From an uncultured Solirubrobacterales bacterium (GTDB lineage: Bacteria; Actinomycetota; Thermoleophilia; Solirubrobacterales; 70-9), in assembly GCA_903933815.1 (NCBI GenBank), contig CAIZLN010000084.1:1-50935 (forward strand): a stretch of DNA of 50,935 nucleotides. The letters are read 5' to 3'. Shown piece after piece: positions 1 to 50,935 of the stretch. The notes under the pieces are model-generated. The model worked only from the letters and a program-made list of their open reading frames with translations. It searched no databases and had not been told where the DNA came from. The position numbers and the translations under genes are program-made. How positions within the stretch are numbered: position 1 is the stretch's first letter; every line of letters begins with the position of its first letter.

Positions 1-1
1 C

Positions 2-2491
2 GCAGTCCTGCTCTTTTCCGGGCTCACGACTGCTGGTGCGATGGCTGCCGATGGCCCGGCTGGACCCCCGGCACCAGGCCGTACCGCAGCCCTCGAAACC
101 TCCTGCGTCCCGGGCCAGCCGACCTGCTCCGGTGCCTCTGCCGAAACCGTTCAGCCGGACCAGCCGGTCGCGACTGCGCCGCGGCCCACCCAGACGCGCC
201 CACCGGCAGGCGACCCTTCAGGGGGATTCGCACCGGACAGCGGCTCGAATAATGCCGGTGGCGAAAGCATCCCTGCGCCCTCGCGGAACCCCCAGTTCAT
301 CGAAGAGGATCCAAGCCTCAGTGGAGGCGTTTCGCCGGATGCGGTTGACAGTTCGGATCCGCTCCCGGATGCCCCGCTGGCCGTTCCCAACTTCCTGATC
401 AACAACTTCGAGATCCCGCCTTTCCTGTTGCCGATCTACCAGGCCTGCGGCAGCGAGTACGGGATCCCGTGGCAGGTACTGGCCGCGATCAACCGGATCG
501 AAACCGAGTTCGGAACCAACCTGAGCACCTCCTATGCCGGTGCCCAGGGCTGGATGCAGTTCATGCCCGAAACCTGGGAGGCGTACGGTGTCGACGCCAA
601 CGGTGACCGTCTGAAGGACCCCTACAACCCGGTTGATGCGATCTGCGCGGCGGGCAACTACCTTGCCGCAAGCGGCTACGCAGACGACCCGAGCTCAGCA
701 ATCTTTGCCTACAACCGAGCTGACTGGTACGTCGAGGACATCCTCGCCAACGCCGCTGCCTACTCCCAGATACCAACGGAAATGATCAGCGCGCTGACCG
801 GACTGACTGAGGGAGCACGGTTCCCGGTTGCCGCCGAGGATGTCGACTACGAAGGCAAGGTCTCGCCCCGTGAGGCCGGACGCAATGGGGCCGAGTCGCA
901 GGACGTCAGCTCTGATGGCGACCGGCGGTCGATCGAGATCGAGGCAGAGGGCGGATCGCCAGTGATCGCGGTCAACGACTCCATAGTCCGTTCAGTTGAC
1001 CGCAACGCCGGCACGGTTGTGATCGAGGATGCCTACGGAAACCGCTACTCCTACGCAGGCCTGGGTTCGGTGGCGACCGTCCATCCGGTTCCCCGACGGG
1101 ACGAACCGGATGGGGAGTCCGACGCCGGGAGTGCCGCTCCCTCTCCTGGACCTGCCCCCGCCCCCGATGGTGCCCTCAACATGGGTCAGGCGAAGGCTCA
1201 GGATCGCCCCGAAGGAGCCATGTCCGACTCTGACCCTCAGGTGCAGCCTGAGGGTTCCGACAAGGTTGCGGGAGAGCCCGCGGCCGATGAAATCTCTGAG
1301 GTCCTCGCCGACCCGGAAGCCGCTGAAGCCGCCGCCACGGAGCAGGCCCGATCCGGAGACCCCGCGGGCACAACGGGCGGCGAGCCGACCCTGGCCGCAG
1401 CCGAAGACCGCCGCGCCGAGCAGGCTGCCTTTTCGCGCGAGACAGCCCCGGCCGATACCGGCAACAACACCGAGAACATGCGCAGCCGGGTCTACGCCAA
1501 TCCGCTGCGTCCCCGGAACCAGCAGCGGGCTACGGTTGAAGGAGTGTCGGTCAGTGAGCCGATCCCCTCAGGAGGAGTCGAAGGCAAGCCCGGTGACTAC
1601 GTGATCTACGACGGTAGCGCTTCCGGGATCTACCGCTTCGACGAAGAGTCCACAGACCTCAAGCCGCTCGTCAAGGGCTCACGGGTAATCGCAGGTACAG
1701 TGCTCGGCCGGCTCGCCGAAAAGCCCACCGCCGCGATCACCTTCTCGATCCAGCCGGGCGGCGAAGATACGCCTCAGATTGATCCAAAGCCGTTCCTCGA
1801 CGGCTGGACCCTGCTGGCCGAGACCAACATCTACAACGCCAACGGCAAGAACCGGTTCGCCGACCGCCTCGGTGTCGGCGGTGTGCTGCTGCTGTCCAAG
1901 TCAGCCCTCCAGCGACGCGTTCTCAGCGACCCCAAGCTGAGCATCGGTGAGTGTGACCGTCAATACATAGCCAACGGCGCGATCGACCGGCGCGTACTTG
2001 CGACGCTCGCCTTCGTAACGGAAAAGGGGTACGACCTCCTGATCACCTCAATGCTCTGCGGTCGTGAAGTTTCAATCACGACTTCGGGCTACACGTCCAA
2101 CCACAGCTACGGGGCCGCCATCGACATAGCAGCGATCAATGGTGAGGTGGTCACCTCCGCCACCCAGGGACCCGGCTCGCTGACCGACCTCGTAGCCAGA
2201 GAGATACTGAGCCTTCAAGGCACGATGGCACCAGATGAGGTCATCTCCCTGATCGACTACCCGGAGCCGGCCGGATTCGCGATGTCAGACCACGACGACC
2301 ACCTGCACGTAGGCTTCAGGCCAGCCGGAGACACAAACCTTGCCGGCGGCTCGGTCAACACCACCCTCGGCGCCGAACAATGGCGCGCGCTGACCGAGCG
2401 CCTCGGTGAGATCCGCAACCCGGAAGTCCCGACCGAGCCATCGCAGAGTGCGCTCGAAGCCGACGGGCCGGACAAGGGCAACCGAAACTGA
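2..2491 (+). CDS. Secreted multidomain peptidoglycan hydrolase (SLT transglycosylase + M23-like fold + M15-like peptidase), 5' partial
   Basis: The frame is open from base 2, and the residues before the first ATG (41) read AVLLFSGLTTAGAMA, the hydrophobic end and cleavage region of a signal peptide. The true start is therefore left of the window. A Pro/Ala-rich linker is followed by a lytic transglycosylase domain of the MltB/SLT2 type (about nt 400-760; INRIETEFG supplies the likely catalytic Glu, then AGAQGWMQFMPETW). Next comes a beta-rich region split by a long acidic low-complexity insert; its halves (VIEDAYGNRYSY near nt 1020 and the stretch ending DPKPFLDGW near nt 1800) resemble a degenerate M23 lysostaphin-type domain without clear zinc ligands. 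The C-terminal domain has SNHSYGAAID and DHDDHLHVGF, matching M15-type D-Ala-D-Ala peptidase zinc motifs. Inferred role: cleavage of both glycan and peptide parts of the wall outside the membrane. Confidence 0.85.
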   Translation, partial: AVLLFSGLTTAGAMAADGPAGPPAPGRTAALETSCVPGQPTCSGASAETVQPDQPVATAPRPTQTRPPAGDPSGGFAPDSGSNNAGGESIPAPSRNPQFIEEDPSLSGGVSPDAVDSSDPLPDAPLAVPNFLINNFEIPPFLLPIYQACGSEYGIPWQVLAAINRIETEFGTNLSTSYAGAQGWMQFMPETWEAYGVDANGDRLKDPYNPVDAICAAGNYLAASGYADDPSSAIFAYNRADWYVEDILANAAAYSQIPTEMISALTGLTEGARFPVAAEDVDYEGKVSPREAGRNGAESQDVSSDGDRRSIEIEAEGGSPVIAVNDSIVRSVDRNAGTVVIEDAYGNRYSYAGLGSVATVHPVPRRDEPDGESDAGSAAPSPGPAPAPDGALNMGQAKAQDRPEGAMSDSDPQVQPEGSDKVAGEPAADEISEVLADPEAAEAAATEQARSGDPAGTTGGEPTLAAAEDRRAEQAAFSRETAPADTGNNTENMRSRVYANPLRPRNQQRATVEGVSVSEPIPSGGVEGKPGDYVIYDGSASGIYRFDEESTDLKPLVKGSRVIAGTVLGRLAEKPTAAITFSIQPGGEDTPQIDPKPFLDGWTLLAETNIYNANGKNRFADRLGVGGVLLLSKSALQRRVLSDPKLSIGECDRQYIANGAIDRRVLATLAFVTEKGYDLLITSMLCGREVSITTSGYTSNHSYGAAIDIAAINGEVVTSATQGPGSLTDLVAREILSLQGTMAPDEVISLIDYPEPAGFAMSDHDDHLHVGFRPAGDTNLAGGSVNTTLGAEQWRALTERLGEIRNPEVPTEPSQSALEADGPDKGNRN

Positions 2492-3360
2492 TCAGCCCGC
2501 TATTCGGGTTTGTCCAGATTGAACTGACCGGCACGCTCAGGCTGGAAAGCGGTCGCTATCTGGACCGGCAAGGTGAAGACCAGCGCGTTCTGGTGATCGA
2601 GACCGAGGGGGCATTGCCGCCCGCCCGTCGCCGACGTCGCAAGCCGAAGCAGTCCACGGGCCGGGAGCATCAACCGACTGTAACCCTCACTACCGTGACC
2701 ATGATCCGGGCGTTCCTGCCCTTCTGGAACGACAATGAAGCCTCCGAATGGCTGGTACCCGCGACGGCGGACGAACGGGTTGACGAATTGATGGGCGAAG
2801 CCCTCTCCACCCTGGACCGGGCACTGGCTGCCGAGGCCGCCGCGACCGGGCGACCCTATGTCCAGTCAATCGGGATCGATGACGTTGTCGGAGCCAGGAT
2901 CGGCTTCGGCGATGGCGACCGTCTCTCCGACGGCCTCTATCTGGAAGCCTTCGAGATCGATGCCCGCGGAGGCACCGCCAGTCCGCGGCGAGAGAGGATG
3001 AACCGGACCCGGCCACTGGCCAGGATTGCGGCGATCATCGGAGAAACGGACCGGGCGGCAGCCTGTGAGTTTCTGATCCCGCGGATCAGGTCGGACCTCG
3101 AAGGTGGGCGGGAGATGAGCGCGGCGCTGACGATCGAGGTGGCTGTGCGGTCCTCAATCGTCGAGCTTGACACCATCCTGGATCTGCCGGAGCATGCAGC
3201 AGATCTGGACCGGTTGGAGGAACTGCTGCCCGAGCTGACCGAGCTGACCGACGCGGTACTGGCAGAGGGCAAGGCCTGGCCCGGGCTGGCGGAGTCGCTG
3301 GAGGAACCGCTGGGAATCGTCGAGCGGGTCCTGCGGCGGCGCCGAGCGTTCGACCAGTAG
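2488..3360 (+). CDS. Conserved-looking protein of unknown function, probable CTG start
   Basis: I do not recognise the family. The first conventional start in this frame is GTG at 2593, but the frame stays open upstream and reads like folded protein (FGFVQIELTGTLRL, then GRYLDRQGEDQRVLVIETEG). Between the in-frame stop at 2407 and 2593 there is no ATG, GTG or TTG. CTG 2488 overlaps the stop of the upstream gene as CTGA, with an AAGGG run about 10 nt before it. I chose it for that reason, but it is an inference; the safe minimal CDS is 2593-3360. The protein is about 290 residues, soluble, with a basic linker (ARRRRRKPK) after the N-terminal strand region and a mostly helical, acidic C-terminal half. 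It is probably cotranscribed with the cell-wall hydrolase. Confidence 0.6.
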   Translation: MISPLFGFVQIELTGTLRLESGRYLDRQGEDQRVLVIETEGALPPARRRRRKPKQSTGREHQPTVTLTTVTMIRAFLPFWNDNEASEWLVPATADERVDELMGEALSTLDRALAAEAAATGRPYVQSIGIDDVVGARIGFGDGDRLSDGLYLEAFEIDARGGTASPRRERMNRTRPLARIAAIIGETDRAAACEFLIPRIRSDLEGGREMSAALTIEVAVRSSIVELDTILDLPEHAADLDRLEELLPELTELTDAVLAEGKAWPGLAESLEEPLGIVERVLRRRRAFDQ

Positions 3361-3371
3361 GACCGTTCCGT

Positions 3372-4040
3372 TCAGATCCGGCGATGAAGCGGCGTGATGC
3401 CGATGCTCTCGAGTACCGCATCCTCTTCAAGGGAGGATGCAACAAGGTCGGCCTCAAGGTGGATACCGGGGACCGAGGGCACTCCGATCACGAAGAGCCC
3501 TGCCGCGACTGCAGCAGCGACTCCGCCCGGTGAGTCCTCCAGCGCCACCACATCCCTGCCGGGGTCAACCCCGAGCTGACGGCAGGCTTCCAGATAAGCG
3601 TCAGGTGCGGGCTTGGCCGCCGGGACCTCGTGACCGCTGATCACGACATCGAACTCGATTCCGGTCGCTGCAACCTCGTGAGAGCGTTCTATGAAGCGTC
3701 GCGGCGAGTTGGAGACAAGGCCTACCGGCACACCCTCACCTCGCAGCAGTTCGACCAGCTCGACCGCGCCCACCATGGGATCCACACCACCCTCAAGCTC
3801 GTTCAGCACGAGTACGTTGAGCTCTTCCATGATCTCCTGCTCGCGACCCGGTTCGTCGAGAAAAAGGGCCAGCTTTCGCCCTGCGATCTTTTCCGACGAG
3901 CCGACCAGCGCCCGCTTGTGTTCGATCGTGAAAGTCCGCTCGCGCCTCTCGAACAGGGTCTGTTCAGCCCGGCTCCACACCGACTCGGTGTCGAGCAGAA
4001 GGCCGTCATTATCGAAAAGGGCCGCTTTCGGGATAGGCAT
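3372..4040 (-). CDS. HAD-superfamily phosphohydrolase (beta-phosphoglucomutase/GS-like subfamily)
   Basis: The 222-residue protein has the four HAD motifs: DNDGLLLD near the N-terminus (first Asp the nucleophile, second Asp the general acid/base), SNS as motif II, the Lys in AAKPAPD, and EDSPGG as motif IV. The helical cap between motifs I and II is the subfamily I type found in phosphoglycolate phosphatases, beta-phosphoglucomutases and sugar-phosphate phosphatases. The substrate cannot be read from sequence. The ATG lies 6 nt after TAGGGT on the minus strand, so the mRNA is probably leaderless. The gene converges on the unknown gene ending at 3360. Confidence 0.85.
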   Translation of the reverse strand: MPIPKAALFDNDGLLLDTESVWSRAEQTLFERRERTFTIEHKRALVGSSEKIAGRKLALFLDEPGREQEIMEELNVLVLNELEGGVDPMVGAVELVELLRGEGVPVGLVSNSPRRFIERSHEVAATGIEFDVVISGHEVPAAKPAPDAYLEACRQLGVDPGRDVVALEDSPGGVAAAVAAGLFVIGVPSVPGIHLEADLVASSLEEDAVLESIGITPLHRRI

Positions 4041-4046
4041 CCGATT

Positions 4047-4052
4047 ACCCTA
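4047..4052 (-). promoter_or_regulatory. -10 box of a leaderless promoter for the HAD gene
   Basis: On the minus strand TAGGGT is followed by 6 nt and then the ATG of the HAD gene. This fits the actinobacterial TANNNT consensus with transcription starting at or next to the start codon. No convincing -35 was seen. Confidence 0.45.
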
Positions 4053-4143
4053 GAGAGCCAACGGCCCGTAAACCCGGCCCGTCACGGCTACCATTCAGAT
4101 TAATTACCGTGGCTCCGGTACAGACAGCCATGTCGCGGGTTAT

Positions 4144-5907
4144 ATGAGTTCAGATCAAAACCGGACCAGGCAGGGTGGGTTGGCGAAGAGAATGGAAAAG
4201 GGAGATGTATCCGGGGCCATGAAGCAGCTTCCGCTGTTGCTCGTGGCGGTCGCGGTGCTCGCAATGCTCATGGTCGGGCTGGTGTCCGTCGCGATTGCCG
4301 CAGGATCGGTGCCCAACGGAGCCCCACTTTCCAGTGCCGTCCCACCGATGGTCCTTCCCGAGGAAGCCGTCATCAGCGACGCGGACATTTCGGCCACGGA
4401 GTCCGAACGCTGGATCATCGGGGCCGAGCCTGATGCAGTAACCCGCCGGATCACCCGTCGCGAGGGAGCGAGTGTGGTTGACGCGGCAACCGGCATCTAC
4501 TCAATAGCCCGCGCGGACGCGAACCATCTCGCATCCGCCTTGCGCAAAGCAGGTCGGCTGGTTTACGCGGAGCCCGACGTTCCGGTCCTGGCCAGCGGCT
4601 ACCCGGGCGACTACGACCCGGAGACCCAGTGGTGGCTGAATCGAATAGTCAACACCGTCGAAATCACCCCACCTCCGGTCACTCCGAACAGTCCGCGACT
4701 GGCCCTGATCGAAGAATCCCTGAACCCGGCACACCCGGACCTCGGCTCGTCCAGGCTCACCGGAGGGTTCTCACTCGGGTCTTCCGAAGACAGCCACGGT
4801 ACGGCTGTGGCCGCGATCGCCGGCTCTCCCGGCGGAGATGCAATCAGGTCCGGCAGCGGAGGAATCGTGGGCGTCTGGCCGGGGATGAACATGACGCTCT
4901 TTCCCTCCGGCGATGACTGCGTTGGTGCCACCAAGGCGGTTCTGGCTGCTGCGAGGGCCGGGGTTGCGGTCATCAACATGAGCTACGGCTTCGCCTCCTC
5001 AGCCTGCTTCTCCCACTTCGTCGCCACCGAGACCGCGGTGCGAAAGGGCGTTCTCCCGGTGGCGGCAGCCGGCAACACGTTCGAGAAGCTCGGCAACCTC
5101 GCAATGCGCCCGGCGACCGACCCCCACGTGATCTCGGTGTCAGCCACCGACAGCGCGAATCTGGTCGCAACGTTTGCGACGCGCAACCGGCAGGTGGACA
5201 TCACCGCGCCCGGAGCCCTCGTCTACTCACCCTGGGTATCCGGTGAGACGGATGAGAGCGATACCCTGCCCTGGGCCCTGAACTCGGGCACCAGCTTCTC
5301 GGCGCCCATGGTTTCGGCCGCCGCCACCTGGCTCACTCAGGCGCGTCCGGGTCTGGATGCCCGGCAGATCGGCCGCCTGCTGACATCCTCAGCTACCGAC
5401 CTCGGGGATCCGGGGCGTGACCCGCTGTACGGCGAGGGCCTGCTCAGCATCGGCTCCGCACTCACCACAAAGACTCCTCCAGCCGACCCCAGGGAACCGA
5501 ATGACGATATCGGGTGGATCAACGGCTCACTGCTGCCTGGCAAAGCCGCCCTCGTCTGGAACCCGGCCCAGCAGCGTGCGGGCACAGTGGGCGCGACTCT
5601 CAGCAGGACAAAGGACACGGCCGATGTCTACCGGGTCCTGATCGCCCCGCGCAGTCGCCTGCTGATCACCGCTGCTCAGTATCAGGGAGACATTGCGTTG
5701 AAGGTCCTACGCCCCAGTGCGAAGACAGTCCTCAAGGGCGCCGGACAGGTGATCGTGCGCTCAGACAAACCCCGACCGGCCACCGAAGGAGTGATTGTGA
5801 AGAACTCAAAGGGTCGGCCCCAGGAGGTTTACGTAGCGGTAACCGTAAGCCCGCGATGGAGCGAGGAATACCTGCATTACCGTCTCGGAGTCTCCGGCCG
5901 GCGCTGA
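4144..5907 (+). CDS. Membrane-anchored or secreted subtilase (S8 family) with a Glu at the catalytic Asp position
   Basis: The 587-residue protein starts with a basic stretch and a hydrophobic segment (KQLPLLLVAVAVLAMLM), a signal or anchor sequence. An I9-like propeptide follows (SERWIIGAEPDAVTR... ending near YAEPDVPV), then a subtilisin domain. His218 is in SHGTAVAAIAG, the oxyanion Asn is near residue 311 in AAAGN, and Ser384 is in GTSFSAP. The position expected for the catalytic Asp reads LALIEESLNPAHPDL, in register with the usual VAVIDSGID..HPDL, so Glu190 replaces Asp. A C-terminal beta domain (from about residue 450) resembles a pre-peptidase C-terminal domain. Alternative starts are ATG 4192 and ATG 4219; none has a strong ribosome site. 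It may be a weakly active or processed enzyme, or an altered subtilase. Confidence 0.85.
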   Translation: MSSDQNRTRQGGLAKRMEKGDVSGAMKQLPLLLVAVAVLAMLMVGLVSVAIAAGSVPNGAPLSSAVPPMVLPEEAVISDADISATESERWIIGAEPDAVTRRITRREGASVVDAATGIYSIARADANHLASALRKAGRLVYAEPDVPVLASGYPGDYDPETQWWLNRIVNTVEITPPPVTPNSPRLALIEESLNPAHPDLGSSRLTGGFSLGSSEDSHGTAVAAIAGSPGGDAIRSGSGGIVGVWPGMNMTLFPSGDDCVGATKAVLAAARAGVAVINMSYGFASSACFSHFVATETAVRKGVLPVAAAGNTFEKLGNLAMRPATDPHVISVSATDSANLVATFATRNRQVDITAPGALVYSPWVSGETDESDTLPWALNSGTSFSAPMVSAAATWLTQARPGLDARQIGRLLTSSATDLGDPGRDPLYGEGLLSIGSALTTKTPPADPREPNDDIGWINGSLLPGKAALVWNPAQQRAGTVGATLSRTKDTADVYRVLIAPRSRLLITAAQYQGDIALKVLRPSAKTVLKGAGQVIVRSDKPRPATEGVIVKNSKGRPQEVYVAVTVSPRWSEEYLHYRLGVSGRR

Positions 5908-5912
5908 GAAAC

Positions 5913-5933
5913 GGCCGGCCCGGGACTCCGGCC
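5913..5933. terminator. Hairpin between convergent genes
   Basis: GGCCGG and CCGGCC are separated by 9 nt just after the subtilase stop and before the converging fatty-acid gene. There is no T-run, so termination activity is uncertain. Confidence 0.3.
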
Positions 5934-5973
5934 CGCCCCCTCGGGAGCGGACCGGTTGAATCTCAGGCCGAAA

Positions 5974-7977
5974 CTACTTGCCCTGCCACTTCGGGCTGCG
6001 CTTACCAAGGAAGGCAGAAATCCCCTCCTTGCCATCCTCGGTGAAGAAGACGGTGGCGAAACCCTGCTTCTCGGCGTCTATTCCCTCGTCGGTGTCACCG
6101 CCCGTGAATGAGACCTGCTTGATCTGCTCGACTGCGACAGGCGCCTGGCCGGCCAACTTCCGGCCCCAGTTCACTGCGGTGTCGAACATCTCCTGATCGG
6201 GCACCACCCTGGTCACAAGACCGAAGTCGAGTGCCTCGAGCGAGGAGATCGGGTCGCCGACCAGGTTCATCTCCAACGCCTTGTTCCAGCCGACCAGCCG
6301 CGGCAGTCGCTGGGTCCCGCCAAAGCCGGGGATGATTCCGAGCTTGATCTCGGGCTGCCCGAAGACAGCCGACTCGGCAGCAATCCGGAAGTCGCAGGCC
6401 ATGGCCAGCTCACAACCGCCACCGAAGGCGAGTGAGTTGACCGCAGCAATCGTCACGACACGGCCGTTGCCGAAATCCTTGAGCAGCTCATGGCCTTCCT
6501 GGATCAGCTTCGCTCCGCCCTCGGCGTCCATCTGGGTAAATGCCTTGATGTCAGCGCCAGCCGAGAAGACGATCGGCATGGTTGAGGCAATGATCATGGC
6601 GCCGACGTTTTCGTCAGCCTTGACTTTCTCCCAGACGGTGCCGAGATCCTCAATCACCTGGGGGGAGATCGCGTTCATCGGTGGATTGGCGAGCCAGGCA
6701 ATCGCTACGTCGCCTCGGGTCTCGAGCTTGACCTTCTCAGGCTGGTCGCCATCGTCGGCCTGCGGGTAAGGGTAGAAGCCCTGTCCCGTCTTGAAACCGT
6801 GACGGCCCTGCGCGACCAGGCGCTTGAGGGTCACCGGGGGAGCGAAGCGCTCACCGTGTTTCTCATGCAGGCGCTCGATCCGCTCAAGTGAAACATCGAG
6901 GCCGTCGATGTCGGCCTTCCAGAACGGGGGAAACAGTCCACGACGCGGGTCCAGGCCGGCACCGGCCATCATGCCGACGTCAATGTCGCGGACCGAAGCG
7001 ACGCCCTCCTCGAGCAGGAGACAGGCCTCGATCAGAGACTTGGCCGTGAAGAGGTCGGCCAGCTCCTGGGCGTCCGGCTCACCGTCACCGGCAACCTGTG
7101 GCTGGCCGTCCTTGTACAGGCCGTCGCCACCGGTCTTGGCACCGAGCTTGCCCTGTGCGACCAGATCCTTCATTCCCTGGTGCACGTAAAAGGAGTCGCC
7201 GTAGGAGTCCTGCAGGTGCTCAGCTACGTGGTAGACGGTGTCCAGCCCGAGCAGGTCAACCAGAATGAATGGACCCATCGGGGCCACGTTGGCGGCACCG
7301 ACGCCTTCGTCGATCTTGGCGATGGAAAGTCCCTGTTCCTCCTGGGCGCGCCAGATCTCTCCGACGGCCGAGTTGAGAATGCGATTGACCACGAAGCCGG
7401 GGACTTCACCGCAGGTGATCGGCTGCTTGCCTATGGCCTGTGCGAAGTTGGATGCGACCTGAACCGTCTCGGAGGTCGTCTCATCACCAATGATTACCTC
7501 GACCAGCGGCATCACCGAGGCCGGGTAGAAGAAGTGAAAGCCGACAACCTTGTCCGGGCGGATGGTCGCTTCGGCCATCTCCGAGATCGAGAGTGAAGAA
7601 GTATTGGAGGAAAGAATGGCGTGACCGGGAGTCACGGCGTCGAGCTCTGCGAAGACGGCCTGCTTGATCGCCATCTTCTCCGGCACGGCCTCGATCACGA
7701 AATCGACATCACTGAACTCGTCATAGGTGACGGTACCCGTGACCAGACCCATGACTTCGGCGAGGCGAGCGTCTGCCTGCTCCTGGTTGATCTTCTCCTT
7801 CTTCACAAGCCCGCCGAGCTGGCCGGATGTGACGTTGCGAACCTCTTCGATGGCATGGTCGACGAACTTCTGGTCGACGTCCTTGATTACTACGGGGGTG
7901 TCAGACGCGGCGATTGCCTGGGCGATCTGGCCACCCATGGTGCCACCGCCGACGACGGCTGCCTTGTGAACGAACAT
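5974..7977 (-). CDS. Fused 3-hydroxyacyl-CoA dehydrogenase / enoyl-CoA hydratase (beta-oxidation)
   Basis: The ATG at 7977 begins MFVHKAAVVGGGTMGG, a Rossmann NAD-binding motif at the usual N-terminal position. An upstream in-frame extension to 8091 looks non-coding. GGAGG lies 13 nt before the ATG. The dehydrogenase has the NAD domain (residues 1-185) and two copies of the C-terminal 3HCDH domain (to about residue 410). From about residue 420 there is an enoyl-CoA hydratase domain with AFGGGCELAMACDFRIA and FGQPEIKLGIIPGFGG, carrying the two expected catalytic Glu residues. This order (dehydrogenase first) is the reverse of classical FadB. It should carry out hydration and NAD-linked oxidation of acyl-CoA in the cytoplasm. 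An inverted repeat about 50 nt upstream is a likely operator. Confidence 0.92.
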   Translation of the reverse strand: MFVHKAAVVGGGTMGGQIAQAIAASDTPVVIKDVDQKFVDHAIEEVRNVTSGQLGGLVKKEKINQEQADARLAEVMGLVTGTVTYDEFSDVDFVIEAVPEKMAIKQAVFAELDAVTPGHAILSSNTSSLSISEMAEATIRPDKVVGFHFFYPASVMPLVEVIIGDETTSETVQVASNFAQAIGKQPITCGEVPGFVVNRILNSAVGEIWRAQEEQGLSIAKIDEGVGAANVAPMGPFILVDLLGLDTVYHVAEHLQDSYGDSFYVHQGMKDLVAQGKLGAKTGGDGLYKDGQPQVAGDGEPDAQELADLFTAKSLIEACLLLEEGVASVRDIDVGMMAGAGLDPRRGLFPPFWKADIDGLDVSLERIERLHEKHGERFAPPVTLKRLVAQGRHGFKTGQGFYPYPQADDGDQPEKVKLETRGDVAIAWLANPPMNAISPQVIEDLGTVWEKVKADENVGAMIIASTMPIVFSAGADIKAFTQMDAEGGAKLIQEGHELLKDFGNGRVVTIAAVNSLAFGGGCELAMACDFRIAAESAVFGQPEIKLGIIPGFGGTQRLPRLVGWNKALEMNLVGDPISSLEALDFGLVTRVVPDQEMFDTAVNWGRKLAGQAPVAVEQIKQVSFTGGDTDEGIDAEKQGFATVFFTEDGKEGISAFLGKRSPKWQGK

Positions 7978-8027
7978 AAGCTTTTCTGATCCTCCATGGG
8001 GGTCGTGAGTGGAAGCTTGGCGAGATA

Positions 8028-8043
8028 CTGACTCGCGGGTCAA
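8028..8043. promoter_or_regulatory. Putative TetR-type operator upstream of the fused beta-oxidation gene
   Basis: On the minus strand this site reads TTGACCCGCGAGTCAG, an inverted repeat with arms TGAC and GTCA. It shares the outer TTGAC and AGTCA blocks with the site at 24954-24971, which precedes the acyl-CoA dehydrogenase. It lies about 50 nt upstream of the start codon. Confidence 0.45.
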
Positions 8044-8126
8044 CAAGGCTATAGGCCTAGGCTTCGATGTGACTCGGAGGGAAACGGGCAATCGGGTGAT
8101 ATCGGCCAGGTGTGACTCTCCTCCGG

Positions 8127-8153
8127 TTGCCCACCGGTCTTACCTGCTAGCTT
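8127..8153 (+). promoter_or_regulatory. Possible promoter of the DEAD-box helicase gene
   Basis: TTGCCC (8127-8132) is followed 15 nt later by TAGCTT (8148-8153), which is preceded by TG in the extended -10 position (TGCTAGCTT). It would give a leader of about 110 nt, unusual here because most start codons sit next to the promoter. The short spacer lowers confidence. Confidence 0.3.
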
Positions 8154-8268
8154 CAAATCAGACGATCGTCCAGTCTGGATGACCGTCGAGGTTCTGTTCC
8201 TTCCTTTCGCAGCAGCGTTTTGTGGGTTACCGGATCTCCCTGAAACCCCTCACAAAGGAAGTTGAACC

Positions 8269-9690
8269 ATGTCATCTGAGTCTTTCGCCGATCTCGGCGT
8301 GTCCAAACCCGTAGTAGACGCTCTCAACGAGCGTGGATTCACCTCGCCATTTCCGATCCAGCAGCAGGTCATCGCAGACGTCCTCGATGGCCGCGATGTA
8401 CTGGTCCAGTCCCCGACCGGATCCGGCAAGACGCTCGCTTTCGGCGTGCCGCTGGTCGATCTCGTCAAGGCCGAGGACCGGCGTCCCGCTGCGCTGATTC
8501 TCGCCCCCACCCGTGAGCTGGCCTCGCAGATAGTTGACGAGCTCGACTCGATCTGCCGCTCGAGAGCACTCTCGATCGCCGCCGTCTATGGCGGTGTCGG
8601 AATCCAGGCCCAGGCCAAACGAGCCGCTCGCGCCCACATCGTGGTCGCCTGCCCGGGCCGCCTTGAAGACCTGCTCCAGCGCCGTGCCTTCACTCTCGAC
8701 CATGTCCGGCACCTGGTGCTGGACGAAGCGGACCGGATGCTCGACATGGGATTCAAGCCCCCTGTCGACCGCATAGTAAAGAAGCTCAATAACGACCGCC
8801 AGACACTTTTCTTTTCGGCAACCCTTGAGGGTGCCGCCGGCAAGCTGGCCGATGCTTACACGCACGACGCGGTTACCCACGTCAATCGGCCGGCTCCGGA
8901 AAAGCAGGGCAAGGTTGAGCACAGATTCATCCACGTGTCTCACCAGGCAAAGGTCGAAACGCTTCTGAACGAACTCGAGAACAGCGAGCGCGGCCGCACG
9001 CTCGTCTTCGTCCGGACCAAGCACGGTGCTGACCGACTGGTAAAGAAGCTCGGTAAGAGTCCGCAGATCAAGGCCGTTGCCATGCATGGCAACAAGTCCC
9101 AGAATCAACGTCAGCGGGCTCTCTCGGACTTCGAGAAGGGCAAAGTCGACACGCTCGTCGCGACCGATGTCGCGGCCCGTGGAATCGACGTAGCTGACGT
9201 CACCCACGTGATCAACTACGACCTTCCCGAAGATCAGGACACCTTCGTCCACCGGGTCGGACGCACCGGCCGGGCCGGTGCCAGCGGCATCGGGATCAGC
9301 TTCGTGCTGGCAGAGCAGGCCCGCGACATGGGCAAGATCGCCCAGTCTCTCGGACTCAGCCATGAGTACGAGCAGAGTGGCGGTCCGGTCTCGATACACG
9401 CCGAAACCCACGCGCCGAAGCGGTCAGGCAACGGTCGTGGAGGCAAGGGCTACGGTGGCAGTCGCGGTGGCCAGGGCGGCAATCGCGGTGGCCAGAGCGG
9501 CAGCCGCAACGGTCAGGGCCGAAGCGGCAGCAGGGGCAGCGGACCGCGCAGCTCAGGCGGCGGCGGCTCGAGCGAGAACGGATCCGGCAGTTCCGGAAGC
9601 GCCCGCAAAGGCGAAAGCCGCGGCCCCGGCCAGCACCCGAAACAGGGTAAAGGCCAGGGCAACGGGCAGCAACGTCGCGGTCGCCGGTAG
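8269..9690 (+). CDS. DEAD-box ATP-dependent RNA helicase with Gly/Ser/Arg-rich tail
   Basis: All core motifs are visible in the first 370 residues: the Q motif (FTSPFPIQQQ), SPTGSGKT, PTRELASQ, DEAD, SAT, TDVAARGID and HRVGRTGRAG. The ATG has a good ribosome site (AAAGGAAG 7 nt upstream). The last roughly 100 residues are a low-complexity tail of Gly, Ser, Arg, Asn and Gln, typical of RNA-binding tails on RhlE/DeaD-like helicases. The gene sits just upstream of a cold-shock protein gene, and both products are known in other bacteria to remodel RNA structure at low temperature. A shared cold role here is inferred. Long leader and hairpins downstream suggest post-transcriptional control. Confidence 0.93.
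   Translation: MSSESFADLGVSKPVVDALNERGFTSPFPIQQQVIADVLDGRDVLVQSPTGSGKTLAFGVPLVDLVKAEDRRPAALILAPTRELASQIVDELDSICRSRALSIAAVYGGVGIQAQAKRAARAHIVVACPGRLEDLLQRRAFTLDHVRHLVLDEADRMLDMGFKPPVDRIVKKLNNDRQTLFFSATLEGAAGKLADAYTHDAVTHVNRPAPEKQGKVEHRFIHVSHQAKVETLLNELENSERGRTLVFVRTKHGADRLVKKLGKSPQIKAVAMHGNKSQNQRQRALSDFEKGKVDTLVATDVAARGIDVADVTHVINYDLPEDQDTFVHRVGRTGRAGASGIGISFVLAEQARDMGKIAQSLGLSHEYEQSGGPVSIHAETHAPKRSGNGRGGKGYGGSRGGQGGNRGGQSGSRNGQGRSGSRGSGPRSSGGGGSSENGSGSSGSARKGESRGPGQHPKQGKGQGNGQQRRGRR
9430..9690 (+). repeat. RG/SG-rich imperfect repeats encoding the helicase tail
   Basis: Short imperfect repeats of the form GGCAATCGCGGTGGCCAG / GGCAGCCGCAACGGTCAG encode GGNRGGQ-like units. They are coding low-complexity repeats. 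Confidence 0.6.
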
Positions 9691-9699
9691 CCGGAAAAG

Positions 9700-9725
9700 T
9701 CAGGCCTTCACCACAGAAGGCCTGA
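9700..9725 (+). terminator. Perfect 10-bp stem-loop after the helicase gene
   Basis: TCAGGCCTTC and GAAGGCCTGA flank a 6-nt loop, starting 10 nt after the helicase stop codon. There is no T-run after the stem, so it may be a weak terminator, an mRNA 3' end stabiliser or part of the leader of the next gene. Confidence 0.5.
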
Positions 9726-9749
9726 TCCCTGCTACGGTCCCGATATAGG

Positions 9750-9770
9750 GCCGGGTTGATTAGACCCGGC
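9750..9770 (+). promoter_or_regulatory. Hairpin in the cold-shock gene leader
   Basis: GCCGGGT and ACCCGGC pair around a 7-nt loop about 80 nt before the cold-shock start codon. Long structured leaders are typical of cold-shock protein mRNAs in other bacteria. No promoter could be fixed with confidence; TACGGT (9733-9738) is a candidate -10. Confidence 0.4.
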
Positions 9771-9847
9771 AAAGACGTGTGTAGCGCTCGCAGTCGTTGC
9801 TTTACCAGCATCCTCCGCGTTTGCAGCACCATCAAGTGGAGGATTCA

Positions 9848-10051
9848 ATGCCCACTGGCACAGTTAAATGGTTCAGCGATGAAAAGGGCTTCGGTTTCAT
9901 TACGCCCGACGACGGCTCGAAGGACGTCTTCGTCCATCACAGCGCCATCCAGGCCGACGGGTTTCGTACCCTGGCCGAAGGCGCAAAGGTGAACTACGAA
10001 GCAGAAGACGGACCGAAGGGTCCGGCTGCCGCTTCCGTAGAGCCCATCTGA
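9848..10051 (+). CDS. Cold-shock protein (CspA family)
   Basis: This 67-residue protein begins [18 protein letters not shown] and contains [10 protein letters not shown], the RNP1 and RNP2 nucleic-acid-binding motifs of the cold-shock OB fold, at standard family length. The start is fixed by GGAGG 6 nt upstream; an in-frame extension to 9797 lacks family similarity. It should bind single-stranded RNA and DNA and act as an RNA chaperone. It has its own terminator (10081-10109), and it follows an RNA helicase gene that may share its physiological role. Confidence 0.97.
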
Positions 10052-10080
10052 GCCTCAGTTACGCTGAAGCAATGCGAGCG

Positions 10081-10109
10081 CGCCCGCCATTTGGCGGGCG
10101 TTTCGCTTT
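10081..10109 (+). terminator. Strong intrinsic terminator after the cold-shock gene
   Basis: CGCCCGCC and GGCGGGCG form an 8-bp G+C stem with an ATTT loop, followed by TTTCGCTTT. It begins 30 nt after the cold-shock stop codon. Confidence 0.85.
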
Positions 10110-10204
10110 AAAGGTGCAGTCAGGGGCAGCGGCCTCGGGAGATTTATCCTGAAAGTGCGGGGTCGACCGCATCGTCCGCCGCACGAGACTGTTCAATAAG
10201 CACC

Positions 10205-11245
10205 GTGAACACTCCATTCCACCTCCGGGAGAGAGTCTTCGGCGATCTGAGATCCGCCGACCACTCAGCGAGCAATCCCGGAAACAGGGTCCGAGGCCGA
10301 AAGGCGGGATCAGTCGTACCGGCAGTCGAACCGCCCGCTGGACCGAACCCGGTCGCGCTGGACTCTGTGATGTTCGGCGAACCGGAGTTGATGGCCGCAC
10401 ACCTGCTGCCGGGGCCGAAGCCGTGCCTGATCGATTCGGGGCCGGCCAACACGGCAGCGGGCCTCTTCTCGCAACTCGAGGCGATGGGAGTGGGCGAGCT
10501 CGACTCGATTGTCCTAACCCACATCCACTTTGACCACGCGGCCGGGGTGGGTCTTCTGGCCAGGTGGTTCCCGGGCGCCACCATCCATATCCATCGCCGT
10601 GTCGCTGAACACCTGGTCGACCCAGGGCGCCTGATCGCCGGCGTCACCTCGGTCTGGGGTGAAGGAACCGAACGCCTCTTCGGCCTGCCGACACCGGTCG
10701 AAGAGAGCCGGATCGTGGCACTTGACGACGGGGACCGGATCGATCTCGGAGACCGCACGCTCGAGGTGATCGCCACTCCGGGACATACCCGCGCTCACAT
10801 GGCCTTCCTCGACGACCACACGGGAGCACTCTTCTGCGGCGACGCGCTCGGAATCCAGCTCCCTTCCAGCAAGGTGATCCGGCCTTCCACCCCGCCCTCG
10901 GACTTCTCACTTGCCGACACCCTTTCCTCCATCCGGAGACTGGCAGAGCTCGGCGCTGGATCGGTCCACCTGCCTCACTTCGGCCAGTCCTCAACAGGGC
11001 CGGACCAGATTTTTGATCAGGCGACAGATTCTCTGAACCGGTGGCATGAGTCTTTTCTTCGCAACCGCGACACTGCCGACAGCGACCTTGACCTCCAGCG
11101 CAAGTTGAATGCCTGCGTCGAGGCGAGTCTGGAAGCTGTGACTCCGGTTACGCGAAAGGGCTTCGAGGCGGTCAACCCTGTCTGGATGAACATTGCCGGC
11201 ATGACCGCCGAGGCCGAGCGCAAGCTGCGTCTTTCCGCTACCTGA
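10205..11245 (+). CDS. Metallo-beta-lactamase-fold hydrolase
   Basis: The zinc-binding motif THIHFDH lies near residue 100, followed by the later ligands in PGHTRAHMAF, CGDALG and LPHFG, all expected for a two-metal MBL-fold enzyme. The C-terminal 90 residues are helical, as in MBL proteins annotated generally as thioesterase or glyoxalase-II-like hydrolases. Substrate is unknown. The start is uncertain: GTG 10205 has no ribosome site, the first 35 residues look weakly coding, and GTG 10367 or ATG 10370 would give a protein beginning just before the fold (MFGEPELMAAHLL). It converges with the next gene. Confidence 0.87.
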   Translation: MNTPFHLRERVFGDLRSADHSASNPGNRVRGRKAGSVVPAVEPPAGPNPVALDSVMFGEPELMAAHLLPGPKPCLIDSGPANTAAGLFSQLEAMGVGELDSIVLTHIHFDHAAGVGLLARWFPGATIHIHRRVAEHLVDPGRLIAGVTSVWGEGTERLFGLPTPVEESRIVALDDGDRIDLGDRTLEVIATPGHTRAHMAFLDDHTGALFCGDALGIQLPSSKVIRPSTPPSDFSLADTLSSIRRLAELGAGSVHLPHFGQSSTGPDQIFDQATDSLNRWHESFLRNRDTADSDLDLQRKLNACVEASLEAVTPVTRKGFEAVNPVWMNIAGMTAEAERKLRLSAT

Positions 11246-11247
11246 AA

Positions 11248-11262
11248 GGCCGGTTAACGGCC
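11248..11262. terminator. Small hairpin between convergent genes
   Basis: GGCCG and CGGCC pair around GTTAA two bases after the MBL stop codon. The stem is short and lacks a T-run. Confidence 0.25.
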
Positions 11263-11274
11263 AAAGGTCGGCTC

Positions 11275-11913
11275 TCAGCGGGCTGCGGACTCAAGCGCGC
11301 TCACCTGCCACGCTGCCCTCGGATCGACCGAGGCGGTGAATACCGCTTCGATCGACTCATCCCCCAGCAGGGCTTCCAGCCCTCCGTGGATTGCGCCAAG
11401 CGATGCCTCACGGGCGTCCACGGCCCGATCTACGCGAAAGACCACCCACGGAAAGCGGTTACGCATGAAGGCGAACGGTGCAACATGATCCGGACGGCCG
11501 GGCCGACAAACGGCGACTTCTGAACTCATCGTGATTCCGGCAAATGGTGGCCCCAGAATTGGCCTGAGCGACAGCGAGATCGGTACATCCGCCGCCGGGT
11601 CAAAATTCCGGAGTGCCAGCGAATACCGGGTCATGATTGCCCTGAGGGTTCCTTCAGGGTCGGGAATCCCGTCTGCTTCAACCTCCGAGGCCCGAGTCGA
11701 GGCCGGGCCAGCAATGGCTGCCAGTCTTTGTCCGCACTGCCTGCATCCGTAGTAGGTCGCGGAATCAAGATGCCAGCCCTCGGAGAGGTACCGTGGCCGA
11801 CGAAGGGCGGGCTCACCGCCGGATCCGCAACTCCGGCACGGAAGCTGTTCGCGAGCGGCCCTGCGGGCCCGCTTGACCGCCTTTGCGTGGTCGTTGGAGT
11901 GGCATGGGTTCAC
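11275..11913 (-). CDS. Unknown protein with N-terminal zinc ribbon
   Basis: I do not recognise the family. Two CxxC pairs (CRSCG near residue 26 and CRQCGQ near residue 56) form a probable zinc ribbon after a basic N-terminus. The rest (to residue 212) looks like a mixed alpha/beta domain without signature motifs. The ATG is well supported by GGAGGT 7 nt upstream, so it is translated from a leadered mRNA. No membrane segment is visible. Confidence 0.65.
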   Translation of the reverse strand: MNPCHSNDHAKAVKRARRAAREQLPCRSCGSGGEPALRRPRYLSEGWHLDSATYYGCRQCGQRLAAIAGPASTRASEVEADGIPDPEGTLRAIMTRYSLALRNFDPAADVPISLSLRPILGPPFAGITMSSEVAVCRPGRPDHVAPFAFMRNRFPWVVFRVDRAVDAREASLGAIHGGLEALLGDESIEAVFTASVDPRAAWQVSALESAAR

Positions 11914-12005
11914 CTCCGTTGAGTCGGAGAGACGACCGCGTTCTGACGCCGCAGCAGGCCGCTAGTACCTACCTTCCCGGCAGCACAGGGCCCGGAGGCG
12001 ATGCT

Positions 12006-13313
12006 TCAGTCAAGCAATGGGGATTCAACCTCATCGGCAACGAAGCGCGGACGAGCCAGTTCAAGAGGGTGCTGTCCACCCGGGATCGCCACCAGAAGCT
12101 GGTGAATCGAAACATCACCACGTTCGAACGCAAGCGCACTGGCCGTCATGTACAGGCGCCAGACCCGCTCCCGCTCGACCCCGACCTCGGCGACAGCGGC
12201 ATCCCTGTTCTCCGCGAGGTTCGCCACCCAGTGCCGAAGGGTCAGCGCATAGTGCTCCCGCATCGATTCCAGGTCACGGATCTCCTGGCCAGCCTTCTCG
12301 GCCGCTGCGATCACGGTCGCGACTTTGTGAAGTTCGCCATCGGGGAAGACGTACCGCTGGATGAAGGTGTTCGGTGATTCATCCTCCTCATGGACGCGGC
12401 AGATGCCGTGGTGAAGCGCAAGTCCGCCCGGAGTACCCAGGTCGGTGACCGTCTTCATGTAAAGCTCGAGCTGGCTGGAGCCAACGTGTTCGAACATGCC
12501 CACCGAGACGATCTTGTCGTACGGGCCGTCAGCAACTTCCCGATAGTCCTGAATCCGGACCTCGCACTGGTCAGACAGGCCAGCTTCCACGACACGTCTG
12601 CGGGCAAACGCGGCCTGCTCCTCGGAGAGGGTCACCCCGACCACTCTGACACCGTAGTTCGCGGCTGCGTGAATCATCAGCGAACCCCAGCCACAGCCGA
12701 TGTCGAGCATGCGGTCGCCGGGCTGGAGACGGAGCTTGCGGCAGATCACGTCGAGCTTGCGAATCTGAGCATCCTCAAGCGAGTCACCCGGCGCGTCGAA
12801 GTACGCACAGGAGTAGACCATTGTCGGACCCAGAATCATCCGGTAGAAGTCATTGGAGACGTCGTAATGGTGCTGGATGGCCTCACGGTCTCGTCGCAGC
12901 GAATGAAGGCGGCCACCTACCCTGGCTTCAACCGAAGGGGGCTCGGGAGGGGGGATCCGGATCGCCCCGAGCCGTGCCGCTATACGGAGTGCCTCCAGCT
13001 TTTCGCGGACGGTGAAGTCAAATCCGTAGAGCTTCGCGCCCGCCGCCATCACCCGGTACAGATCACCCTCGAGATCGATGTCGCCCGAGACCCACCCCCG
13101 GCCGATACCGAGCTGATCCGGGCGCATTACGGCATAAGTCAGGCCGCGCCGGTTCCCGATCACGATCGTGTCGGAAGCCGATCCGCGCTCCCCCGGCCCC
13201 AGCTCGCTGCCGTCCCAGAAGCGGACGGCTGCCGGCAGCGGTCCACTGATCCGTGGCTCCACAGCTTCGACAAGAGGTGCAAAACGGTCTGCGATACCAC
13301 CTGTGCTGTACAT
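12006..13313 (-). CDS. Cyclopropane-fatty-acyl-phospholipid synthase family methyltransferase
   Basis: The 435-residue protein has the family landmarks: YDVSNDFYRMILGPTMVYSCAYF, then the SAM-binding LDIGCGWGSLMIHAA and VVGVTLSEEQ, and the C-terminal HGICR and FPDGELHKV regions. Such enzymes add a methylene or methyl group from S-adenosylmethionine to double bonds in membrane lipids. An N-terminal region of about 110 residues before the methyltransferase core matches the lipid-binding part of the family. The ATG lies 6 nt after TAGGCT, with TTGCAA 17 nt upstream of that, so it has its own promoter and likely no leader. Confidence 0.92.
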   Translation of the reverse strand: MYSTGGIADRFAPLVEAVEPRISGPLPAAVRFWDGSELGPGERGSASDTIVIGNRRGLTYAVMRPDQLGIGRGWVSGDIDLEGDLYRVMAAGAKLYGFDFTVREKLEALRIAARLGAIRIPPPEPPSVEARVGGRLHSLRRDREAIQHHYDVSNDFYRMILGPTMVYSCAYFDAPGDSLEDAQIRKLDVICRKLRLQPGDRMLDIGCGWGSLMIHAAANYGVRVVGVTLSEEQAAFARRRVVEAGLSDQCEVRIQDYREVADGPYDKIVSVGMFEHVGSSQLELYMKTVTDLGTPGGLALHHGICRVHEEDESPNTFIQRYVFPDGELHKVATVIAAAEKAGQEIRDLESMREHYALTLRHWVANLAENRDAAVAEVGVERERVWRLYMTASALAFERGDVSIHQLLVAIPGGQHPLELARPRFVADEVESPLLD

Positions 13314-13319
13314 CTACCC

Positions 13320-13348
13320 AGCCTAGGGCCGACAGGCAAGTGTTGCAA
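13320..13348 (-). promoter_or_regulatory. Leaderless promoter of the CFA synthase gene
   Basis: On the minus strand TTGCAA, 17 nt, TAGGCT and then 6 nt lead to the ATG. It is the clearest -35/-10 pair among the leaderless promoters in this window. Confidence 0.6.
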
Positions 13349-13365
13349 GTCCCGGGGTCCGGCTG

Positions 13366-13830
13366 TCAGTCTCCGTAGACCTCGCGCTTGATCAAGGTCA
13401 CCGACTCGATCACGGAATCGAGGAAGGGCTCGATCTCGCCAACCAGCCTTCCGTATTCCTCTTCTCCGACAGGAGTGATCGAATAGAAGCGACGGGTGCG
13501 TTTGTCCGGATGCTCCCACTCACCTTCGATCATCCTGCGGCTCTCAAGGTCACGCAGGAGCGGGTACATGGTGTTCGGATTGACCGACACGACGCCCTGG
13601 GTCATGCTCTCGATCGCATCGATCAGGTAGTTGCCGTAGCAGGGCTTTTCCCGAATCAGGTGGAGAACCAGCAGCGGGAACAGATCGCGGCGGCGCATCT
13701 CTCCACCGAAAACGTCGGAGGCCCGGCCGCTGGCTTTTTTTCTTCCGGTCCCTGGGGTCCCGCTCTGCCCGGCGACTTCGGCAGCTTCGGCCACAGCAGC
13801 CTGAAGGGGCTTTGATCCCGTCTCGGACAT
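13366..13830 (-). CDS. PadR-family transcriptional regulator
   Basis: A winged-helix domain of PadR type spans about residues 45-150: LFPLLVLHLIREKPCYGNYLID, then NPNTMYPLLRDLESRRMI and RRFYSITPVGEEEYGRL. The N-terminal 45 residues are Ala/Gly-rich and probably flexible. ATG 13830 is preferred over GTG 13836 because a TAGACT box ends 8 nt before it. PadR repressors often control adjacent membrane or stress genes; the neighbours are CFA synthase in the same direction and the divergent RecD2 helicase, but a target cannot be assigned. Confidence 0.88.
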   Translation of the reverse strand: MSETGSKPLQAAVAEAAEVAGQSGTPGTGRKKASGRASDVFGGEMRRRDLFPLLVLHLIREKPCYGNYLIDAIESMTQGVVSVNPNTMYPLLRDLESRRMIEGEWEHPDKRTRRFYSITPVGEEEYGRLVGEIEPFLDSVIESVTLIKREVYGD

Positions 13831-13838
13831 CGCCACCG

Positions 13839-13844
13839 AGTCTA
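13839..13844 (-). promoter_or_regulatory. -10 box of the PadR gene
   Basis: TAGACT on the minus strand ends 8 nt before ATG 13830, suggesting a near-leaderless mRNA and deciding the start codon. Confidence 0.35.
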
Positions 13845-13886
13845 CGGGGCTGGGGCGCGGTCACGCTCTGGCTCCGGTCCGGCCAT

Positions 13887-13892
13887 TACCCT
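13887..13892 (+). promoter_or_regulatory. -10 box of the RecD2-type helicase gene
   Basis: TACCCT ends 6 nt before ATG 13899, consistent with leaderless transcription divergent from the PadR gene. Confidence 0.4.
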
Positions 13893-13898
13893 CACTCC

Positions 13899-16025
13899 AT
13901 GACGGCAACCCCGGAGCCTCTTTTCACCAACGAAGGCCGCTTCGACGGCGCGGTCGACGTGCTCAGGGAAATTTTTCGCGCCGAGGACGACGGATACGCA
14001 GTACTTGAGGTGAGAGACGGCACCGGTGATGACTTCATAGTCACCGGGACGGTCGCCCACCTGGTGCCCGGTGAGCGGGCGCGGTTGACTGGTGAGTGGC
14101 AGCACCACGACCGGTACGGACCCCAGCTCAAGGCAGATACGGCCCTGCCGCTCGACCCCGAAGACCGGGCAGGACAGGTCGCGTATCTGAGCACCCTTCG
14201 CCATATCGGACCGGTCCGGGCTGAGGCACTCTGCGATCTGTTCGGGGCCGAAGTCATGGAGAAGATCGCAGCTGACCCGACGGGTGTGTTCAGCTCGCTG
14301 CCCAAACTCGGGCGCAAACAGGCCGAAGGCGCGGCCGAGAGCTGGTACGCCACCCGCGCCGTTCGCGATCTGCACGTCGAGCTTGCCCCGCATGGACTCG
14401 CCCACCTGGCTGCCCGCATCCACAACCGGTTCGGTGACCAGGCAATGAAGACGATCCGGGAGGACCCGTACAGCCTGATCGAGATAGAAGGAGTCGGCTT
14501 CGTCCGCGCCGACACGATCGCGATGGCTACGGATGTCCCACCTGAGTCAGACCGCCGGGCGCAGGCAGCCGCTTACTACCTCCTCGGTGAGGCAGACCGC
14601 CGCGGCCACACCCACCTGCCTGTCGAAACGCTCCTGACCGAAATCGCCAAGCTGGTCGGCAATCGGCCGGATCCCGAGGTCATCACCAGGTCACCCGGAC
14701 TGGTTGAGGAGGATGGACGTATCTATCGGCTGGCAACACGTGATCGGGAGATCCGGACTGCCTCCGACCTGCGGGAACGGGCCGAAGCCGAGGCGTCACT
14801 CGACCACGAACCGGATCATCCCGAGGACGAATCGCTCACAGGAGAGCAGTGGCAGGCGGTCAGTGGGGCCTTCGCCGACCGGGTATCGATCGTCACGGGC
14901 GGACCCGGAGTCGGCAAGACCGTCTGCACCAGGTCGATCGTCTCCGAGGCAAAATCCGCAAACCTGAGAATCGCCCTCTGTGCGCCCACCGGAAGGGCGG
15001 CACGACGACTGACCGAGGCCACGGGTCACAAGGCAGAGACTGTTCACCGGCTGCTCGAGTGGCGACCGGGCTCCGAGCCTGCCTTCAAGCCTGGCCACCC
15101 CCTTCCGGTCGACCTGATCGTCGTTGACGAAGCCTCGATGATCAACCTTCACATGGCAGATGTGCTGCTCGGTGGAATCGGCCACGACACCCACATCGTG
15201 CTGGTCGGGGATGCCGACCAGCTGCCGCCGATCGGTGCGGGAAAGCCATTCGCCGACCTGATCGAGTCAGGCATCGTGCCGGTTACCCGGCTGACTCACA
15301 TTTTCCGCCAGGCTGCCCGCTCGATGATCACGACCGCGGCCCACGAAGTAAACCTGGGACAACTGCCCCATCTTGAGCCGGGCGAGGGCCAGGAACGGGA
15401 CTTCTACTTCGTTGAGCGGCAGACACCGGCTCGGTGCCGCGATGCCGTAGTCGAGATGGTCGGCGAACGGGTCAAGGCCGGTCTGGGTCTGGACCCGATC
15501 CGGGATGCCCAGGTACTCGCACCGGTCTACCGGGGGGAGGCAGGCATCGACGAGCTCAACCGCCACCTGCAGGAGCGGCTGAATGGCAAGGGGAGGCCGG
15601 CATTATCGGAGCGGTTCCGGATAGGCGACCGCCTTATTCAGACCCGCAACTCACGCGAACTCGGACTGATGAACGGGACGATCTGTTTTCTGATCGAAGA
15701 CGACCCCGACGACGAAACGGCGGTCCTGGAAACCGATGATGGTGAGACCGTGATCGTGCCCTACGACGAGGCTGGCGACCTGAAGCTTGCGTACGCGATC
15801 TCGGTCCACAAATCGCAGGGCTGCGAGATCCCGGTTGTTGTGTTCGTCTGCAGCCGGTCGAGCTCCGGAATGCTCACCCGTCCGCTGATCTACACCGCCA
15901 TTACCCGGGCGAGGCAGATGTGTGTGGTCGTCGGAGACCGACCGGCTCTGGAAAGCGGGGTCAGACGCGACGAGAGTGGCAGGCGCCACTCGTCCCTGCC
16001 GCTGAGGCTGACTGAAACCCTCTGA
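13899..16025 (+). CDS. recD2: RecD2-type ATP-dependent DNA helicase (SF1)
   Basis: The 708-residue protein has an N-terminal OB-like region and helix-hairpin-helix segment (RHIGPVRAEALCDLFG), as in RecD2 rather than RecD of RecBCD. The motor shows Walker A TGGPGVGKT, VVDEASM, GDADQLPPIGAG, THIFRQ, the SH3-containing region, VHKSQGCE and YTAITRAR. RecD2 proteins are 5'-3' helicases implicated in repair and replication-fork maintenance. The start at 13899 fits both family length and the TACCCT box; an in-frame extension to 13812 would overlap the PadR gene. It ends 18 nt from the convergent ImmA-type gene. Confidence 0.93.
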   Translation: MTATPEPLFTNEGRFDGAVDVLREIFRAEDDGYAVLEVRDGTGDDFIVTGTVAHLVPGERARLTGEWQHHDRYGPQLKADTALPLDPEDRAGQVAYLSTLRHIGPVRAEALCDLFGAEVMEKIAADPTGVFSSLPKLGRKQAEGAAESWYATRAVRDLHVELAPHGLAHLAARIHNRFGDQAMKTIREDPYSLIEIEGVGFVRADTIAMATDVPPESDRRAQAAAYYLLGEADRRGHTHLPVETLLTEIAKLVGNRPDPEVITRSPGLVEEDGRIYRLATRDREIRTASDLRERAEAEASLDHEPDHPEDESLTGEQWQAVSGAFADRVSIVTGGPGVGKTVCTRSIVSEAKSANLRIALCAPTGRAARRLTEATGHKAETVHRLLEWRPGSEPAFKPGHPLPVDLIVVDEASMINLHMADVLLGGIGHDTHIVLVGDADQLPPIGAGKPFADLIESGIVPVTRLTHIFRQAARSMITTAAHEVNLGQLPHLEPGEGQERDFYFVERQTPARCRDAVVEMVGERVKAGLGLDPIRDAQVLAPVYRGEAGIDELNRHLQERLNGKGRPALSERFRIGDRLIQTRNSRELGLMNGTICFLIEDDPDDETAVLETDDGETVIVPYDEAGDLKLAYAISVHKSQGCEIPVVVFVCSRSSSGMLTRPLIYTAITRARQMCVVVGDRPALESGVRRDESGRRHSSLPLRLTETL

Positions 16026-16043
16026 ACGCGATCCCGGGTTGCG

Positions 16044-16622
16044 TCAGGATGATCGCTCGTCGAGAGCTTTCAGCCGGTAGGTCGTCGCCTTCAGAGAGCA
16101 GCCGAAAATTTCCTGAATGACTTCGACATCCCGACCGTGCCTCTCGAGGTGGGGATGAATCAGGTGCTCGGGCATGAGCAGCGCGGCGGCGAAAGCATCA
16201 GCCTCGGATTCGGTGGGTGACCGGGGCGCCGGCACAGGCACTTCGTCTTCAGCGTCAACAATGTCACCCGACCGACAGAATATTCGTGGTGCCTCATCCT
16301 GATGGAGCAGGTAATGACCCACTTCGTGGCCGATCGTGAAACGACGCCTGCCCGGCCATCGTTCGGCTTCTTCGGCATTGACCCATATTTCCCCGAGGTC
16401 AGTGAGCAACAGTCCCGAGAGATGCATCAGGGGCAGGTCCTCATAGCCCGGGGCGGAAGTCATGTCGTCGGCCAGCCGGACTCGCAGTCCGAGAACATTG
16501 TCGACTATCGAATCGACCGGAACCGGCAGAGACTCACCGTCCCATACGAACTCGGGGACTCGCTCAAGGAGGTCGTAGGCCTCCCGTTCCACCGCGTTGA
16601 CATCAATCCGGCCATCTTCCAT
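16044..16622 (-). CDS. ImmA/IrrE-family metallopeptidase
   Basis: The 192-residue protein contains RFTIGHEVGHYLLH (the HExxH zinc site) and ESEADAFAAALLMP (the downstream ligand region), the two hallmarks of ImmA/IrrE peptidases. Known members cut a partner HTH regulator (ImmR in ICEBs1, DdrO in Deinococcus). It is the last gene of a three-gene operon: 12 nt separate it from the HTH-like protein upstream, which is the natural candidate substrate. It has no strong ribosome site, so translation may depend on coupling. The C-terminal 40 residues form a short helical region. Confidence 0.9.
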   Translation of the reverse strand: MEDGRIDVNAVEREAYDLLERVPEFVWDGESLPVPVDSIVDNVLGLRVRLADDMTSAPGYEDLPLMHLSGLLLTDLGEIWVNAEEAERWPGRRRFTIGHEVGHYLLHQDEAPRIFCRSGDIVDAEDEVPVPAPRSPTESEADAFAAALLMPEHLIHPHLERHGRDVEVIQEIFGCSLKATTYRLKALDERSS

Positions 16623-16634
16623 GAGGCCGTGAGC

Positions 16635-17312
16635 TTAGCGTCCGGCTTCGGACCCCTCAATGTCAACAAACAGCCTGTCGATCCGGTCCGGCTTGCCCTT
16701 GATCCTGCTGAATACCCGGTGACTGTCGGCATCAATCGAATCCGCGGGTGTCAGTTCGAAAGAGACTGCCGAATCCGACGGGCTGCTCTGCCGGCGGGCG
16801 AAAACCGTCCCCCCTGCCCTCGGCGAAGGTGTAGCTTCACCAGCCCTGCGCAGGATCTCGACGGTTGTACCGTAAATGTCTGACAGGGCCTCGAGCACCC
16901 GGTCGGAAACCCCGCGCGGATCAAGGTTTCCCTGCTCCATGTCGTTGTAGTAATCGATCACCTTTTCGCTCTCGTCCGGGGTCTCGGCACCCAGCGATCT
17001 GGCCAGTTCGGACGAAACGGTCTCACGCTTCATCTGCTTCCGGAGCCTCATTGAGGGCAGCAGTTCCTTCCATCCCTGCTCCGGAATGAGGACCTTCGAA
17101 ACCAGTTGCTTGACCATTCCGAAAGCGGGTGAGTTCTGGTACGCGACGGGGTCCCACCGGTCCGGTTCGACCTCAAGCAGGAACTCCTCGATCTTCTGGT
17201 CCAGATCCTCGCGCTCGCCACCCTTGACCTGGTCAAGGAATGGCCAGGGGTCCACCTGTCCGGCTTTAAAAGCCGCAGCGTACTCGGCCAGCAGGTGGTC
17301 AACCCTGCTCAT
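16635..17312 (-). CDS. HTH (XRE-like) protein between sigma factor and ImmA peptidase; candidate regulator or anti-sigma
   Basis: The 225-residue protein has a central helical region (about residues 90-165) that resembles an XRE-type helix-turn-helix: TVSSELARSLGAE, YYNDMEQGNLDP, SDRVLEALSDIYG, TTVEILRRAG. The N-terminal 85 residues are acidic and helical, resembling regulators that bind sigma factors only in a general way. The C-terminal 60 residues look flexible. The start overlaps the sigma stop as TGATG, with GGAGG 6 nt upstream, so the two are translationally coupled. Reading it as the cognate substrate of the next gene's peptidase is inference. Confidence 0.72.
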   Translation of the reverse strand: MSRVDHLLAEYAAAFKAGQVDPWPFLDQVKGGEREDLDQKIEEFLLEVEPDRWDPVAYQNSPAFGMVKQLVSKVLIPEQGWKELLPSMRLRKQMKRETVSSELARSLGAETPDESEKVIDYYNDMEQGNLDPRGVSDRVLEALSDIYGTTVEILRRAGEATPSPRAGGTVFARRQSSPSDSAVSFELTPADSIDADSHRVFSRIKGKPDRIDRLFVDIEGSEAGR

Positions 17313-17992
17313 CAGGCCCCTCCTGCCTCGGGGAAGAGTTCGGGCCTCAACCTGTTCTTGAAGCGGGCGTAAATCTGGTCGACGTTGGCCGGTGTCATGC
17401 CCGCGTTGGCACCCTCTCCGGATCCATTCAAACTTTCAGCCACCTGTTTTGCGGGATGGCCATCAATGCGCATCCGGATCACCGTGCAGTCGCGCCTGGA
17501 ATGTGCCGCCAGGACCTCCTCGACCACCATCCAGGCCTCGGATTCATCAGTGAAGTCTCCGGTTGAAACAAGCCTTTCGATCAGATCCTCGCCGTCATCT
17601 GACTCAAACGCCGATTCGGGCTCACGCTCGGCCTTCTTGTAGTAATCAGCGATCCGGCGGTCCCGGATGACGAAGAAAAGCGAAAAGAACTCACCTGTGT
17701 ACTGGCCTCTGAAGGCAGCTCTCAGCATGTCGGCGATGACTTCCCCGAGTATGTCCTCAGCATCCTCGCGGCTCCTGACTCTCTTCTGGATGAGGCCAAG
17801 CTGCTTGCCATAGCGGGGGAAAATGAGAAAGCCGGTGCCCCTGACGACTTCCTCGTCAAAACCTGCGTCGCGTGCCTCGACCAGGTAAGCAACCAGATCA
17901 TCATCCGAGAGGTTTTCGAGTTCGTGATCATCTTTTGGCCTGAACTTCAAGCTTCCCCCGAAATGTCTCCGACTGGGCGGCCAATCTGACAC
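17312..17992 (-). CDS. Sigma-70 family RNA polymerase sigma factor (ECF-like)
   Basis: Region 2 is visible in SREDAEDILGEVIADML and FSLFFVIRDRRIADYYKK; region 4 in DCTVIRMRIDGHPAKQVAESL, a loop, then MTPANVDQIYARFKNRLRPEL. No sigma-1 or sigma-3 region was recognised, so it is ECF-like. The start is uncertain: GTG 17992 (GGGAG directly adjacent), TTG 17950 (GGGGGA 3 nt upstream), or ATG 18073, which would overlap the divergent oxidoreductase. It heads an operon with an HTH-like protein and an ImmA peptidase. The N-terminal part is visibly less G+C-rich than its neighbours (29 of 60 bases in 17881-17940 by hand count), a possible sign of transfer. Confidence 0.82.
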   Translation of the reverse strand: MSDWPPSRRHFGGSLKFRPKDDHELENLSDDDLVAYLVEARDAGFDEEVVRGTGFLIFPRYGKQLGLIQKRVRSREDAEDILGEVIADMLRAAFRGQYTGEFFSLFFVIRDRRIADYYKKAEREPESAFESDDGEDLIERLVSTGDFTDESEAWMVVEEVLAAHSRRDCTVIRMRIDGHPAKQVAESLNGSGEGANAGMTPANVDQIYARFKNRLRPELFPEAGGA

Positions 17993-18052
17993 CTCCCGAT
18001 TTTCAATGATGTCCAAGATACAGCCACCGTCGGCTAGAGTCGTGAAATCGCC

Positions 18053-19489
18053 ATGAGAGACGAAGGGCAACATGTCTGGCCGGTTGAGCCCCCGACCAGG
18101 GCCGACCGGGATTCCTACGCAGATGCCGTGCCGCGGCCCTTCTGGCTGGATCGTGACCGCCCGTCACCCTGCGACCCCCTGGAGGGCCGCGCAAAGGCTG
18201 ACCTCGTAATCGTCGGCGGAGGCCTGACCGGACTGTGGGCGGCGGTCCTGGCCAAGGAGATGCAGCCCGATCGGGCGGTCACTCTGATCGACCGGGAAAC
18301 ACTGGCGGTAGGTGCCAGCGGGCGAAACGGCGGCTTTATGTCTTCATCCCTGGTCCACGGTGTCGGCAACGGGCTGTCCCGGTTCCCGGATGAAATGCCC
18401 GAACTCGAAAGGCTGGGGCTTGAGAACCTCGAGGCGATCGGCGCAGCGATCGAGAGATACGGGATCGAATGTGACCTTGAAAAGCCCGGGGCGATAAGCA
18501 CGGCAATGAACCCCGGGCAGATGGAAGGGCTGATCGAAGCCGAAGCCGACCTGAAGCGATTCGGGCACGACGCAGAGCTGCTCGACCAGGACGGGATGCG
18601 GGCAGAGGTCGATTCTCCCCTCTTCACTGGAGGCCTCTGGCAAAAGAGTGGCGAGTGGGCGGTGGATCCGGTCAAACTCTGTGACGGGCTGGCAGAAGCG
18701 GCGACCGAACTCGGTGTGGTGATATTCGAAAACACCGAGATGAGCGGGCTCAGGGAAACCGCCACCGGGATTGATGTCCTGACCGCTGGCGGCGTGATCT
18801 CAACCAGAAGGGTCCTGCTGGCGACCGCAGCCTTCAGGAGTCCGATCCGGGCAATCAGATCAAGGGTCGTACCGGTCTTCGATTACGTGCTGGTCACCGA
18901 ACCGCTGACCGACAGCCAGAAGAGCTCGATCGGCTGGCACAACCGCCAGGGGCTGTCTGACTCCGCCAACCGGTTCCACTACTACCGCCAGACTGAGGAC
19001 GGGCGCATTTTGTGGGGCGGCTACGACGCGATCTACAACTACGGTGGCAAGGTGGAAGATCGCTACTACCAGCGCGAGCAGAGTTTTGCCGGACTGGCAC
19101 AGAGGTTCCACGCGCTCTTTCCCCAGCTGGAAGGAATCCGGTTCACCCACCGCTGGGGCGGCGCCATCGATACCTGTTCACGCTTTTTTGCCTTCTACGG
19201 ACTCGCCCACAGTGGCAAGGTTTCCTATGCGGTCGGCCACACCGGACTCGGGGTCGGTGCCAGCCGGTTCGCCGCCAGAGTCGGTCTGGAACTGCTTGAA
19301 GGCCGGGAAAGCGGGATCACGGGGCTTCAGTACGTCCGTGAGCGCCCGGTGCCGTTCCCTCCCGAGCCGTTGCGCTGGCCGACTATTCAGCTCACCCGCA
19401 ACCGGATAGCCGCAGCAGACCTGAATGGTGGCCGCGACGGGATGTGGCTGCGCACGCTCAGCCGACTTGGTCTCGGCTTCGACAGCTAG
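18053..19489 (+). CDS. FAD-dependent oxidoreductase (DAO/PuuB-like)
   Basis: The 478-residue protein has a dinucleotide motif VIVGGGLTGLWAAVLA near residue 47, then VGASGRNGGFMSS, the signature of the D-amino-acid oxidase/sarcosine oxidase/gamma-glutamylputrescine oxidase group. RWGGAIDTCSRFF and VGHTGLGVGASRFAA near the C-terminus are typical of the substrate and FAD domains of this group. It probably oxidises an amine or imino acid, but the substrate cannot be set. TAGAGT (18035-18040) ends 12 nt before the ATG, a plausible near-leaderless promoter. It overlaps the VapC-like gene by 4 bases at the 3' end. Confidence 0.88.
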   Translation: MRDEGQHVWPVEPPTRADRDSYADAVPRPFWLDRDRPSPCDPLEGRAKADLVIVGGGLTGLWAAVLAKEMQPDRAVTLIDRETLAVGASGRNGGFMSSSLVHGVGNGLSRFPDEMPELERLGLENLEAIGAAIERYGIECDLEKPGAISTAMNPGQMEGLIEAEADLKRFGHDAELLDQDGMRAEVDSPLFTGGLWQKSGEWAVDPVKLCDGLAEAATELGVVIFENTEMSGLRETATGIDVLTAGGVISTRRVLLATAAFRSPIRAIRSRVVPVFDYVLVTEPLTDSQKSSIGWHNRQGLSDSANRFHYYRQTEDGRILWGGYDAIYNYGGKVEDRYYQREQSFAGLAQRFHALFPQLEGIRFTHRWGGAIDTCSRFFAFYGLAHSGKVSYAVGHTGLGVGASRFAARVGLELLEGRESGITGLQYVRERPVPFPPEPLRWPTIQLTRNRIAAADLNGGRDGMWLRTLSRLGLGFDS

Positions 19490-19869
19490 GAGATCAGCTT
19501 GACGTCGACGCCGATGTCGAGTCCGGCCCAGGCCCGGTCGGCTGTGTAGATCGGACAGTTCCTGAGCATCGCCAGTGAGAGGCAGGCCCGGTCTGCCAGT
19601 GAAAGCCCGAGGCTTCTGGTAGTCGGACGCATGGCCGCCGCAAGCACTGCCTGGGGCTCGCTGAATGGAACCACTTCAATCATTGGCAGGACTGCCCTCG
19701 CCTCGTCACGGTCAACTCCGAACTCGGCGAGCGTCTCGAGGGTTTCGCTCCAGTTCAAAGCGGAAACAAGCGAGCGGGGAAGCAGCGGCTCGACCAGAGC
19801 CGCCCCGGACTCACCGCCGAGCCAGGCGATCAGCGCCGAGGCATCAAGAATCGCGTCTCTATCGCTCAA
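19486..19869 (-). CDS. VapC-like PIN-domain toxin (ribonuclease)
   Basis: The PIN acidic residues are visible: ILDASALIAWL (first Asp), the Glu in NWSETLETL, LADRACLSLA, and TADRAWA. At about 127 residues it is of normal VapC length. The start is set at TTG 19869, inside the end of the upstream antitoxin gene (11-nt overlap), since the frame before it does not resemble the family. VapC toxins cut RNA at specific sites when not bound by antitoxin. The stop codon shares the CTAG palindrome with the stop of the convergent oxidoreductase. Confidence 0.88.
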   Translation of the reverse strand: MSDRDAILDASALIAWLGGESGAALVEPLLPRSLVSALNWSETLETLAEFGVDRDEARAVLPMIEVVPFSEPQAVLAAAMRPTTRSLGLSLADRACLSLAMLRNCPIYTADRAWAGLDIGVDVKLIS

Positions 19870-20116
19870 GATGGGCCTGTCCCAGGCCGGACTCGGCACG
19901 CCTGCGCTCAATCAGCTCATCGGTGAGGCTTCGCGCCTTGGCCCCTTCAGACAGTTTCTTCCTGACCGTCGCAAGCGCCGCTGAAGGGCTCTCGAGAACC
20001 AGGCGACCATCTTCAACCCGAGCCCTGAGTTCGTCGCCTTCATCGAAGTCGAGCCTGCTCCGGATCTCGGAGGGGATGACAATCCTCCCCTGTTTTCCCA
20101 TCTTGACTAGTGCCAT
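19859..20116 (-). CDS. AbrB/SpoVT-fold antitoxin (VapB/MazE-like)
   Basis: The ATG at 20116 begins MALVKMGKQGRIVIPSEIR and continues RLDFDEGDELRARVEDGRLVL, the swapped-hairpin AbrB DNA-binding domain found in VapB and MazE antitoxins. The C-terminal 35 residues (SEGAKARSLTDELIERRRAE) are a charged helix that would wrap the toxin. It lies upstream of and overlaps the PIN toxin gene, the normal antitoxin-first order. Such pairs usually autorepress their own operon. Confidence 0.88.
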   Translation of the reverse strand: MALVKMGKQGRIVIPSEIRSRLDFDEGDELRARVEDGRLVLESPSAALATVRKKLSEGAKARSLTDELIERRRAESGLGQAHLER

Positions 20117-20269
20117 TGCGCCAGCATGATGGCACAGCCGTCCGGATGCTGCCACTGGTTCTATGGAAATGACACGCGACGACCACGTCCACCACGACGA
20201 CCTGAACGGGCTCCCCGTCGTCCGCTCGCCGGCTGCCAGGTACGGCTCCGGTGTCGGCGCTGCTGCGGC

Positions 20270-22819
20270 CTACTCGTAAGAGACGGCTTCGAGGACGTCC
20301 AGCTTCGAAGCCTTGCGGGCTGGATAGATGGCGGCCAGCACACCGGCAAATGCGGTGATCACGACGATCGTCGCGAGAACCGGCACCGGATAGCTGAGTG
20401 CGAAACCGTCCCCTTCCAGCGGAATACCGATCAGGAAGGCAAAGATCACGCCGAGGATGAGTCCGGCAATCGCCCCGAGTACCGCTGTGATCACTGCTTC
20501 GTAACGGATCATTCGCCTTACCTGGCGCCGGGACATCCCGATGGAGCGAAGCATGCCGAGTTCGCGGGTGCGCTCGTAGATCGAGAGGATCAGGGTCACA
20601 ACAATCCCGACCAGGGAGACGACAACGGCAAGCGCCAGCAGTACGTAGATCATCGCAAGCAATGTGTTGATCTGCTGTCTCTGATTGTCCTTGAGTTCCT
20701 GCTGATTGAGCACATCGACGGTCGGGAAGGGCTTCTGGAAGGCATCGTCAATCCTCTGCTGGACTTCGCCTACTTCCAGACCCGGGTTGGTCCGGACCAG
20801 GGCGAAGAAGTCCACGTCCACGCCAAAGTCCCGCTCCATCTCCTGCTGGGAGACGATGATGTCGCCGAGGAATTCGAGGTTGCCCGAAGCAAGGACGCCG
20901 GTCGTCGTCAGCTCGACAGTCTTGCCGGTCTTGGACAGGACTTCCAGGCTGTCGCCGACCGAGAGTCCGGCCGCATCGGCCAGCCCCGCCGACACAACAG
21001 CCTCTTGGCCGCTCAGCCGGGTGAGGTCCTCAGCCGAGCCCTCCTGCCATTCGAGCTCAATAACCTGGTTGACGGACTCCGGCTGCACCGAAGAAAGCGA
21101 GCGGCCGCCAGCCCCGGTCACCTTGACGTTGCTGAAACGGATTCCCGAGGCAGCCTCGACCCCCGGGATCGATGAGGCGAGCTCTGCCGCCTCTGGCGGG
21201 ATCGGGTTGAAGCCGCCGGGACCCTGAAGAATGATTTCGCCCTTCAGGTTCGAGTCAATCACGTCAGTAACCGAGCTGTTGAGGCCCGAAGCAAAGATCG
21301 TCACGAAGGTGACCAGGGCCAGACCGATCATCAGCGCCGCCGAAGTCACCGCAGTGCGCGACGGGTTTCGCTGCGAGTTCTCGCGCGCCAGTTTTCCGGT
21401 CAGACCAAGGCGCTGGAGCGGAGCACCGATTACCGATGCCATAGGCCGGACCAGCTGTGGACTGAATATCGATATCGCGATGACCACGGCGATCGCACCG
21501 CCGCCGATCCGGGCGGCACCGGTGCCGCCGTCAGTACCGCTGATCAGCACCGATGCGATGAGGGCCAGGCCGATGACCGCCAGCAGGCCGGAAATCAGTC
21601 CGCGTAGCCAGACACGGCTGTTTGACTTGGCCACCAGGGTCTCGGAAAGTGCTGCGATCGGTGGGACCCGGGTGGCACGAAGGGCCGGTAGCAGTGATGC
21701 GACCAGCGTCACGCCGACGCCGATCACCAGTGAGACGACGATCGTGCGGGTAGCGATCACAAGTGTCTTGCTCGGCAGCTCCGCGCCGACCGCACTCAGC
21801 AGGGCGCTCAGGCCCTGCGCGAGGCCGATACCGACCAGAATGCCAACGAAAGAGGCAAACAGCCCGATCAGCAGGCCTTCGACGAGCACTGTCCTGAGGA
21901 TCTGGGAGCGGCCGGCCCCGAGCGTGCGCAGCATCCCGAACTCCCGGGTCCGCTGCGCCACCGTGATCGAGAAGACATTGAAGATCACGAACGAGCCGAC
22001 AAACAGCGAGATGGCCGCGAAGGCGAGCAGCGCAATCGAGAGAAAGCTGAGGTTGTCACGAATCTCGCTGGCCTGACGGTCGGCGTTTTCGGCTCCGGTC
22101 TCGACCAGAAGGTCAGCTGGCACAACATCCCGGATCCGGTCCCTGAGCTCTTCAGGGCTGACGCCATCGTCGGCAGCGATCGTGATCTGGTCGAACCTGC
22201 CTTGCTCGCCGGTCAACTGCTGGGCGACCGGCAGGGTCACCTGAGCGATGGAGGTTCCGCCGAATGAAGCACCGCCGAGCCTGGTCAGCCCCACAAGGGT
22301 GAAGGGGCGCGCCTTGCCGGTTCCCACCAGAAGGATGGTGTCGCCGAGGTCCAGGCCCGAGCGCTCGGCCGCAGCTTCATCGAGAGCAGACTCATCGGCT
22401 CCCCGGGCTTTTCGCCCCTTGACGTACTCAACCGACTCAAGTTCTTCCGGCGAACTCGATGCGATGAACTGCGGAGCAAATCCACCGCCGGTCGAGTCAC
22501 CGTCGGCATCAAGGATCGCACCCTGGGAGAAGATGTCACCCGAGGCCAGACGAACGCCGTCAACCGTCCTGACCTTCTTGAGGACCGAGGCGCTGAAAGC
22601 GGGGTTGCTGCCGTCCTCCTGAGCGACCTGCTGTTTGGAGGTGATCGCCACGTCGGTGTTCTCGTTGGCGCCGACGAAGATGTCGTTGAAAGCCCCGTTG
22701 GTGGTGTCGGTCAGCACATAGGTGCCGGCCACGAGGGCAATCCCGAAGATCACCGCGATCGCGGTCATCAGCGAGCGCCACTTGCGGGCCCACAGATTCT
22801 TGAATGTCAGGCTCAGCAC
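20270..22819 (-). CDS. ABC transporter permease, MacB/FtsX type with duplicated FtsX domains
   Basis: The 849-residue protein starts at GTG 22819 (VLSLTFKNLWARKWRSL), 10 nt after the ATPase gene stop. A TM helix (MTAIAVIFGIALVAGTYVL) precedes a large extracytoplasmic MacB_PCD-like domain, then an FtsX domain (near FVIFNVFSITVAQRTREFGMLR). The whole arrangement repeats, with a second FtsX domain near the C-terminus (TRELGMLRSIGMSRRQV) and final TM helices. Both repeats carry the coupling-helix sequence TRE.GMLR. Such permeases act as mechanotransmitters or exporters of lipids, lipoproteins or peptides. Substrate unknown. Confidence 0.9.
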   Translation of the reverse strand: MLSLTFKNLWARKWRSLMTAIAVIFGIALVAGTYVLTDTTNGAFNDIFVGANENTDVAITSKQQVAQEDGSNPAFSASVLKKVRTVDGVRLASGDIFSQGAILDADGDSTGGGFAPQFIASSSPEELESVEYVKGRKARGADESALDEAAAERSGLDLGDTILLVGTGKARPFTLVGLTRLGGASFGGTSIAQVTLPVAQQLTGEQGRFDQITIAADDGVSPEELRDRIRDVVPADLLVETGAENADRQASEIRDNLSFLSIALLAFAAISLFVGSFVIFNVFSITVAQRTREFGMLRTLGAGRSQILRTVLVEGLLIGLFASFVGILVGIGLAQGLSALLSAVGAELPSKTLVIATRTIVVSLVIGVGVTLVASLLPALRATRVPPIAALSETLVAKSNSRVWLRGLISGLLAVIGLALIASVLISGTDGGTGAARIGGGAIAVVIAISIFSPQLVRPMASVIGAPLQRLGLTGKLARENSQRNPSRTAVTSAALMIGLALVTFVTIFASGLNSSVTDVIDSNLKGEIILQGPGGFNPIPPEAAELASSIPGVEAASGIRFSNVKVTGAGGRSLSSVQPESVNQVIELEWQEGSAEDLTRLSGQEAVVSAGLADAAGLSVGDSLEVLSKTGKTVELTTTGVLASGNLEFLGDIIVSQQEMERDFGVDVDFFALVRTNPGLEVGEVQQRIDDAFQKPFPTVDVLNQQELKDNQRQQINTLLAMIYVLLALAVVVSLVGIVVTLILSIYERTRELGMLRSIGMSRRQVRRMIRYEAVITAVLGAIAGLILGVIFAFLIGIPLEGDGFALSYPVPVLATIVVITAFAGVLAAIYPARKASKLDVLEAVSYE

Positions 22820-22829
22820 TTGCTGTGGC

Positions 22830-23594
22830 CTACGCCAGCGTCTTGAGCAACTCGATGACAGCGTCGGCTGAAACCGGAGGCGCGTCATGCACCAGCTTGC
22901 CGTCACGCAGCGCTATCAACCGATCCCCGATAGCGGCTGAATCGGGCTCATGGGTGACCATGATCACCGTCTGGCCGTAGTCGTCAACCGAGCCCCGGAG
23001 CAGTTCCAGCACGTCATGTGAGGCCTTCGAGTCGAGGTTCCCGGTCGGTTCGTCGGCGAACAGAACGGTCGGCCTGGTGACCAGCGCCCGCGCCACTGCG
23101 ACTCTCTGCTGCTGACCACCGGAAAGCTCGGAAGGACGGTGGCCGCGACGGTCCTGGAGGCCGACCCTGCTGATCAGCTCATCTACCCAGTCCTGTTCCG
23201 GCTTCCTGCCGGCGATCGAAAGTGGCAGCACGATGTTCTCTTCGGCGCTCAAAACCGGGAGCAGGTTGAAAAACTGGAAAACGAAGCCGAGCTTGTCGCG
23301 CCGTAGCCTGGTCAGATCGCCGTCGTCGAGGCCGGTGATCTCGGTTCCTTCGACTTCAACCGAGCCGGTGGTCGGGGTGTCGAGACCGGCGAGGATATGC
23401 ATCAACGTCGACTTGCCCGAGCCCGACGGGCCCATGATCGACGTGTACACGCCCTTGTTGAAACTGACATCGACGCCGTCGAGGGCGCGGACCTCAGCCT
23501 CACCCTCACCATAGATCTTGGTGAGTCCGGAAGCGGTGATGATTGTCGCGCCTGAGGCGCCTGGCTGGGGGGTTTCCTGAAGAGTCGATTCCAT
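22830..23594 (-). CDS. ABC transporter ATP-binding protein, MacB/LolD type
   Basis: The 254-residue ATPase has Walker A GPSGSGKST, the Q-loop FVFQFFNLLPVLSAEENI, signature LSGGQQQRVAVARAL, Walker B VLFADEPTGNLD and the His switch VTHEPD. EPTGNLDS is characteristic of the MacB/LolD/FtsE group. ATG 23594 is chosen because the frame upstream (to 23702) crosses a terminator hairpin. TAGCGT ends 11 nt before it. It is cotranscribed with the MacB-type permease that follows after 10 nt. Confidence 0.92.
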   Translation of the reverse strand: MESTLQETPQPGASGATIITASGLTKIYGEGEAEVRALDGVDVSFNKGVYTSIMGPSGSGKSTLMHILAGLDTPTTGSVEVEGTEITGLDDGDLTRLRRDKLGFVFQFFNLLPVLSAEENIVLPLSIAGRKPEQDWVDELISRVGLQDRRGHRPSELSGGQQQRVAVARALVTRPTVLFADEPTGNLDSKASHDVLELLRGSVDDYGQTVIMVTHEPDSAAIGDRLIALRDGKLVHDAPPVSADAVIELLKTLA

Positions 23595-23652
23595 GGCGTG
23601 CCGTGACGCTAGCAGGCGAAGGGACCCGTCCCTCCTCCGGCGAGAGGGCGCG

Positions 23653-23682
23653 AAAAAGGGCGGCCCGAAAGGGCCGCCCTTT
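23653..23682 (-). terminator. Terminator of the acyl-CoA dehydrogenase gene
   Basis: AAAGGGCGGCCC and GGGCCGCCCTTT form a perfect 12-bp stem with a 4-nt loop. On the minus strand it is followed by further T residues (five in all), about 40 nt after the dehydrogenase stop codon. Confidence 0.85.
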
Positions 23683-23722
23683 GTCTCCGAATCCAGCAGC
23701 ACACGAAGTGCAGCTGTGGCAG

Positions 23723-24871
23723 CTAGACGGCGCGCGGCATCAGCACCTCGCGGGCGATGACCATCCGCTGGATCTGGCTGGTGCCTTCGTAGAGCTGCAT
23801 GATCTTGGCGTCGCGCATGAACTTCTCGACCGGGTAGTCCTTGATGAACCCGTAGCCACCGAATACCTGAACGGCGTCAGTGGTGACCTCCATGGCCGAA
23901 TCTGCGGCAAAACGCTTTGCCTGCGACGAGGCGAGCGTGTTGGGGATGCCGTTGTCCAGCTGCCAGGCTGAAAGCCAGGTCAGCAGACGGGCGGCATCAA
24001 CCTTGACCGACATGTCAGCGATCAGGAACTGAATCGCCTGATGCATCGCGATCGGCACCCCGAACTGCTGGCGCTCCTTCGAGTAGTCGACAGCGGCCTC
24101 GAATGCTCCTCGGGCGATGCCCACGGCCATGGCAGCCACGCCAGGCCTGGTGCGATCGAGCGTCATCATGGCGAGCTTGAAACCCTTGTTTTCCTCACCG
24201 ATCATGTTTTCGGCCGGGACCTCGACATCGTTGAAGGTGACGGTAGCGGTGTTCGAAGCCCGCTGGCCCATCTTGTCTTCCTTCTTGTCGATCGTTATTC
24301 CGTCCTGGCGATCAACCACAAAAGCAGTGATGCCACGGCTGCCGGCATCGGGGTCTGTCTTTGCGTAGACGGTGTACCAGTCGGCGTACTGACCGTTGGT
24401 GATGAAGCACTTCGAGCCGTTGATGACGTACTTGTCACCCTTCTTTACGGCCCTTGTCTTCATGCCGGCGACGTCAGAGCCGGCATCCGGCTCCGTCAGG
24501 CAGAACGAGGCGAGCTTCGGTGACTCGGAGAGCATGCCCAGGTACTTCTTCTTGGTCTCTACTGAGCCACCAAGCTCGACCGGTGCCGCGGCGAGCCCCG
24601 TGGCGCCAATGCTGGTACCGATCCCCGAGCAGCCCCAGGCCAGCTCTTCTTCGATCAGGCAGCCGGACAGGTAGTCAAGGCCCGCACCTCCGTACTCAGC
24701 GCTGAGGTGGTTGTTCATCAGACCGACCTCCCACGCTTTGTCGATCACTTCCTGCGGCCAGGTGCCGTCCTTGTCGAACTCCCAGGCGACCGGGCGCATC
24801 TCTTTCTCAGCGAAATCATGCGCCATCTCGCGAAGGTCCTTCTGCTCATCTGTAAGCGAAAAATCAACCAC
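23723..24871 (-). CDS. Acyl-CoA dehydrogenase
   Basis: The 382-residue protein shows the family pattern: VDFSLTDEQKDLREMAHDF at the N-terminus, SFCLTEPDAGSDVA, DRTRPGVAAMAVGIARGAF, QVFGGYGFIKDYPVEK and the catalytic-Glu region QLYEGTSQIQRMVI. It oxidises acyl-CoA to enoyl-CoA with FAD, passing electrons to ETF. GTG 24871 is the start that gives the family N-terminus; GGAG lies 13 nt before it. An 18-bp inverted repeat upstream (24954-24971) resembles that of the beta-oxidation gene near 8 kb, which performs the next two steps of the same pathway. Confidence 0.95.
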   Translation of the reverse strand: MVDFSLTDEQKDLREMAHDFAEKEMRPVAWEFDKDGTWPQEVIDKAWEVGLMNNHLSAEYGGAGLDYLSGCLIEEELAWGCSGIGTSIGATGLAAAPVELGGSVETKKKYLGMLSESPKLASFCLTEPDAGSDVAGMKTRAVKKGDKYVINGSKCFITNGQYADWYTVYAKTDPDAGSRGITAFVVDRQDGITIDKKEDKMGQRASNTATVTFNDVEVPAENMIGEENKGFKLAMMTLDRTRPGVAAMAVGIARGAFEAAVDYSKERQQFGVPIAMHQAIQFLIADMSVKVDAARLLTWLSAWQLDNGIPNTLASSQAKRFAADSAMEVTTDAVQVFGGYGFIKDYPVEKFMRDAKIMQLYEGTSQIQRMVIAREVLMPRAV

Positions 24872-24953
24872 TTGTCGATCAAACTCCTTAGGTTGGTGTC
24901 GGCCACGACTGCCGGGCCTTGCTTTCACCAGTTGGAGCCGGAAAAACGGCCCG

Positions 24954-24971
24954 ATTGACTGGTCAGTCAAT
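24954..24971. promoter_or_regulatory. Putative TetR-type operator upstream of the acyl-CoA dehydrogenase gene
   Basis: ATTGACTGGTCAGTCAAT has 7-bp arms (ATTGACT/AGTCAAT) around GGTC. Its form is typical of operators for TetR-family regulators of fatty acid degradation, and its core matches the site at 8028-8043. It lies 83 nt upstream of the GTG start. Confidence 0.55.
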
Positions 24972-25012
24972 AACTTTCGAGCTAGGGTACCGGATAGGCC
25001 CGCGTCGCGGTC

Positions 25013-25018
25013 TAATCT
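25013..25018 (+). promoter_or_regulatory. -10 box of a leaderless promoter
   Basis: TAATCT ends 6 nt before GTG 25025, consistent with transcription starting at the start codon. Confidence 0.45.
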
Positions 25019-25024
25019 GGCTCT

Positions 25025-25546
25025 GTGACTTCAGCGATCGGCGCTTCAGAGTTTGGCATCGTCCTCCTGTTGACGATCCTGATCGTCGTGCCCATAGCCG
25101 GGGTCGCATTCGCGCGCTCCGGCAAGGCGCTCGAGGAACTGGGCAAAGGCCGGTTCTCGATCGACCGCGACGACGACCTCGGCAGTGACACGACCGCCAC
25201 AGACAGCGCCGAGACAGCCGAGCGCGAACTGTCGGAGGAGGTGAGACAGATGATCGAGGCTGCTGACTTCAGGAGCCAGGCGCGAGGCGAAGGCCGGCTG
25301 GACATCGAGCGAGAGATCGAACGGCTGATGGCCCGCGAGGTGCCGGCCGGGACCACTCCCCCGGTCCGGACCGAAGATCAGACGACGAGTGGCGGAGGCG
25401 ACCCAGACCCCCGGACTGACGAATCGGGCTTGCGCGAGGAGGTCAGGCAGCTTGTGGTGGCCAACAACGAGCGGCGGGCGCGGCGCGGAGAAAAGCCGCT
25501 CGACATCGAGTCCGAAGTGGATCGCCGGATGAAGGAATGGGGCTGA
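25025..25546 (+). CDS. Single-pass membrane protein with a tandem cytoplasmic repeat, unknown function
   Basis: A TM helix covers residues 10-30 (FGIVLLLTILIVVPIAGVAFA). The soluble part has two similar charged helical units: about residues 69-102 (LSEEVRQMIEAADF..., LDIEREIERLM) and 136-170 (LREEVRQLVVANNE..., LDIESEVDRRM), joined by a Pro/Thr/Gly linker. I do not know the family. The short TM followed by GKALEELGKG is TatA-like in layout but lacks the conserved FGPKKLP hinge. It is probably leaderless. The next gene begins 31 nt later with its own -10 box. Confidence 0.72.
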   Translation: MTSAIGASEFGIVLLLTILIVVPIAGVAFARSGKALEELGKGRFSIDRDDDLGSDTTATDSAETAERELSEEVRQMIEAADFRSQARGEGRLDIEREIERLMAREVPAGTTPPVRTEDQTTSGGGDPDPRTDESGLREEVRQLVVANNERRARRGEKPLDIESEVDRRMKEWG

Positions 25547-25571
25547 CGCAACGCGGCGCCCCGGGTAGGAT
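25543..25571 (+). promoter_or_regulatory. Leaderless promoter of the 110-residue protein gene
   Basis: CTGACG (25543-25548), a 17-nt spacer and TAGGAT (25566-25571) are followed 6 nt later by ATG 25578. Confidence 0.5.
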
Positions 25572-25577
25572 GACCCC

Positions 25578-25910
25578 ATGAACGAAGACCGCTCAATCTA
25601 TGAACTGGAGGACCTGGTGGTTCAGCCGGGCACCTACTTCAATCCGCAGACCGAGGTCGTCCTGATCGTTGACGACTCGGCTTCGATTGATCAGGAAATT
25701 TTCAACATGGAGTCGTTCGAGGGAGCCGAATGGGTGCGGATCGCCGAAGAGACTGCGGTCGACGAACAGCAGCGCGACGAGCTGCTCGAGAGCTTCCAGA
25801 TCCATTACCACCCGGGCAGTAGCGGTTCGGTGTCGGCGACCGCACTCGAGCAGGGCGACGAAGAGCTCGACGAAGGGGAAACCGGCCAGGAGCCCGGCCG
25901 CGAAGACTGA
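25578..25910 (+). CDS. Small acidic protein of unknown function
   Basis: The 110-residue protein has a compact mixed core (YELEDLVVQPGTYFNPQTEV, then VVLIVDDSASIDQEIF and EWVRIAEETAVDEQQRDELL) and an acidic, low-complexity tail. There is no signal peptide or membrane segment and no motif I recognise. A good -10 box 6 nt before the ATG supports that it is real. An additional protein-like frame overlaps its stop codon (see findings). Confidence 0.7.
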   Translation: MNEDRSIYELEDLVVQPGTYFNPQTEVVLIVDDSASIDQEIFNMESFEGAEWVRIAEETAVDEQQRDELLESFQIHYHPGSSGSVSATALEQGDEELDEGETGQEPGRED

Positions 25911-25981
25911 AGCGGCGGGACTGGCTCACCATCTTCGGGGTGCCGGTCGACATCGTCGGCGAAGCCGGCGGCGCCGGCTGA
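25907..25981 (+). other. Protein-like 24-codon frame after the small acidic protein gene
   Basis: From CTG 25907, overlapping the previous stop as CTGA, the frame reads LKRRDWLTIFGVPVDIVGE and ends GGAG. Nearly all codons end in G or C, as in real genes here. It may be a tiny coupled ORF or a remnant. The rest of the stretch up to 26160 holds no feature I can support. Confidence 0.25.
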
Positions 25982-26172
25982 CGGTCTTGCGGCCGCATGC
26001 GGGATCAGGAACCGGGATGGCCCGACCTGAACGCGCAGATCGCCGGGCCGGAGGGCCTGGTCGGGCCGAATGTGGCCTGCTTCGACGCCGGGAAGGACCC
26101 CCGACGGCGGCTGCGGGGAGGCTCGCTGGGCTGCTCGATGCGACCGCAATCACCTGTAAGTGCGTTTCCGCA

Positions 26173-26178
26173 TATGAT
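26173..26178 (+). promoter_or_regulatory. -10 box of the Bcp peroxiredoxin gene
   Basis: TATGAT ends 7 nt before GTG 26186, so GTG 26186 rather than the ATG inside the box (26174) is the likely start of a leaderless mRNA. Confidence 0.5.
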
Positions 26179-26185
26179 TAACGGC

Positions 26186-26659
26186 GTGCTTGAAGCAGGC
26201 AAACAGGCTCCGGACTTCAAACTGAAGGACCAGAACGGCGAGACGGTAACCCTCTCCGACTACTCTGGGAAGGCAGTTGTCCTCTACTTCTACCCGAAGG
26301 CGAACACGCCGGGGTGTACGACGCAGGCCTGCGGGATCCGTGACCGGATGGATGAGTACCGCAATGCGGGTGCAACCGTTATCGGGATCTCCCCGGACGA
26401 AGTCAAGGCTGTCAGGAAGTTTGACGACGCCCACGGCTTCGGCTTCACACTGCTGGCCGACAAAGATCACAAGGTTGCCGAGAAGTTTGGCACCTGGGTC
26501 GAGAAGTCAATGTATGGCAAGACCTTCATGGGCGTGCAGAGAGCAACCTTCATCATCGGTGTCGATGGCAAGATCGCCCGGGTGTTCCCAAAGGTGCAGC
26601 CCAAGACGCACGACGATGTCGTGCTCAAGGCGCTGGTCGAGATCAACACCACCACCTGA
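26186..26659 (+). CDS. bcp: Thioredoxin-dependent peroxiredoxin, Bcp/PrxQ type
   Basis: The protein (157 residues from GTG 26186) begins VLEAGKQAPDFKLKDQNGE and has YPKANTPGCTTQACGIRD: the peroxidatic Cys in PGCT and, five residues on, the resolving Cys typical of Bcp. WVEKSMYGKTFMGVQRATFI is the conserved C-terminal stretch. It reduces hydrogen peroxide and organic peroxides using thioredoxin in the cytoplasm. Starts at 26174 or 25997 are open, but the latter adds about 60 residues with no family match. A two-tier hairpin follows the stop. Confidence 0.95.
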   Translation: MLEAGKQAPDFKLKDQNGETVTLSDYSGKAVVLYFYPKANTPGCTTQACGIRDRMDEYRNAGATVIGISPDEVKAVRKFDDAHGFGFTLLADKDHKVAEKFGTWVEKSMYGKTFMGVQRATFIIGVDGKIARVFPKVQPKTHDDVVLKALVEINTTT

Positions 26660-26666
26660 ATCGTAC

Positions 26667-26708
26667 GGCCGGGGACTCGGGAGCACGAGTCCACGATTGC
26701 CGGCCTTT
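26667..26708 (+). terminator. Two-tier terminator hairpin after bcp
   Basis: An outer GGCCGG/CCGGCC pair encloses an inner GGACTCG/CGAGTCC stem, and TTT follows. It starts 8 nt after the bcp stop codon. Confidence 0.6.
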
Positions 26709-26765
26709 GAGAGCTCGCACCTCACCTGAAAAGGACGAGGGTGGTTGAGGGGCCGTAGCGCCAGT

Positions 26766-26790
26766 GGTTTCGCCGGCCGCCGACGAAACC
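26766..26790. terminator. Hairpin before the end of the leftward lipoprotein gene
   Basis: GGTTTCG and CGAAACC flank an 11-nt G+C-rich loop between the convergent bcp and lipoprotein genes. It may serve the leftward gene; there is no T-run. Confidence 0.3.
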
Positions 26791-26807
26791 GGGATCAGAG
26801 GGCAGCG

Positions 26808-27455
26808 CTAGCGCGGTGCGCCGAACGTTAATTCCCCGGAGGTATCGAGACTGAAGCGGATCCTGGAAGGTGGCAGGGCGTTCACCGGGTCGTCGAGGGC
26901 AAGGATCAGGTCGAAGCGCTGAAGGGCACCATCACCCTTCCTGGCGAAAAGTTCGAAGTCCGCCGCAACAAGAGACTGCTCGAGCCGGTTGAGCCGACCC
27001 ACGCCGGGGATATCGTTCGGCCCGTCAGCCCCGTCGCGACCCTCGGACAGGGGCCGGATCTGGTTGATCAGGCCCTCTACATCGATCGACCCCGACACCC
27101 GCTCGACCTCGCTTCCGTCCAGTTCGATCGGTTCCTCGGCCGAGAGATCCTCGATCACCGTGGCCAGTCCGAGGTCCTCCTCGCCTTCGTTTGAACCAGC
27201 CAGAGCTTCCAGGACGGCCACATTGGTTTCGCGGTCAATACTGAGTATCTGCCGGTCGAGCACGGCATCCTCGAAGCCGAGCGATGCGACCTCCACTTCG
27301 GCCGGCCCGACTGGTGGCGCCAGGAGCGACTCGCGGCTGAGCGCATCGTCCAACACCTGCGGGGGGTCGGATTTCGTACTGGCACCGCAGCCGGCGAGCG
27401 ACAGGGACATCAACGCCACGATGAGCATCAGCAGGGTTGACCTGATCGGTTTCAA
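26808..27455 (-). CDS. Putative lipoprotein of unknown function
   Basis: The start is TTG 27455 (LKPIRSTLLMLIVALM), giving a basic N-terminus, a hydrophobic stretch and the lipobox LAGC near residue 21. The mature part (about 195 residues) is acidic, alpha/beta in pattern, with SLGFEDAVLDRQILSIDRE and FELFARKGDGALQRFDLIL. No family was recognised; the ending FSLDTSGELTF suggests a beta-sheet lipid- or ligand-binding fold such as those of LppX-like lipoproteins, but this is speculative. Its -10 lies back-to-back with that of the divergent ArsA gene. Confidence 0.7.
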   Translation of the reverse strand: MKPIRSTLLMLIVALMSLSLAGCGASTKSDPPQVLDDALSRESLLAPPVGPAEVEVASLGFEDAVLDRQILSIDRETNVAVLEALAGSNEGEEDLGLATVIEDLSAEEPIELDGSEVERVSGSIDVEGLINQIRPLSEGRDGADGPNDIPGVGRLNRLEQSLVAADFELFARKGDGALQRFDLILALDDPVNALPPSRIRFSLDTSGELTFGAPR

Positions 27456-27462
27456 GGCCGGT

Positions 27463-27476
27463 GAGCGTATACGCTC
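27463..27476. promoter_or_regulatory. 14-bp palindrome holding back-to-back divergent -10 boxes
   Basis: GAGCGTATACGCTC is a perfect palindrome. Each strand contains TACGCT (TANNNT type), placed 10 nt before ATG 27486 on the plus strand and 8 nt before TTG 27455 on the minus strand. It can be a shared promoter or an operator. Confidence 0.5.
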
Positions 27477-27485
27477 GCTTGCCCC

Positions 27486-28685
27486 ATGCCACCCCGCACA
27501 ATTCTTTATACGGGCAAAGGAGGAGTCGGAAAGACGAGCGTCGCGGCGGCGACGGCGCGAATGTGCGCCGCAGGGGGCCAAAAAACGGTGGTCATGTCCA
27601 CCGATCCGGCGCACAGTCTGTCCGACTCTCTCGGCGTCGAACTGGGCTCTGATCCGACCGAGGTGGCACCGAACCTGTTCGGGCAGGAGGTGCTGGCGTC
27701 GACCGAAATGCGGCGAAACTGGGACCACGTCTCTACCTGGCTCTCGAAAATGTTGATGAACCAGGGGGTGGATCGCGTGCGGGCAGAGGAGCTGACCGTA
27801 CCCCCGGGCATGGACGAGCTGTTTTCGCTTCTCAGGATCAAGCAGCACTGGGACGATGACGACTGCGAGGTGCTGGTGGTCGACTGCGCACCGAGCGGCG
27901 AGACTCTGAGGCTGCTCGGTTTTCCTGAGGTAGCCCGGTGGTGGATCAAGAAGGCGTTTCCGTGGAACAGTGGTCTGCTGAGCGCCGCGGCCCCGCTCGC
28001 CCGAGCACTGGATCTGCCGCTGCCGGAGCCGGCGATGATGGAAGAGGTCGACCGGCTGATCGAGAACCTGCTGGAGATGGACACCATCCTGCGCGACCGC
28101 GAGCACAGCTCGATCCGGCTGGTGATGAACCCGGACCGAATGGTGATCGACGAAGCCCGCCGAACCTACACCCACCTCTGCCTTTACGGTTACCCGACCG
28201 ACGCGGTGGTGGTCAATCGGTTGTTTCCGGACGAGGTCGAAGGCACCTACTTCGGTCCATGGCGGGACCGACAGGCAACCCAGCTGGAGGAAGTCGAGGC
28301 CGGCTTTGCCCCGGTACCGATACTGACCGCCAGATTCTTCGACCGTGAGGTGCTCGGTGAGGAAATGCAGGGCCTGCTCGCCGGAGAGCTTTTCGACGGT
28401 ATGGACCCGGCCTCGATACTTCATACGGGGATGGCTCGGGAGGTGACCTCTGACGAGTCGGGTACCACGATTCGCATTGCCGCGCCGTTCGTGGAGAAGA
28501 ACGACATCACCCTCCAGCAGGCCGGAGAAGAACTGGTGGTCAGAATCGGCGACGTCAGGCGCACTATCATGCTTCCTTCGGGCCTGGCCGACAGTAACCC
28601 CAGCCGGGCCGCCTTCGAGGATGGAACTCTGGAGATCACGTACGACGATGTCCGATCCGAACCGCCCCGGCGACCGACAGACTGA
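27486..28685 (+). CDS. ArsA/GET3-family ATPase with C-terminal HSP20-like domain
   Basis: The 399-residue protein has the deviant Walker A GKGGVGKTSVAA at the N-terminus, MSTDPAHSLSDSLG (switch I region) and VVDCAPSGETLRLL. From about residue 310 (SGTTIRIAAPFVEKNDITLQQAGEEL) it has the small beta domain found on many actinobacterial ArsA-like proteins. No arsenite-binding cysteine set or arsenic genes are nearby, so it is more likely a GET3-like client- or complex-handling ATPase than an arsenite pump. It overlaps the next gene by 38 nt. Confidence 0.87.
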   Translation: MPPRTILYTGKGGVGKTSVAAATARMCAAGGQKTVVMSTDPAHSLSDSLGVELGSDPTEVAPNLFGQEVLASTEMRRNWDHVSTWLSKMLMNQGVDRVRAEELTVPPGMDELFSLLRIKQHWDDDDCEVLVVDCAPSGETLRLLGFPEVARWWIKKAFPWNSGLLSAAAPLARALDLPLPEPAMMEEVDRLIENLLEMDTILRDREHSSIRLVMNPDRMVIDEARRTYTHLCLYGYPTDAVVVNRLFPDEVEGTYFGPWRDRQATQLEEVEAGFAPVPILTARFFDREVLGEEMQGLLAGELFDGMDPASILHTGMAREVTSDESGTTIRIAAPFVEKNDITLQQAGEELVVRIGDVRRTIMLPSGLADSNPSRAAFEDGTLEITYDDVRSEPPRRPTD

Positions 28686-29103
28686 CACCCTCCCACCTGG
28701 CGCTGATCGCTTCTGGGGACAGTTTTCCCAGACCAAAGCCGGGCGGACTCATTCGGGGCAGGGAGCGCCGGAGCCGGAAGCGCCACCACGCGAGGAAGGC
28801 CAACACTGCCTTGAGTGGTGCCCGATCTGCCGATCTGCCGACATCGTGAGGGCGACCACCTCACCGGAGGCGATCGGCCAGGTTCAGGCGATCCAGAACG
28901 AGGCGATCGGGGTGCTCAAGTCCTTTCTGGCAATTTACGCCGAGCGCACAGGGCAGGGTGCTGACAGACAGAGTGAGGAAGGCGCTGACGGACGGGGTGC
29001 GGATTCCGGTGAAAAGCCGGCGGAAGATGCCCGCCCGGAACGTCGCGGCAGGGCCTCGGGAAGCAACGGCGGGCCGGCAGTCCGGGACATCTCGATCGAG
29101 TAG
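28648..29103 (+). CDS. Small protein with CxxxCPxC zinc motif, partner of the ArsA-like ATPase
   Basis: The 151-residue protein begins MSDPNRPGD and has HCLEWCPICRSADIVRA near residue 55, a likely zinc-binding knuckle, then a helix (IGQVQAIQNEAIGVLKSFLAIYAE) and a low-complexity charged tail. Small proteins with C-x-W-CPxC motifs next to ArsA-like ATPases are known from other actinobacteria, where the role is unclear. The ATG overlaps the ArsA gene end, with GGAG 13 nt upstream, so they are cotranslated. Confidence 0.75.
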   Translation: MSDPNRPGDRQTDTLPPGADRFWGQFSQTKAGRTHSGQGAPEPEAPPREEGQHCLEWCPICRSADIVRATTSPEAIGQVQAIQNEAIGVLKSFLAIYAERTGQGADRQSEEGADGRGADSGEKPAEDARPERRGRASGSNGGPAVRDISIE

Positions 29104-29139
29104 AGCCTGCCGGAAGTAACGCGGGGGCCTGCTCGCCCG

Positions 29140-29145
29140 TATCCT
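29140..29145 (+). promoter_or_regulatory. -10 box of the MoxR ATPase gene
   Basis: TATCCT ends 7 nt before ATG 29153, giving a probable leaderless start for the MoxR-VWA gene pair. Confidence 0.45.
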
Positions 29146-29152
29146 TGACTGG

Positions 29153-30151
29153 ATGGCCAATTCCGTCACAGCCCCTCCAGCCTCGCCGGCCGAAGTCGGA
29201 GACGCTCTGCGCGAAGCGGCCTACCTGGCCGACGAGTCCACGGCCCTGATCGCCTTTCTGGCCCAGCGACTGGGCAAACCCGTTCTGGTCGAAGGTCCCG
29301 CGGGGGTCGGCAAGACTGAACTGGCCAAGGCGCTCTCAAGAGCGACCGGCCGGGAGCTGGTCCGGCTTCAATGCTACGAAGGCCTGGATGAAGCAAAGGC
29401 CCTGTACGAGTGGAACTACCGCAAACAGCTGCTCCAGATCCAGGCGACCGCATCGACCGGGGGCGGTCCTGAGGCGCTGGCCGAACCGGCTGGCAGCGAT
29501 GCTCCTGATGCCGGTCTGGAAACGGGCGAAAAGGCCGCACTCGGGGGCATTTTCACGGAGGAGTTTCTGCTGGAGCGGCCGCTGATGCGGGCAATCGCGA
29601 ATCCCGAACCGGTAGTTCTGCTGATCGACGAAATCGACAAGACGGACCAGGAGTTCGAAGCAATGCTCCTCGAGCTGCTCTCTGACTTTCAGATCACGAT
29701 CCCCGAGATGGGCCGGATCGAGGCGACCACTCACCCGATCGTACTGCTGACCTCCAACAACTCACGCGAGTTGACCGAGGCCCTGAAGCGCCGCTGTCTT
29801 TACCTCTGGCTCGACTACCCGTCAGCCGAGCGGGAGATCGAGATCGTACGCCTGCACGCTCCCGAGATCGACGAGGCGCTCGCCGTCCGGCTGGTCGAAG
29901 TCATCGAGATGGTCCGCGAACTCGACCTGAAGAAGGCGCCTTCCATCGCAGAGTCGATCGACTGGGCCAGAACGCTCGTGCTGATGGGTGCGGACGACAT
30001 CGATGAGAAAGTTTTGCGTGACTCCCTCTCGATCATCGTCAAGCACCGCACCGACCTCGACCTCGTCGCCGACAAGGTACTGCCCCGACTCCGCCGTGAA
30101 CAGAGCGGCACCGGTGGCAATGGTGCCGGTCCGTCGACCAGCCGGGGCTGA
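29153..30151 (+). CDS. MoxR-family AAA+ ATPase (CoxD-like)
   Basis: The 332-residue protein has Walker A VEGPAGVGKTELAKAL, RLQCYEGLDEAKALYEWNYRK, Walker B VVLLIDEIDKTD and the sensor region VLLTSNNSRELTEALKRR. The YEGLDEAKALYEW block is typical of the CoxD subgroup, which works with a VWA-domain CoxE protein to insert metal cofactors or activate enzymes. A low-complexity insert sits between the first two motifs. The VWA partner follows after 1 nt. Confidence 0.9.
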   Translation: MANSVTAPPASPAEVGDALREAAYLADESTALIAFLAQRLGKPVLVEGPAGVGKTELAKALSRATGRELVRLQCYEGLDEAKALYEWNYRKQLLQIQATASTGGGPEALAEPAGSDAPDAGLETGEKAALGGIFTEEFLLERPLMRAIANPEPVVLLIDEIDKTDQEFEAMLLELLSDFQITIPEMGRIEATTHPIVLLTSNNSRELTEALKRRCLYLWLDYPSAEREIEIVRLHAPEIDEALAVRLVEVIEMVRELDLKKAPSIAESIDWARTLVLMGADDIDEKVLRDSLSIIVKHRTDLDLVADKVLPRLRREQSGTGGNGAGPSTSRG

Positions 30152-30152
30152 A

Positions 30153-31571
30153 GTGGCCGAGCCCTCCGGAATGGGCGAGCAGATCCTCGCCTTCTGCGAA
30201 GAGTTACGTCGAGAAGGTTCGGCGGTCGGCACTTCAGAGATCCAGGATGCTTTCCGAGCCCTGGAAATCGTTCCGTGGACGAGTCCGGTCGACTTCAAAG
30301 AGGCGATTGCGACCACGGTGGCGAAGTCACCTCGGGACCGCGAGGTGTTTGACCTGGTCTTCGACCGGTTCTTCTTCCGCGCTGCCGAGCAGGCTGCTCT
30401 GGGCAGATCCGACGGTAGTGAGAGCGACCCCACCCGAAACTCCCGGATCTCAAAGGAGTCCCTTGATTCCCTGGATGCCGACCAGCTTGCCCAGGCTGTC
30501 CGCGAAGCGATCGAAGCAGGTGATGAGTCGGCAATGAACGAACTGGCGCGGCTGGCGATCGAGGCGTTCGGGCAACAGGGCGAGAGCTCCGGCGTGGTCG
30601 GAGTGGATCTGCAGCGGATTCGCCGTGGCCTGGGCCTCAGCCCGAACGGTAAAGGTGAGGGTGAAAGCGGCACGCCGATCGACCGGGATCGGATGGCCCG
30701 GTTCGAGCGGCAGCTCAGGCGCGAGCTTCAGCGCCGCCAGATTGCCCGTCAGGGCACTCTGCCTCCAGCCCGCCCACTGTCCGAGCTGAACAGGGCCCTG
30801 CCGATGCGCGGTGCCCAGGACCTGGCCGAGGTTCACAAGGCGGTCGCCCAGATGAAGCGCCGGCTGGCCACGCTCGGCCACGACCCGCGCGGGTCAAAGC
30901 GGGGCAGAACGGTCGATGTCCGCAAAACGATGCGTTCCTCGCTGGAGACCGGCGGTGTGCCACTCAACCTCAGCTACAGACCGCGCCGTCCCAGGAAGCC
31001 AGAGATCTATGTGCTCTGTGATGTCTCGACCTCGGTCAGCTCGGCCTCGACCTTCTTCCTCTCGGTGCTCCACGCCCTGCATGACTCTTTCCGAAAGCTG
31101 CGGAGCTTTGTATTCATCGAGCGGATCTCCGAGGTGACCGGTGTCTTCGAAAACGAGCGTGACTTTTCTGCGATCTCGGAGCGCATCACCTCGGAGGGCG
31201 GAGTGGCAGACATCTCCGGATATACCGACTACGGCCGCGTCTGGGGCGAGTTTCTCGAAGACGTATCCAGCGATCTCGGCCCGCGATCAACCGTAATCGT
31301 GCTCGGTGATGCCCGCACGAACGGGCGACCACCCGCCTCCGAAGCCTTCGCGAAGATAACAAGGAGGGCCAACCGTACCTTCTGGCTCAACCCCGAACCA
31401 GCGCTCTACTGGAACTACGGGGACTCGGTCATGAACGCCTACATCCCCTACTGCGATGGTGCCTTCGAGTGCTGGCAGACCGAGCACCTCGAGCGCTTCG
31501 TCGACATCGTCGCCGCTGGCAGACCGGTGCTGGAGCGCCCCCGCACCCCCACTACCCGCCACCGGTACTGA
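30153..31571 (+). CDS. VWA-domain protein, CoxE-like
   Basis: GTG 30153, one base after the MoxR stop, begins VAEPSGMGEQILAFCEELRREG, the usual start of CoxE-like proteins. Residues up to about 270 are helical. The VWA domain follows with the MIDAS motif LCDVSTSVSSAS, then the threonine region SGYTDYG and IVLGDARTNGR. CoxE-type proteins pair with MoxR ATPases as chaperones for metalloenzymes such as CO dehydrogenase, but no such enzyme is in this window. At 472 residues it is of normal length for the group. Confidence 0.9.
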   Translation: MAEPSGMGEQILAFCEELRREGSAVGTSEIQDAFRALEIVPWTSPVDFKEAIATTVAKSPRDREVFDLVFDRFFFRAAEQAALGRSDGSESDPTRNSRISKESLDSLDADQLAQAVREAIEAGDESAMNELARLAIEAFGQQGESSGVVGVDLQRIRRGLGLSPNGKGEGESGTPIDRDRMARFERQLRRELQRRQIARQGTLPPARPLSELNRALPMRGAQDLAEVHKAVAQMKRRLATLGHDPRGSKRGRTVDVRKTMRSSLETGGVPLNLSYRPRRPRKPEIYVLCDVSTSVSSASTFFLSVLHALHDSFRKLRSFVFIERISEVTGVFENERDFSAISERITSEGGVADISGYTDYGRVWGEFLEDVSSDLGPRSTVIVLGDARTNGRPPASEAFAKITRRANRTFWLNPEPALYWNYGDSVMNAYIPYCDGAFECWQTEHLERFVDIVAAGRPVLERPRTPTTRHRY

Positions 31572-31586
31572 GCCGAACCGGCTCAG
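31568..31586. terminator. Hairpin over the stop codon of the VWA gene
   Basis: CTGAGCC and GGCTCAG pair around GAACC, starting inside the stop region. It lies between convergent genes. Confidence 0.4.
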
Positions 31587-31613
31587 GTCGTCTGACCCCG
31601 CACCGACAACGGC

Positions 31614-33197
31614 TCAGCCGAAGCGCACCGGCTTGATCGTCTTCCTGCGGTTTCCCTTTTCGTCGGTAGCAAGGACGATGAGCCTCGCCTGCGCGACATC
31701 ACGCTTCCTCAGACGCTGGCGAAAGCCAGCTGCCGGGCGAATTCTGACCCTCCGCTCCGCGACATCATCGACATCGAGCCGGGCGCGCCCGATCGTGACA
31801 TCGCGGGAGCCCTTTCCGGCCGCACGCTTCAGCCGGGTGACGAGCTGGATATCAAGTCTCACCGGCGGACTTTCGTCGCTGACCGAGATCCCGAAGGTCT
31901 GGCCCGCGCCGGCCAGTCCGCGCAGACTCGGCCTGCCGAGAACCCTGATTCTTGCTACCGGCCCTGCCCGGTCGGGGAACGGCTCCGGCCGGCTGCGTCG
32001 GAAAGGACCTGAGATCTCAAATATCGCTCCGCCGCCGACTGCGCGTGGGGAGGCAAAATAGAAACGGCTGCCAGTCGGGTCAAAGACCGGTCCGGTCAGC
32101 TCCGAGTTGACGTGTTCGGTTCCGGGAAGCTGGAGAAAGGCTGCAGCCTCTCCTTCGGTGCTGATCAGGCAGACCTGAAGATCATCTGCGTCTTCGCAGA
32201 CGTAGAGATCGCCTGAAGCCGGCGATACGGTGACATTGTCGGTGTCGTGAAGCGGAGCCTCGTCACCGAGGGCAACACCGTCGTACAGAACCTCAAGCTC
32301 TTCCTCCGCGCAGTTGTAGGCATAGACGCGGTCATCCTGAGTGGTCGCAAAGTAGACCACCCCCTGGTCGTACCAGGCGCCTTCACCCCGCCTGAACTTC
32401 GTCGCCTCCGGAATCTGCTGGCGAGTTGGAACACGACCGGTCTGCCGCGGGTCCGGGAGCTCGCTCCAGCTAACCTTGCCGTCCTCGCCGACCACCGCTA
32501 CATCGAGCTTTCCGCTGGCCAGGTCGGGGTAGCTGTCGGGGCGGAAACGGTAGAAGCAGCCGTCTCCGAGGTCCTCGGTCAGGAAGGCGTATCTGCCGAC
32601 CGGATCGATCACCGCCGCTTCATGCTTGAAGACGCCCATCGCCGGCCGAACCTGACTGGCTTTCTTTCCCCACGGGTCGCATTCGAAAACCCGGCCGGTT
32701 GGTGTCTCTTCGCATGAGAGCCACGTTCCCCACGGCGTTACCCCGCCTGCGCAGTTGATGTTGGTGTTCTTCAGGATCGGATAGGCATCAGTCACCTGGA
32801 AGTTCCGGTCAAACCGGATGGCCGCCGTACCGATCTCCCACGTCGGAGGGCTGTTGGGAAGCTCGCTGTTGGAAACCAGGATGAAGCCCCGGTCATTGGT
32901 GCGATAGGTGCCCATGCCGTCAGGCAGACCGTGAAACTTGTACCTGCTTTTGCCGATTACCTGATCGGTTCGCGCAATGACTCTCGAGGAAAATCCGTCC
33001 GGCAACATGATTCCGTTGGTGTCCGGCGGGTTGAGCGGGCCGTAAGGACCGGCGCCTGCGACGGCCGGCGCGGCCATCGCGTCCAGCGCCCGACCGAGCA
33101 TCCCTCCGGCGAACGCGATTCCACCGGCCACTCCGGCACCTGCCCGGAGAGCATCGCGGCGGGTCAGCCCTTCCCTGTCATCTCCCTCAATGTTCAT
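31614..33197 (-). CDS. PhoX-family (DUF839) phosphatase-like protein, Tat-exported
   Basis: The N-terminus contains the twin-arginine motif TRRDALRAGAGVAGG and a hydrophobic stretch with AMA before the mature protein. The core has NINCAGGVTPWGTWLSCEE, a PhoX family signature around the active-site region, and further beta-propeller blades (EGAWYDQGVVYFATTQDD, CEDADDLQVCL). PhoX enzymes are calcium/iron-dependent secreted phosphatases. The C-terminal 100 residues are Arg-rich and form an added beta domain. ATG 33197 has GGGAG 10 nt upstream. Phosphatase activity is inferred from family; some members lack it. Confidence 0.85.
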   Translation of the reverse strand: MNIEGDDREGLTRRDALRAGAGVAGGIAFAGGMLGRALDAMAAPAVAGAGPYGPLNPPDTNGIMLPDGFSSRVIARTDQVIGKSRYKFHGLPDGMGTYRTNDRGFILVSNSELPNSPPTWEIGTAAIRFDRNFQVTDAYPILKNTNINCAGGVTPWGTWLSCEETPTGRVFECDPWGKKASQVRPAMGVFKHEAAVIDPVGRYAFLTEDLGDGCFYRFRPDSYPDLASGKLDVAVVGEDGKVSWSELPDPRQTGRVPTRQQIPEATKFRRGEGAWYDQGVVYFATTQDDRVYAYNCAEEELEVLYDGVALGDEAPLHDTDNVTVSPASGDLYVCEDADDLQVCLISTEGEAAAFLQLPGTEHVNSELTGPVFDPTGSRFYFASPRAVGGGAIFEISGPFRRSRPEPFPDRAGPVARIRVLGRPSLRGLAGAGQTFGISVSDESPPVRLDIQLVTRLKRAAGKGSRDVTIGRARLDVDDVAERRVRIRPAAGFRQRLRKRDVAQARLIVLATDEKGNRRKTIKPVRFG

Positions 33198-33308
33198 ATC
33201 GAGATACTCCCGGTATCGCGTGTGAGAAATGCTTCCGAATCGTGAAACTGAAGCTCCGTCAGCGTACCGCAGACGGAAAGCGCTTTCGGGGGCGGGGACG
33301 GGCCGGGC

Positions 33309-33764
33309 TCAGCGGGACTGCCAGGCATCCTTCGAGTCCGAGAGCTTGGTGACCTGCTCCGGCAGGTTCCCGGAGGCCAGATCAGCCAGCGTCACGCTCT
33401 CCAGAACCTCGCGCAGACTGGCCCTCATGGCGATCCAGACCGGCTGGAGGTGAGAAGCAGTGCCACGGTAGGAGATCGACTCCGGCGGTGCTGACTGAAC
33501 ATTCGCGATCGGCCCCTCGACCGAGCGGATCACCTCGGCCAGAGTCACTTCTTCGGCTGGCTTGGCAAGCCAGTAGCCGCCTTTGGCCCCCCGCCTGGCT
33601 CGCACGATTCCGGCGTGCTTGAGATCCAGCAGGATGTGCTCCAGAAACTGAAGCGGGATGTCCTGGGCCTCGGCCAGATGCTCGCCCTTGACCGGACCCT
33701 CTGCCGAGGAGGCGAGTTCGACAGCAGCACGAACTGCGTAGTCGGTTTTGGCAGAGACGCGCAC
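33309..33764 (-). CDS. Rrf2-family transcriptional regulator without cluster-binding cysteines
   Basis: The 151-residue protein shows the Rrf2 winged helix: MRVSAKTDYAVRAAVELA, QDIPLQFLEHILLDLKHAGIV, then the wing RGAKGGYWLAKPAEEVTLAEVI. IscR and NsrR members bind an Fe-S cluster with three Cys; none is present here, so it would more likely sense by other means (as CymR does). The start is GTG 33764. It is divergent from the ThiXYZ-like importer (119 nt apart), a candidate target. Confidence 0.88.
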   Translation of the reverse strand: MRVSAKTDYAVRAAVELASSAEGPVKGEHLAEAQDIPLQFLEHILLDLKHAGIVRARRGAKGGYWLAKPAEEVTLAEVIRSVEGPIANVQSAPPESISYRGTASHLQPVWIAMRASLREVLESVTLADLASGNLPEQVTKLSDSKDAWQSR

Positions 33765-33869
33765 GAATCAAGTAAACCAGCCTCCGGCCGCTGATGCTCC
33801 GGCGCGGGCGGAAGAGGAACCCGAACTTCAATGACGAGGGGCTCCGATGGCCTGAACGCTGCCAGCACC

Positions 33870-33875
33870 TAGAAT
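33870..33875 (+). promoter_or_regulatory. -10 box of the importer operon
   Basis: TAGAAT ends 7 nt before ATG 33883, giving a leaderless start for the first gene of the importer. Confidence 0.5.
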
Positions 33876-33882
33876 CGGCGCA

Positions 33883-34683
33883 ATGACAGCATCTTTGTCG
33901 GGCCGAGGCCTGGGTCACTCATTCGGAAGCGTGGCCGCTCTCGACGGGTTTGACTTCGAAATCCCCGCCGGGGATACCGTCGCTCTCGTGGGTCCATCGG
34001 GCTGCGGCAAGTCCACCCTGCTCGAGTTGACCTGCGGCCTGCGCGAGCCCGACTCCGGCCGGATCGAGGTTGCTGGAGAAACCGAAGCATCAGGACGACT
34101 CGCCCATTGCGCCTACATGCCTCAAAGGGACTGCCTGCTGCCGTGGTACCCGGCGATCGACAACGCCAGCCTTGCTCTCCGCAACAGGGGAAGCTCACGC
34201 TCTGCTGCCCGCAGAGGAGCTGCGGGGCTCTTCAGCCAGTTCGGACTGGCCGGGTTCGAGCGGAGCCTGCCCCACGAGCTCTCAGGCGGGATGAGGCAGC
34301 GCGTTGCCTTTCTCCGAACCTTTCTCTCAGGGAAGGAGGTGCTTCTCCTTGACGAGCCGTTCGCCGCCCTCGATGCGATCACCCGGGCAGAGCTTCAGGA
34401 GTGGCTGCTGCCCGTACTGCTCGAGGGCTCCCGGACCGTGTTGCTGGTAACTCATGACGTCGAGGAGGCGCTCTACCTCGCCGACTCCGTGCTGGTCATG
34501 TCGGCTCGGCCGGGGCGGGTGCTGGAGCGGATCAAATCACCCGGGGACCCTTCGCTGAGCCGCAGCGAGCAGGTGACAGCACCTGCCTTCACTTCGCTGC
34601 GTGAACGGATTCTGGGCCTCCTGACAGGGTCAACCGAGGGATTCGCGGGAAGCACAGGTGAGTCCGATGCGGGGAGACCGTAA
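33883..34683 (+). CDS. ABC importer ATP-binding protein (SsuB/TauB/ThiZ type)
   Basis: The 266-residue ATPase has Walker A GPSGCGKST, the Q-loop YMPQRDCLLPWYPAIDN, signature LSGGMRQRVAFLRTF, Walker B VLLLDEPFAALD and VTHDVEEAL. The PQRDCLLPW and LSGGMRQR patterns are typical of nitrate/sulfonate/taurine/pyrimidine importers. It overlaps the permease by 26 nt. Substrate is best judged from the binding protein, which suggests a thiamine pyrimidine precursor. Confidence 0.9.
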   Translation: MTASLSGRGLGHSFGSVAALDGFDFEIPAGDTVALVGPSGCGKSTLLELTCGLREPDSGRIEVAGETEASGRLAHCAYMPQRDCLLPWYPAIDNASLALRNRGSSRSAARRGAAGLFSQFGLAGFERSLPHELSGGMRQRVAFLRTFLSGKEVLLLDEPFAALDAITRAELQEWLLPVLLEGSRTVLLVTHDVEEALYLADSVLVMSARPGRVLERIKSPGDPSLSRSEQVTAPAFTSLRERILGLLTGSTEGFAGSTGESDAGRP

Positions 34684-35458
34684 CGACGCGGGCCGATCGG
34701 AGCTCCTTTCAAGCTGGGTCCTCCCCATCCTGCTCGTTTTGCTTCTGCTTCTTGCCTGGCAACTCGCTGCCTCGAGCGGCTTCATGGCGGACCGGCTCGG
34801 ACTAGAAGAGTTCCTCGTGCCGTCACCCGCCGAGGTCGCCAAGGTGCTCTGGCAGGACCGTTCGCTGATTGCCGAAAACGCATGGGTAACCCTGGTCGAG
34901 GTCGTCTGCGGGTTCCTGATCGCATTGGTGGTCGGACTGGCCGCTGCTACCTTGCTCCACCTGTCGGATCTGCTGAGGCGGGCCAGCTATCCGCTGGTGG
35001 TGGCATCACAGACGATTCCGATCATTGTCATCGCGCCAGTGCTGGTCGTCTGGTTCGGCTACGGGATCGGGCCGAAGCTGGCAGTTGTTGCCCTGATCTG
35101 CTTCTTCCCGATTACCGTCAACACCCTCGACGGTCTGCAGTCGGTCGACCGCGAAAAGGTGAAAATGATGCAGACAATCTGGGCGAGCCGACGTCAGTTG
35201 TTCAGCAGAGTCGAAGTGCCGACCGCCCTGCCCTACGCATTCAGCGGAGCCAAGATAGCGGTTGCGGTCGCGGTGATCGGGGCGGTCTTTGGCGAATGGG
35301 CCGGAGCTGACCGAGGCCTGGGCTACCTGATGCTCCAGGACAATGCCCAGCTGATGACCGCGCGGCTGTTCGCGTCGGTCTTCGTACTCTCGATGATCGC
35401 GATCTCCCTGTTTGCCCTGGTCGCCTTGCTGGAGCGACGGCTGCTGCGATGGCGATAA
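34658..35458 (+). CDS. ABC importer permease (SsuC/ThiX type)
   Basis: The 266-residue membrane protein has about six helices: LPILLVLLLLLAWQLAA, a long central region with VEVVCGFLIALVVGLAAATLL, and the coupling motif region FSGAKIAVAVAVIGAVFGEWAGADRGLGYLM, which matches the EAA loop of this permease family. GTG 34658 is the first start; ATG 34667 is an alternative. It is translationally coupled to the ATPase. Confidence 0.9.
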   Translation: MSPMRGDRNDAGRSELLSSWVLPILLVLLLLLAWQLAASSGFMADRLGLEEFLVPSPAEVAKVLWQDRSLIAENAWVTLVEVVCGFLIALVVGLAAATLLHLSDLLRRASYPLVVASQTIPIIVIAPVLVVWFGYGIGPKLAVVALICFFPITVNTLDGLQSVDREKVKMMQTIWASRRQLFSRVEVPTALPYAFSGAKIAVAVAVIGAVFGEWAGADRGLGYLMLQDNAQLMTARLFASVFVLSMIAISLFALVALLERRLLRWR

Positions 35459-35493
35459 ACTGATTCTCCGATCAGCTTCCCTCACGGAGACCC

Positions 35494-36507
35494 ATGAAAA
35501 AACCGGCCCTGCTCTGTCTTGCCCTCATCGCCGCCCTTGCGTTCACCGCCTGCGGCTCCAAGTCCGAAGATGTCACCCCGGTCCGGGAAGAGTTCAATGT
35601 CGCTCTCGACTGGTACGCCAACCCTGACCACGCCGGGTTTTTCGTGGCTGAAGACCGCGGCTACTTCGAAGATGCCGGGCTTGACGTTTCGCTGGACTCA
35701 CCGACCGACCCGTCCTTGCCGATCAAGCTGGTCGCCGCCGGACGCGCCGACCTTGCGATCTCATACGAGCCGGAGGTACTGCTGGCACGGCAGCAGGGCC
35801 TGGATGTCGTTTCTGTTGCGACTGTGGTCGGAGTACCGCTCACTTCGATGATCTGGTTGAAGAAATCGAAGATCAGAAATGTCGCAGACCTCAAGGGCAA
35901 GACCATCTCGACCGCAGGCATCCCTTACCAGGATGCATACCTGAGGACGATCCTTGAGCGAGCCGGACTCTCGGAGTCGGATGTGAGGAAAGTCGGTGTG
36001 GGGCAAGGGCTTCTGCCCTCAATCATCAGCGGCCGGGCCCAGGCCACCCTTGGTCCTCTCTGGAACATCGAGGGCGTTGACCTGAAGCTCTCGGGGCTGA
36101 GTCCGGTAATCAATCCGGTTGACCGCCTGGGCGTGCCGACGTACAGCGAACTCGTGCTGGTGGCCAACGGCAGCCGGGTCATCGATGACCCGGAGCCGAT
36201 CGAGCTCTTTCTGAAAGCGCTTGAGCGTGGCACGGGTGACGCAGTTGCCATGCCCGGGATGGCAACCGAGACCGTGATCGCTGCCAACCCGGCGCTCGAC
36301 CGCAGGACAACCACCGCGCAAATGAGGGTCACCCTGCCGCTGCTGGCTCAGAGAAACGGTGACAGGCCCTTCGGGTACATGGACACGGCCCGGTGGCAGA
36401 AGTTCATCGACTGGGCTGTCGAGAAGGAAGTACTTGCCGCCCCGCAGCGGGCTGTGGACGTGCTGAGCAACGCTTTGCTGCCGACCGGCGAGGTCGACCC
36501 GGGCTGA
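35494..36507 (+). CDS. ABC importer substrate-binding lipoprotein, NMT1/THI5-like (ThiY type)
   Basis: The N-terminus is a lipoprotein signal (LALIAALAFTAC). The mature protein begins with FNVALDWYANPDHAGFFVAEDRGYF, very like the start of ThiY and other NMT1-family proteins that bind formylaminopyrimidine. GRADLAISYEPEVLLARQQGLDVV and DLKGKTISTAGIPYQ follow the two-lobe fold. The likely cargo is a thiamine pyrimidine precursor, but nitrate- or sulfonate-type ligands cannot be excluded. ATG 35494 has GGAG 5 nt upstream. No TPP riboswitch was found before the operon. Confidence 0.85.
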   Translation: MKKPALLCLALIAALAFTACGSKSEDVTPVREEFNVALDWYANPDHAGFFVAEDRGYFEDAGLDVSLDSPTDPSLPIKLVAAGRADLAISYEPEVLLARQQGLDVVSVATVVGVPLTSMIWLKKSKIRNVADLKGKTISTAGIPYQDAYLRTILERAGLSESDVRKVGVGQGLLPSIISGRAQATLGPLWNIEGVDLKLSGLSPVINPVDRLGVPTYSELVLVANGSRVIDDPEPIELFLKALERGTGDAVAMPGMATETVIAANPALDRRTTTAQMRVTLPLLAQRNGDRPFGYMDTARWQKFIDWAVEKEVLAAPQRAVDVLSNALLPTGEVDPG

Positions 36508-36633
36508 TTCAGGCGGAGCGGCCTGGCGCAGCGGTACTCGATCGGCTACCGGGTGACTGCCCGGGCCCGAACCTGAAACGGCTCTGCCCGGCGGGCGAAC
36601 CTCGGCTCGATCCGGCGGCGATGCCGGGCCGGC

Positions 36634-36951
36634 TCAGCGTCCGAGAAGGTGAACGTCGACCAGGAAGGAGCGGCTGGCGACCACGTTGTTGGCCCGGGCA
36701 CGCTTCGGAAGCCTGATGCCCCGGCGCCTGGAGCCACTCCCGGCCACTGCCCTGACTGCGGCAACCGTGGCAGCACCGGCCAGGGCTCCCCCGGCGACCG
36801 CGATCGCTGCGGTTGTCATCTCTACGCGAAGCGCAGGAAGAGAGGCCTTTCCGGCTTCGTATTCATGGGGAAGTGCGCGCACGCTGTCGGTGTCGAACGC
36901 GTCGGCATCTTCCTCTGAGACCAGTTCTCCATCTACTTCTAGATCGGACAC
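36634..36951 (-). CDS. Small protein with a membrane-type segment, unknown function
   Basis: The 105-residue protein begins at GTG 36951 (MSDLEVDGELVSEEDADAF), with an acidic N-terminus, an Ala/Val/Gly-rich possible membrane helix (TTAAIAVAGGALAGAATVAAV) and a basic C-terminal tail (SGSRRRGIRLPKRARANNV). It is supported mainly by the TAAGGT box 7 nt before its start. The 126-nt stretch between it and the importer gene holds only short G+C hairpins. Confidence 0.6.
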   Translation of the reverse strand: MSDLEVDGELVSEEDADAFDTDSVRALPHEYEAGKASLPALRVEMTTAAIAVAGGALAGAATVAAVRAVAGSGSRRRGIRLPKRARANNVVASRSFLVDVHLLGR

Positions 36952-36958
36952 AGGCAGA

Positions 36959-36964
36959 ACCTTA
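36959..36964 (-). promoter_or_regulatory. -10 box of the 105-residue protein gene
   Basis: TAAGGT on the minus strand ends 7 nt before the GTG start. Confidence 0.4.
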
Positions 36965-36987
36965 CTGCTGGCGGGGGTCGGAACTTC

Positions 36988-38124
36988 TCAAAGTTCCTTC
37001 TCGTAGACCCGGAACTTCTTCGTAACTACGCCGCCCATGCCCTCCAGCGCCCTGTTCATCGATTCGTTGGTCTCCAGTATCCAGCCGGCCTCTCCGGTCA
37101 TCACCCCGTCGGGACGGGTGGTCTGCATGTGGCGGACATACAGGGCGGCGGCTACCCCGGTGTGCTGAAAATCCTTCTTGACCCCCAGCGCGAGGATCCG
37201 CACGACGTCAATCTTTTTCCTTCCTCTCAGGAAGTGGAGCCATCCTGCCGGCAGGACCCGGCCGTTCATCTTGGTCAGGACCTGGTTTATGTCCGGGAGC
37301 GTGAGGGCGGCACCGGCGACGGTGCCGTCGGCGGTCTCGGCGATCATTCCCCAGTCTTCATCGAGCACGAGTTTGAGGCTCTTCGCGTGGAACTCGACCT
37401 CATCCCTGGTGATCGGAACGAAGCCCCAGTTATCTCCCCAGGCTTCGTTGTAGACCTCGTGAAACTTGGCCATCTCGGAAGGCAGGTCCTTGCGGCGCAT
37501 CTTGCGGATCGTGATCCCATGTTCATCGAGACTCTTCTGTGCGGCCTCGTGGATCGCCGGGTGAAACTCGAGTCCCTTTTTCAGTCTGCCCATCTCGAGA
37601 TGCCACATCAGCAGGTCCATTGCCTTGGTGAAGCCGCTGGCCTCGACAAGCTTCTGGAAGTAGGGCTGATGGCAATTCTCCAGGATCACCGGCGGGATGT
37701 CGAAGCCCTCGATCTGGATACCGACCTCATCGTTGGTCGTGAAGTCCATCGGTCCGTAGACCTTTTTCCGGCCCCTGTCGGCCAGCCACTCGCAGGCGGT
37801 ATCGAGCAAGGCATTGGCCACCTCTGGGTCGTCGATGGTCTCGAAGAAGCCGAACTGGCCGTCGTTGCCGCCCCGGTACTCGTCCCAGCGCTCATCTATC
37901 TGCACGCTGATCCGGCCGACCGGCTCCCCGTCGCGCTCGGCGATGAACAGCTCGACTTCGGCGTGGTCGAAGTACGGGTTCCTGGACCGGTCGAGGAACT
38001 GCATCCGGTCGAGGACCAGCGGCGGCACCCACTCGGGGTGGTCGCGGTGGACCGCAAACGGGGTCTTGACGAACCGTTTCAGCTCACGACGGCTGGAAAC
38101 CGGACGGACGGTCAAAGAGGACAC
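36988..38124 (-). CDS. GNAT-fold protein (YghO-like family)
   Basis: The 378-residue protein starts with LTVRPVSSRRELKRFVKTPFAVHRDHPEWVPPL, the characteristic N-terminus of a bacterial GNAT-like family of unknown substrate. A C-terminal half contains VRILALGVKKDFQHTGVAAALYVRHM, the acetyl-CoA-binding motif A region. The GTG start lies 6 nt after TAGGTT. Members are probably N-acyltransferases, but no activity is known to me. It is upstream of the small membrane-type protein. Confidence 0.8.
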   Translation of the reverse strand: MSSLTVRPVSSRRELKRFVKTPFAVHRDHPEWVPPLVLDRMQFLDRSRNPYFDHAEVELFIAERDGEPVGRISVQIDERWDEYRGGNDGQFGFFETIDDPEVANALLDTACEWLADRGRKKVYGPMDFTTNDEVGIQIEGFDIPPVILENCHQPYFQKLVEASGFTKAMDLLMWHLEMGRLKKGLEFHPAIHEAAQKSLDEHGITIRKMRRKDLPSEMAKFHEVYNEAWGDNWGFVPITRDEVEFHAKSLKLVLDEDWGMIAETADGTVAGAALTLPDINQVLTKMNGRVLPAGWLHFLRGRKKIDVVRILALGVKKDFQHTGVAAALYVRHMQTTRPDGVMTGEAGWILETNESMNRALEGMGGVVTKKFRVYEKEL

Positions 38125-38130
38125 GCGCCG

Positions 38131-38136
38131 AACCTA
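38131..38136 (-). promoter_or_regulatory. -10 box of the GNAT-like gene
   Basis: TAGGTT on the minus strand ends 6 nt before GTG 38124. Confidence 0.45.
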
Positions 38137-38147
38137 CCACCAACCCC

Positions 38148-38184
38148 GGCAGCACCCTGTGAGGGGAGGGTGCCCCAGGCTGCC
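38148..38184 (-). terminator. Hairpin after the ABC-2 exporter operon
   Basis: GGCAGC/GCTGCC encloses GCACCC/GGGTGC. It lies about 90 nt after the last permease gene and just before the next promoter. No T-run follows. Confidence 0.35.
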
Positions 38185-38275
38185 GAAACCGACAGACAGA
38201 CGGCAACCGGAACCCATCGCGGTAGGGGCAGGAGACCGGTTTCGAGGTGTGGCTTTCCGTCGTTGTGGCGCGGGG

Positions 38276-39043
38276 TCAGCCTGCAGCTTCGGCCCGACGA
38301 AGCCCGGATATGGCCCAGAGACCGAAGAGGAGGATCATCAGGAAGGCAACTGCGTACGCAGCGAGTATCCCGGTCGGCTCGCCCGCCATGAGGCTGCGGG
38401 CAGCATTCAGCAGGGCCGTCAACGGATTGACCGAGGCGACCGGCTCGATCCATCCTGTGAGCAAGGCCTGCGGCACATACACGGGGGCCAGAAAAAGGAT
38501 GATGAAAACCGGCATCTGCATCAGCGGCCCGGCCTGGAGCGACCTGAACCGAAGGGCGATGCCGGCCGAAAAAAGCAGCGCAGCAACGTTCGAAAGCAGG
38601 GCGAGGCTGTACATGCCGGCCAGATCGAGACCCCCGCCGGATACCTGCATCCCACCGAGCAGCGCAACACCTGTGATGACGACCCAGGTAACCCCGAGCC
38701 TCGCGGCAGCACCAATCGCGTATCCGAGCACGATCGCGCTGCGATGTCTGGTCGCCAGCATCATCCGCCGCCCCATCCCCTGCTCGAAGTCACCGGCGAT
38801 GGAGAAGCCGGCAAACACTCCGGCCAGGGCTGAGGCCTGAAGCAGAACGAAGCAGAACTGGAAGGCCGTGAAGTCGTAATAGTCGAAATTCGGGGAATCC
38901 CCTACCGCAGACAGCCCCCCGGCGAAGGCGGCGAGGAAGAAGAGCGGGAAGAGCAGTGACGGAATGAACATTGAGGGGCGGGTGTAAAGGTTGTGCAGGT
39001 AGCGCCACGAGATGCCCATTGCCGAGGACAGGTAACCGCTCAC
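38276..39043 (-). CDS. ABC-2 type permease (second permease of a DrrAB-like exporter)
   Basis: The 255-residue protein begins at GTG 39043, overlapping the previous stop as GTGA. It has six membrane helices, with SMFIPSLLFPLFFLAAFAGGL first and the ABC-2 middle sequence SIAGDFEQGMGRRMML in the coupling loop. The tail IEPVASVNPLTALLNAARSLM is typical of the DrrB-type family. It pairs with the preceding permease to form the membrane channel of an exporter. Confidence 0.85.
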   Translation of the reverse strand: MSGYLSSAMGISWRYLHNLYTRPSMFIPSLLFPLFFLAAFAGGLSAVGDSPNFDYYDFTAFQFCFVLLQASALAGVFAGFSIAGDFEQGMGRRMMLATRHRSAIVLGYAIGAAARLGVTWVVITGVALLGGMQVSGGGLDLAGMYSLALLSNVAALLFSAGIALRFRSLQAGPLMQMPVFIILFLAPVYVPQALLTGWIEPVASVNPLTALLNAARSLMAGEPTGILAAYAVAFLMILLFGLWAISGLRRAEAAG

Positions 39044-39822
39044 TTCTTCAGCATCCTTCCGCGCAGGCTGAATGCGGCGATCGTGATGGTCACGACTGCC
39101 AGAACGATCGCGATGCCGAAGCCAAGCCCGAGGGCCTCTGGGTCCCAGCCGGTGATCATCAGGCTGCGGATTGCCTCGATCAGGTAGCTGACCGGGTTTA
39201 TCGTCGCCAGGAACCGGAACCAGTCCTGCTCGATCAAGTCTCGTGGCAACGCCATCGAACTGAAGAACAGCAGGACGAACATCAACGGAAACATGCCCTG
39301 AACGGCCTCCCCGGAACCGGTCCTCAGAGCCATTATCAGCCCGATGCCACCGAAGCCGACCGAGATTATGGAAACCAGCACTGCCAGTACGACGATGCCG
39401 GCCAGGCCGGCCTCGAACTCGGCGCCGGTCGCATATCCGACGGCGATGTAGAGCAGCGCCTGCATCTGGCCGAGCATCACCAGGCCGGCGAGCTGTCCGG
39501 CCATCAGGGCGGACGGGCGCATCGGGGTCAGGACCAGCCGGCTGAAGAAACCGTTCTCGATGTCCTGGGCCAGAGCCTGGCCAGCGTTCATGGTCGAAAA
39601 GATTGCAGCCTGAATGAAGGTGAAGCCGAGTGCAAAGGTGATGTAGGAGTCGGTCGGAAAACCTGGAATCTGGGTCGCGGTATTCAGCCCGCCGGTGTTC
39701 ACGGCCAGCAGGAAGAGCGGGAAGATCACACTCGGCACGACCGCCGCCGGCTGGCGGACCAGGCGGACGACCGAGCGACCGGCCATCGCACCGACCTGAA
39801 GCGGCAGAACAGCCGTGCTCAA
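39040..39822 (-). CDS. ABC-2 type permease (first permease of a DrrAB-like exporter)
   Basis: The 260-residue protein begins at TTG 39822, overlapping the ATPase stop as TTGA. Six hydrophobic helices are visible. The loop sequence DIENGFFSRLVLTPMRPSALM and the end INPVSYLIEAIRSLM mark the ABC-2/DrrB family. It is translationally coupled with both neighbours. Confidence 0.87.
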   Translation of the reverse strand: MSTAVLPLQVGAMAGRSVVRLVRQPAAVVPSVIFPLFLLAVNTGGLNTATQIPGFPTDSYITFALGFTFIQAAIFSTMNAGQALAQDIENGFFSRLVLTPMRPSALMAGQLAGLVMLGQMQALLYIAVGYATGAEFEAGLAGIVVLAVLVSIISVGFGGIGLIMALRTGSGEAVQGMFPLMFVLLFFSSMALPRDLIEQDWFRFLATINPVSYLIEAIRSLMITGWDPEALGLGFGIAIVLAVVTITIAAFSLRGRMLKK

Positions 39823-40817
39823 GCTGGTGCCCCTGCCCCCGCGGGCAGCGGCTCCTCGAGGGTGTCTTCGCCGCCGGCACCCTCGAGATGACGGCCGGTC
39901 TTGGCCAGGAAAACGTCATCGAGCGTCGGCTCGTTCAGCACAAGGCTCGCCAGCTCAAGACCGACGGAATCAAACGCGCGCACGATTCCCGCGAGCTCCT
40001 CGATGCCCTCGTTCAGGCGAACCTCGACTGTGCCGCGATTGCCCGCCATCGGCTCGCCGAAACCGGCGAGAATCGCCTGGGCCTCGGAGTGGCGGGCACC
40101 ATCGCGCGGGGATACCTCGATGCTGGGCCGGCCGATCTCGGCCTTGAGCTCCGCCGGAGTGCCCTCGGCCGCGATTTTTCCTTCATCGATGATGCCCACC
40201 CGGTCAGCCAGCTGATCGGCTTCCTCGAGGTACTGGGTGGTCAGAAACACGGTCACTCCCTCATCGCGGGACAGACGGCTGACTTCATCCCAGAGCGATG
40301 ATCGGCTCTGAGGGTCGAGACCGGTCGTCGGCTCGTCCAGAAAGAGCACGCTCGGGCTATGGACCAGAGCCAGTGCCAGATCCAGCCGTCGCTTCATGCC
40401 GCCGGAGTAACCCCCCACCCGCCTTTCGGCGGCCTCGGTCAGGCCGACCCGCTCGATCAACTCATCGCCGCGACTTCGGCGCTGGTCATGCGGCAGTCCC
40501 TGCAGGGCGGTCTGCAGACGCATGTGTTCGCGAGCCGTCAGATGGGGATCAAGTGCCGCCTCCTGAAGGGCTGCCCCGATCACCGCGCGCACCTTCGATC
40601 CTTCGGTGGCGACGTCGAAGCCGGCCACGGTGGCCTTACCGTCAGTCGGAGGAAGCAAGGTCGTCAGCATGTGCACAGTGGTCGACTTGCCAGCCCCGTT
40701 TGGTCCCAGGAAGCCGAAAATCTCGCCTGGCTCAACTTCGAGGTCGATGCCGTCCACCGCTCGCGGACCGTTTTTGAACTGGCGAACCAGCCCTTCCACC
40801 TTTATGCCGTTATTCAA
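39819..40817 (-). CDS. ABC exporter ATPase, DrrA type
   Basis: The 332-residue ATPase has Walker A GPNGAGKST, ALQEAALDPHLTAREHM, signature YSGGMKRRLDLALAL and LFLDEPTTGLDP, the pattern of DrrA-like daunorubicin-resistance and lipid exporters. The C-terminal 100 residues form the accessory domain of this group (LVLNEPTLDDVFLAKTGRHLE). The start is TTG 40817 with AGGAA close upstream; GTG 40802 is an alternative. A TAGGAT box (40870-40875, minus strand) fits a leader of about 45 nt. Substrate could be a lipid or a drug. Confidence 0.9.
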   Translation of the reverse strand: MNNGIKVEGLVRQFKNGPRAVDGIDLEVEPGEIFGFLGPNGAGKSTTVHMLTTLLPPTDGKATVAGFDVATEGSKVRAVIGAALQEAALDPHLTAREHMRLQTALQGLPHDQRRSRGDELIERVGLTEAAERRVGGYSGGMKRRLDLALALVHSPSVLFLDEPTTGLDPQSRSSLWDEVSRLSRDEGVTVFLTTQYLEEADQLADRVGIIDEGKIAAEGTPAELKAEIGRPSIEVSPRDGARHSEAQAILAGFGEPMAGNRGTVEVRLNEGIEELAGIVRAFDSVGLELASLVLNEPTLDDVFLAKTGRHLEGAGGEDTLEEPLPAGAGAPA

Positions 40818-40946
40818 TTTCCTGTGTGTTTCCGTTCGGGAGCAGTGGTTGCCTCTTCTTGACCGAGCAATCCTAGTGACCGGCCCCTGTCACCCCGCGC
40901 CGCCCCCGGAACCGGCTCCGCCTGCCTGGTTTGCCAAACTGAGGGC

Positions 40947-42212
40947 ATGAGCGAAACCACTGCGGCGCCGGTGGACCTCTTCGAGAAGGTCCGCAATCAC
41001 GAGCGCCGGGAACAGCTTGAAGCGGCCAATGCTGCCGATCTGAATCCCTACTTCCGTCTACTGACCTCTCAGGCCGGCCCGGTAGTAGAGATGGAAGGTC
41101 GGGAGACAATCATGCTCGGCTCCAACAACTACCTCGGCCTGACCGGGGACGAGCGAGTCAGCCGGGCCGCACACGAGGCGCTCGACAAGTACGGCACCGG
41201 TGTAACCGGATCGCGCCTGCTCAACGGCACCACCCCGCTCCACGTCGAACTTGAGACCGAACTGGCCGAATGGATGGAGACCGAAGCGACGATCGTCTTC
41301 TCCACCGGCTATCAGTCGAATCTCGGTTGCCTGCAGGCGATTCTCGGACCGGGCGATACCGTGATCGCCGACTCGGGCGACCACGCCTCGATCCTCGACG
41401 GCTGCAAGCTCTCCGGGGCGAAGCTGCGGCCGTTCCGCCACAACCAGATGGACAAGCTGGAGAGAATGCTCCAGCGCTCCCAGACCGACGGCGGGGGCAT
41501 CCTCGTCGTGGTCGACGGCGTCTACTCGATGGAAGGCGACCTGCCCGACCTGCCACGGATAACCGAACTTGCACATGCCTATGGCGCACGACTCATGGTT
41601 GATGAAGCCCACGGAGTCGGAGTGCTCGGCAAGCGCGGTGCCGGGGCGACTGAGCTGTTCGGCCTCGAAGACCAGGTGGACCTTCGGATGGGCACCTTCT
41701 CAAAGAGCCTGGCCTCCTGTGGTGGCTTCATTGCCGGATCCTCGGATCTGGTCGAATATCTGAAGATCAGCTCACGCTCCTTCATCTTCAGCGCCTCGGG
41801 AGTGCCAGCCGCAGTTGGTGCCGCCCTGGAAGCGGTGAGAATCTGCCGGGATGAAGGTCCGGCGCTCTACTCCAGACTGCTGAGCAATGCCGAATACCTG
41901 CGGGAGGGCCTCAGGTCGCTCGGCCTGAAGGTGGTCGAGCCGGGCCTCGGGCCCGATGGCGAGGTGGCGACCACCCCGGTAGTGCCCGTAGTGATCGGCG
42001 ACGACTGGAAGGCAATCCTTGTCTGGAAAGCCCTGTTTGAAGCCGGCGTCTACACCAACGTGGCGATTCACCCTGCCGTGCCGCATGGCGGTGCTCTTCT
42101 TCGCACGAGCCTGATGGCCACCCATGAAACCGCTCATCTGGATCAGGCTCTCGAAATAATCGAGGCTGTCACCAGCCAGTTTGACGACCTGCCGTCGCCA
42201 GACGCCAACTGA
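40947..42212 (+). CDS. PLP-dependent alpha-oxoamine synthase, serine-palmitoyltransferase-like
   Basis: The 421-residue enzyme is of the fold type I alpha-oxoamine synthase family: MLGSNNYLGLTGD, KYGTGVTGSRLLNGT, DSGDHASILDGCKLS, VDGVYSMEGDLPDLP, VDEAHGVGVLG and GTFSKSLASCGG with the PLP-binding Lys. The family joins an acyl-CoA to an amino acid: 8-amino-7-oxononanoate synthase (Ala), 2-amino-3-ketobutyrate ligase (Gly), serine palmitoyltransferase (Ser). GTFSKS resembles the serine palmitoyltransferase type more than the GTLGKA of KBL. No biotin or threonine genes are nearby. Confidence 0.85.
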   Translation: MSETTAAPVDLFEKVRNHERREQLEAANAADLNPYFRLLTSQAGPVVEMEGRETIMLGSNNYLGLTGDERVSRAAHEALDKYGTGVTGSRLLNGTTPLHVELETELAEWMETEATIVFSTGYQSNLGCLQAILGPGDTVIADSGDHASILDGCKLSGAKLRPFRHNQMDKLERMLQRSQTDGGGILVVVDGVYSMEGDLPDLPRITELAHAYGARLMVDEAHGVGVLGKRGAGATELFGLEDQVDLRMGTFSKSLASCGGFIAGSSDLVEYLKISSRSFIFSASGVPAAVGAALEAVRICRDEGPALYSRLLSNAEYLREGLRSLGLKVVEPGLGPDGEVATTPVVPVVIGDDWKAILVWKALFEAGVYTNVAIHPAVPHGGALLRTSLMATHETAHLDQALEIIEAVTSQFDDLPSPDAN

Positions 42213-42356
42213 TTCGGGCCGCAAGGTCAGGCTCGCTTCCGGCAGCTGGACCCCGACCAGGGCGTCGGCGACCCGGCGTCCCAAGGACCGTCTGACCTTC
42301 CTCCAGGGAGTCCGAAAAAAATTGCTGCTACTTGCGACTTTTGGCCTTCGTCGGCG

Positions 42357-42385
42357 TTGACGCTCCCGGGCGAAATCAATACATT
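42357..42385 (+). promoter_or_regulatory. Promoter of the mIHF gene
   Basis: TTGACG (42357-42362), 17 nt and TACATT (42380-42385) form the best consensus promoter in the window. It would give a leader of about 115 nt. Confidence 0.7.
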
Positions 42386-42392
42386 CCCTGCT

Positions 42393-42423
42393 GTCGCCCG
42401 GGTCGTTTGAGTTGCCGGGCGAC
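42393..42423 (+). promoter_or_regulatory. Hairpin at the predicted 5' end of the mIHF mRNA
   Basis: GTCGCCCGG and CCGGGCGAC form a 9-bp stem around 13 nt, beginning within a few bases of the predicted transcription start. It may stabilise the mRNA or control translation. Confidence 0.45.
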
Positions 42424-42508
42424 GAGGGATTCGGAACGGGTGGTACTGCCTCTCCCGGGACGGTCAAGCCAGTCAGAAAACACGTCAACCCTTTAGGGAG
42501 GATGACCC

Positions 42509-42841
42509 TTGGAAGCAACTGCGTCGCCCGCGTCCGTGCCAGCTCAGACAGTGCCTCAGCACCTGCAGGCCCTGGAGAGAGCCAACAGGGTTCGGCTCGC
42601 CAGAGCTGAACTCAAGCGCTCGATTGCCGGTGGCGATGTGCCAGTGACCAGGGTAATCACCGAATGCCCCTGGGAGTCCGAGACCATGACTCTCTCCGAA
42701 CTGCTCAGGAGCCAGTCCCGATGGGGCAGGACACGCACACGCAAGCTGCTCGCCTCGGTCGGTCTGAGCGAGAACAAGCGGCTCGAGACTCTGACAGAGC
42801 GTCAGCGCATGCTCCTGGTCAGCCAGCTTCGCCCCCACTGA
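42509..42841 (+). CDS. Actinobacterial integration host factor (mIHF)
   Basis: The 110-residue basic protein matches the mIHF pattern: RANRVRLARAELKRSI, TRVIT, MTLSELLRSQSRWGRTRTRKLLASVGLSENKRLETLTERQRMLLVSQL. mIHF is the essential-type nucleoid protein of Mycobacterium and Streptomyces and binds DNA non-specifically or at short sites. The start is TTG 42509, set by AGGGAGG 7 nt upstream; the ATG inside that stretch is in another frame. A strong promoter and a hairpin-bearing leader are upstream. The usual neighbour gmk is not present. Confidence 0.93.
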   Translation: MEATASPASVPAQTVPQHLQALERANRVRLARAELKRSIAGGDVPVTRVITECPWESETMTLSELLRSQSRWGRTRTRKLLASVGLSENKRLETLTERQRMLLVSQLRPH

Positions 42842-42904
42842 TCAGGGCGCTGAAACCGGAGGTTCGGGGGCGGCCCCGAACGGCCGGTCACGCCAGGCAC
42901 CACA

Positions 42905-43369
42905 TCAACGCAGCCGGTACCTGAGTCCCCCAGTGGCGTTCCTGAAAACGCGCTGAAGCTGCCAGAAGGCGAGCCCCATGAGAAGCAGGCCGATTACGAG
43001 AGCCTGCCACAGGAGCAGTCCGACGAGGAAGTAGGCGATACCGGTCGAAACCACGAATGCGACCCCGGAGAGAAGGGTTGTATGGGATCGGTAGCCAGTG
43101 AAGTGTTCACGGATTGAAAGCTCAAGACCGCCGGCTGAACCGAGCAGCAGCCCCGTCACCAGCTGAATCATGCTCCCGGTGATCAGGCCGAGCACCAGCA
43201 GGATCAGACCCGCGAGGACTGTCAGCTCGGTCAGTGGGAAACCTCCCCAGGGGCCTTTCGGCGGCTCTTCGTCGAGCCTGGGTGTGCGTGGTGGGGCGGG
43301 TTCGGCTGCCGAGACCGGCTCAGCCGCCGGAGTTCTTCTTGACGCTTTCTTCCTTCGCTTACTGGCCAT
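42905..43369 (-). CDS. Small polytopic membrane protein, unknown function
   Basis: The 154-residue protein begins with a basic, Ala/Pro-rich tail (MASKRRKKASRRTPAAEP), then about four membrane helices (LTELTVLAGLILLVLGLI, SMIQLVTGLLLG, TTLLSGVAFVVSTGIAYFLVG, ALVIGLLLMGLAFWQL). The ATG overlaps the end of the thioredoxin-fold gene by 11 nt, so it is the last gene of that operon. No family was recognised. Confidence 0.75.
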   Translation of the reverse strand: MASKRRKKASRRTPAAEPVSAAEPAPPRTPRLDEEPPKGPWGGFPLTELTVLAGLILLVLGLITGSMIQLVTGLLLGSAGGLELSIREHFTGYRSHTTLLSGVAFVVSTGIAYFLVGLLLWQALVIGLLLMGLAFWQLQRVFRNATGGLRYRLR

Positions 43370-44252
43370 TGAGGAAAGAGCGTACTTGTGAGCTGAGCTC
43401 TCCGACCGTGGTCCGGCCGATCTCGGCCCGCTCGAGCACCCCGCCAGCCTTGATGAAGAGGAAGGTCGGGCAGCCACCGACCCGGTACATGTTGGAGACC
43501 GCGCCGTCCGTGTCGTGACCCACCAAAACCTTCCAGCCCCTCTCTTCCACCAGCTCCCGGACCCTGGCGCGGTCGTCGCGAACATTTATTGAAACCGCAC
43601 CCACCCTCCCTCTGAATCGTCCGGCAACCTGATCAAAGATGTTCTGCTGATCGATGCATTCGGACGCACCGCCGGTAAACCAGAACGAGACCAGAAGCGG
43701 CCGGTCGAAGTAGTCGCAAATTCTGAGGACATCCTCGCCGGCAACCCGACATGCTTCCTCAGGATCGACATTGGCATCGCCCTCGAGGTCCGAGACTGCC
43801 AGCGGCACCGCGAACGGATCGACCTTCTCGCCAATCCCGACGGATCCGATTCCGACCGTGCCGGACTCTGTATTTCGCAGCGCGTTGACCAGGATGAAGA
43901 CCGCCACGAAAGCGACCAGGATGGCGATCAGGGCGCTGTAGTTGAACGGCAGCCTCGCTTTATCGCGCGGTTCCGGTGGAAAGCCCGTCGCACCCTGTCT
44001 CTCTGTCCGGCCGTCACCGGCCGGGCCACCGGAACGGTCGGACCGTTCCCCGCTGCGGGCTTCAGACCGCGAGCTGTGTGAGGCACCCGCAGGGGTGCTG
44101 CTCCCGGCTGGGCGGTCGACGGAGCGACTCCCGAGGAGATCCTCCAGCCCACTCCTGCGGTCGGAGCCCTTCCCGGCCGGCGGAGCCCCCTTGCCCTTCA
44201 GGAGATCGTCGATCTCCCGTTCACGCTCTTCGTCCCGGTCGTCAGCGCTCAC
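43359..44252 (-). CDS. Membrane-anchored thioredoxin-fold protein lacking the CxxC motif
   Basis: A charged, low-complexity N-terminal region (about 100 residues) leads to one membrane helix (YSALIAILVAFVAVFILVNAL) and an exported domain with a thioredoxin fold: RPLLVSFWFTGGASECIDQQN, VGAVSINVRDDRARVRELVEERGW, GCPTFLFIKAGGV. The place of the usual WCGPC reads GASEC, so the first Cys is absent. The cis-Pro (CPTF) is kept. It starts at GTG 44252 and follows the MMPL gene by 37 nt. It may bind or deliver a thiol rather than do disulphide exchange. Confidence 0.82.
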   Translation of the reverse strand: MSADDRDEEREREIDDLLKGKGAPPAGKGSDRRSGLEDLLGSRSVDRPAGSSTPAGASHSSRSEARSGERSDRSGGPAGDGRTERQGATGFPPEPRDKARLPFNYSALIAILVAFVAVFILVNALRNTESGTVGIGSVGIGEKVDPFAVPLAVSDLEGDANVDPEEACRVAGEDVLRICDYFDRPLLVSFWFTGGASECIDQQNIFDQVAGRFRGRVGAVSINVRDDRARVRELVEERGWKVLVGHDTDGAVSNMYRVGGCPTFLFIKAGGVLERAEIGRTTVGELSSQVRSFLNGQ

Positions 44253-44289
44253 ATGACCCCGAATCCCCGGATCATCGACGGCAGATGTT

Positions 44290-46767
44290 TCATCGCCGCT
44301 CCATCCACGTCAGTACTGCAGGCAGGACAAGAGCCACGCCGACCAGCGCCACGCTGAGATCCAGCACTGCGATCAGGCCGAACTCCCTGAGGATCCCGAC
44401 ATCACTGGTCACCAGGGCAGCAAAGCCGGCGATCGCGGTAATGCCCGAAGCGGCGATTGCCATCCCGGTGCGCCCGTAGGCCGAACGCAGGGCCCCCGCA
44501 GGCGAAAGACCGCCCGCCCGATCCTGGTAGTAACGCGCTGCGAGGATGACACTGAATTCCGTGGCGATTGCTATCACCATGACCGAGAGGATCGCCGAAA
44601 GCGGATTCAGTGGCAGATCCAGTGAAGCAACTGCCAGAGATGACCATCCGCCAGCAACAATGATCGGCACCAGCGGCACGATCACTCGTGACGGTGAGCG
44701 GTAGATGGCCAGCAGGGCCAACGCCACGGCCAGCAGTGCCGCGATGATCAGCAGGTAGCGCGATGCCGCGAGGGCATCCACCGACTCGGTCACGACGACG
44801 GGCAGCCCGGCCAGCTCTGCGGTAACCCCGGGGGGAGGATCAGCTGCGTCGCCCGGAGGATCAACAACATTGCGGATCAGGTCAATGGCGTCGGACTGGC
44901 CGTCAACCGATCCGGATCTCACGATGAACGGGATCTTGGTCTCGGTCGCCACTCCGCCCCCCTCGAGCCCGCCGGCGATGATCGCGGTGCGCTCGCTGGG
45001 AGGCAGGGTCAGGAGGACCTCGCGAATCTGTTTCGAGGTCAGACCGGCTCCACCATCGGGAACAAAGTCCGGGATTGAGGGTCCGGGGCAGAGATCCGCT
45101 CCCTGGCAGCGAAAATCGCTACCGCGCTGGTAACCCGAGCGAACACTTATCTCGGTTCGGACCCGGTCCAGCCAGCTGACAACTGCCGGATCGGTGACGT
45201 CGTCGGCGCGTACGATCAGATCGATTTCCCCAGAAGCCCCGGTCGCCTCCTCCAGCTTCTGCAGATCCTGCACTGCGGCGTTCCTGCTCGGCAGGAGCTG
45301 GCTGATCTCGGTCGCGGGCGTTCCCTGAGTGCTGACCACCCAGCCACATGCAGCCAGCAGGATGCTGAGCACAAGCACCCTTGCCGGAGCGAGTATCGCA
45401 AGGGCCATTCCCGACTTTGTCCAGTCGCGGACGACCCGAATCAACCTGAACCGGTCGAGACGAACCTCTCCGGCCCTGCCCGGCCCGCGGATCGAGAGTG
45501 CTGCGAAGCCGAAAAGGAAGGTCACAAGCAGACAGATGAGCACGCCGGCTCCAAGCAACAGACCGAACTCGGACACCAGCGGAAACCGGGAGAGCCCGAG
45601 CGCCGCGAAGCCGAGAGCCGTGGCCAGACAGGCCGTCGAGATCATCGGCAGGCCCAGACGAGCGGCAATCCGCGCAGCATCGGCCGGATCGCCACCCTCC
45701 TCCATCTCGTCGTAACGGGCCTGGATCTGCACGGCGTAGTCCACCGAAAGGCCGATCAGAATCGGGGCGGCGCCCAGCGCGGCCAAAGAGAGCTCCCCTC
45801 CGAGCAACCGCAGCAGACCGGCAGAGATCAGCACGGCGACAAAAGCCATCAGCAGCGGCAGCAGGCGCCAGGTTGAGCCGAAAACCAGAGTCAGAGCAAT
45901 CGACATCAGGATCAGCGCAGCAATTGCGAGAATCACCACTCCTACCTGAATCGAATCACCAAGCCCCTCAAAGACCGCGGGCGAACCTGAGACGACCCAG
46001 GAGCCCGTGGAGAGCTGGGTCGCTTCGTCCGCGGCCACGGTCCGGATCAGCGCGATGGCCTCACGTCGCTCGGCATCAGTCAGGTCCGAGCGCAGCCTGA
46101 GCAGCACCTGTGCGGAGTCTCCGTTCGGGAAAAGGTAGGAAAGCCGGGGTTTTGGTCCGTTCCGAACACCGCCCGGCCCGAATACAACCCGGTTGACGAA
46201 GTCGGGGTCGTCAAGCGAAGGTGGGGAAATCAGCCCGTAACGGGCAATGATCCTGGTTGCCAGCAGGATGATCTGCTGTCGTTCGACCTGGGCCTCCGGA
46301 GTGTCGGGCAGGTTCTCAAGCTGCTCGATCTGCTCTCCGTAGAGTTCGCTGATGCCAGCCACGGCCCGGCCGAGAAAGGTTGCCGGACCCGTCAGGACCT
46401 TGACCGGCTGGAGTTCCGAAAGCCGCTCGCAGGACCTGAACAGCTCGCCGCGGCCACGGCTGATGTCTCCGGCGAGGCAGGTCTCCAGAACGCTCATGCT
46501 CTCCAGATTCCCCGCCTCCACGATTTCGGCCAGATCACCGCGGGCGAGAACCACGACCGGGTCGGTGCCGAAGGTTTCCTCGGCCCTTTCGGTCGCCTGG
46601 AACCCTTCGGTACTACGGTCGAAGAATGCGTCGGTGACCGGCTGCACCTTCATCCCCGAGAGCCCGACCGCCGAGGCGACCGCCAGTGTGGCCAGCAGGA
46701 GAAGAACCGGCCATGGCCGACGGGCTACAGCGGCCGCTGCCGCCCCGAAAAGAGCCGCCAGGCTCAA
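44290..46767 (-). CDS. MMPL/RND-family lipid transporter
   Basis: The 825-residue protein has the duplicated RND layout: a first helix (PVLLLLATLAVASAVG), an extracytoplasmic domain, five helices with ILIGLSVDYAVQIQARYDEM (the proton-relay motif region), a second helix and loop, and five more helices with IAIATEFSVILAARYY. Members export lipids such as trehalose mycolates or hopanoids. TTG 46767 overlaps the ATPase stop as TTGA. It is in one operon with two MlaE permeases and an MlaF ATPase, an inferred joint lipid-handling role. Confidence 0.9.
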   Translation of the reverse strand: MSLAALFGAAAAAVARRPWPVLLLLATLAVASAVGLSGMKVQPVTDAFFDRSTEGFQATERAEETFGTDPVVVLARGDLAEIVEAGNLESMSVLETCLAGDISRGRGELFRSCERLSELQPVKVLTGPATFLGRAVAGISELYGEQIEQLENLPDTPEAQVERQQIILLATRIIARYGLISPPSLDDPDFVNRVVFGPGGVRNGPKPRLSYLFPNGDSAQVLLRLRSDLTDAERREAIALIRTVAADEATQLSTGSWVVSGSPAVFEGLGDSIQVGVVILAIAALILMSIALTLVFGSTWRLLPLLMAFVAVLISAGLLRLLGGELSLAALGAAPILIGLSVDYAVQIQARYDEMEEGGDPADAARIAARLGLPMISTACLATALGFAALGLSRFPLVSEFGLLLGAGVLICLLVTFLFGFAALSIRGPGRAGEVRLDRFRLIRVVRDWTKSGMALAILAPARVLVLSILLAACGWVVSTQGTPATEISQLLPSRNAAVQDLQKLEEATGASGEIDLIVRADDVTDPAVVSWLDRVRTEISVRSGYQRGSDFRCQGADLCPGPSIPDFVPDGGAGLTSKQIREVLLTLPPSERTAIIAGGLEGGGVATETKIPFIVRSGSVDGQSDAIDLIRNVVDPPGDAADPPPGVTAELAGLPVVVTESVDALAASRYLLIIAALLAVALALLAIYRSPSRVIVPLVPIIVAGGWSSLAVASLDLPLNPLSAILSVMVIAIATEFSVILAARYYQDRAGGLSPAGALRSAYGRTGMAIAASGITAIAGFAALVTSDVGILREFGLIAVLDLSVALVGVALVLPAVLTWMERR

Positions 46768-47873
46768 TCCATCGCGAGCGGACCGGTCACGTCAGCCCGG
46801 AGAAACTGGTGCACGAACTCGTTCTGGGACTCGAAAAGCTCGTCCTTGGGTCCACTCTCGACGATACGTCCTTTCCAGAGGACCGCAATGAAGTCGGCGA
46901 TGCGGCGAGCGGTGCCCAGATCGTGGCTGATCACCAGATAGCAACCGCCGCTCTCGGCGTGTACCTCGCGGATAAGCTCGCAGAGCAGGGCAGTCCTGAC
47001 CGGATCGAGGCCGGAGTCGGGTTCGTCGAACATCACGATTTCGGGGTCGAGAACCAGCGCCCGGGCAAAGCCTGCCCGCTTGCGCATGCCTCCCGAGAGT
47101 TCGTTCGGCATCTTGTAATGCGCCTCACCGAGCCCCACCTCACGCAGACGGCGGGTGACGATGTGTTCGATCTCCTCCTCGCCACGATCAGTGTGCTGGC
47201 GCAGCGGGAAAGCGACATTGTCGTAAATGTTCATCGAGCCGAACAGGGCACCGTCCTGGAAAAGCAGCCCGAACTTCTTGCGCATCTCGAACAGGTCGTC
47301 GTCGCTGAGTGCGGGCACCGACTGTCCCTTGACCAGCACGTCACCCGAGTCGGGATAGAGCAGGCCGACGATGTGCTTGATCAACACGCTCTTGCCCGTC
47401 CCGGACGGTCCAAGCACCATGGAAATCTGGTCGTCGGGGAGATCAAGGTTGAGTCCGTTGAGGATCCGGGTGCGGCCAAACTGCTTGACCAGGTCCTTGA
47501 TCTCTATGGCAGCGGGTCCGCCAGCCCCCTTCTTCGCTCCGGTATGCCACCGGTAAGGGTCGCTGTCGTCGGGTCCGACACCCGGCAACAGGAAATCGCG
47601 CCCGAGTACTTTTCCGTCATCGGCAACATAGATACCGCCCGAGGGTTCCGGCTCCCGATTGATCACAACCCAGGGTTCCGACTTCTCCTCGAGGGCCGCC
47701 TCTTCTTCGGCAGGGTCAGTCGCGGGTGAGGCATCCGAAGCGGCAGCTTCGTCTCCGGCTTCCATCTCCTGTCCGATATCGGAGGCCGGACCGAGGTCTT
47801 CGACCGCGCGCTCGACTTCAGGGGACTCAGCCTGACCGGCGCCTGTTTCGTCCTTGGAACTTTCGTTGCTCAA
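46764..47873 (-). CDS. MlaF/MceG-type ABC ATPase with long acidic N-terminal extension
   Basis: The start is TTG 47873, with GGAGG 8 nt upstream, just after the permease stop. The first 125 residues are acidic and low in complexity (DEAAASDASPATDPAEEE), ending in VLGRDFLLPGVGPDDS before the ATPase core: GPSGTGKS, LLFQDGALFGSMNIYDNVAFPL, LSGGMRKRAGFARAL, VMFDEPDSGLDP and ISHDLGTARR. The LLFQDGALFGSM and GGMRKR motifs identify the MlaF/MceG group that drives phospholipid or sterol transport. The MMPL gene overlaps its end. Confidence 0.9.
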   Translation of the reverse strand: MSNESSKDETGAGQAESPEVERAVEDLGPASDIGQEMEAGDEAAASDASPATDPAEEEAALEEKSEPWVVINREPEPSGGIYVADDGKVLGRDFLLPGVGPDDSDPYRWHTGAKKGAGGPAAIEIKDLVKQFGRTRILNGLNLDLPDDQISMVLGPSGTGKSVLIKHIVGLLYPDSGDVLVKGQSVPALSDDDLFEMRKKFGLLFQDGALFGSMNIYDNVAFPLRQHTDRGEEEIEHIVTRRLREVGLGEAHYKMPNELSGGMRKRAGFARALVLDPEIVMFDEPDSGLDPVRTALLCELIREVHAESGGCYLVISHDLGTARRIADFIAVLWKGRIVESGPKDELFESQNEFVHQFLRADVTGPLAMD

Positions 47874-47877
47874 GCTC

Positions 47878-48678
47878 TCATCCTCCAATCGGGGCTCTCG
47901 GGTTGGCTCCCCAGAAAACCAGAGTTCCCAACATACCGATGATGTGCACCAGGATGATGTTGAGAACCATCGATTTGGCCGTGGCCGTCCCCACGCCCAC
48001 TGGTCCACCCGAAGCCGTATAGCCGTAGTAGCAGCCGACGAGAACGATGACAGTAGCCATCGTCATCGCCTTGATCAGAGAAAACAGGACATCCGGGGGG
48101 TTCTGGAACATCCAGAAAATCAGCAGGTATCCACCGGAGGAAACGTCGCCGATCTGCTCCACCACGGCGATGTAGGAGGCTATGTAGCCGACACCGATCG
48201 CGGCGATGTACATGAAAGGAAGTGTCATCCAGGCACCCAGCAGGCGGGTGGCGGCCAGGAAGGTGACCGGGGGTACTCCCATCACCTCAAGAGCATCGAT
48301 CTCGTCGGATATCCGCATCGCGCCGAGCTCGGCAACGATTCCGGTTCCAACCTTGGCCGACATCATGTAGCCGAAGGCGTAAGGAATGGCTTCGCGCAGG
48401 TCGCACCATGCTGCGAACACGCCGGCATAGGCCGGCGCTCCGACCGAACGGTTGAAGTATGCGCCCTCGATCCCGCAGGTCAGGCCGATGGTGAAGACCA
48501 GGCCGAAGATAACCGCAGTCGAACCGAGAATCAGGATCCCCGCCTGCTTCAGTGCCTCCCCAAAGTACTTGCCTACCCGGCCAGAGTAGACCTGCCCCGT
48601 GACCATGGCGCAGAACCGGGATATCTCACCGACCGATTCAATCCAGTCTCGGGGAACTGTCAGCCAGCCGCCACCCAT
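47878..48678 (-). CDS. MlaE/YrbE-family permease B
   Basis: The 266-residue membrane protein has five to six helices and the YrbE/MlaE core: YAFGYMMSAKVGTGIVAELGAMRISDEIDALEVMGVPP, with ELGAMRISDEIDAL as the ATPase-coupling loop. The start shares its A with the previous stop (TAATG). It ends 4 nt before the MlaF-type ATPase gene, so it is translationally linked at both ends. Confidence 0.92.
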   Translation of the reverse strand: MGGGWLTVPRDWIESVGEISRFCAMVTGQVYSGRVGKYFGEALKQAGILILGSTAVIFGLVFTIGLTCGIEGAYFNRSVGAPAYAGVFAAWCDLREAIPYAFGYMMSAKVGTGIVAELGAMRISDEIDALEVMGVPPVTFLAATRLLGAWMTLPFMYIAAIGVGYIASYIAVVEQIGDVSSGGYLLIFWMFQNPPDVLFSLIKAMTMATVIVLVGCYYGYTASGGPVGVGTATAKSMVLNIILVHIIGMLGTLVFWGANPRAPIGG

Positions 48679-49559
48679 TACTTGATCGTCTGCAGTTCCG
48701 GGTTGGTGGCGAGCATTGCCTGCGTGAACACGTAATTGAAGGCAAAGACCCCTAGCAGGGAGATGACAACGGCTTCATTGACCGCGCGTCCGACACCGGC
48801 GGCTCCTCCGGTGGCAGTCATGCCCTTGTAGCAGCAGACGATCGCAATAATCGCCCCGAAAAGCGTGGTTTTGGCCATCGAGAAAAACAACTCCGTCGTG
48901 GAGGCGTTCGAAAACAGCGTTCCGAAGAAACCACCGAGGGGCTGGCGATAGAGAAGCTCCGCACCGACACCACCGGCAATCCCGAACAGCAGGGCGAAAA
49001 TGTTCAGCAACCCGGTGAGGATCATCAGTGCGAGAAAGCGCGGCACCACCAGATTCTTGATCGGGTCCACTCCGAGAACCTGGAGAGCGTCGAGCTCTTC
49101 GCGAATCTTGCGGGCGCCGAGGTCTGCCGTGATCGCCGTGCCGGCGACCCCCGCGACCACTACAGCGGTCACAAACGGCGCGAACTCCCGGATTGAGGCG
49201 AGAACGAAGAAGCCTCCGAGGCGATCGAGCGCGCCGAACAAAGAGAGGAAGTTGGCGGCCTGCAGGCCGGGTGCGCCAAAGCCGAAGGCGACGGTTGAGA
49301 TCAACATCGGGAACCAGCAGAGCTGCAGGGCGAAAAGGAACTGGCCGATGAACTCGTTTCCGTAGGGGTAGGGCGCCCGCACCGCAGAACCGATCGTCCG
49401 GCCGGTGAGAATCATCATCTCGCCGATTTCGGTGAAGAAGCTCTTGGCGGGCTCGAAAGCCCTGTTTGCTGCTGCTCTGACCATCTCTCCCGGGCGGTTG
49501 TCGGATCGGCGCAAACGCCTTTCCCGCCGTGCCAGCCAGTCTAGGGGATCACCCGGCAT
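48678..49559 (-). CDS. MlaE/YrbE-family permease A
   Basis: The 293-residue protein has a basic N-terminal stretch, then helices and the MlaE core AGTAITADLGARKIREELDALQVLGVDPIKNLVVPRFLAL. ATG 49559 is the first start in the homologous region; ATG 49484 would fit too. It begins a six-gene leftward operon. Paired YrbE permeases as in Mce loci imply a heterodimeric channel, but no MCE protein gene is seen after it. Confidence 0.9.
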   Translation of the reverse strand: MPGDPLDWLARRERRLRRSDNRPGEMVRAAANRAFEPAKSFFTEIGEMMILTGRTIGSAVRAPYPYGNEFIGQFLFALQLCWFPMLISTVAFGFGAPGLQAANFLSLFGALDRLGGFFVLASIREFAPFVTAVVVAGVAGTAITADLGARKIREELDALQVLGVDPIKNLVVPRFLALMILTGLLNIFALLFGIAGGVGAELLYRQPLGGFFGTLFSNASTTELFFSMAKTTLFGAIIAIVCCYKGMTATGGAAGVGRAVNEAVVISLLGVFAFNYVFTQAMLATNPELQTIK

Positions 49560-49583
49560 CTGTGAGGGTCGCCACACGCGTGG

Positions 49584-49589
49584 TATGTT
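49584..49589 (+). promoter_or_regulatory. -10 box before the rightward lipoprotein gene
   Basis: TATGTT ends 9 nt before TTG 49599, consistent with a short leader. It lies in the 39-nt divergent gap with the MlaE operon. Confidence 0.35.
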
Positions 49590-49598
49590 CAGCCCGCC

Positions 49599-50285
49599 TT
49601 GCGGGAGAAGAGCCGACATCCGAAGCACCTGTTCGGTCTCGTCCTGATCGCGCTCTTCGTGCCGCTCACCCTCGCGGGCTGCGGTGGCGGTGGATCTGAA
49701 GGGCAGTTCGCCAATGAGGCCCCCGGCGAGTACCCGGTGGAGGTAGTGAATGCCGGGTTCGAGCCCAGGCAGTTCGTCGCCCGCACCTACGATCTTGTGA
49801 TCAGCGCCCGGAACACCGGTGACGAAACCATTCCGGGGATGGTCGCAACCATCGACCTCCCCGGCCGGACCTCGACCCTGGCCTTCGCCGCCCGTGACCC
49901 GCAGCCCGGGCTTGCCCAGCCGCAACGTCCTGTCTGGGTAATGGAAAGCGGCTATCCGAAGCTCGCCGGAACGATCGGATCCGGCGGGGCGGCTACCGCC
50001 AACCGCCGCACATTCAACTTCGGCGAACTGCCCGCCGGCCAGACTGCCGAAATGGTCTGGAGGGTGACCGCAGTCGAGCCAGGCGTCTACCGGCTGGGCT
50101 ACCAACTCTCAGCGGGGCTGGGGCTTGAAACCAAGGCCATTGACGCGTCAGGAGGTACCCCCGGTGGCTTTCTGACAGTCAGGATCACGGACAAAGCCGT
50201 ACTGACCAAGGTGGACCAGGAGGGCAATGTCGTACCATTGACAGCGCAGGAACAGCTTCAGCTGAAGCTGAAGGAAGCGAACTGA
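49599..50285 (+). CDS. Putative lipoprotein of unknown function
   Basis: The N-terminus is a lipoprotein signal (HLFGLVLIALFVPLTLAGC followed by Gly residues). The mature part (about 200 residues) is beta-rich, with PVEVVNAGFEPRQFVARTYDLVISARNTGDETIPG, an Ig-like fold reminiscent of secreted NEAT- or DUF11-like modules, and FGELPAGQTAEMVWRVTAVEPGVYRLGYQLSAGLG. The start TTG 49599 is uncertain; no ATG or GTG lies between it and the signal sequence. The sugar dehydrogenase begins 18 nt after it, so they may be one operon. Confidence 0.78.
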   Translation: MREKSRHPKHLFGLVLIALFVPLTLAGCGGGGSEGQFANEAPGEYPVEVVNAGFEPRQFVARTYDLVISARNTGDETIPGMVATIDLPGRTSTLAFAARDPQPGLAQPQRPVWVMESGYPKLAGTIGSGGAATANRRTFNFGELPAGQTAEMVWRVTAVEPGVYRLGYQLSAGLGLETKAIDASGGTPGGFLTVRITDKAVLTKVDQEGNVVPLTAQEQLQLKLKEAN

Positions 50286-50303
50286 CTGGAAGGATTTCTG
50301 GCC

Positions 50304-50935
50304 GTGCAGGGACCCGGGACCACGCGAGGACGTTGCTTGTTGCTCGCCGGTTTGCTGCCGCTTCTGGGCCTGACTGCCGCCACTAGTGCCTGCGCCGGCA
50401 AACCCGGCGGGCAGCAGGACGCCGGGCAGGAAACGCCCACGGCAAAAACCAGCGGGGCCCGATCGAGTGCCGGACAGCTGAGACTGACGACAGTCGCAAA
50501 CTTCGACCGGCCGGTTGAAGTCAAGTCCGCTCCGGGCTACCCCCGATTGATGTTCGTAGTCGAACAGGAGGGCGTGGTCCGGGTAATGCGGCGAGGCAGA
50601 AAGCTGCCGAGTCCCTTCCTCGATATCAGGCGGATTGTCCAGTCTGGAGGGGAGCAGGGACTTCTCTCGATCGGCTTTCCGCCGGATTACCGCAGATCGG
50701 GACTTTTCTACGTCTACTACACCGACAGCACCGGAGACATAAATGTGGACGAGTTCCGGCGGAGCACCCCGCTCGTAGCGCGACCCGGCTCACGAAGGCG
50801 GGTCATCACGATCCCTCACCGCAGCAACTCGAATCACAACGGTGGACAGATCCAGTTTCTGGGCAGGCTGATGTACTTCGGAACCGGTGACGGCGGAGGA
50901 GCCGGTGACCCTGATGGCAACGCGCAGAGCCTGGA
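50304..50935 (+). CDS. PQQ-dependent sugar dehydrogenase-like lipoprotein, 3' partial
   Basis: GTG 50304 (GGAAGG 9 nt upstream) begins a lipoprotein signal ending LTAATSAC. The following sequence has FDRPVEVKSAPGYPRLMFVVEQEGVVRV, EQGLLSIGFPPDYRRSGLFYVYYTD, HRSNSNHNGGQIQF and GTGDGGGAGDPDGNAQSL, the propeller and active-site motifs of the glucose/sorbosone dehydrogenase family. Members bind PQQ or act as PQQ-independent aldose-binding proteins. It runs off the right edge. Confidence 0.9.
   Translation, partial: MQGPGTTRGRCLLLAGLLPLLGLTAATSACAGKPGGQQDAGQETPTAKTSGARSSAGQLRLTTVANFDRPVEVKSAPGYPRLMFVVEQEGVVRVMRRGRKLPSPFLDIRRIVQSGGEQGLLSIGFPPDYRRSGLFYVYYTDSTGDINVDEFRRSTPLVARPGSRRRVITIPHRSNSNHNGGQIQFLGRLMYFGTGDGGGAGDPDGNAQSL

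What the first reader, a model, noticed from the sequence alone, without database searches (positions are those of the whole stretch)
16044..17992. Sigma factor / HTH protein / ImmA peptidase operon: a possible proteolysis-controlled sigma switch
Three leftward genes are tightly linked: an ECF-like sigma factor, an XRE-like HTH protein starting at the sigma stop (TGATG overlap with GGAGG upstream), and an ImmA/IrrE-type metallopeptidase 12 nt later. In known ImmA/IrrE systems the peptidase cuts a partner HTH regulator. Here a sigma factor is added as the first gene. This suggests the HTH protein holds the sigma factor inactive, or represses the operon, until the peptidase cuts it. I know of no described system with exactly this make-up.
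Basis: partly seen in the sequence, partly recalled or inferred. Interest (0 to 1): 0.75.

Follow-up and report, generated by a model that had tools for sequence, protein, structure and literature searches.

The report
Protease-linked sigma factor for DNA repair
Three neighbouring genes in a group of soil and water bacteria appear to form a switch in which a protein-cutting enzyme releases a gene-activating factor that turns on DNA-repair genes, a way of wiring a DNA-damage response that I did not find described.

Summary
In detail: an ECF sigma factor, an XRE-fold HTH protein and a COG2856 (ImmA/IrrE/CapP-type) zinc peptidase form a minus-strand operon. One correction: sigma most likely starts at TTG 17950; GTG 17992 lies inside a promoter. 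The HTH protein has matches in 81 of 299 genomes of the class, mostly with both partners where inspected.

Upstream of sigma stands GTCAG-N16/17-CGAC, an ECF-type promoter (25 of 36 loci). In trio-bearing genomes the same element precedes addAB (15 of 17), DUF2130 (7 of 7 copies), sbcD (4 of 4) and ssb (7 of 20), not recA (0 of 30). LexA coexists. By sequence the peptidase's best solved relative is CapP, an ssDNA-activated protease; the cysteine aligned with CapP's is invariant (34 of 34). The HTH model resembles DdrO and CapH domains and has a conserved F-A-R in its disordered linker.

Best reading: an SOS-independent DNA-damage response in which damage activates the peptidase, it cuts the HTH protein, and freed sigma drives its operon and repair genes. 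The sigma-regulon link rests on promoter association; anti-sigma role, cleavage and trigger are inferred. My searches found no description in print.

The parts
17312..17950 (-). ECF (group IV) sigma factor, 212 aa, TTG start (inferred from conservation)
   Evidence: Family profile A3 vs PDB: RpoE 1or7 E=6e-13, SigL 6dv9 1.8e-11; Pfam Sigma70_r2 in 27 of 34 members at E<=0.1; TTG start
16635..17312 (-). XRE-fold HTH regulator (proposed anti-sigma and protease substrate), 225 aa
   Evidence: AF2 model mean pLDDT 84.7; Foldseek XRE hits incl. DdrO and CapH DNA-binding domains, none E<=0.001; family alignment A5
17088..17312 (-). N-terminal helical domain of the HTH protein (residues 1-75), candidate sigma-binding part (inference)
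   Evidence: Helices H3-16, H23-26, H32-47, H55-59, H62-75; conserved in A1/A5
16833..17072 (-). XRE-type HTH domain (residues 81-160)
   Evidence: Helices H81-91, H96-106, H112-126, H137-147, H151-159; YYHxMExGxL conserved
16794..16802 (-). Conserved F-A-R (residues 171-173) in the disordered linker, candidate cleavage site (inference)
   Evidence: F 27/37, A 32/37, R 36/37 in an otherwise variable stretch; pLDDT about 50
16668..16688 (-). Conserved C-terminal motif D-R/E-I-D-x-L-F (residues 209-215), role unknown
   Evidence: D209 33/37, D212 36/37, L214 35/37, F215 37/37
16044..16622 (-). COG2856/M78 zinc peptidase, CapP-like, 192 aa
   Evidence: Pfam M78 E=1.2e-16; PADLOC capP E=2.5e-25, 34 of 34 members hit capP; PDB profile hit CapP 7t5t E=7.7e-14 vs IrrE 3dte 4.2e-5
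16314..16328 (-). HEVGH zinc-binding/catalytic motif (residues 99-103)
   Evidence: H99, E100, H103 in 34 of 34
16275..16277 (-). Invariant Cys116, proposed cysteine-switch residue
   Evidence: 34 of 34; aligned with the CapP 7t5t Cys in the profile and phmmer alignments
17965..17991 (-). ECF-type promoter P2: TGTCAGA-N17-GAC, proposed autoregulatory
   Evidence: GTCAG with CGAC (or GAGAC/GGGAC) at 16-17 nt upstream of sigma in 25 of 36 loci; TGTCAG within 110 nt upstream in 22 of 36 vs 1 of 36 at -250..-120
18015..18043 (-). Sigma-A-like promoter P1 (ACGACT-N17-TATCTT), recurrent in same-genus loci, by eye
   Evidence: GACTnTAGCCGAC...TATCTTGG block in upstream sequences; no statistical test

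Best explanation
The trio is a cytoplasmic, SOS-independent DNA-damage switch built on a sigma factor. In the resting cell the HTH protein, encoded directly after sigma, keeps sigma inactive (anti-sigma role). DNA damage, probably sensed as single-stranded DNA, opens the cysteine switch of the CapP-like zinc peptidase. The peptidase cuts the HTH protein, most likely at the conserved F-A-R in the linker between its HTH domain and its C-terminal motif. Freed sigma directs RNA polymerase to TGTCAGA-N15/16-CGAC promoters, raising its own operon (positive feedback plus fresh inhibitor for shut-off) and double-strand-break and ssDNA-handling genes: addAB, sbcD, ssb, DUF2130, rmuC. With direct sequence support: conserved operon, ECF identity, ECF-type promoter at the operon, the same promoter at repair genes. 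Inferred: that this sigma reads that promoter (about 0.85), HTH is the protease substrate (0.75), HTH is an anti-sigma rather than only an operon repressor (0.6), ssDNA/DNA damage is the trigger (0.6).
For: Trio conserved in order and strand. ECF-type promoter upstream of sigma in 25 of 36 loci, same geometry at targets (GTCAG-N17/18-GAC in 24 operon and 25 target sites that I had chosen). Repair genes with the element within 120 nt of the start, in trio+ genomes: addB 15 of 17 (shuffle mean 0.13, reverse strand 0), DUF2130 7 of 7 copies in 6 genomes (0.05; 0), sbcD 4 of 4 (0.01; 0), ssb 7 of 20 (0.09 for 19; reverse strand 2 of 19), recA 0 of 16 (0.13 for 15; 0); recA 0 of all 30 fetched. ssb in trio- genomes 0 of 10. 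addB motif at -30..-80 in 21 of 27 trio+ vs 5 of 19 trio- genomes, Fisher p=8e-4, not corrected for kinship. Own genome: 11 TGTCAGAN{16,17}GAC sites vs 2 in the backwards control; ssb, addB and DUF2130 follow three of them. Target identity: ADDB_N+PDDEXK then UvrD+PDDEXK; SbcD_C, SSB, DUF2130, RmuC. Peptidase nearest to CapP by sequence, with CapP's aligned cysteine invariant. CapP and PprI are ssDNA-activated proteases that cut HTH repressors, and VapB52 is an IrrE-type protein whose ssDNA-triggered self-cut is proposed to free a bound protein, the VapC52 toxin (passages: PMC10904395, PMC13373217, PMC13273310). HTH model resembles DdrO and CapH DNA-binding domains.
Against: No expression, binding or cleavage data; sigma-promoter pairing is by association only. 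5 of 19 trio- genomes keep the addB element (G013, G036, G040, G043, G056; a lost, missed or diverged trio was not tested) and 6 of 27 trio+ genomes lack it. sbcD has it in 2 of 5 trio- genomes too. ssb has it in a minority, and 2 of 19 on the wrong strand. The strict pattern also exceeds its backwards control in the f4 genomes, where the HTH protein was not found (12 sites vs 1); the five of these inspected lie in genes or at least 200 nt from the next start, so that control is too mild. In f5, f7, f10, f11 and f13 no GTCAG-GAC element stands upstream of sigma except one at -1 (11 loci, one without upstream sequence). AlphaFold2 of a HTH-peptidase pseudo-fusion left the F-A-R linker disordered (pLDDT about 41). 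No anti-sigma family matches the HTH protein. Distance correlations link HTH with peptidase and sigma with HTH, but a neighbour gene (DAO) correlates almost as well with HTH and peptidase. By fold, IrrE scores as high as CapP.
Confidence: 0.55

Rival explanations
1. The HTH protein is a DNA-binding repressor of the sigma operon, as DdrO and CapH are for their targets, not an anti-sigma. The peptidase cuts it, the housekeeping-type promoter P1 is freed, sigma accumulates and drives P2 and the repair genes. Only the point of control differs.
For: DdrO and CapH, the best-known partners of such proteases, are DNA-binding repressors (passages). The HTH fold is kept, with a conserved recognition-helix region YYHxMExGxL. 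A sigma-A-like P1 block recurs upstream in the genus.
Against: No operator common to the operon promoters was seen by eye (no motif search was run for one). Positive feedback through P2 without an anti-sigma would have no evident off-switch. The HTH gene follows sigma directly in most loci, often overlapping it, the usual sigma/anti-sigma layout. VapB52 is proposed to release a bound protein, not DNA.
Confidence: 0.27
2. The GTCAG element is a PafBC-type (RecA-NDp) promoter and the repair genes answer to PafBC; the trio is only one more PafBC target.
For: The core TGTCAG resembles the PafBC motif (recalled as tTGTCRGtg-N8-TAnnnT; no call gave its letters). PafBC uses a -26 motif and controls mycobacterial repair genes (passages).
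Against: A TAnnnT 9-11 nt after GTCAG is found in 0 of 49 chosen sites, while GAC at 17-18 nt is the rule, the spacing of ECF promoters (B. subtilis SigX TGTAAC-N17-CGAC, recalled). recA, a PafBC target in mycobacteria (passage), lacks the element (0 of 30). The addB element partly tracks trio presence. PafBC presence in these genomes was not tested.
Confidence: 0.08
3. The trio controls a different stress (oxidative, desiccation or phage attack) and the repair genes are only part of a general regulon.
For: Other genes behind the element include a VWA protein, MW(I/L)(I/V)TDRGFYS small proteins and, by eye, clpC and lipoproteins. CapP controls immune operons elsewhere (passage). IrrE can answer redox/zinc signals (start of abstract of PMC7907104 in the listing). 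The trio diverges fast at a fixed place.
Against: The best-supported targets are DNA-end processing and ssDNA proteins. No defence genes were recognised by eye beside the trio (no defence scan of the neighbours was run).
Confidence: 0.1

Closest known systems
CapH/CapP (controller of CBASS and other immune operons)
   Same: COG2856 peptidase beside an XRE-fold partner; CapP is the best solved relative of the peptidase by sequence (E=7.7e-14) with an aligned cysteine; CapP is ssDNA-activated and cuts CapH (passages)
   Different: A sigma factor is added as first gene; no immune operon recognised beside it; dispersed DNA-repair regulon; the peptidase is short (192 aa), too short for the GAF domain that CapP has; HTH protein has an extra N-terminal helical domain
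IrrE(PprI)/DdrO radiation-desiccation response of Deinococcus
   Same: COG2856 peptidase, XRE-fold partner and an SOS-independent DNA-repair regulon; Foldseek match of the model to 3dti E=7e-4, equal to CapP 7t5t
   Different: There DdrO represses targets directly through RDRM sites; here targets share an ECF-type promoter and a sigma factor is in the operon; IrrE has no cysteine at the CapP position in the alignment; Deinococcus targets include recA (abstract), not so here
VapBC52 of Mycobacterium tuberculosis
   Same: IrrE-type domain with cysteine switch, ssDNA-triggered cut at a conserved FR motif, proposed release of a bound protein partner (passages)
   Different: Self-cleaving single protein and a toxin as partner; here protease and HTH protein are separate genes and the proposed partner is a sigma factor
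ImmR/ImmA of ICEBs1 and relatives (recalled)
   Same: XRE protein plus COG2856 protease, proteolytic release
   Different: ImmR/ImmA belong to mobile elements; here the trio is chromosomal, at a fixed place in the 13 same-genus loci examined, with no homologue of the HTH protein found in plasmids, phages or viral contigs
ECF sigma/anti-sigma pairs released by proteolysis (RpoE-RseA-RseP)
   Same: Autoregulated sigma operon, inhibitor as next gene, destruction of inhibitor by a metalloprotease
   Different: There the anti-sigma is membrane-bound and cut by membrane proteases (passage); here all three lack an evident membrane part and the protease is of the IrrE/CapP family. Term searches of two ECF reviews gave no hit for XRE or helix-turn-helix (IrrE was not among the terms)
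PafBC and LexA DNA-damage responses
   Same: Control DNA-repair genes; TGTCAG resembles the PafBC motif (recalled)
   Different: Different proteins and promoter geometry; LexA matches in 59 of 61 genomes, 57 over its cutoff, with SOS-like boxes at 15 of 30 recA genes

Membership tests
ECF (group IV) sigma factor | Sigma regions 2 and 4, homologous to solved ECF sigmas | tested here: met
   A3 profile: RpoE, SigL, SigH, SigW structures E 6e-13 to 6e-6; Pfam r2 in 27 of 34, r4 models in 13 and 10 of 34 members at E<=0.1
ECF (group IV) sigma factor | ECF-type promoter (16-17 nt spacing) upstream of its own operon | tested here: met
   25 of 36 loci, two of these counted by eye; use by this sigma not tested
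Anti-sigma factor | Sequence match to a known anti-sigma family | tested here: not met
   No anti-sigma family among Pfam/NCBIfam hits for 37 members
Anti-sigma factor | Binds and inhibits the cognate sigma | not testable with these tools
   Only gene order and overlap support it
COG2856/M78 (ImmA/IrrE/CapP) peptidase | HEXXH plus downstream glutamate, M78 fold | tested here: met
   H99/E100/H103 34 of 34, E138 33 of 34; M78 E=1.2e-16; Foldseek IrrE/CapP
CapH/CapP controller | CapP with cysteine switch | tested here: inconclusive
   Cys invariant and aligned with CapP; switch function not tested
CapH/CapP controller | Sits upstream of and controls an adjacent immune operon | tested here: not met
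   Window neighbours are recD2, DAO, PadR, PIN/MazE, FtsX, CMAS by Pfam; neighbours in relatives judged by eye
IrrE/DdrO radiation-desiccation response | Direct repression of repair genes by the HTH protein via RDRM | tested here: inconclusive
   Repair genes share an ECF-type promoter; RDRM was not searched for
ImmR/ImmA mobile-element switch | Carried by an ICE, plasmid or phage | tested here: not met
   Fixed chromosomal place in 13 same-genus loci; no HTH-protein hit in plasmids, phages, viral contigs
PafBC-dependent promoter | TGTCRG followed by TAnnnT about 10 nt downstream (recalled) | tested here: not met
   0 of 49 chosen sites

The most novel reading that the evidence does not exclude
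A new wiring of the bacterial DNA-damage response found across much of the class Thermoleophilia: an ssDNA-activated, cysteine-switched CapP-like protease destroys a soluble XRE-fold anti-sigma factor, releasing an ECF sigma that switches on AddAB, SbcD, SSB, DUF2130 and RmuC in parallel with, and separate from, LexA control of recA. Within my searches it would be the first COG2856 protease acting on a sigma factor's inhibitor, and the first ECF sigma factor set to DNA damage by this route.
Probability: 0.42. Interest if true: 0.9.

Novelty: new variant of a known kind. Interest (0 to 1): 0.77.

Why it matters
The best-known COG2856 protease systems cut a DNA-binding repressor. Here the same protease family appears to be wired to a sigma factor, so one cut could turn on a dispersed repair regulon by redirecting RNA polymerase. 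That would join two regulatory worlds (IrrE/CapP-type proteolysis and ECF sigma factors), give a class of widespread, poorly studied actinobacteria a second DNA-damage response beside SOS, and suggest stress roles for uncharacterised proteins (DUF2130, MWxxTDRGF, the VWA protein). The regulon and promoter make it directly testable in cultured Solirubrobacter or Conexibacter.

Tried and rejected
Sigma start at GTG 17992: rejected, it lies in the -35-like element. Mobile-element reading: rejected. Toxin-antitoxin reading of M78+HTH: not pursued, since the regulon evidence points elsewhere. LexA replacement: rejected, LexA matches in 59 of 61 genomes. recA as a target: rejected, 0 of 30. AlphaFold2 pseudo-fusion of HTH protein and peptidase: pTM 0.74, but the linker stayed disordered and no coordinates are available, so it says nothing for cleavage. 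Mirror-tree correlations: inconclusive, the control gene correlates too. sbcD and DUF2130 homologues were found in few genomes (9 and 6 of 61), so the regulon varies. Literature: the ten searches listed no paper that describes the trio, judged from titles, abstract starts and the passages opened. The phrase ImmA/IrrE cannot be searched with its slash, and 'ImmA IrrE' had no occurrence in the listed papers; the main ECF re-classification paper is not held, so 'not found in print' is limited to these searches.

Counting notes: trio+ was defined (P0002 match, E<=0.001), and the -30..-80 window for addB was set. Of 49 addB upstream regions (28, 20, G000), 3 with only a weak A5 match (G027 and G060 without, G046 with the motif) were set aside. 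G011 and G013 are 74% and 73% complete. The shuffles shuffle blocks of two letters. One search took 17 of the 27 trio+ addB regions (the others came), 19 ssb and 15 recA regions; it left out G030 (ssb) and G012 (recA), both without the motif, hence 7 of 20 and 0 of 16. ssb and recA of the genomes without a delivered locus were not examined. The 24 operon and 25 target sites were chosen by me from those already showing GTCAG. One search skipped the five f4 loci L108-L112; one search looked at them. Some of the 81 matches are short and weak (e.g. G113, G200). The 20 distant loci were my choice from the 81.
Full report
What is there. Three minus-strand genes form an operon: a sigma factor (17312-17950), an HTH protein (16635-17312) whose ATG overlaps the sigma stop, and a zinc peptidase (16044-16622) 12 nt further. 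The sigma factor is weakly recognised alone, but its family profile matches solved ECF sigma factors, best RpoE 1or7 at E=6e-13. The HTH protein matches no curated family convincingly alone. Its AlphaFold2 model (28 sequences, mean pLDDT 84.7) shows an N-terminal helical domain, an XRE-type HTH domain, a disordered linker and a short C-terminal helix. Foldseek hits are mostly XRE HTH proteins, among them the DNA-binding domains of DdrO and CapH, the partners of IrrE and CapP, though none is significant by E-value. The peptidase is M78, and PADLOC capP is its best hit there (E=2.5e-25; 34 of 34 family members hit it).

Start correction. The start used by relatives corresponds to TTG 17950.

Conservation. 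The host is a Solirubrobacterales-like member of Thermoleophilia, judged from the titles of the 16 named loci with a relative of the HTH protein and the taxonomy. The HTH protein has a match in 32 of 61 relative genomes, 81 of 299 genomes drawn from the class (a few matches are short) and 18 of 396 drawn from the phylum, 15 of them in the class. Sigma is beside it in 29 of 30 loci and the peptidase follows in 28 of 30 (misses: L010 and L016 at contig ends, L032 lacks it). In 20 more distant loci that I chose from the 81, sigma precedes the HTH gene in 17, a same-strand peptidase follows within 0.8 kb in 13, and all three stand in order in 11. In the 13 same-genus loci with enough flank the trio lies beside the DAO-type oxidoreductase gene, and beside or near recD2 in 12. 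Yet its proteins have diverged to median identities of 34-44% while five neighbours stay at 67-74%. No plasmid, phage or viral-contig relative of the HTH protein was found.

Promoter. Upstream of sigma, GTCAG followed by CGAC (or GAGAC/GGGAC) at 16-17 nt stands in 25 of 36 loci. Two of these, L018 and L019, are counted by eye because the script reported an overlapping earlier CGAC. Nine loci have no GTCAG in that stretch and two have it without the second element at that spacing. TGTCAG occurs within 110 nt upstream in 22 of 36 loci against 1 of 36 further up. This is the geometry of an ECF promoter, and autoregulation is the usual habit of ECF sigma factors (established knowledge). In the farther families f5, f7, f10, f11 and f13 the element was not seen, apart from one match at -1.

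Regulon. The own genome has 11 TGTCAGAN{16,17}GAC sites against 2 in the backwards control. Besides the operon itself they include the upstream regions of ssb, an addB-like gene and a DUF2130 gene; several of the rest lie inside genes and look like chance. In 18 genomes of the genus the stricter pattern has 40 sites, operons included, against 10 control matches; in the five f4 genomes, where one search found no HTH protein, it has 12 against 1. That second figure warns that the backwards control is mild; the five f4 sites inspected are inside genes or at least 200 nt from the next start. Genes directly behind the sites recur in the genus: addB, sbcD, ssb, DUF2130, sigma itself, a VWA protein, an MW(I/L)(I/V)TDRGFYS protein, and once rmuC (families). 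I then tested orthologues. Within 120 nt upstream, in trio+ genomes: addB 15 of 17 (0.13 expected from shuffles), DUF2130 7 of 7 copies (0.05), sbcD 4 of 4 (0.01), ssb 7 of 20 (0.09 for 19; 2 of 19 on the reverse strand), recA 0 of 16. In trio- genomes: ssb 0 of 10, sbcD 2 of 5. The addB gene is an AddB (ADDB_N, PDDEXK) followed by an AddA-like gene (UvrD, PDDEXK) (from genome G004). Over all 49 examined genomes the addB element at -30..-80 is in 21 of 27 trio+, 5 of 19 trio- and 1 of 3 set-aside genomes (Fisher p=8e-4, which ignores kinship). The trio- exceptions count against a strict one-to-one link. recA has GAACnnnnGTTC boxes in 15 of 30 loci and no GTCAG element, and LexA matches in 59 of 61 genomes, so SOS probably runs in parallel.

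How it probably works. CapP and PprI are activated by ssDNA and cut their HTH partners (passages of PMC10904395; PMC13373217). In VapB52 a cysteine of a switch loop occupies the zinc site, as reported for CapP; a conserved FR motif is its probable cut site, and the cut is proposed to free the bound toxin (passages of PMC13273310). That last case is a precedent for releasing a protein partner rather than an operator. The peptidase here aligns best with CapP by sequence, and its Cys116 falls on CapP's cysteine in both alignments and is invariant in 34 of 34. IrrE has no cysteine there in the alignment. The HTH protein carries a conserved F-A-R (R in 36 of 37) in an otherwise variable, disordered linker. 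So the likeliest chain is: damage, ssDNA, peptidase opening, cut of the HTH protein, release of sigma, transcription of the operon and the repair genes. Whether the HTH protein holds sigma itself or only represses the operon cannot be decided here. Gene order, overlap and the need for an off-switch favour anti-sigma; DdrO and CapH being DNA-binding repressors favours the rival. An AlphaFold2 pseudo-fusion did not dock the linker, and evolutionary correlations were not specific.

Comparison and novelty. It works like IrrE/DdrO (SOS-independent repair control by a COG2856 protease) and carries a CapP-like protease, but fits neither definition: no adjacent immune operon was recognised, and the repair genes share a sigma-type promoter. 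Term searches of two ECF reviews (PMC8103513, PMC8999054) gave no XRE or helix-turn-helix hit; IrrE was not among those terms. Papers other than those whose passages are cited were seen as search listings only; none was read whole. I rate it a new variant of a known kind, with a fair chance of being a new type of DNA-damage response.

On recounting I changed the ssb figure from 7 of 19 to 7 of 20, recA in trio+ genomes from 0 of 15 to 0 of 16, added the sbcD and ssb counts of trio- genomes, the reverse-strand control and the f4 sites, and withdrew the statement that all known partners are DNA-binding repressors.

Noticed in passing
window 19486-20155 (-): PIN-domain protein preceded by a MazE/AbrB-type antitoxin gene: a VapBC-like toxin-antitoxin pair beside the DAO gene.
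   Followed up: no
window 16668-16688 (-) and relatives: The HTH protein ends in a conserved motif D(E/R)(I/V)DxLFxGG (F in 37 of 37), of unknown role; possibly the sigma- or protease-binding part.
   Followed up: partly
L089, L094, L121: MW(I/L)(I/V)TDRGFYS small proteins, no Pfam match for the one scanned, sit behind the same promoter in two genomes, and a related longer protein in a third: candidate new stress protein.
   Followed up: partly
L127, L141: A VWA-domain protein of 422 aa has the promoter exactly 36 nt upstream in two genera.
   Followed up: partly
window 16044-17950 and same-genus loci: The trio has diverged far more than its syntenic neighbours at a fixed chromosomal place (median identity 34-44% vs 67-74%); the cause is unexplained.
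   Followed up: partly
window 18015-18043 (-): Recurrent block GACTnTAGCCGAC...TATCTTGG between the divergent sigma operon and DAO gene in the genus, a sigma-A-like promoter and possible operator.
   Followed up: no
L115/L301 (genome G052): A second sigma-HTH copy in one genome has the same TGTCAGA-N-CGAC promoter.
   Followed up: no
L269, L270, L272, L282, L283, L284: In some f2, f4 and f10 genomes sigma and HTH genes are kept but no peptidase was found following on the same strand.
   Followed up: no
L303-L332: 15 of 30 recA genes of this order have a GAACnnnnGTTC SOS-like box 105-206 nt upstream.
   Followed up: no
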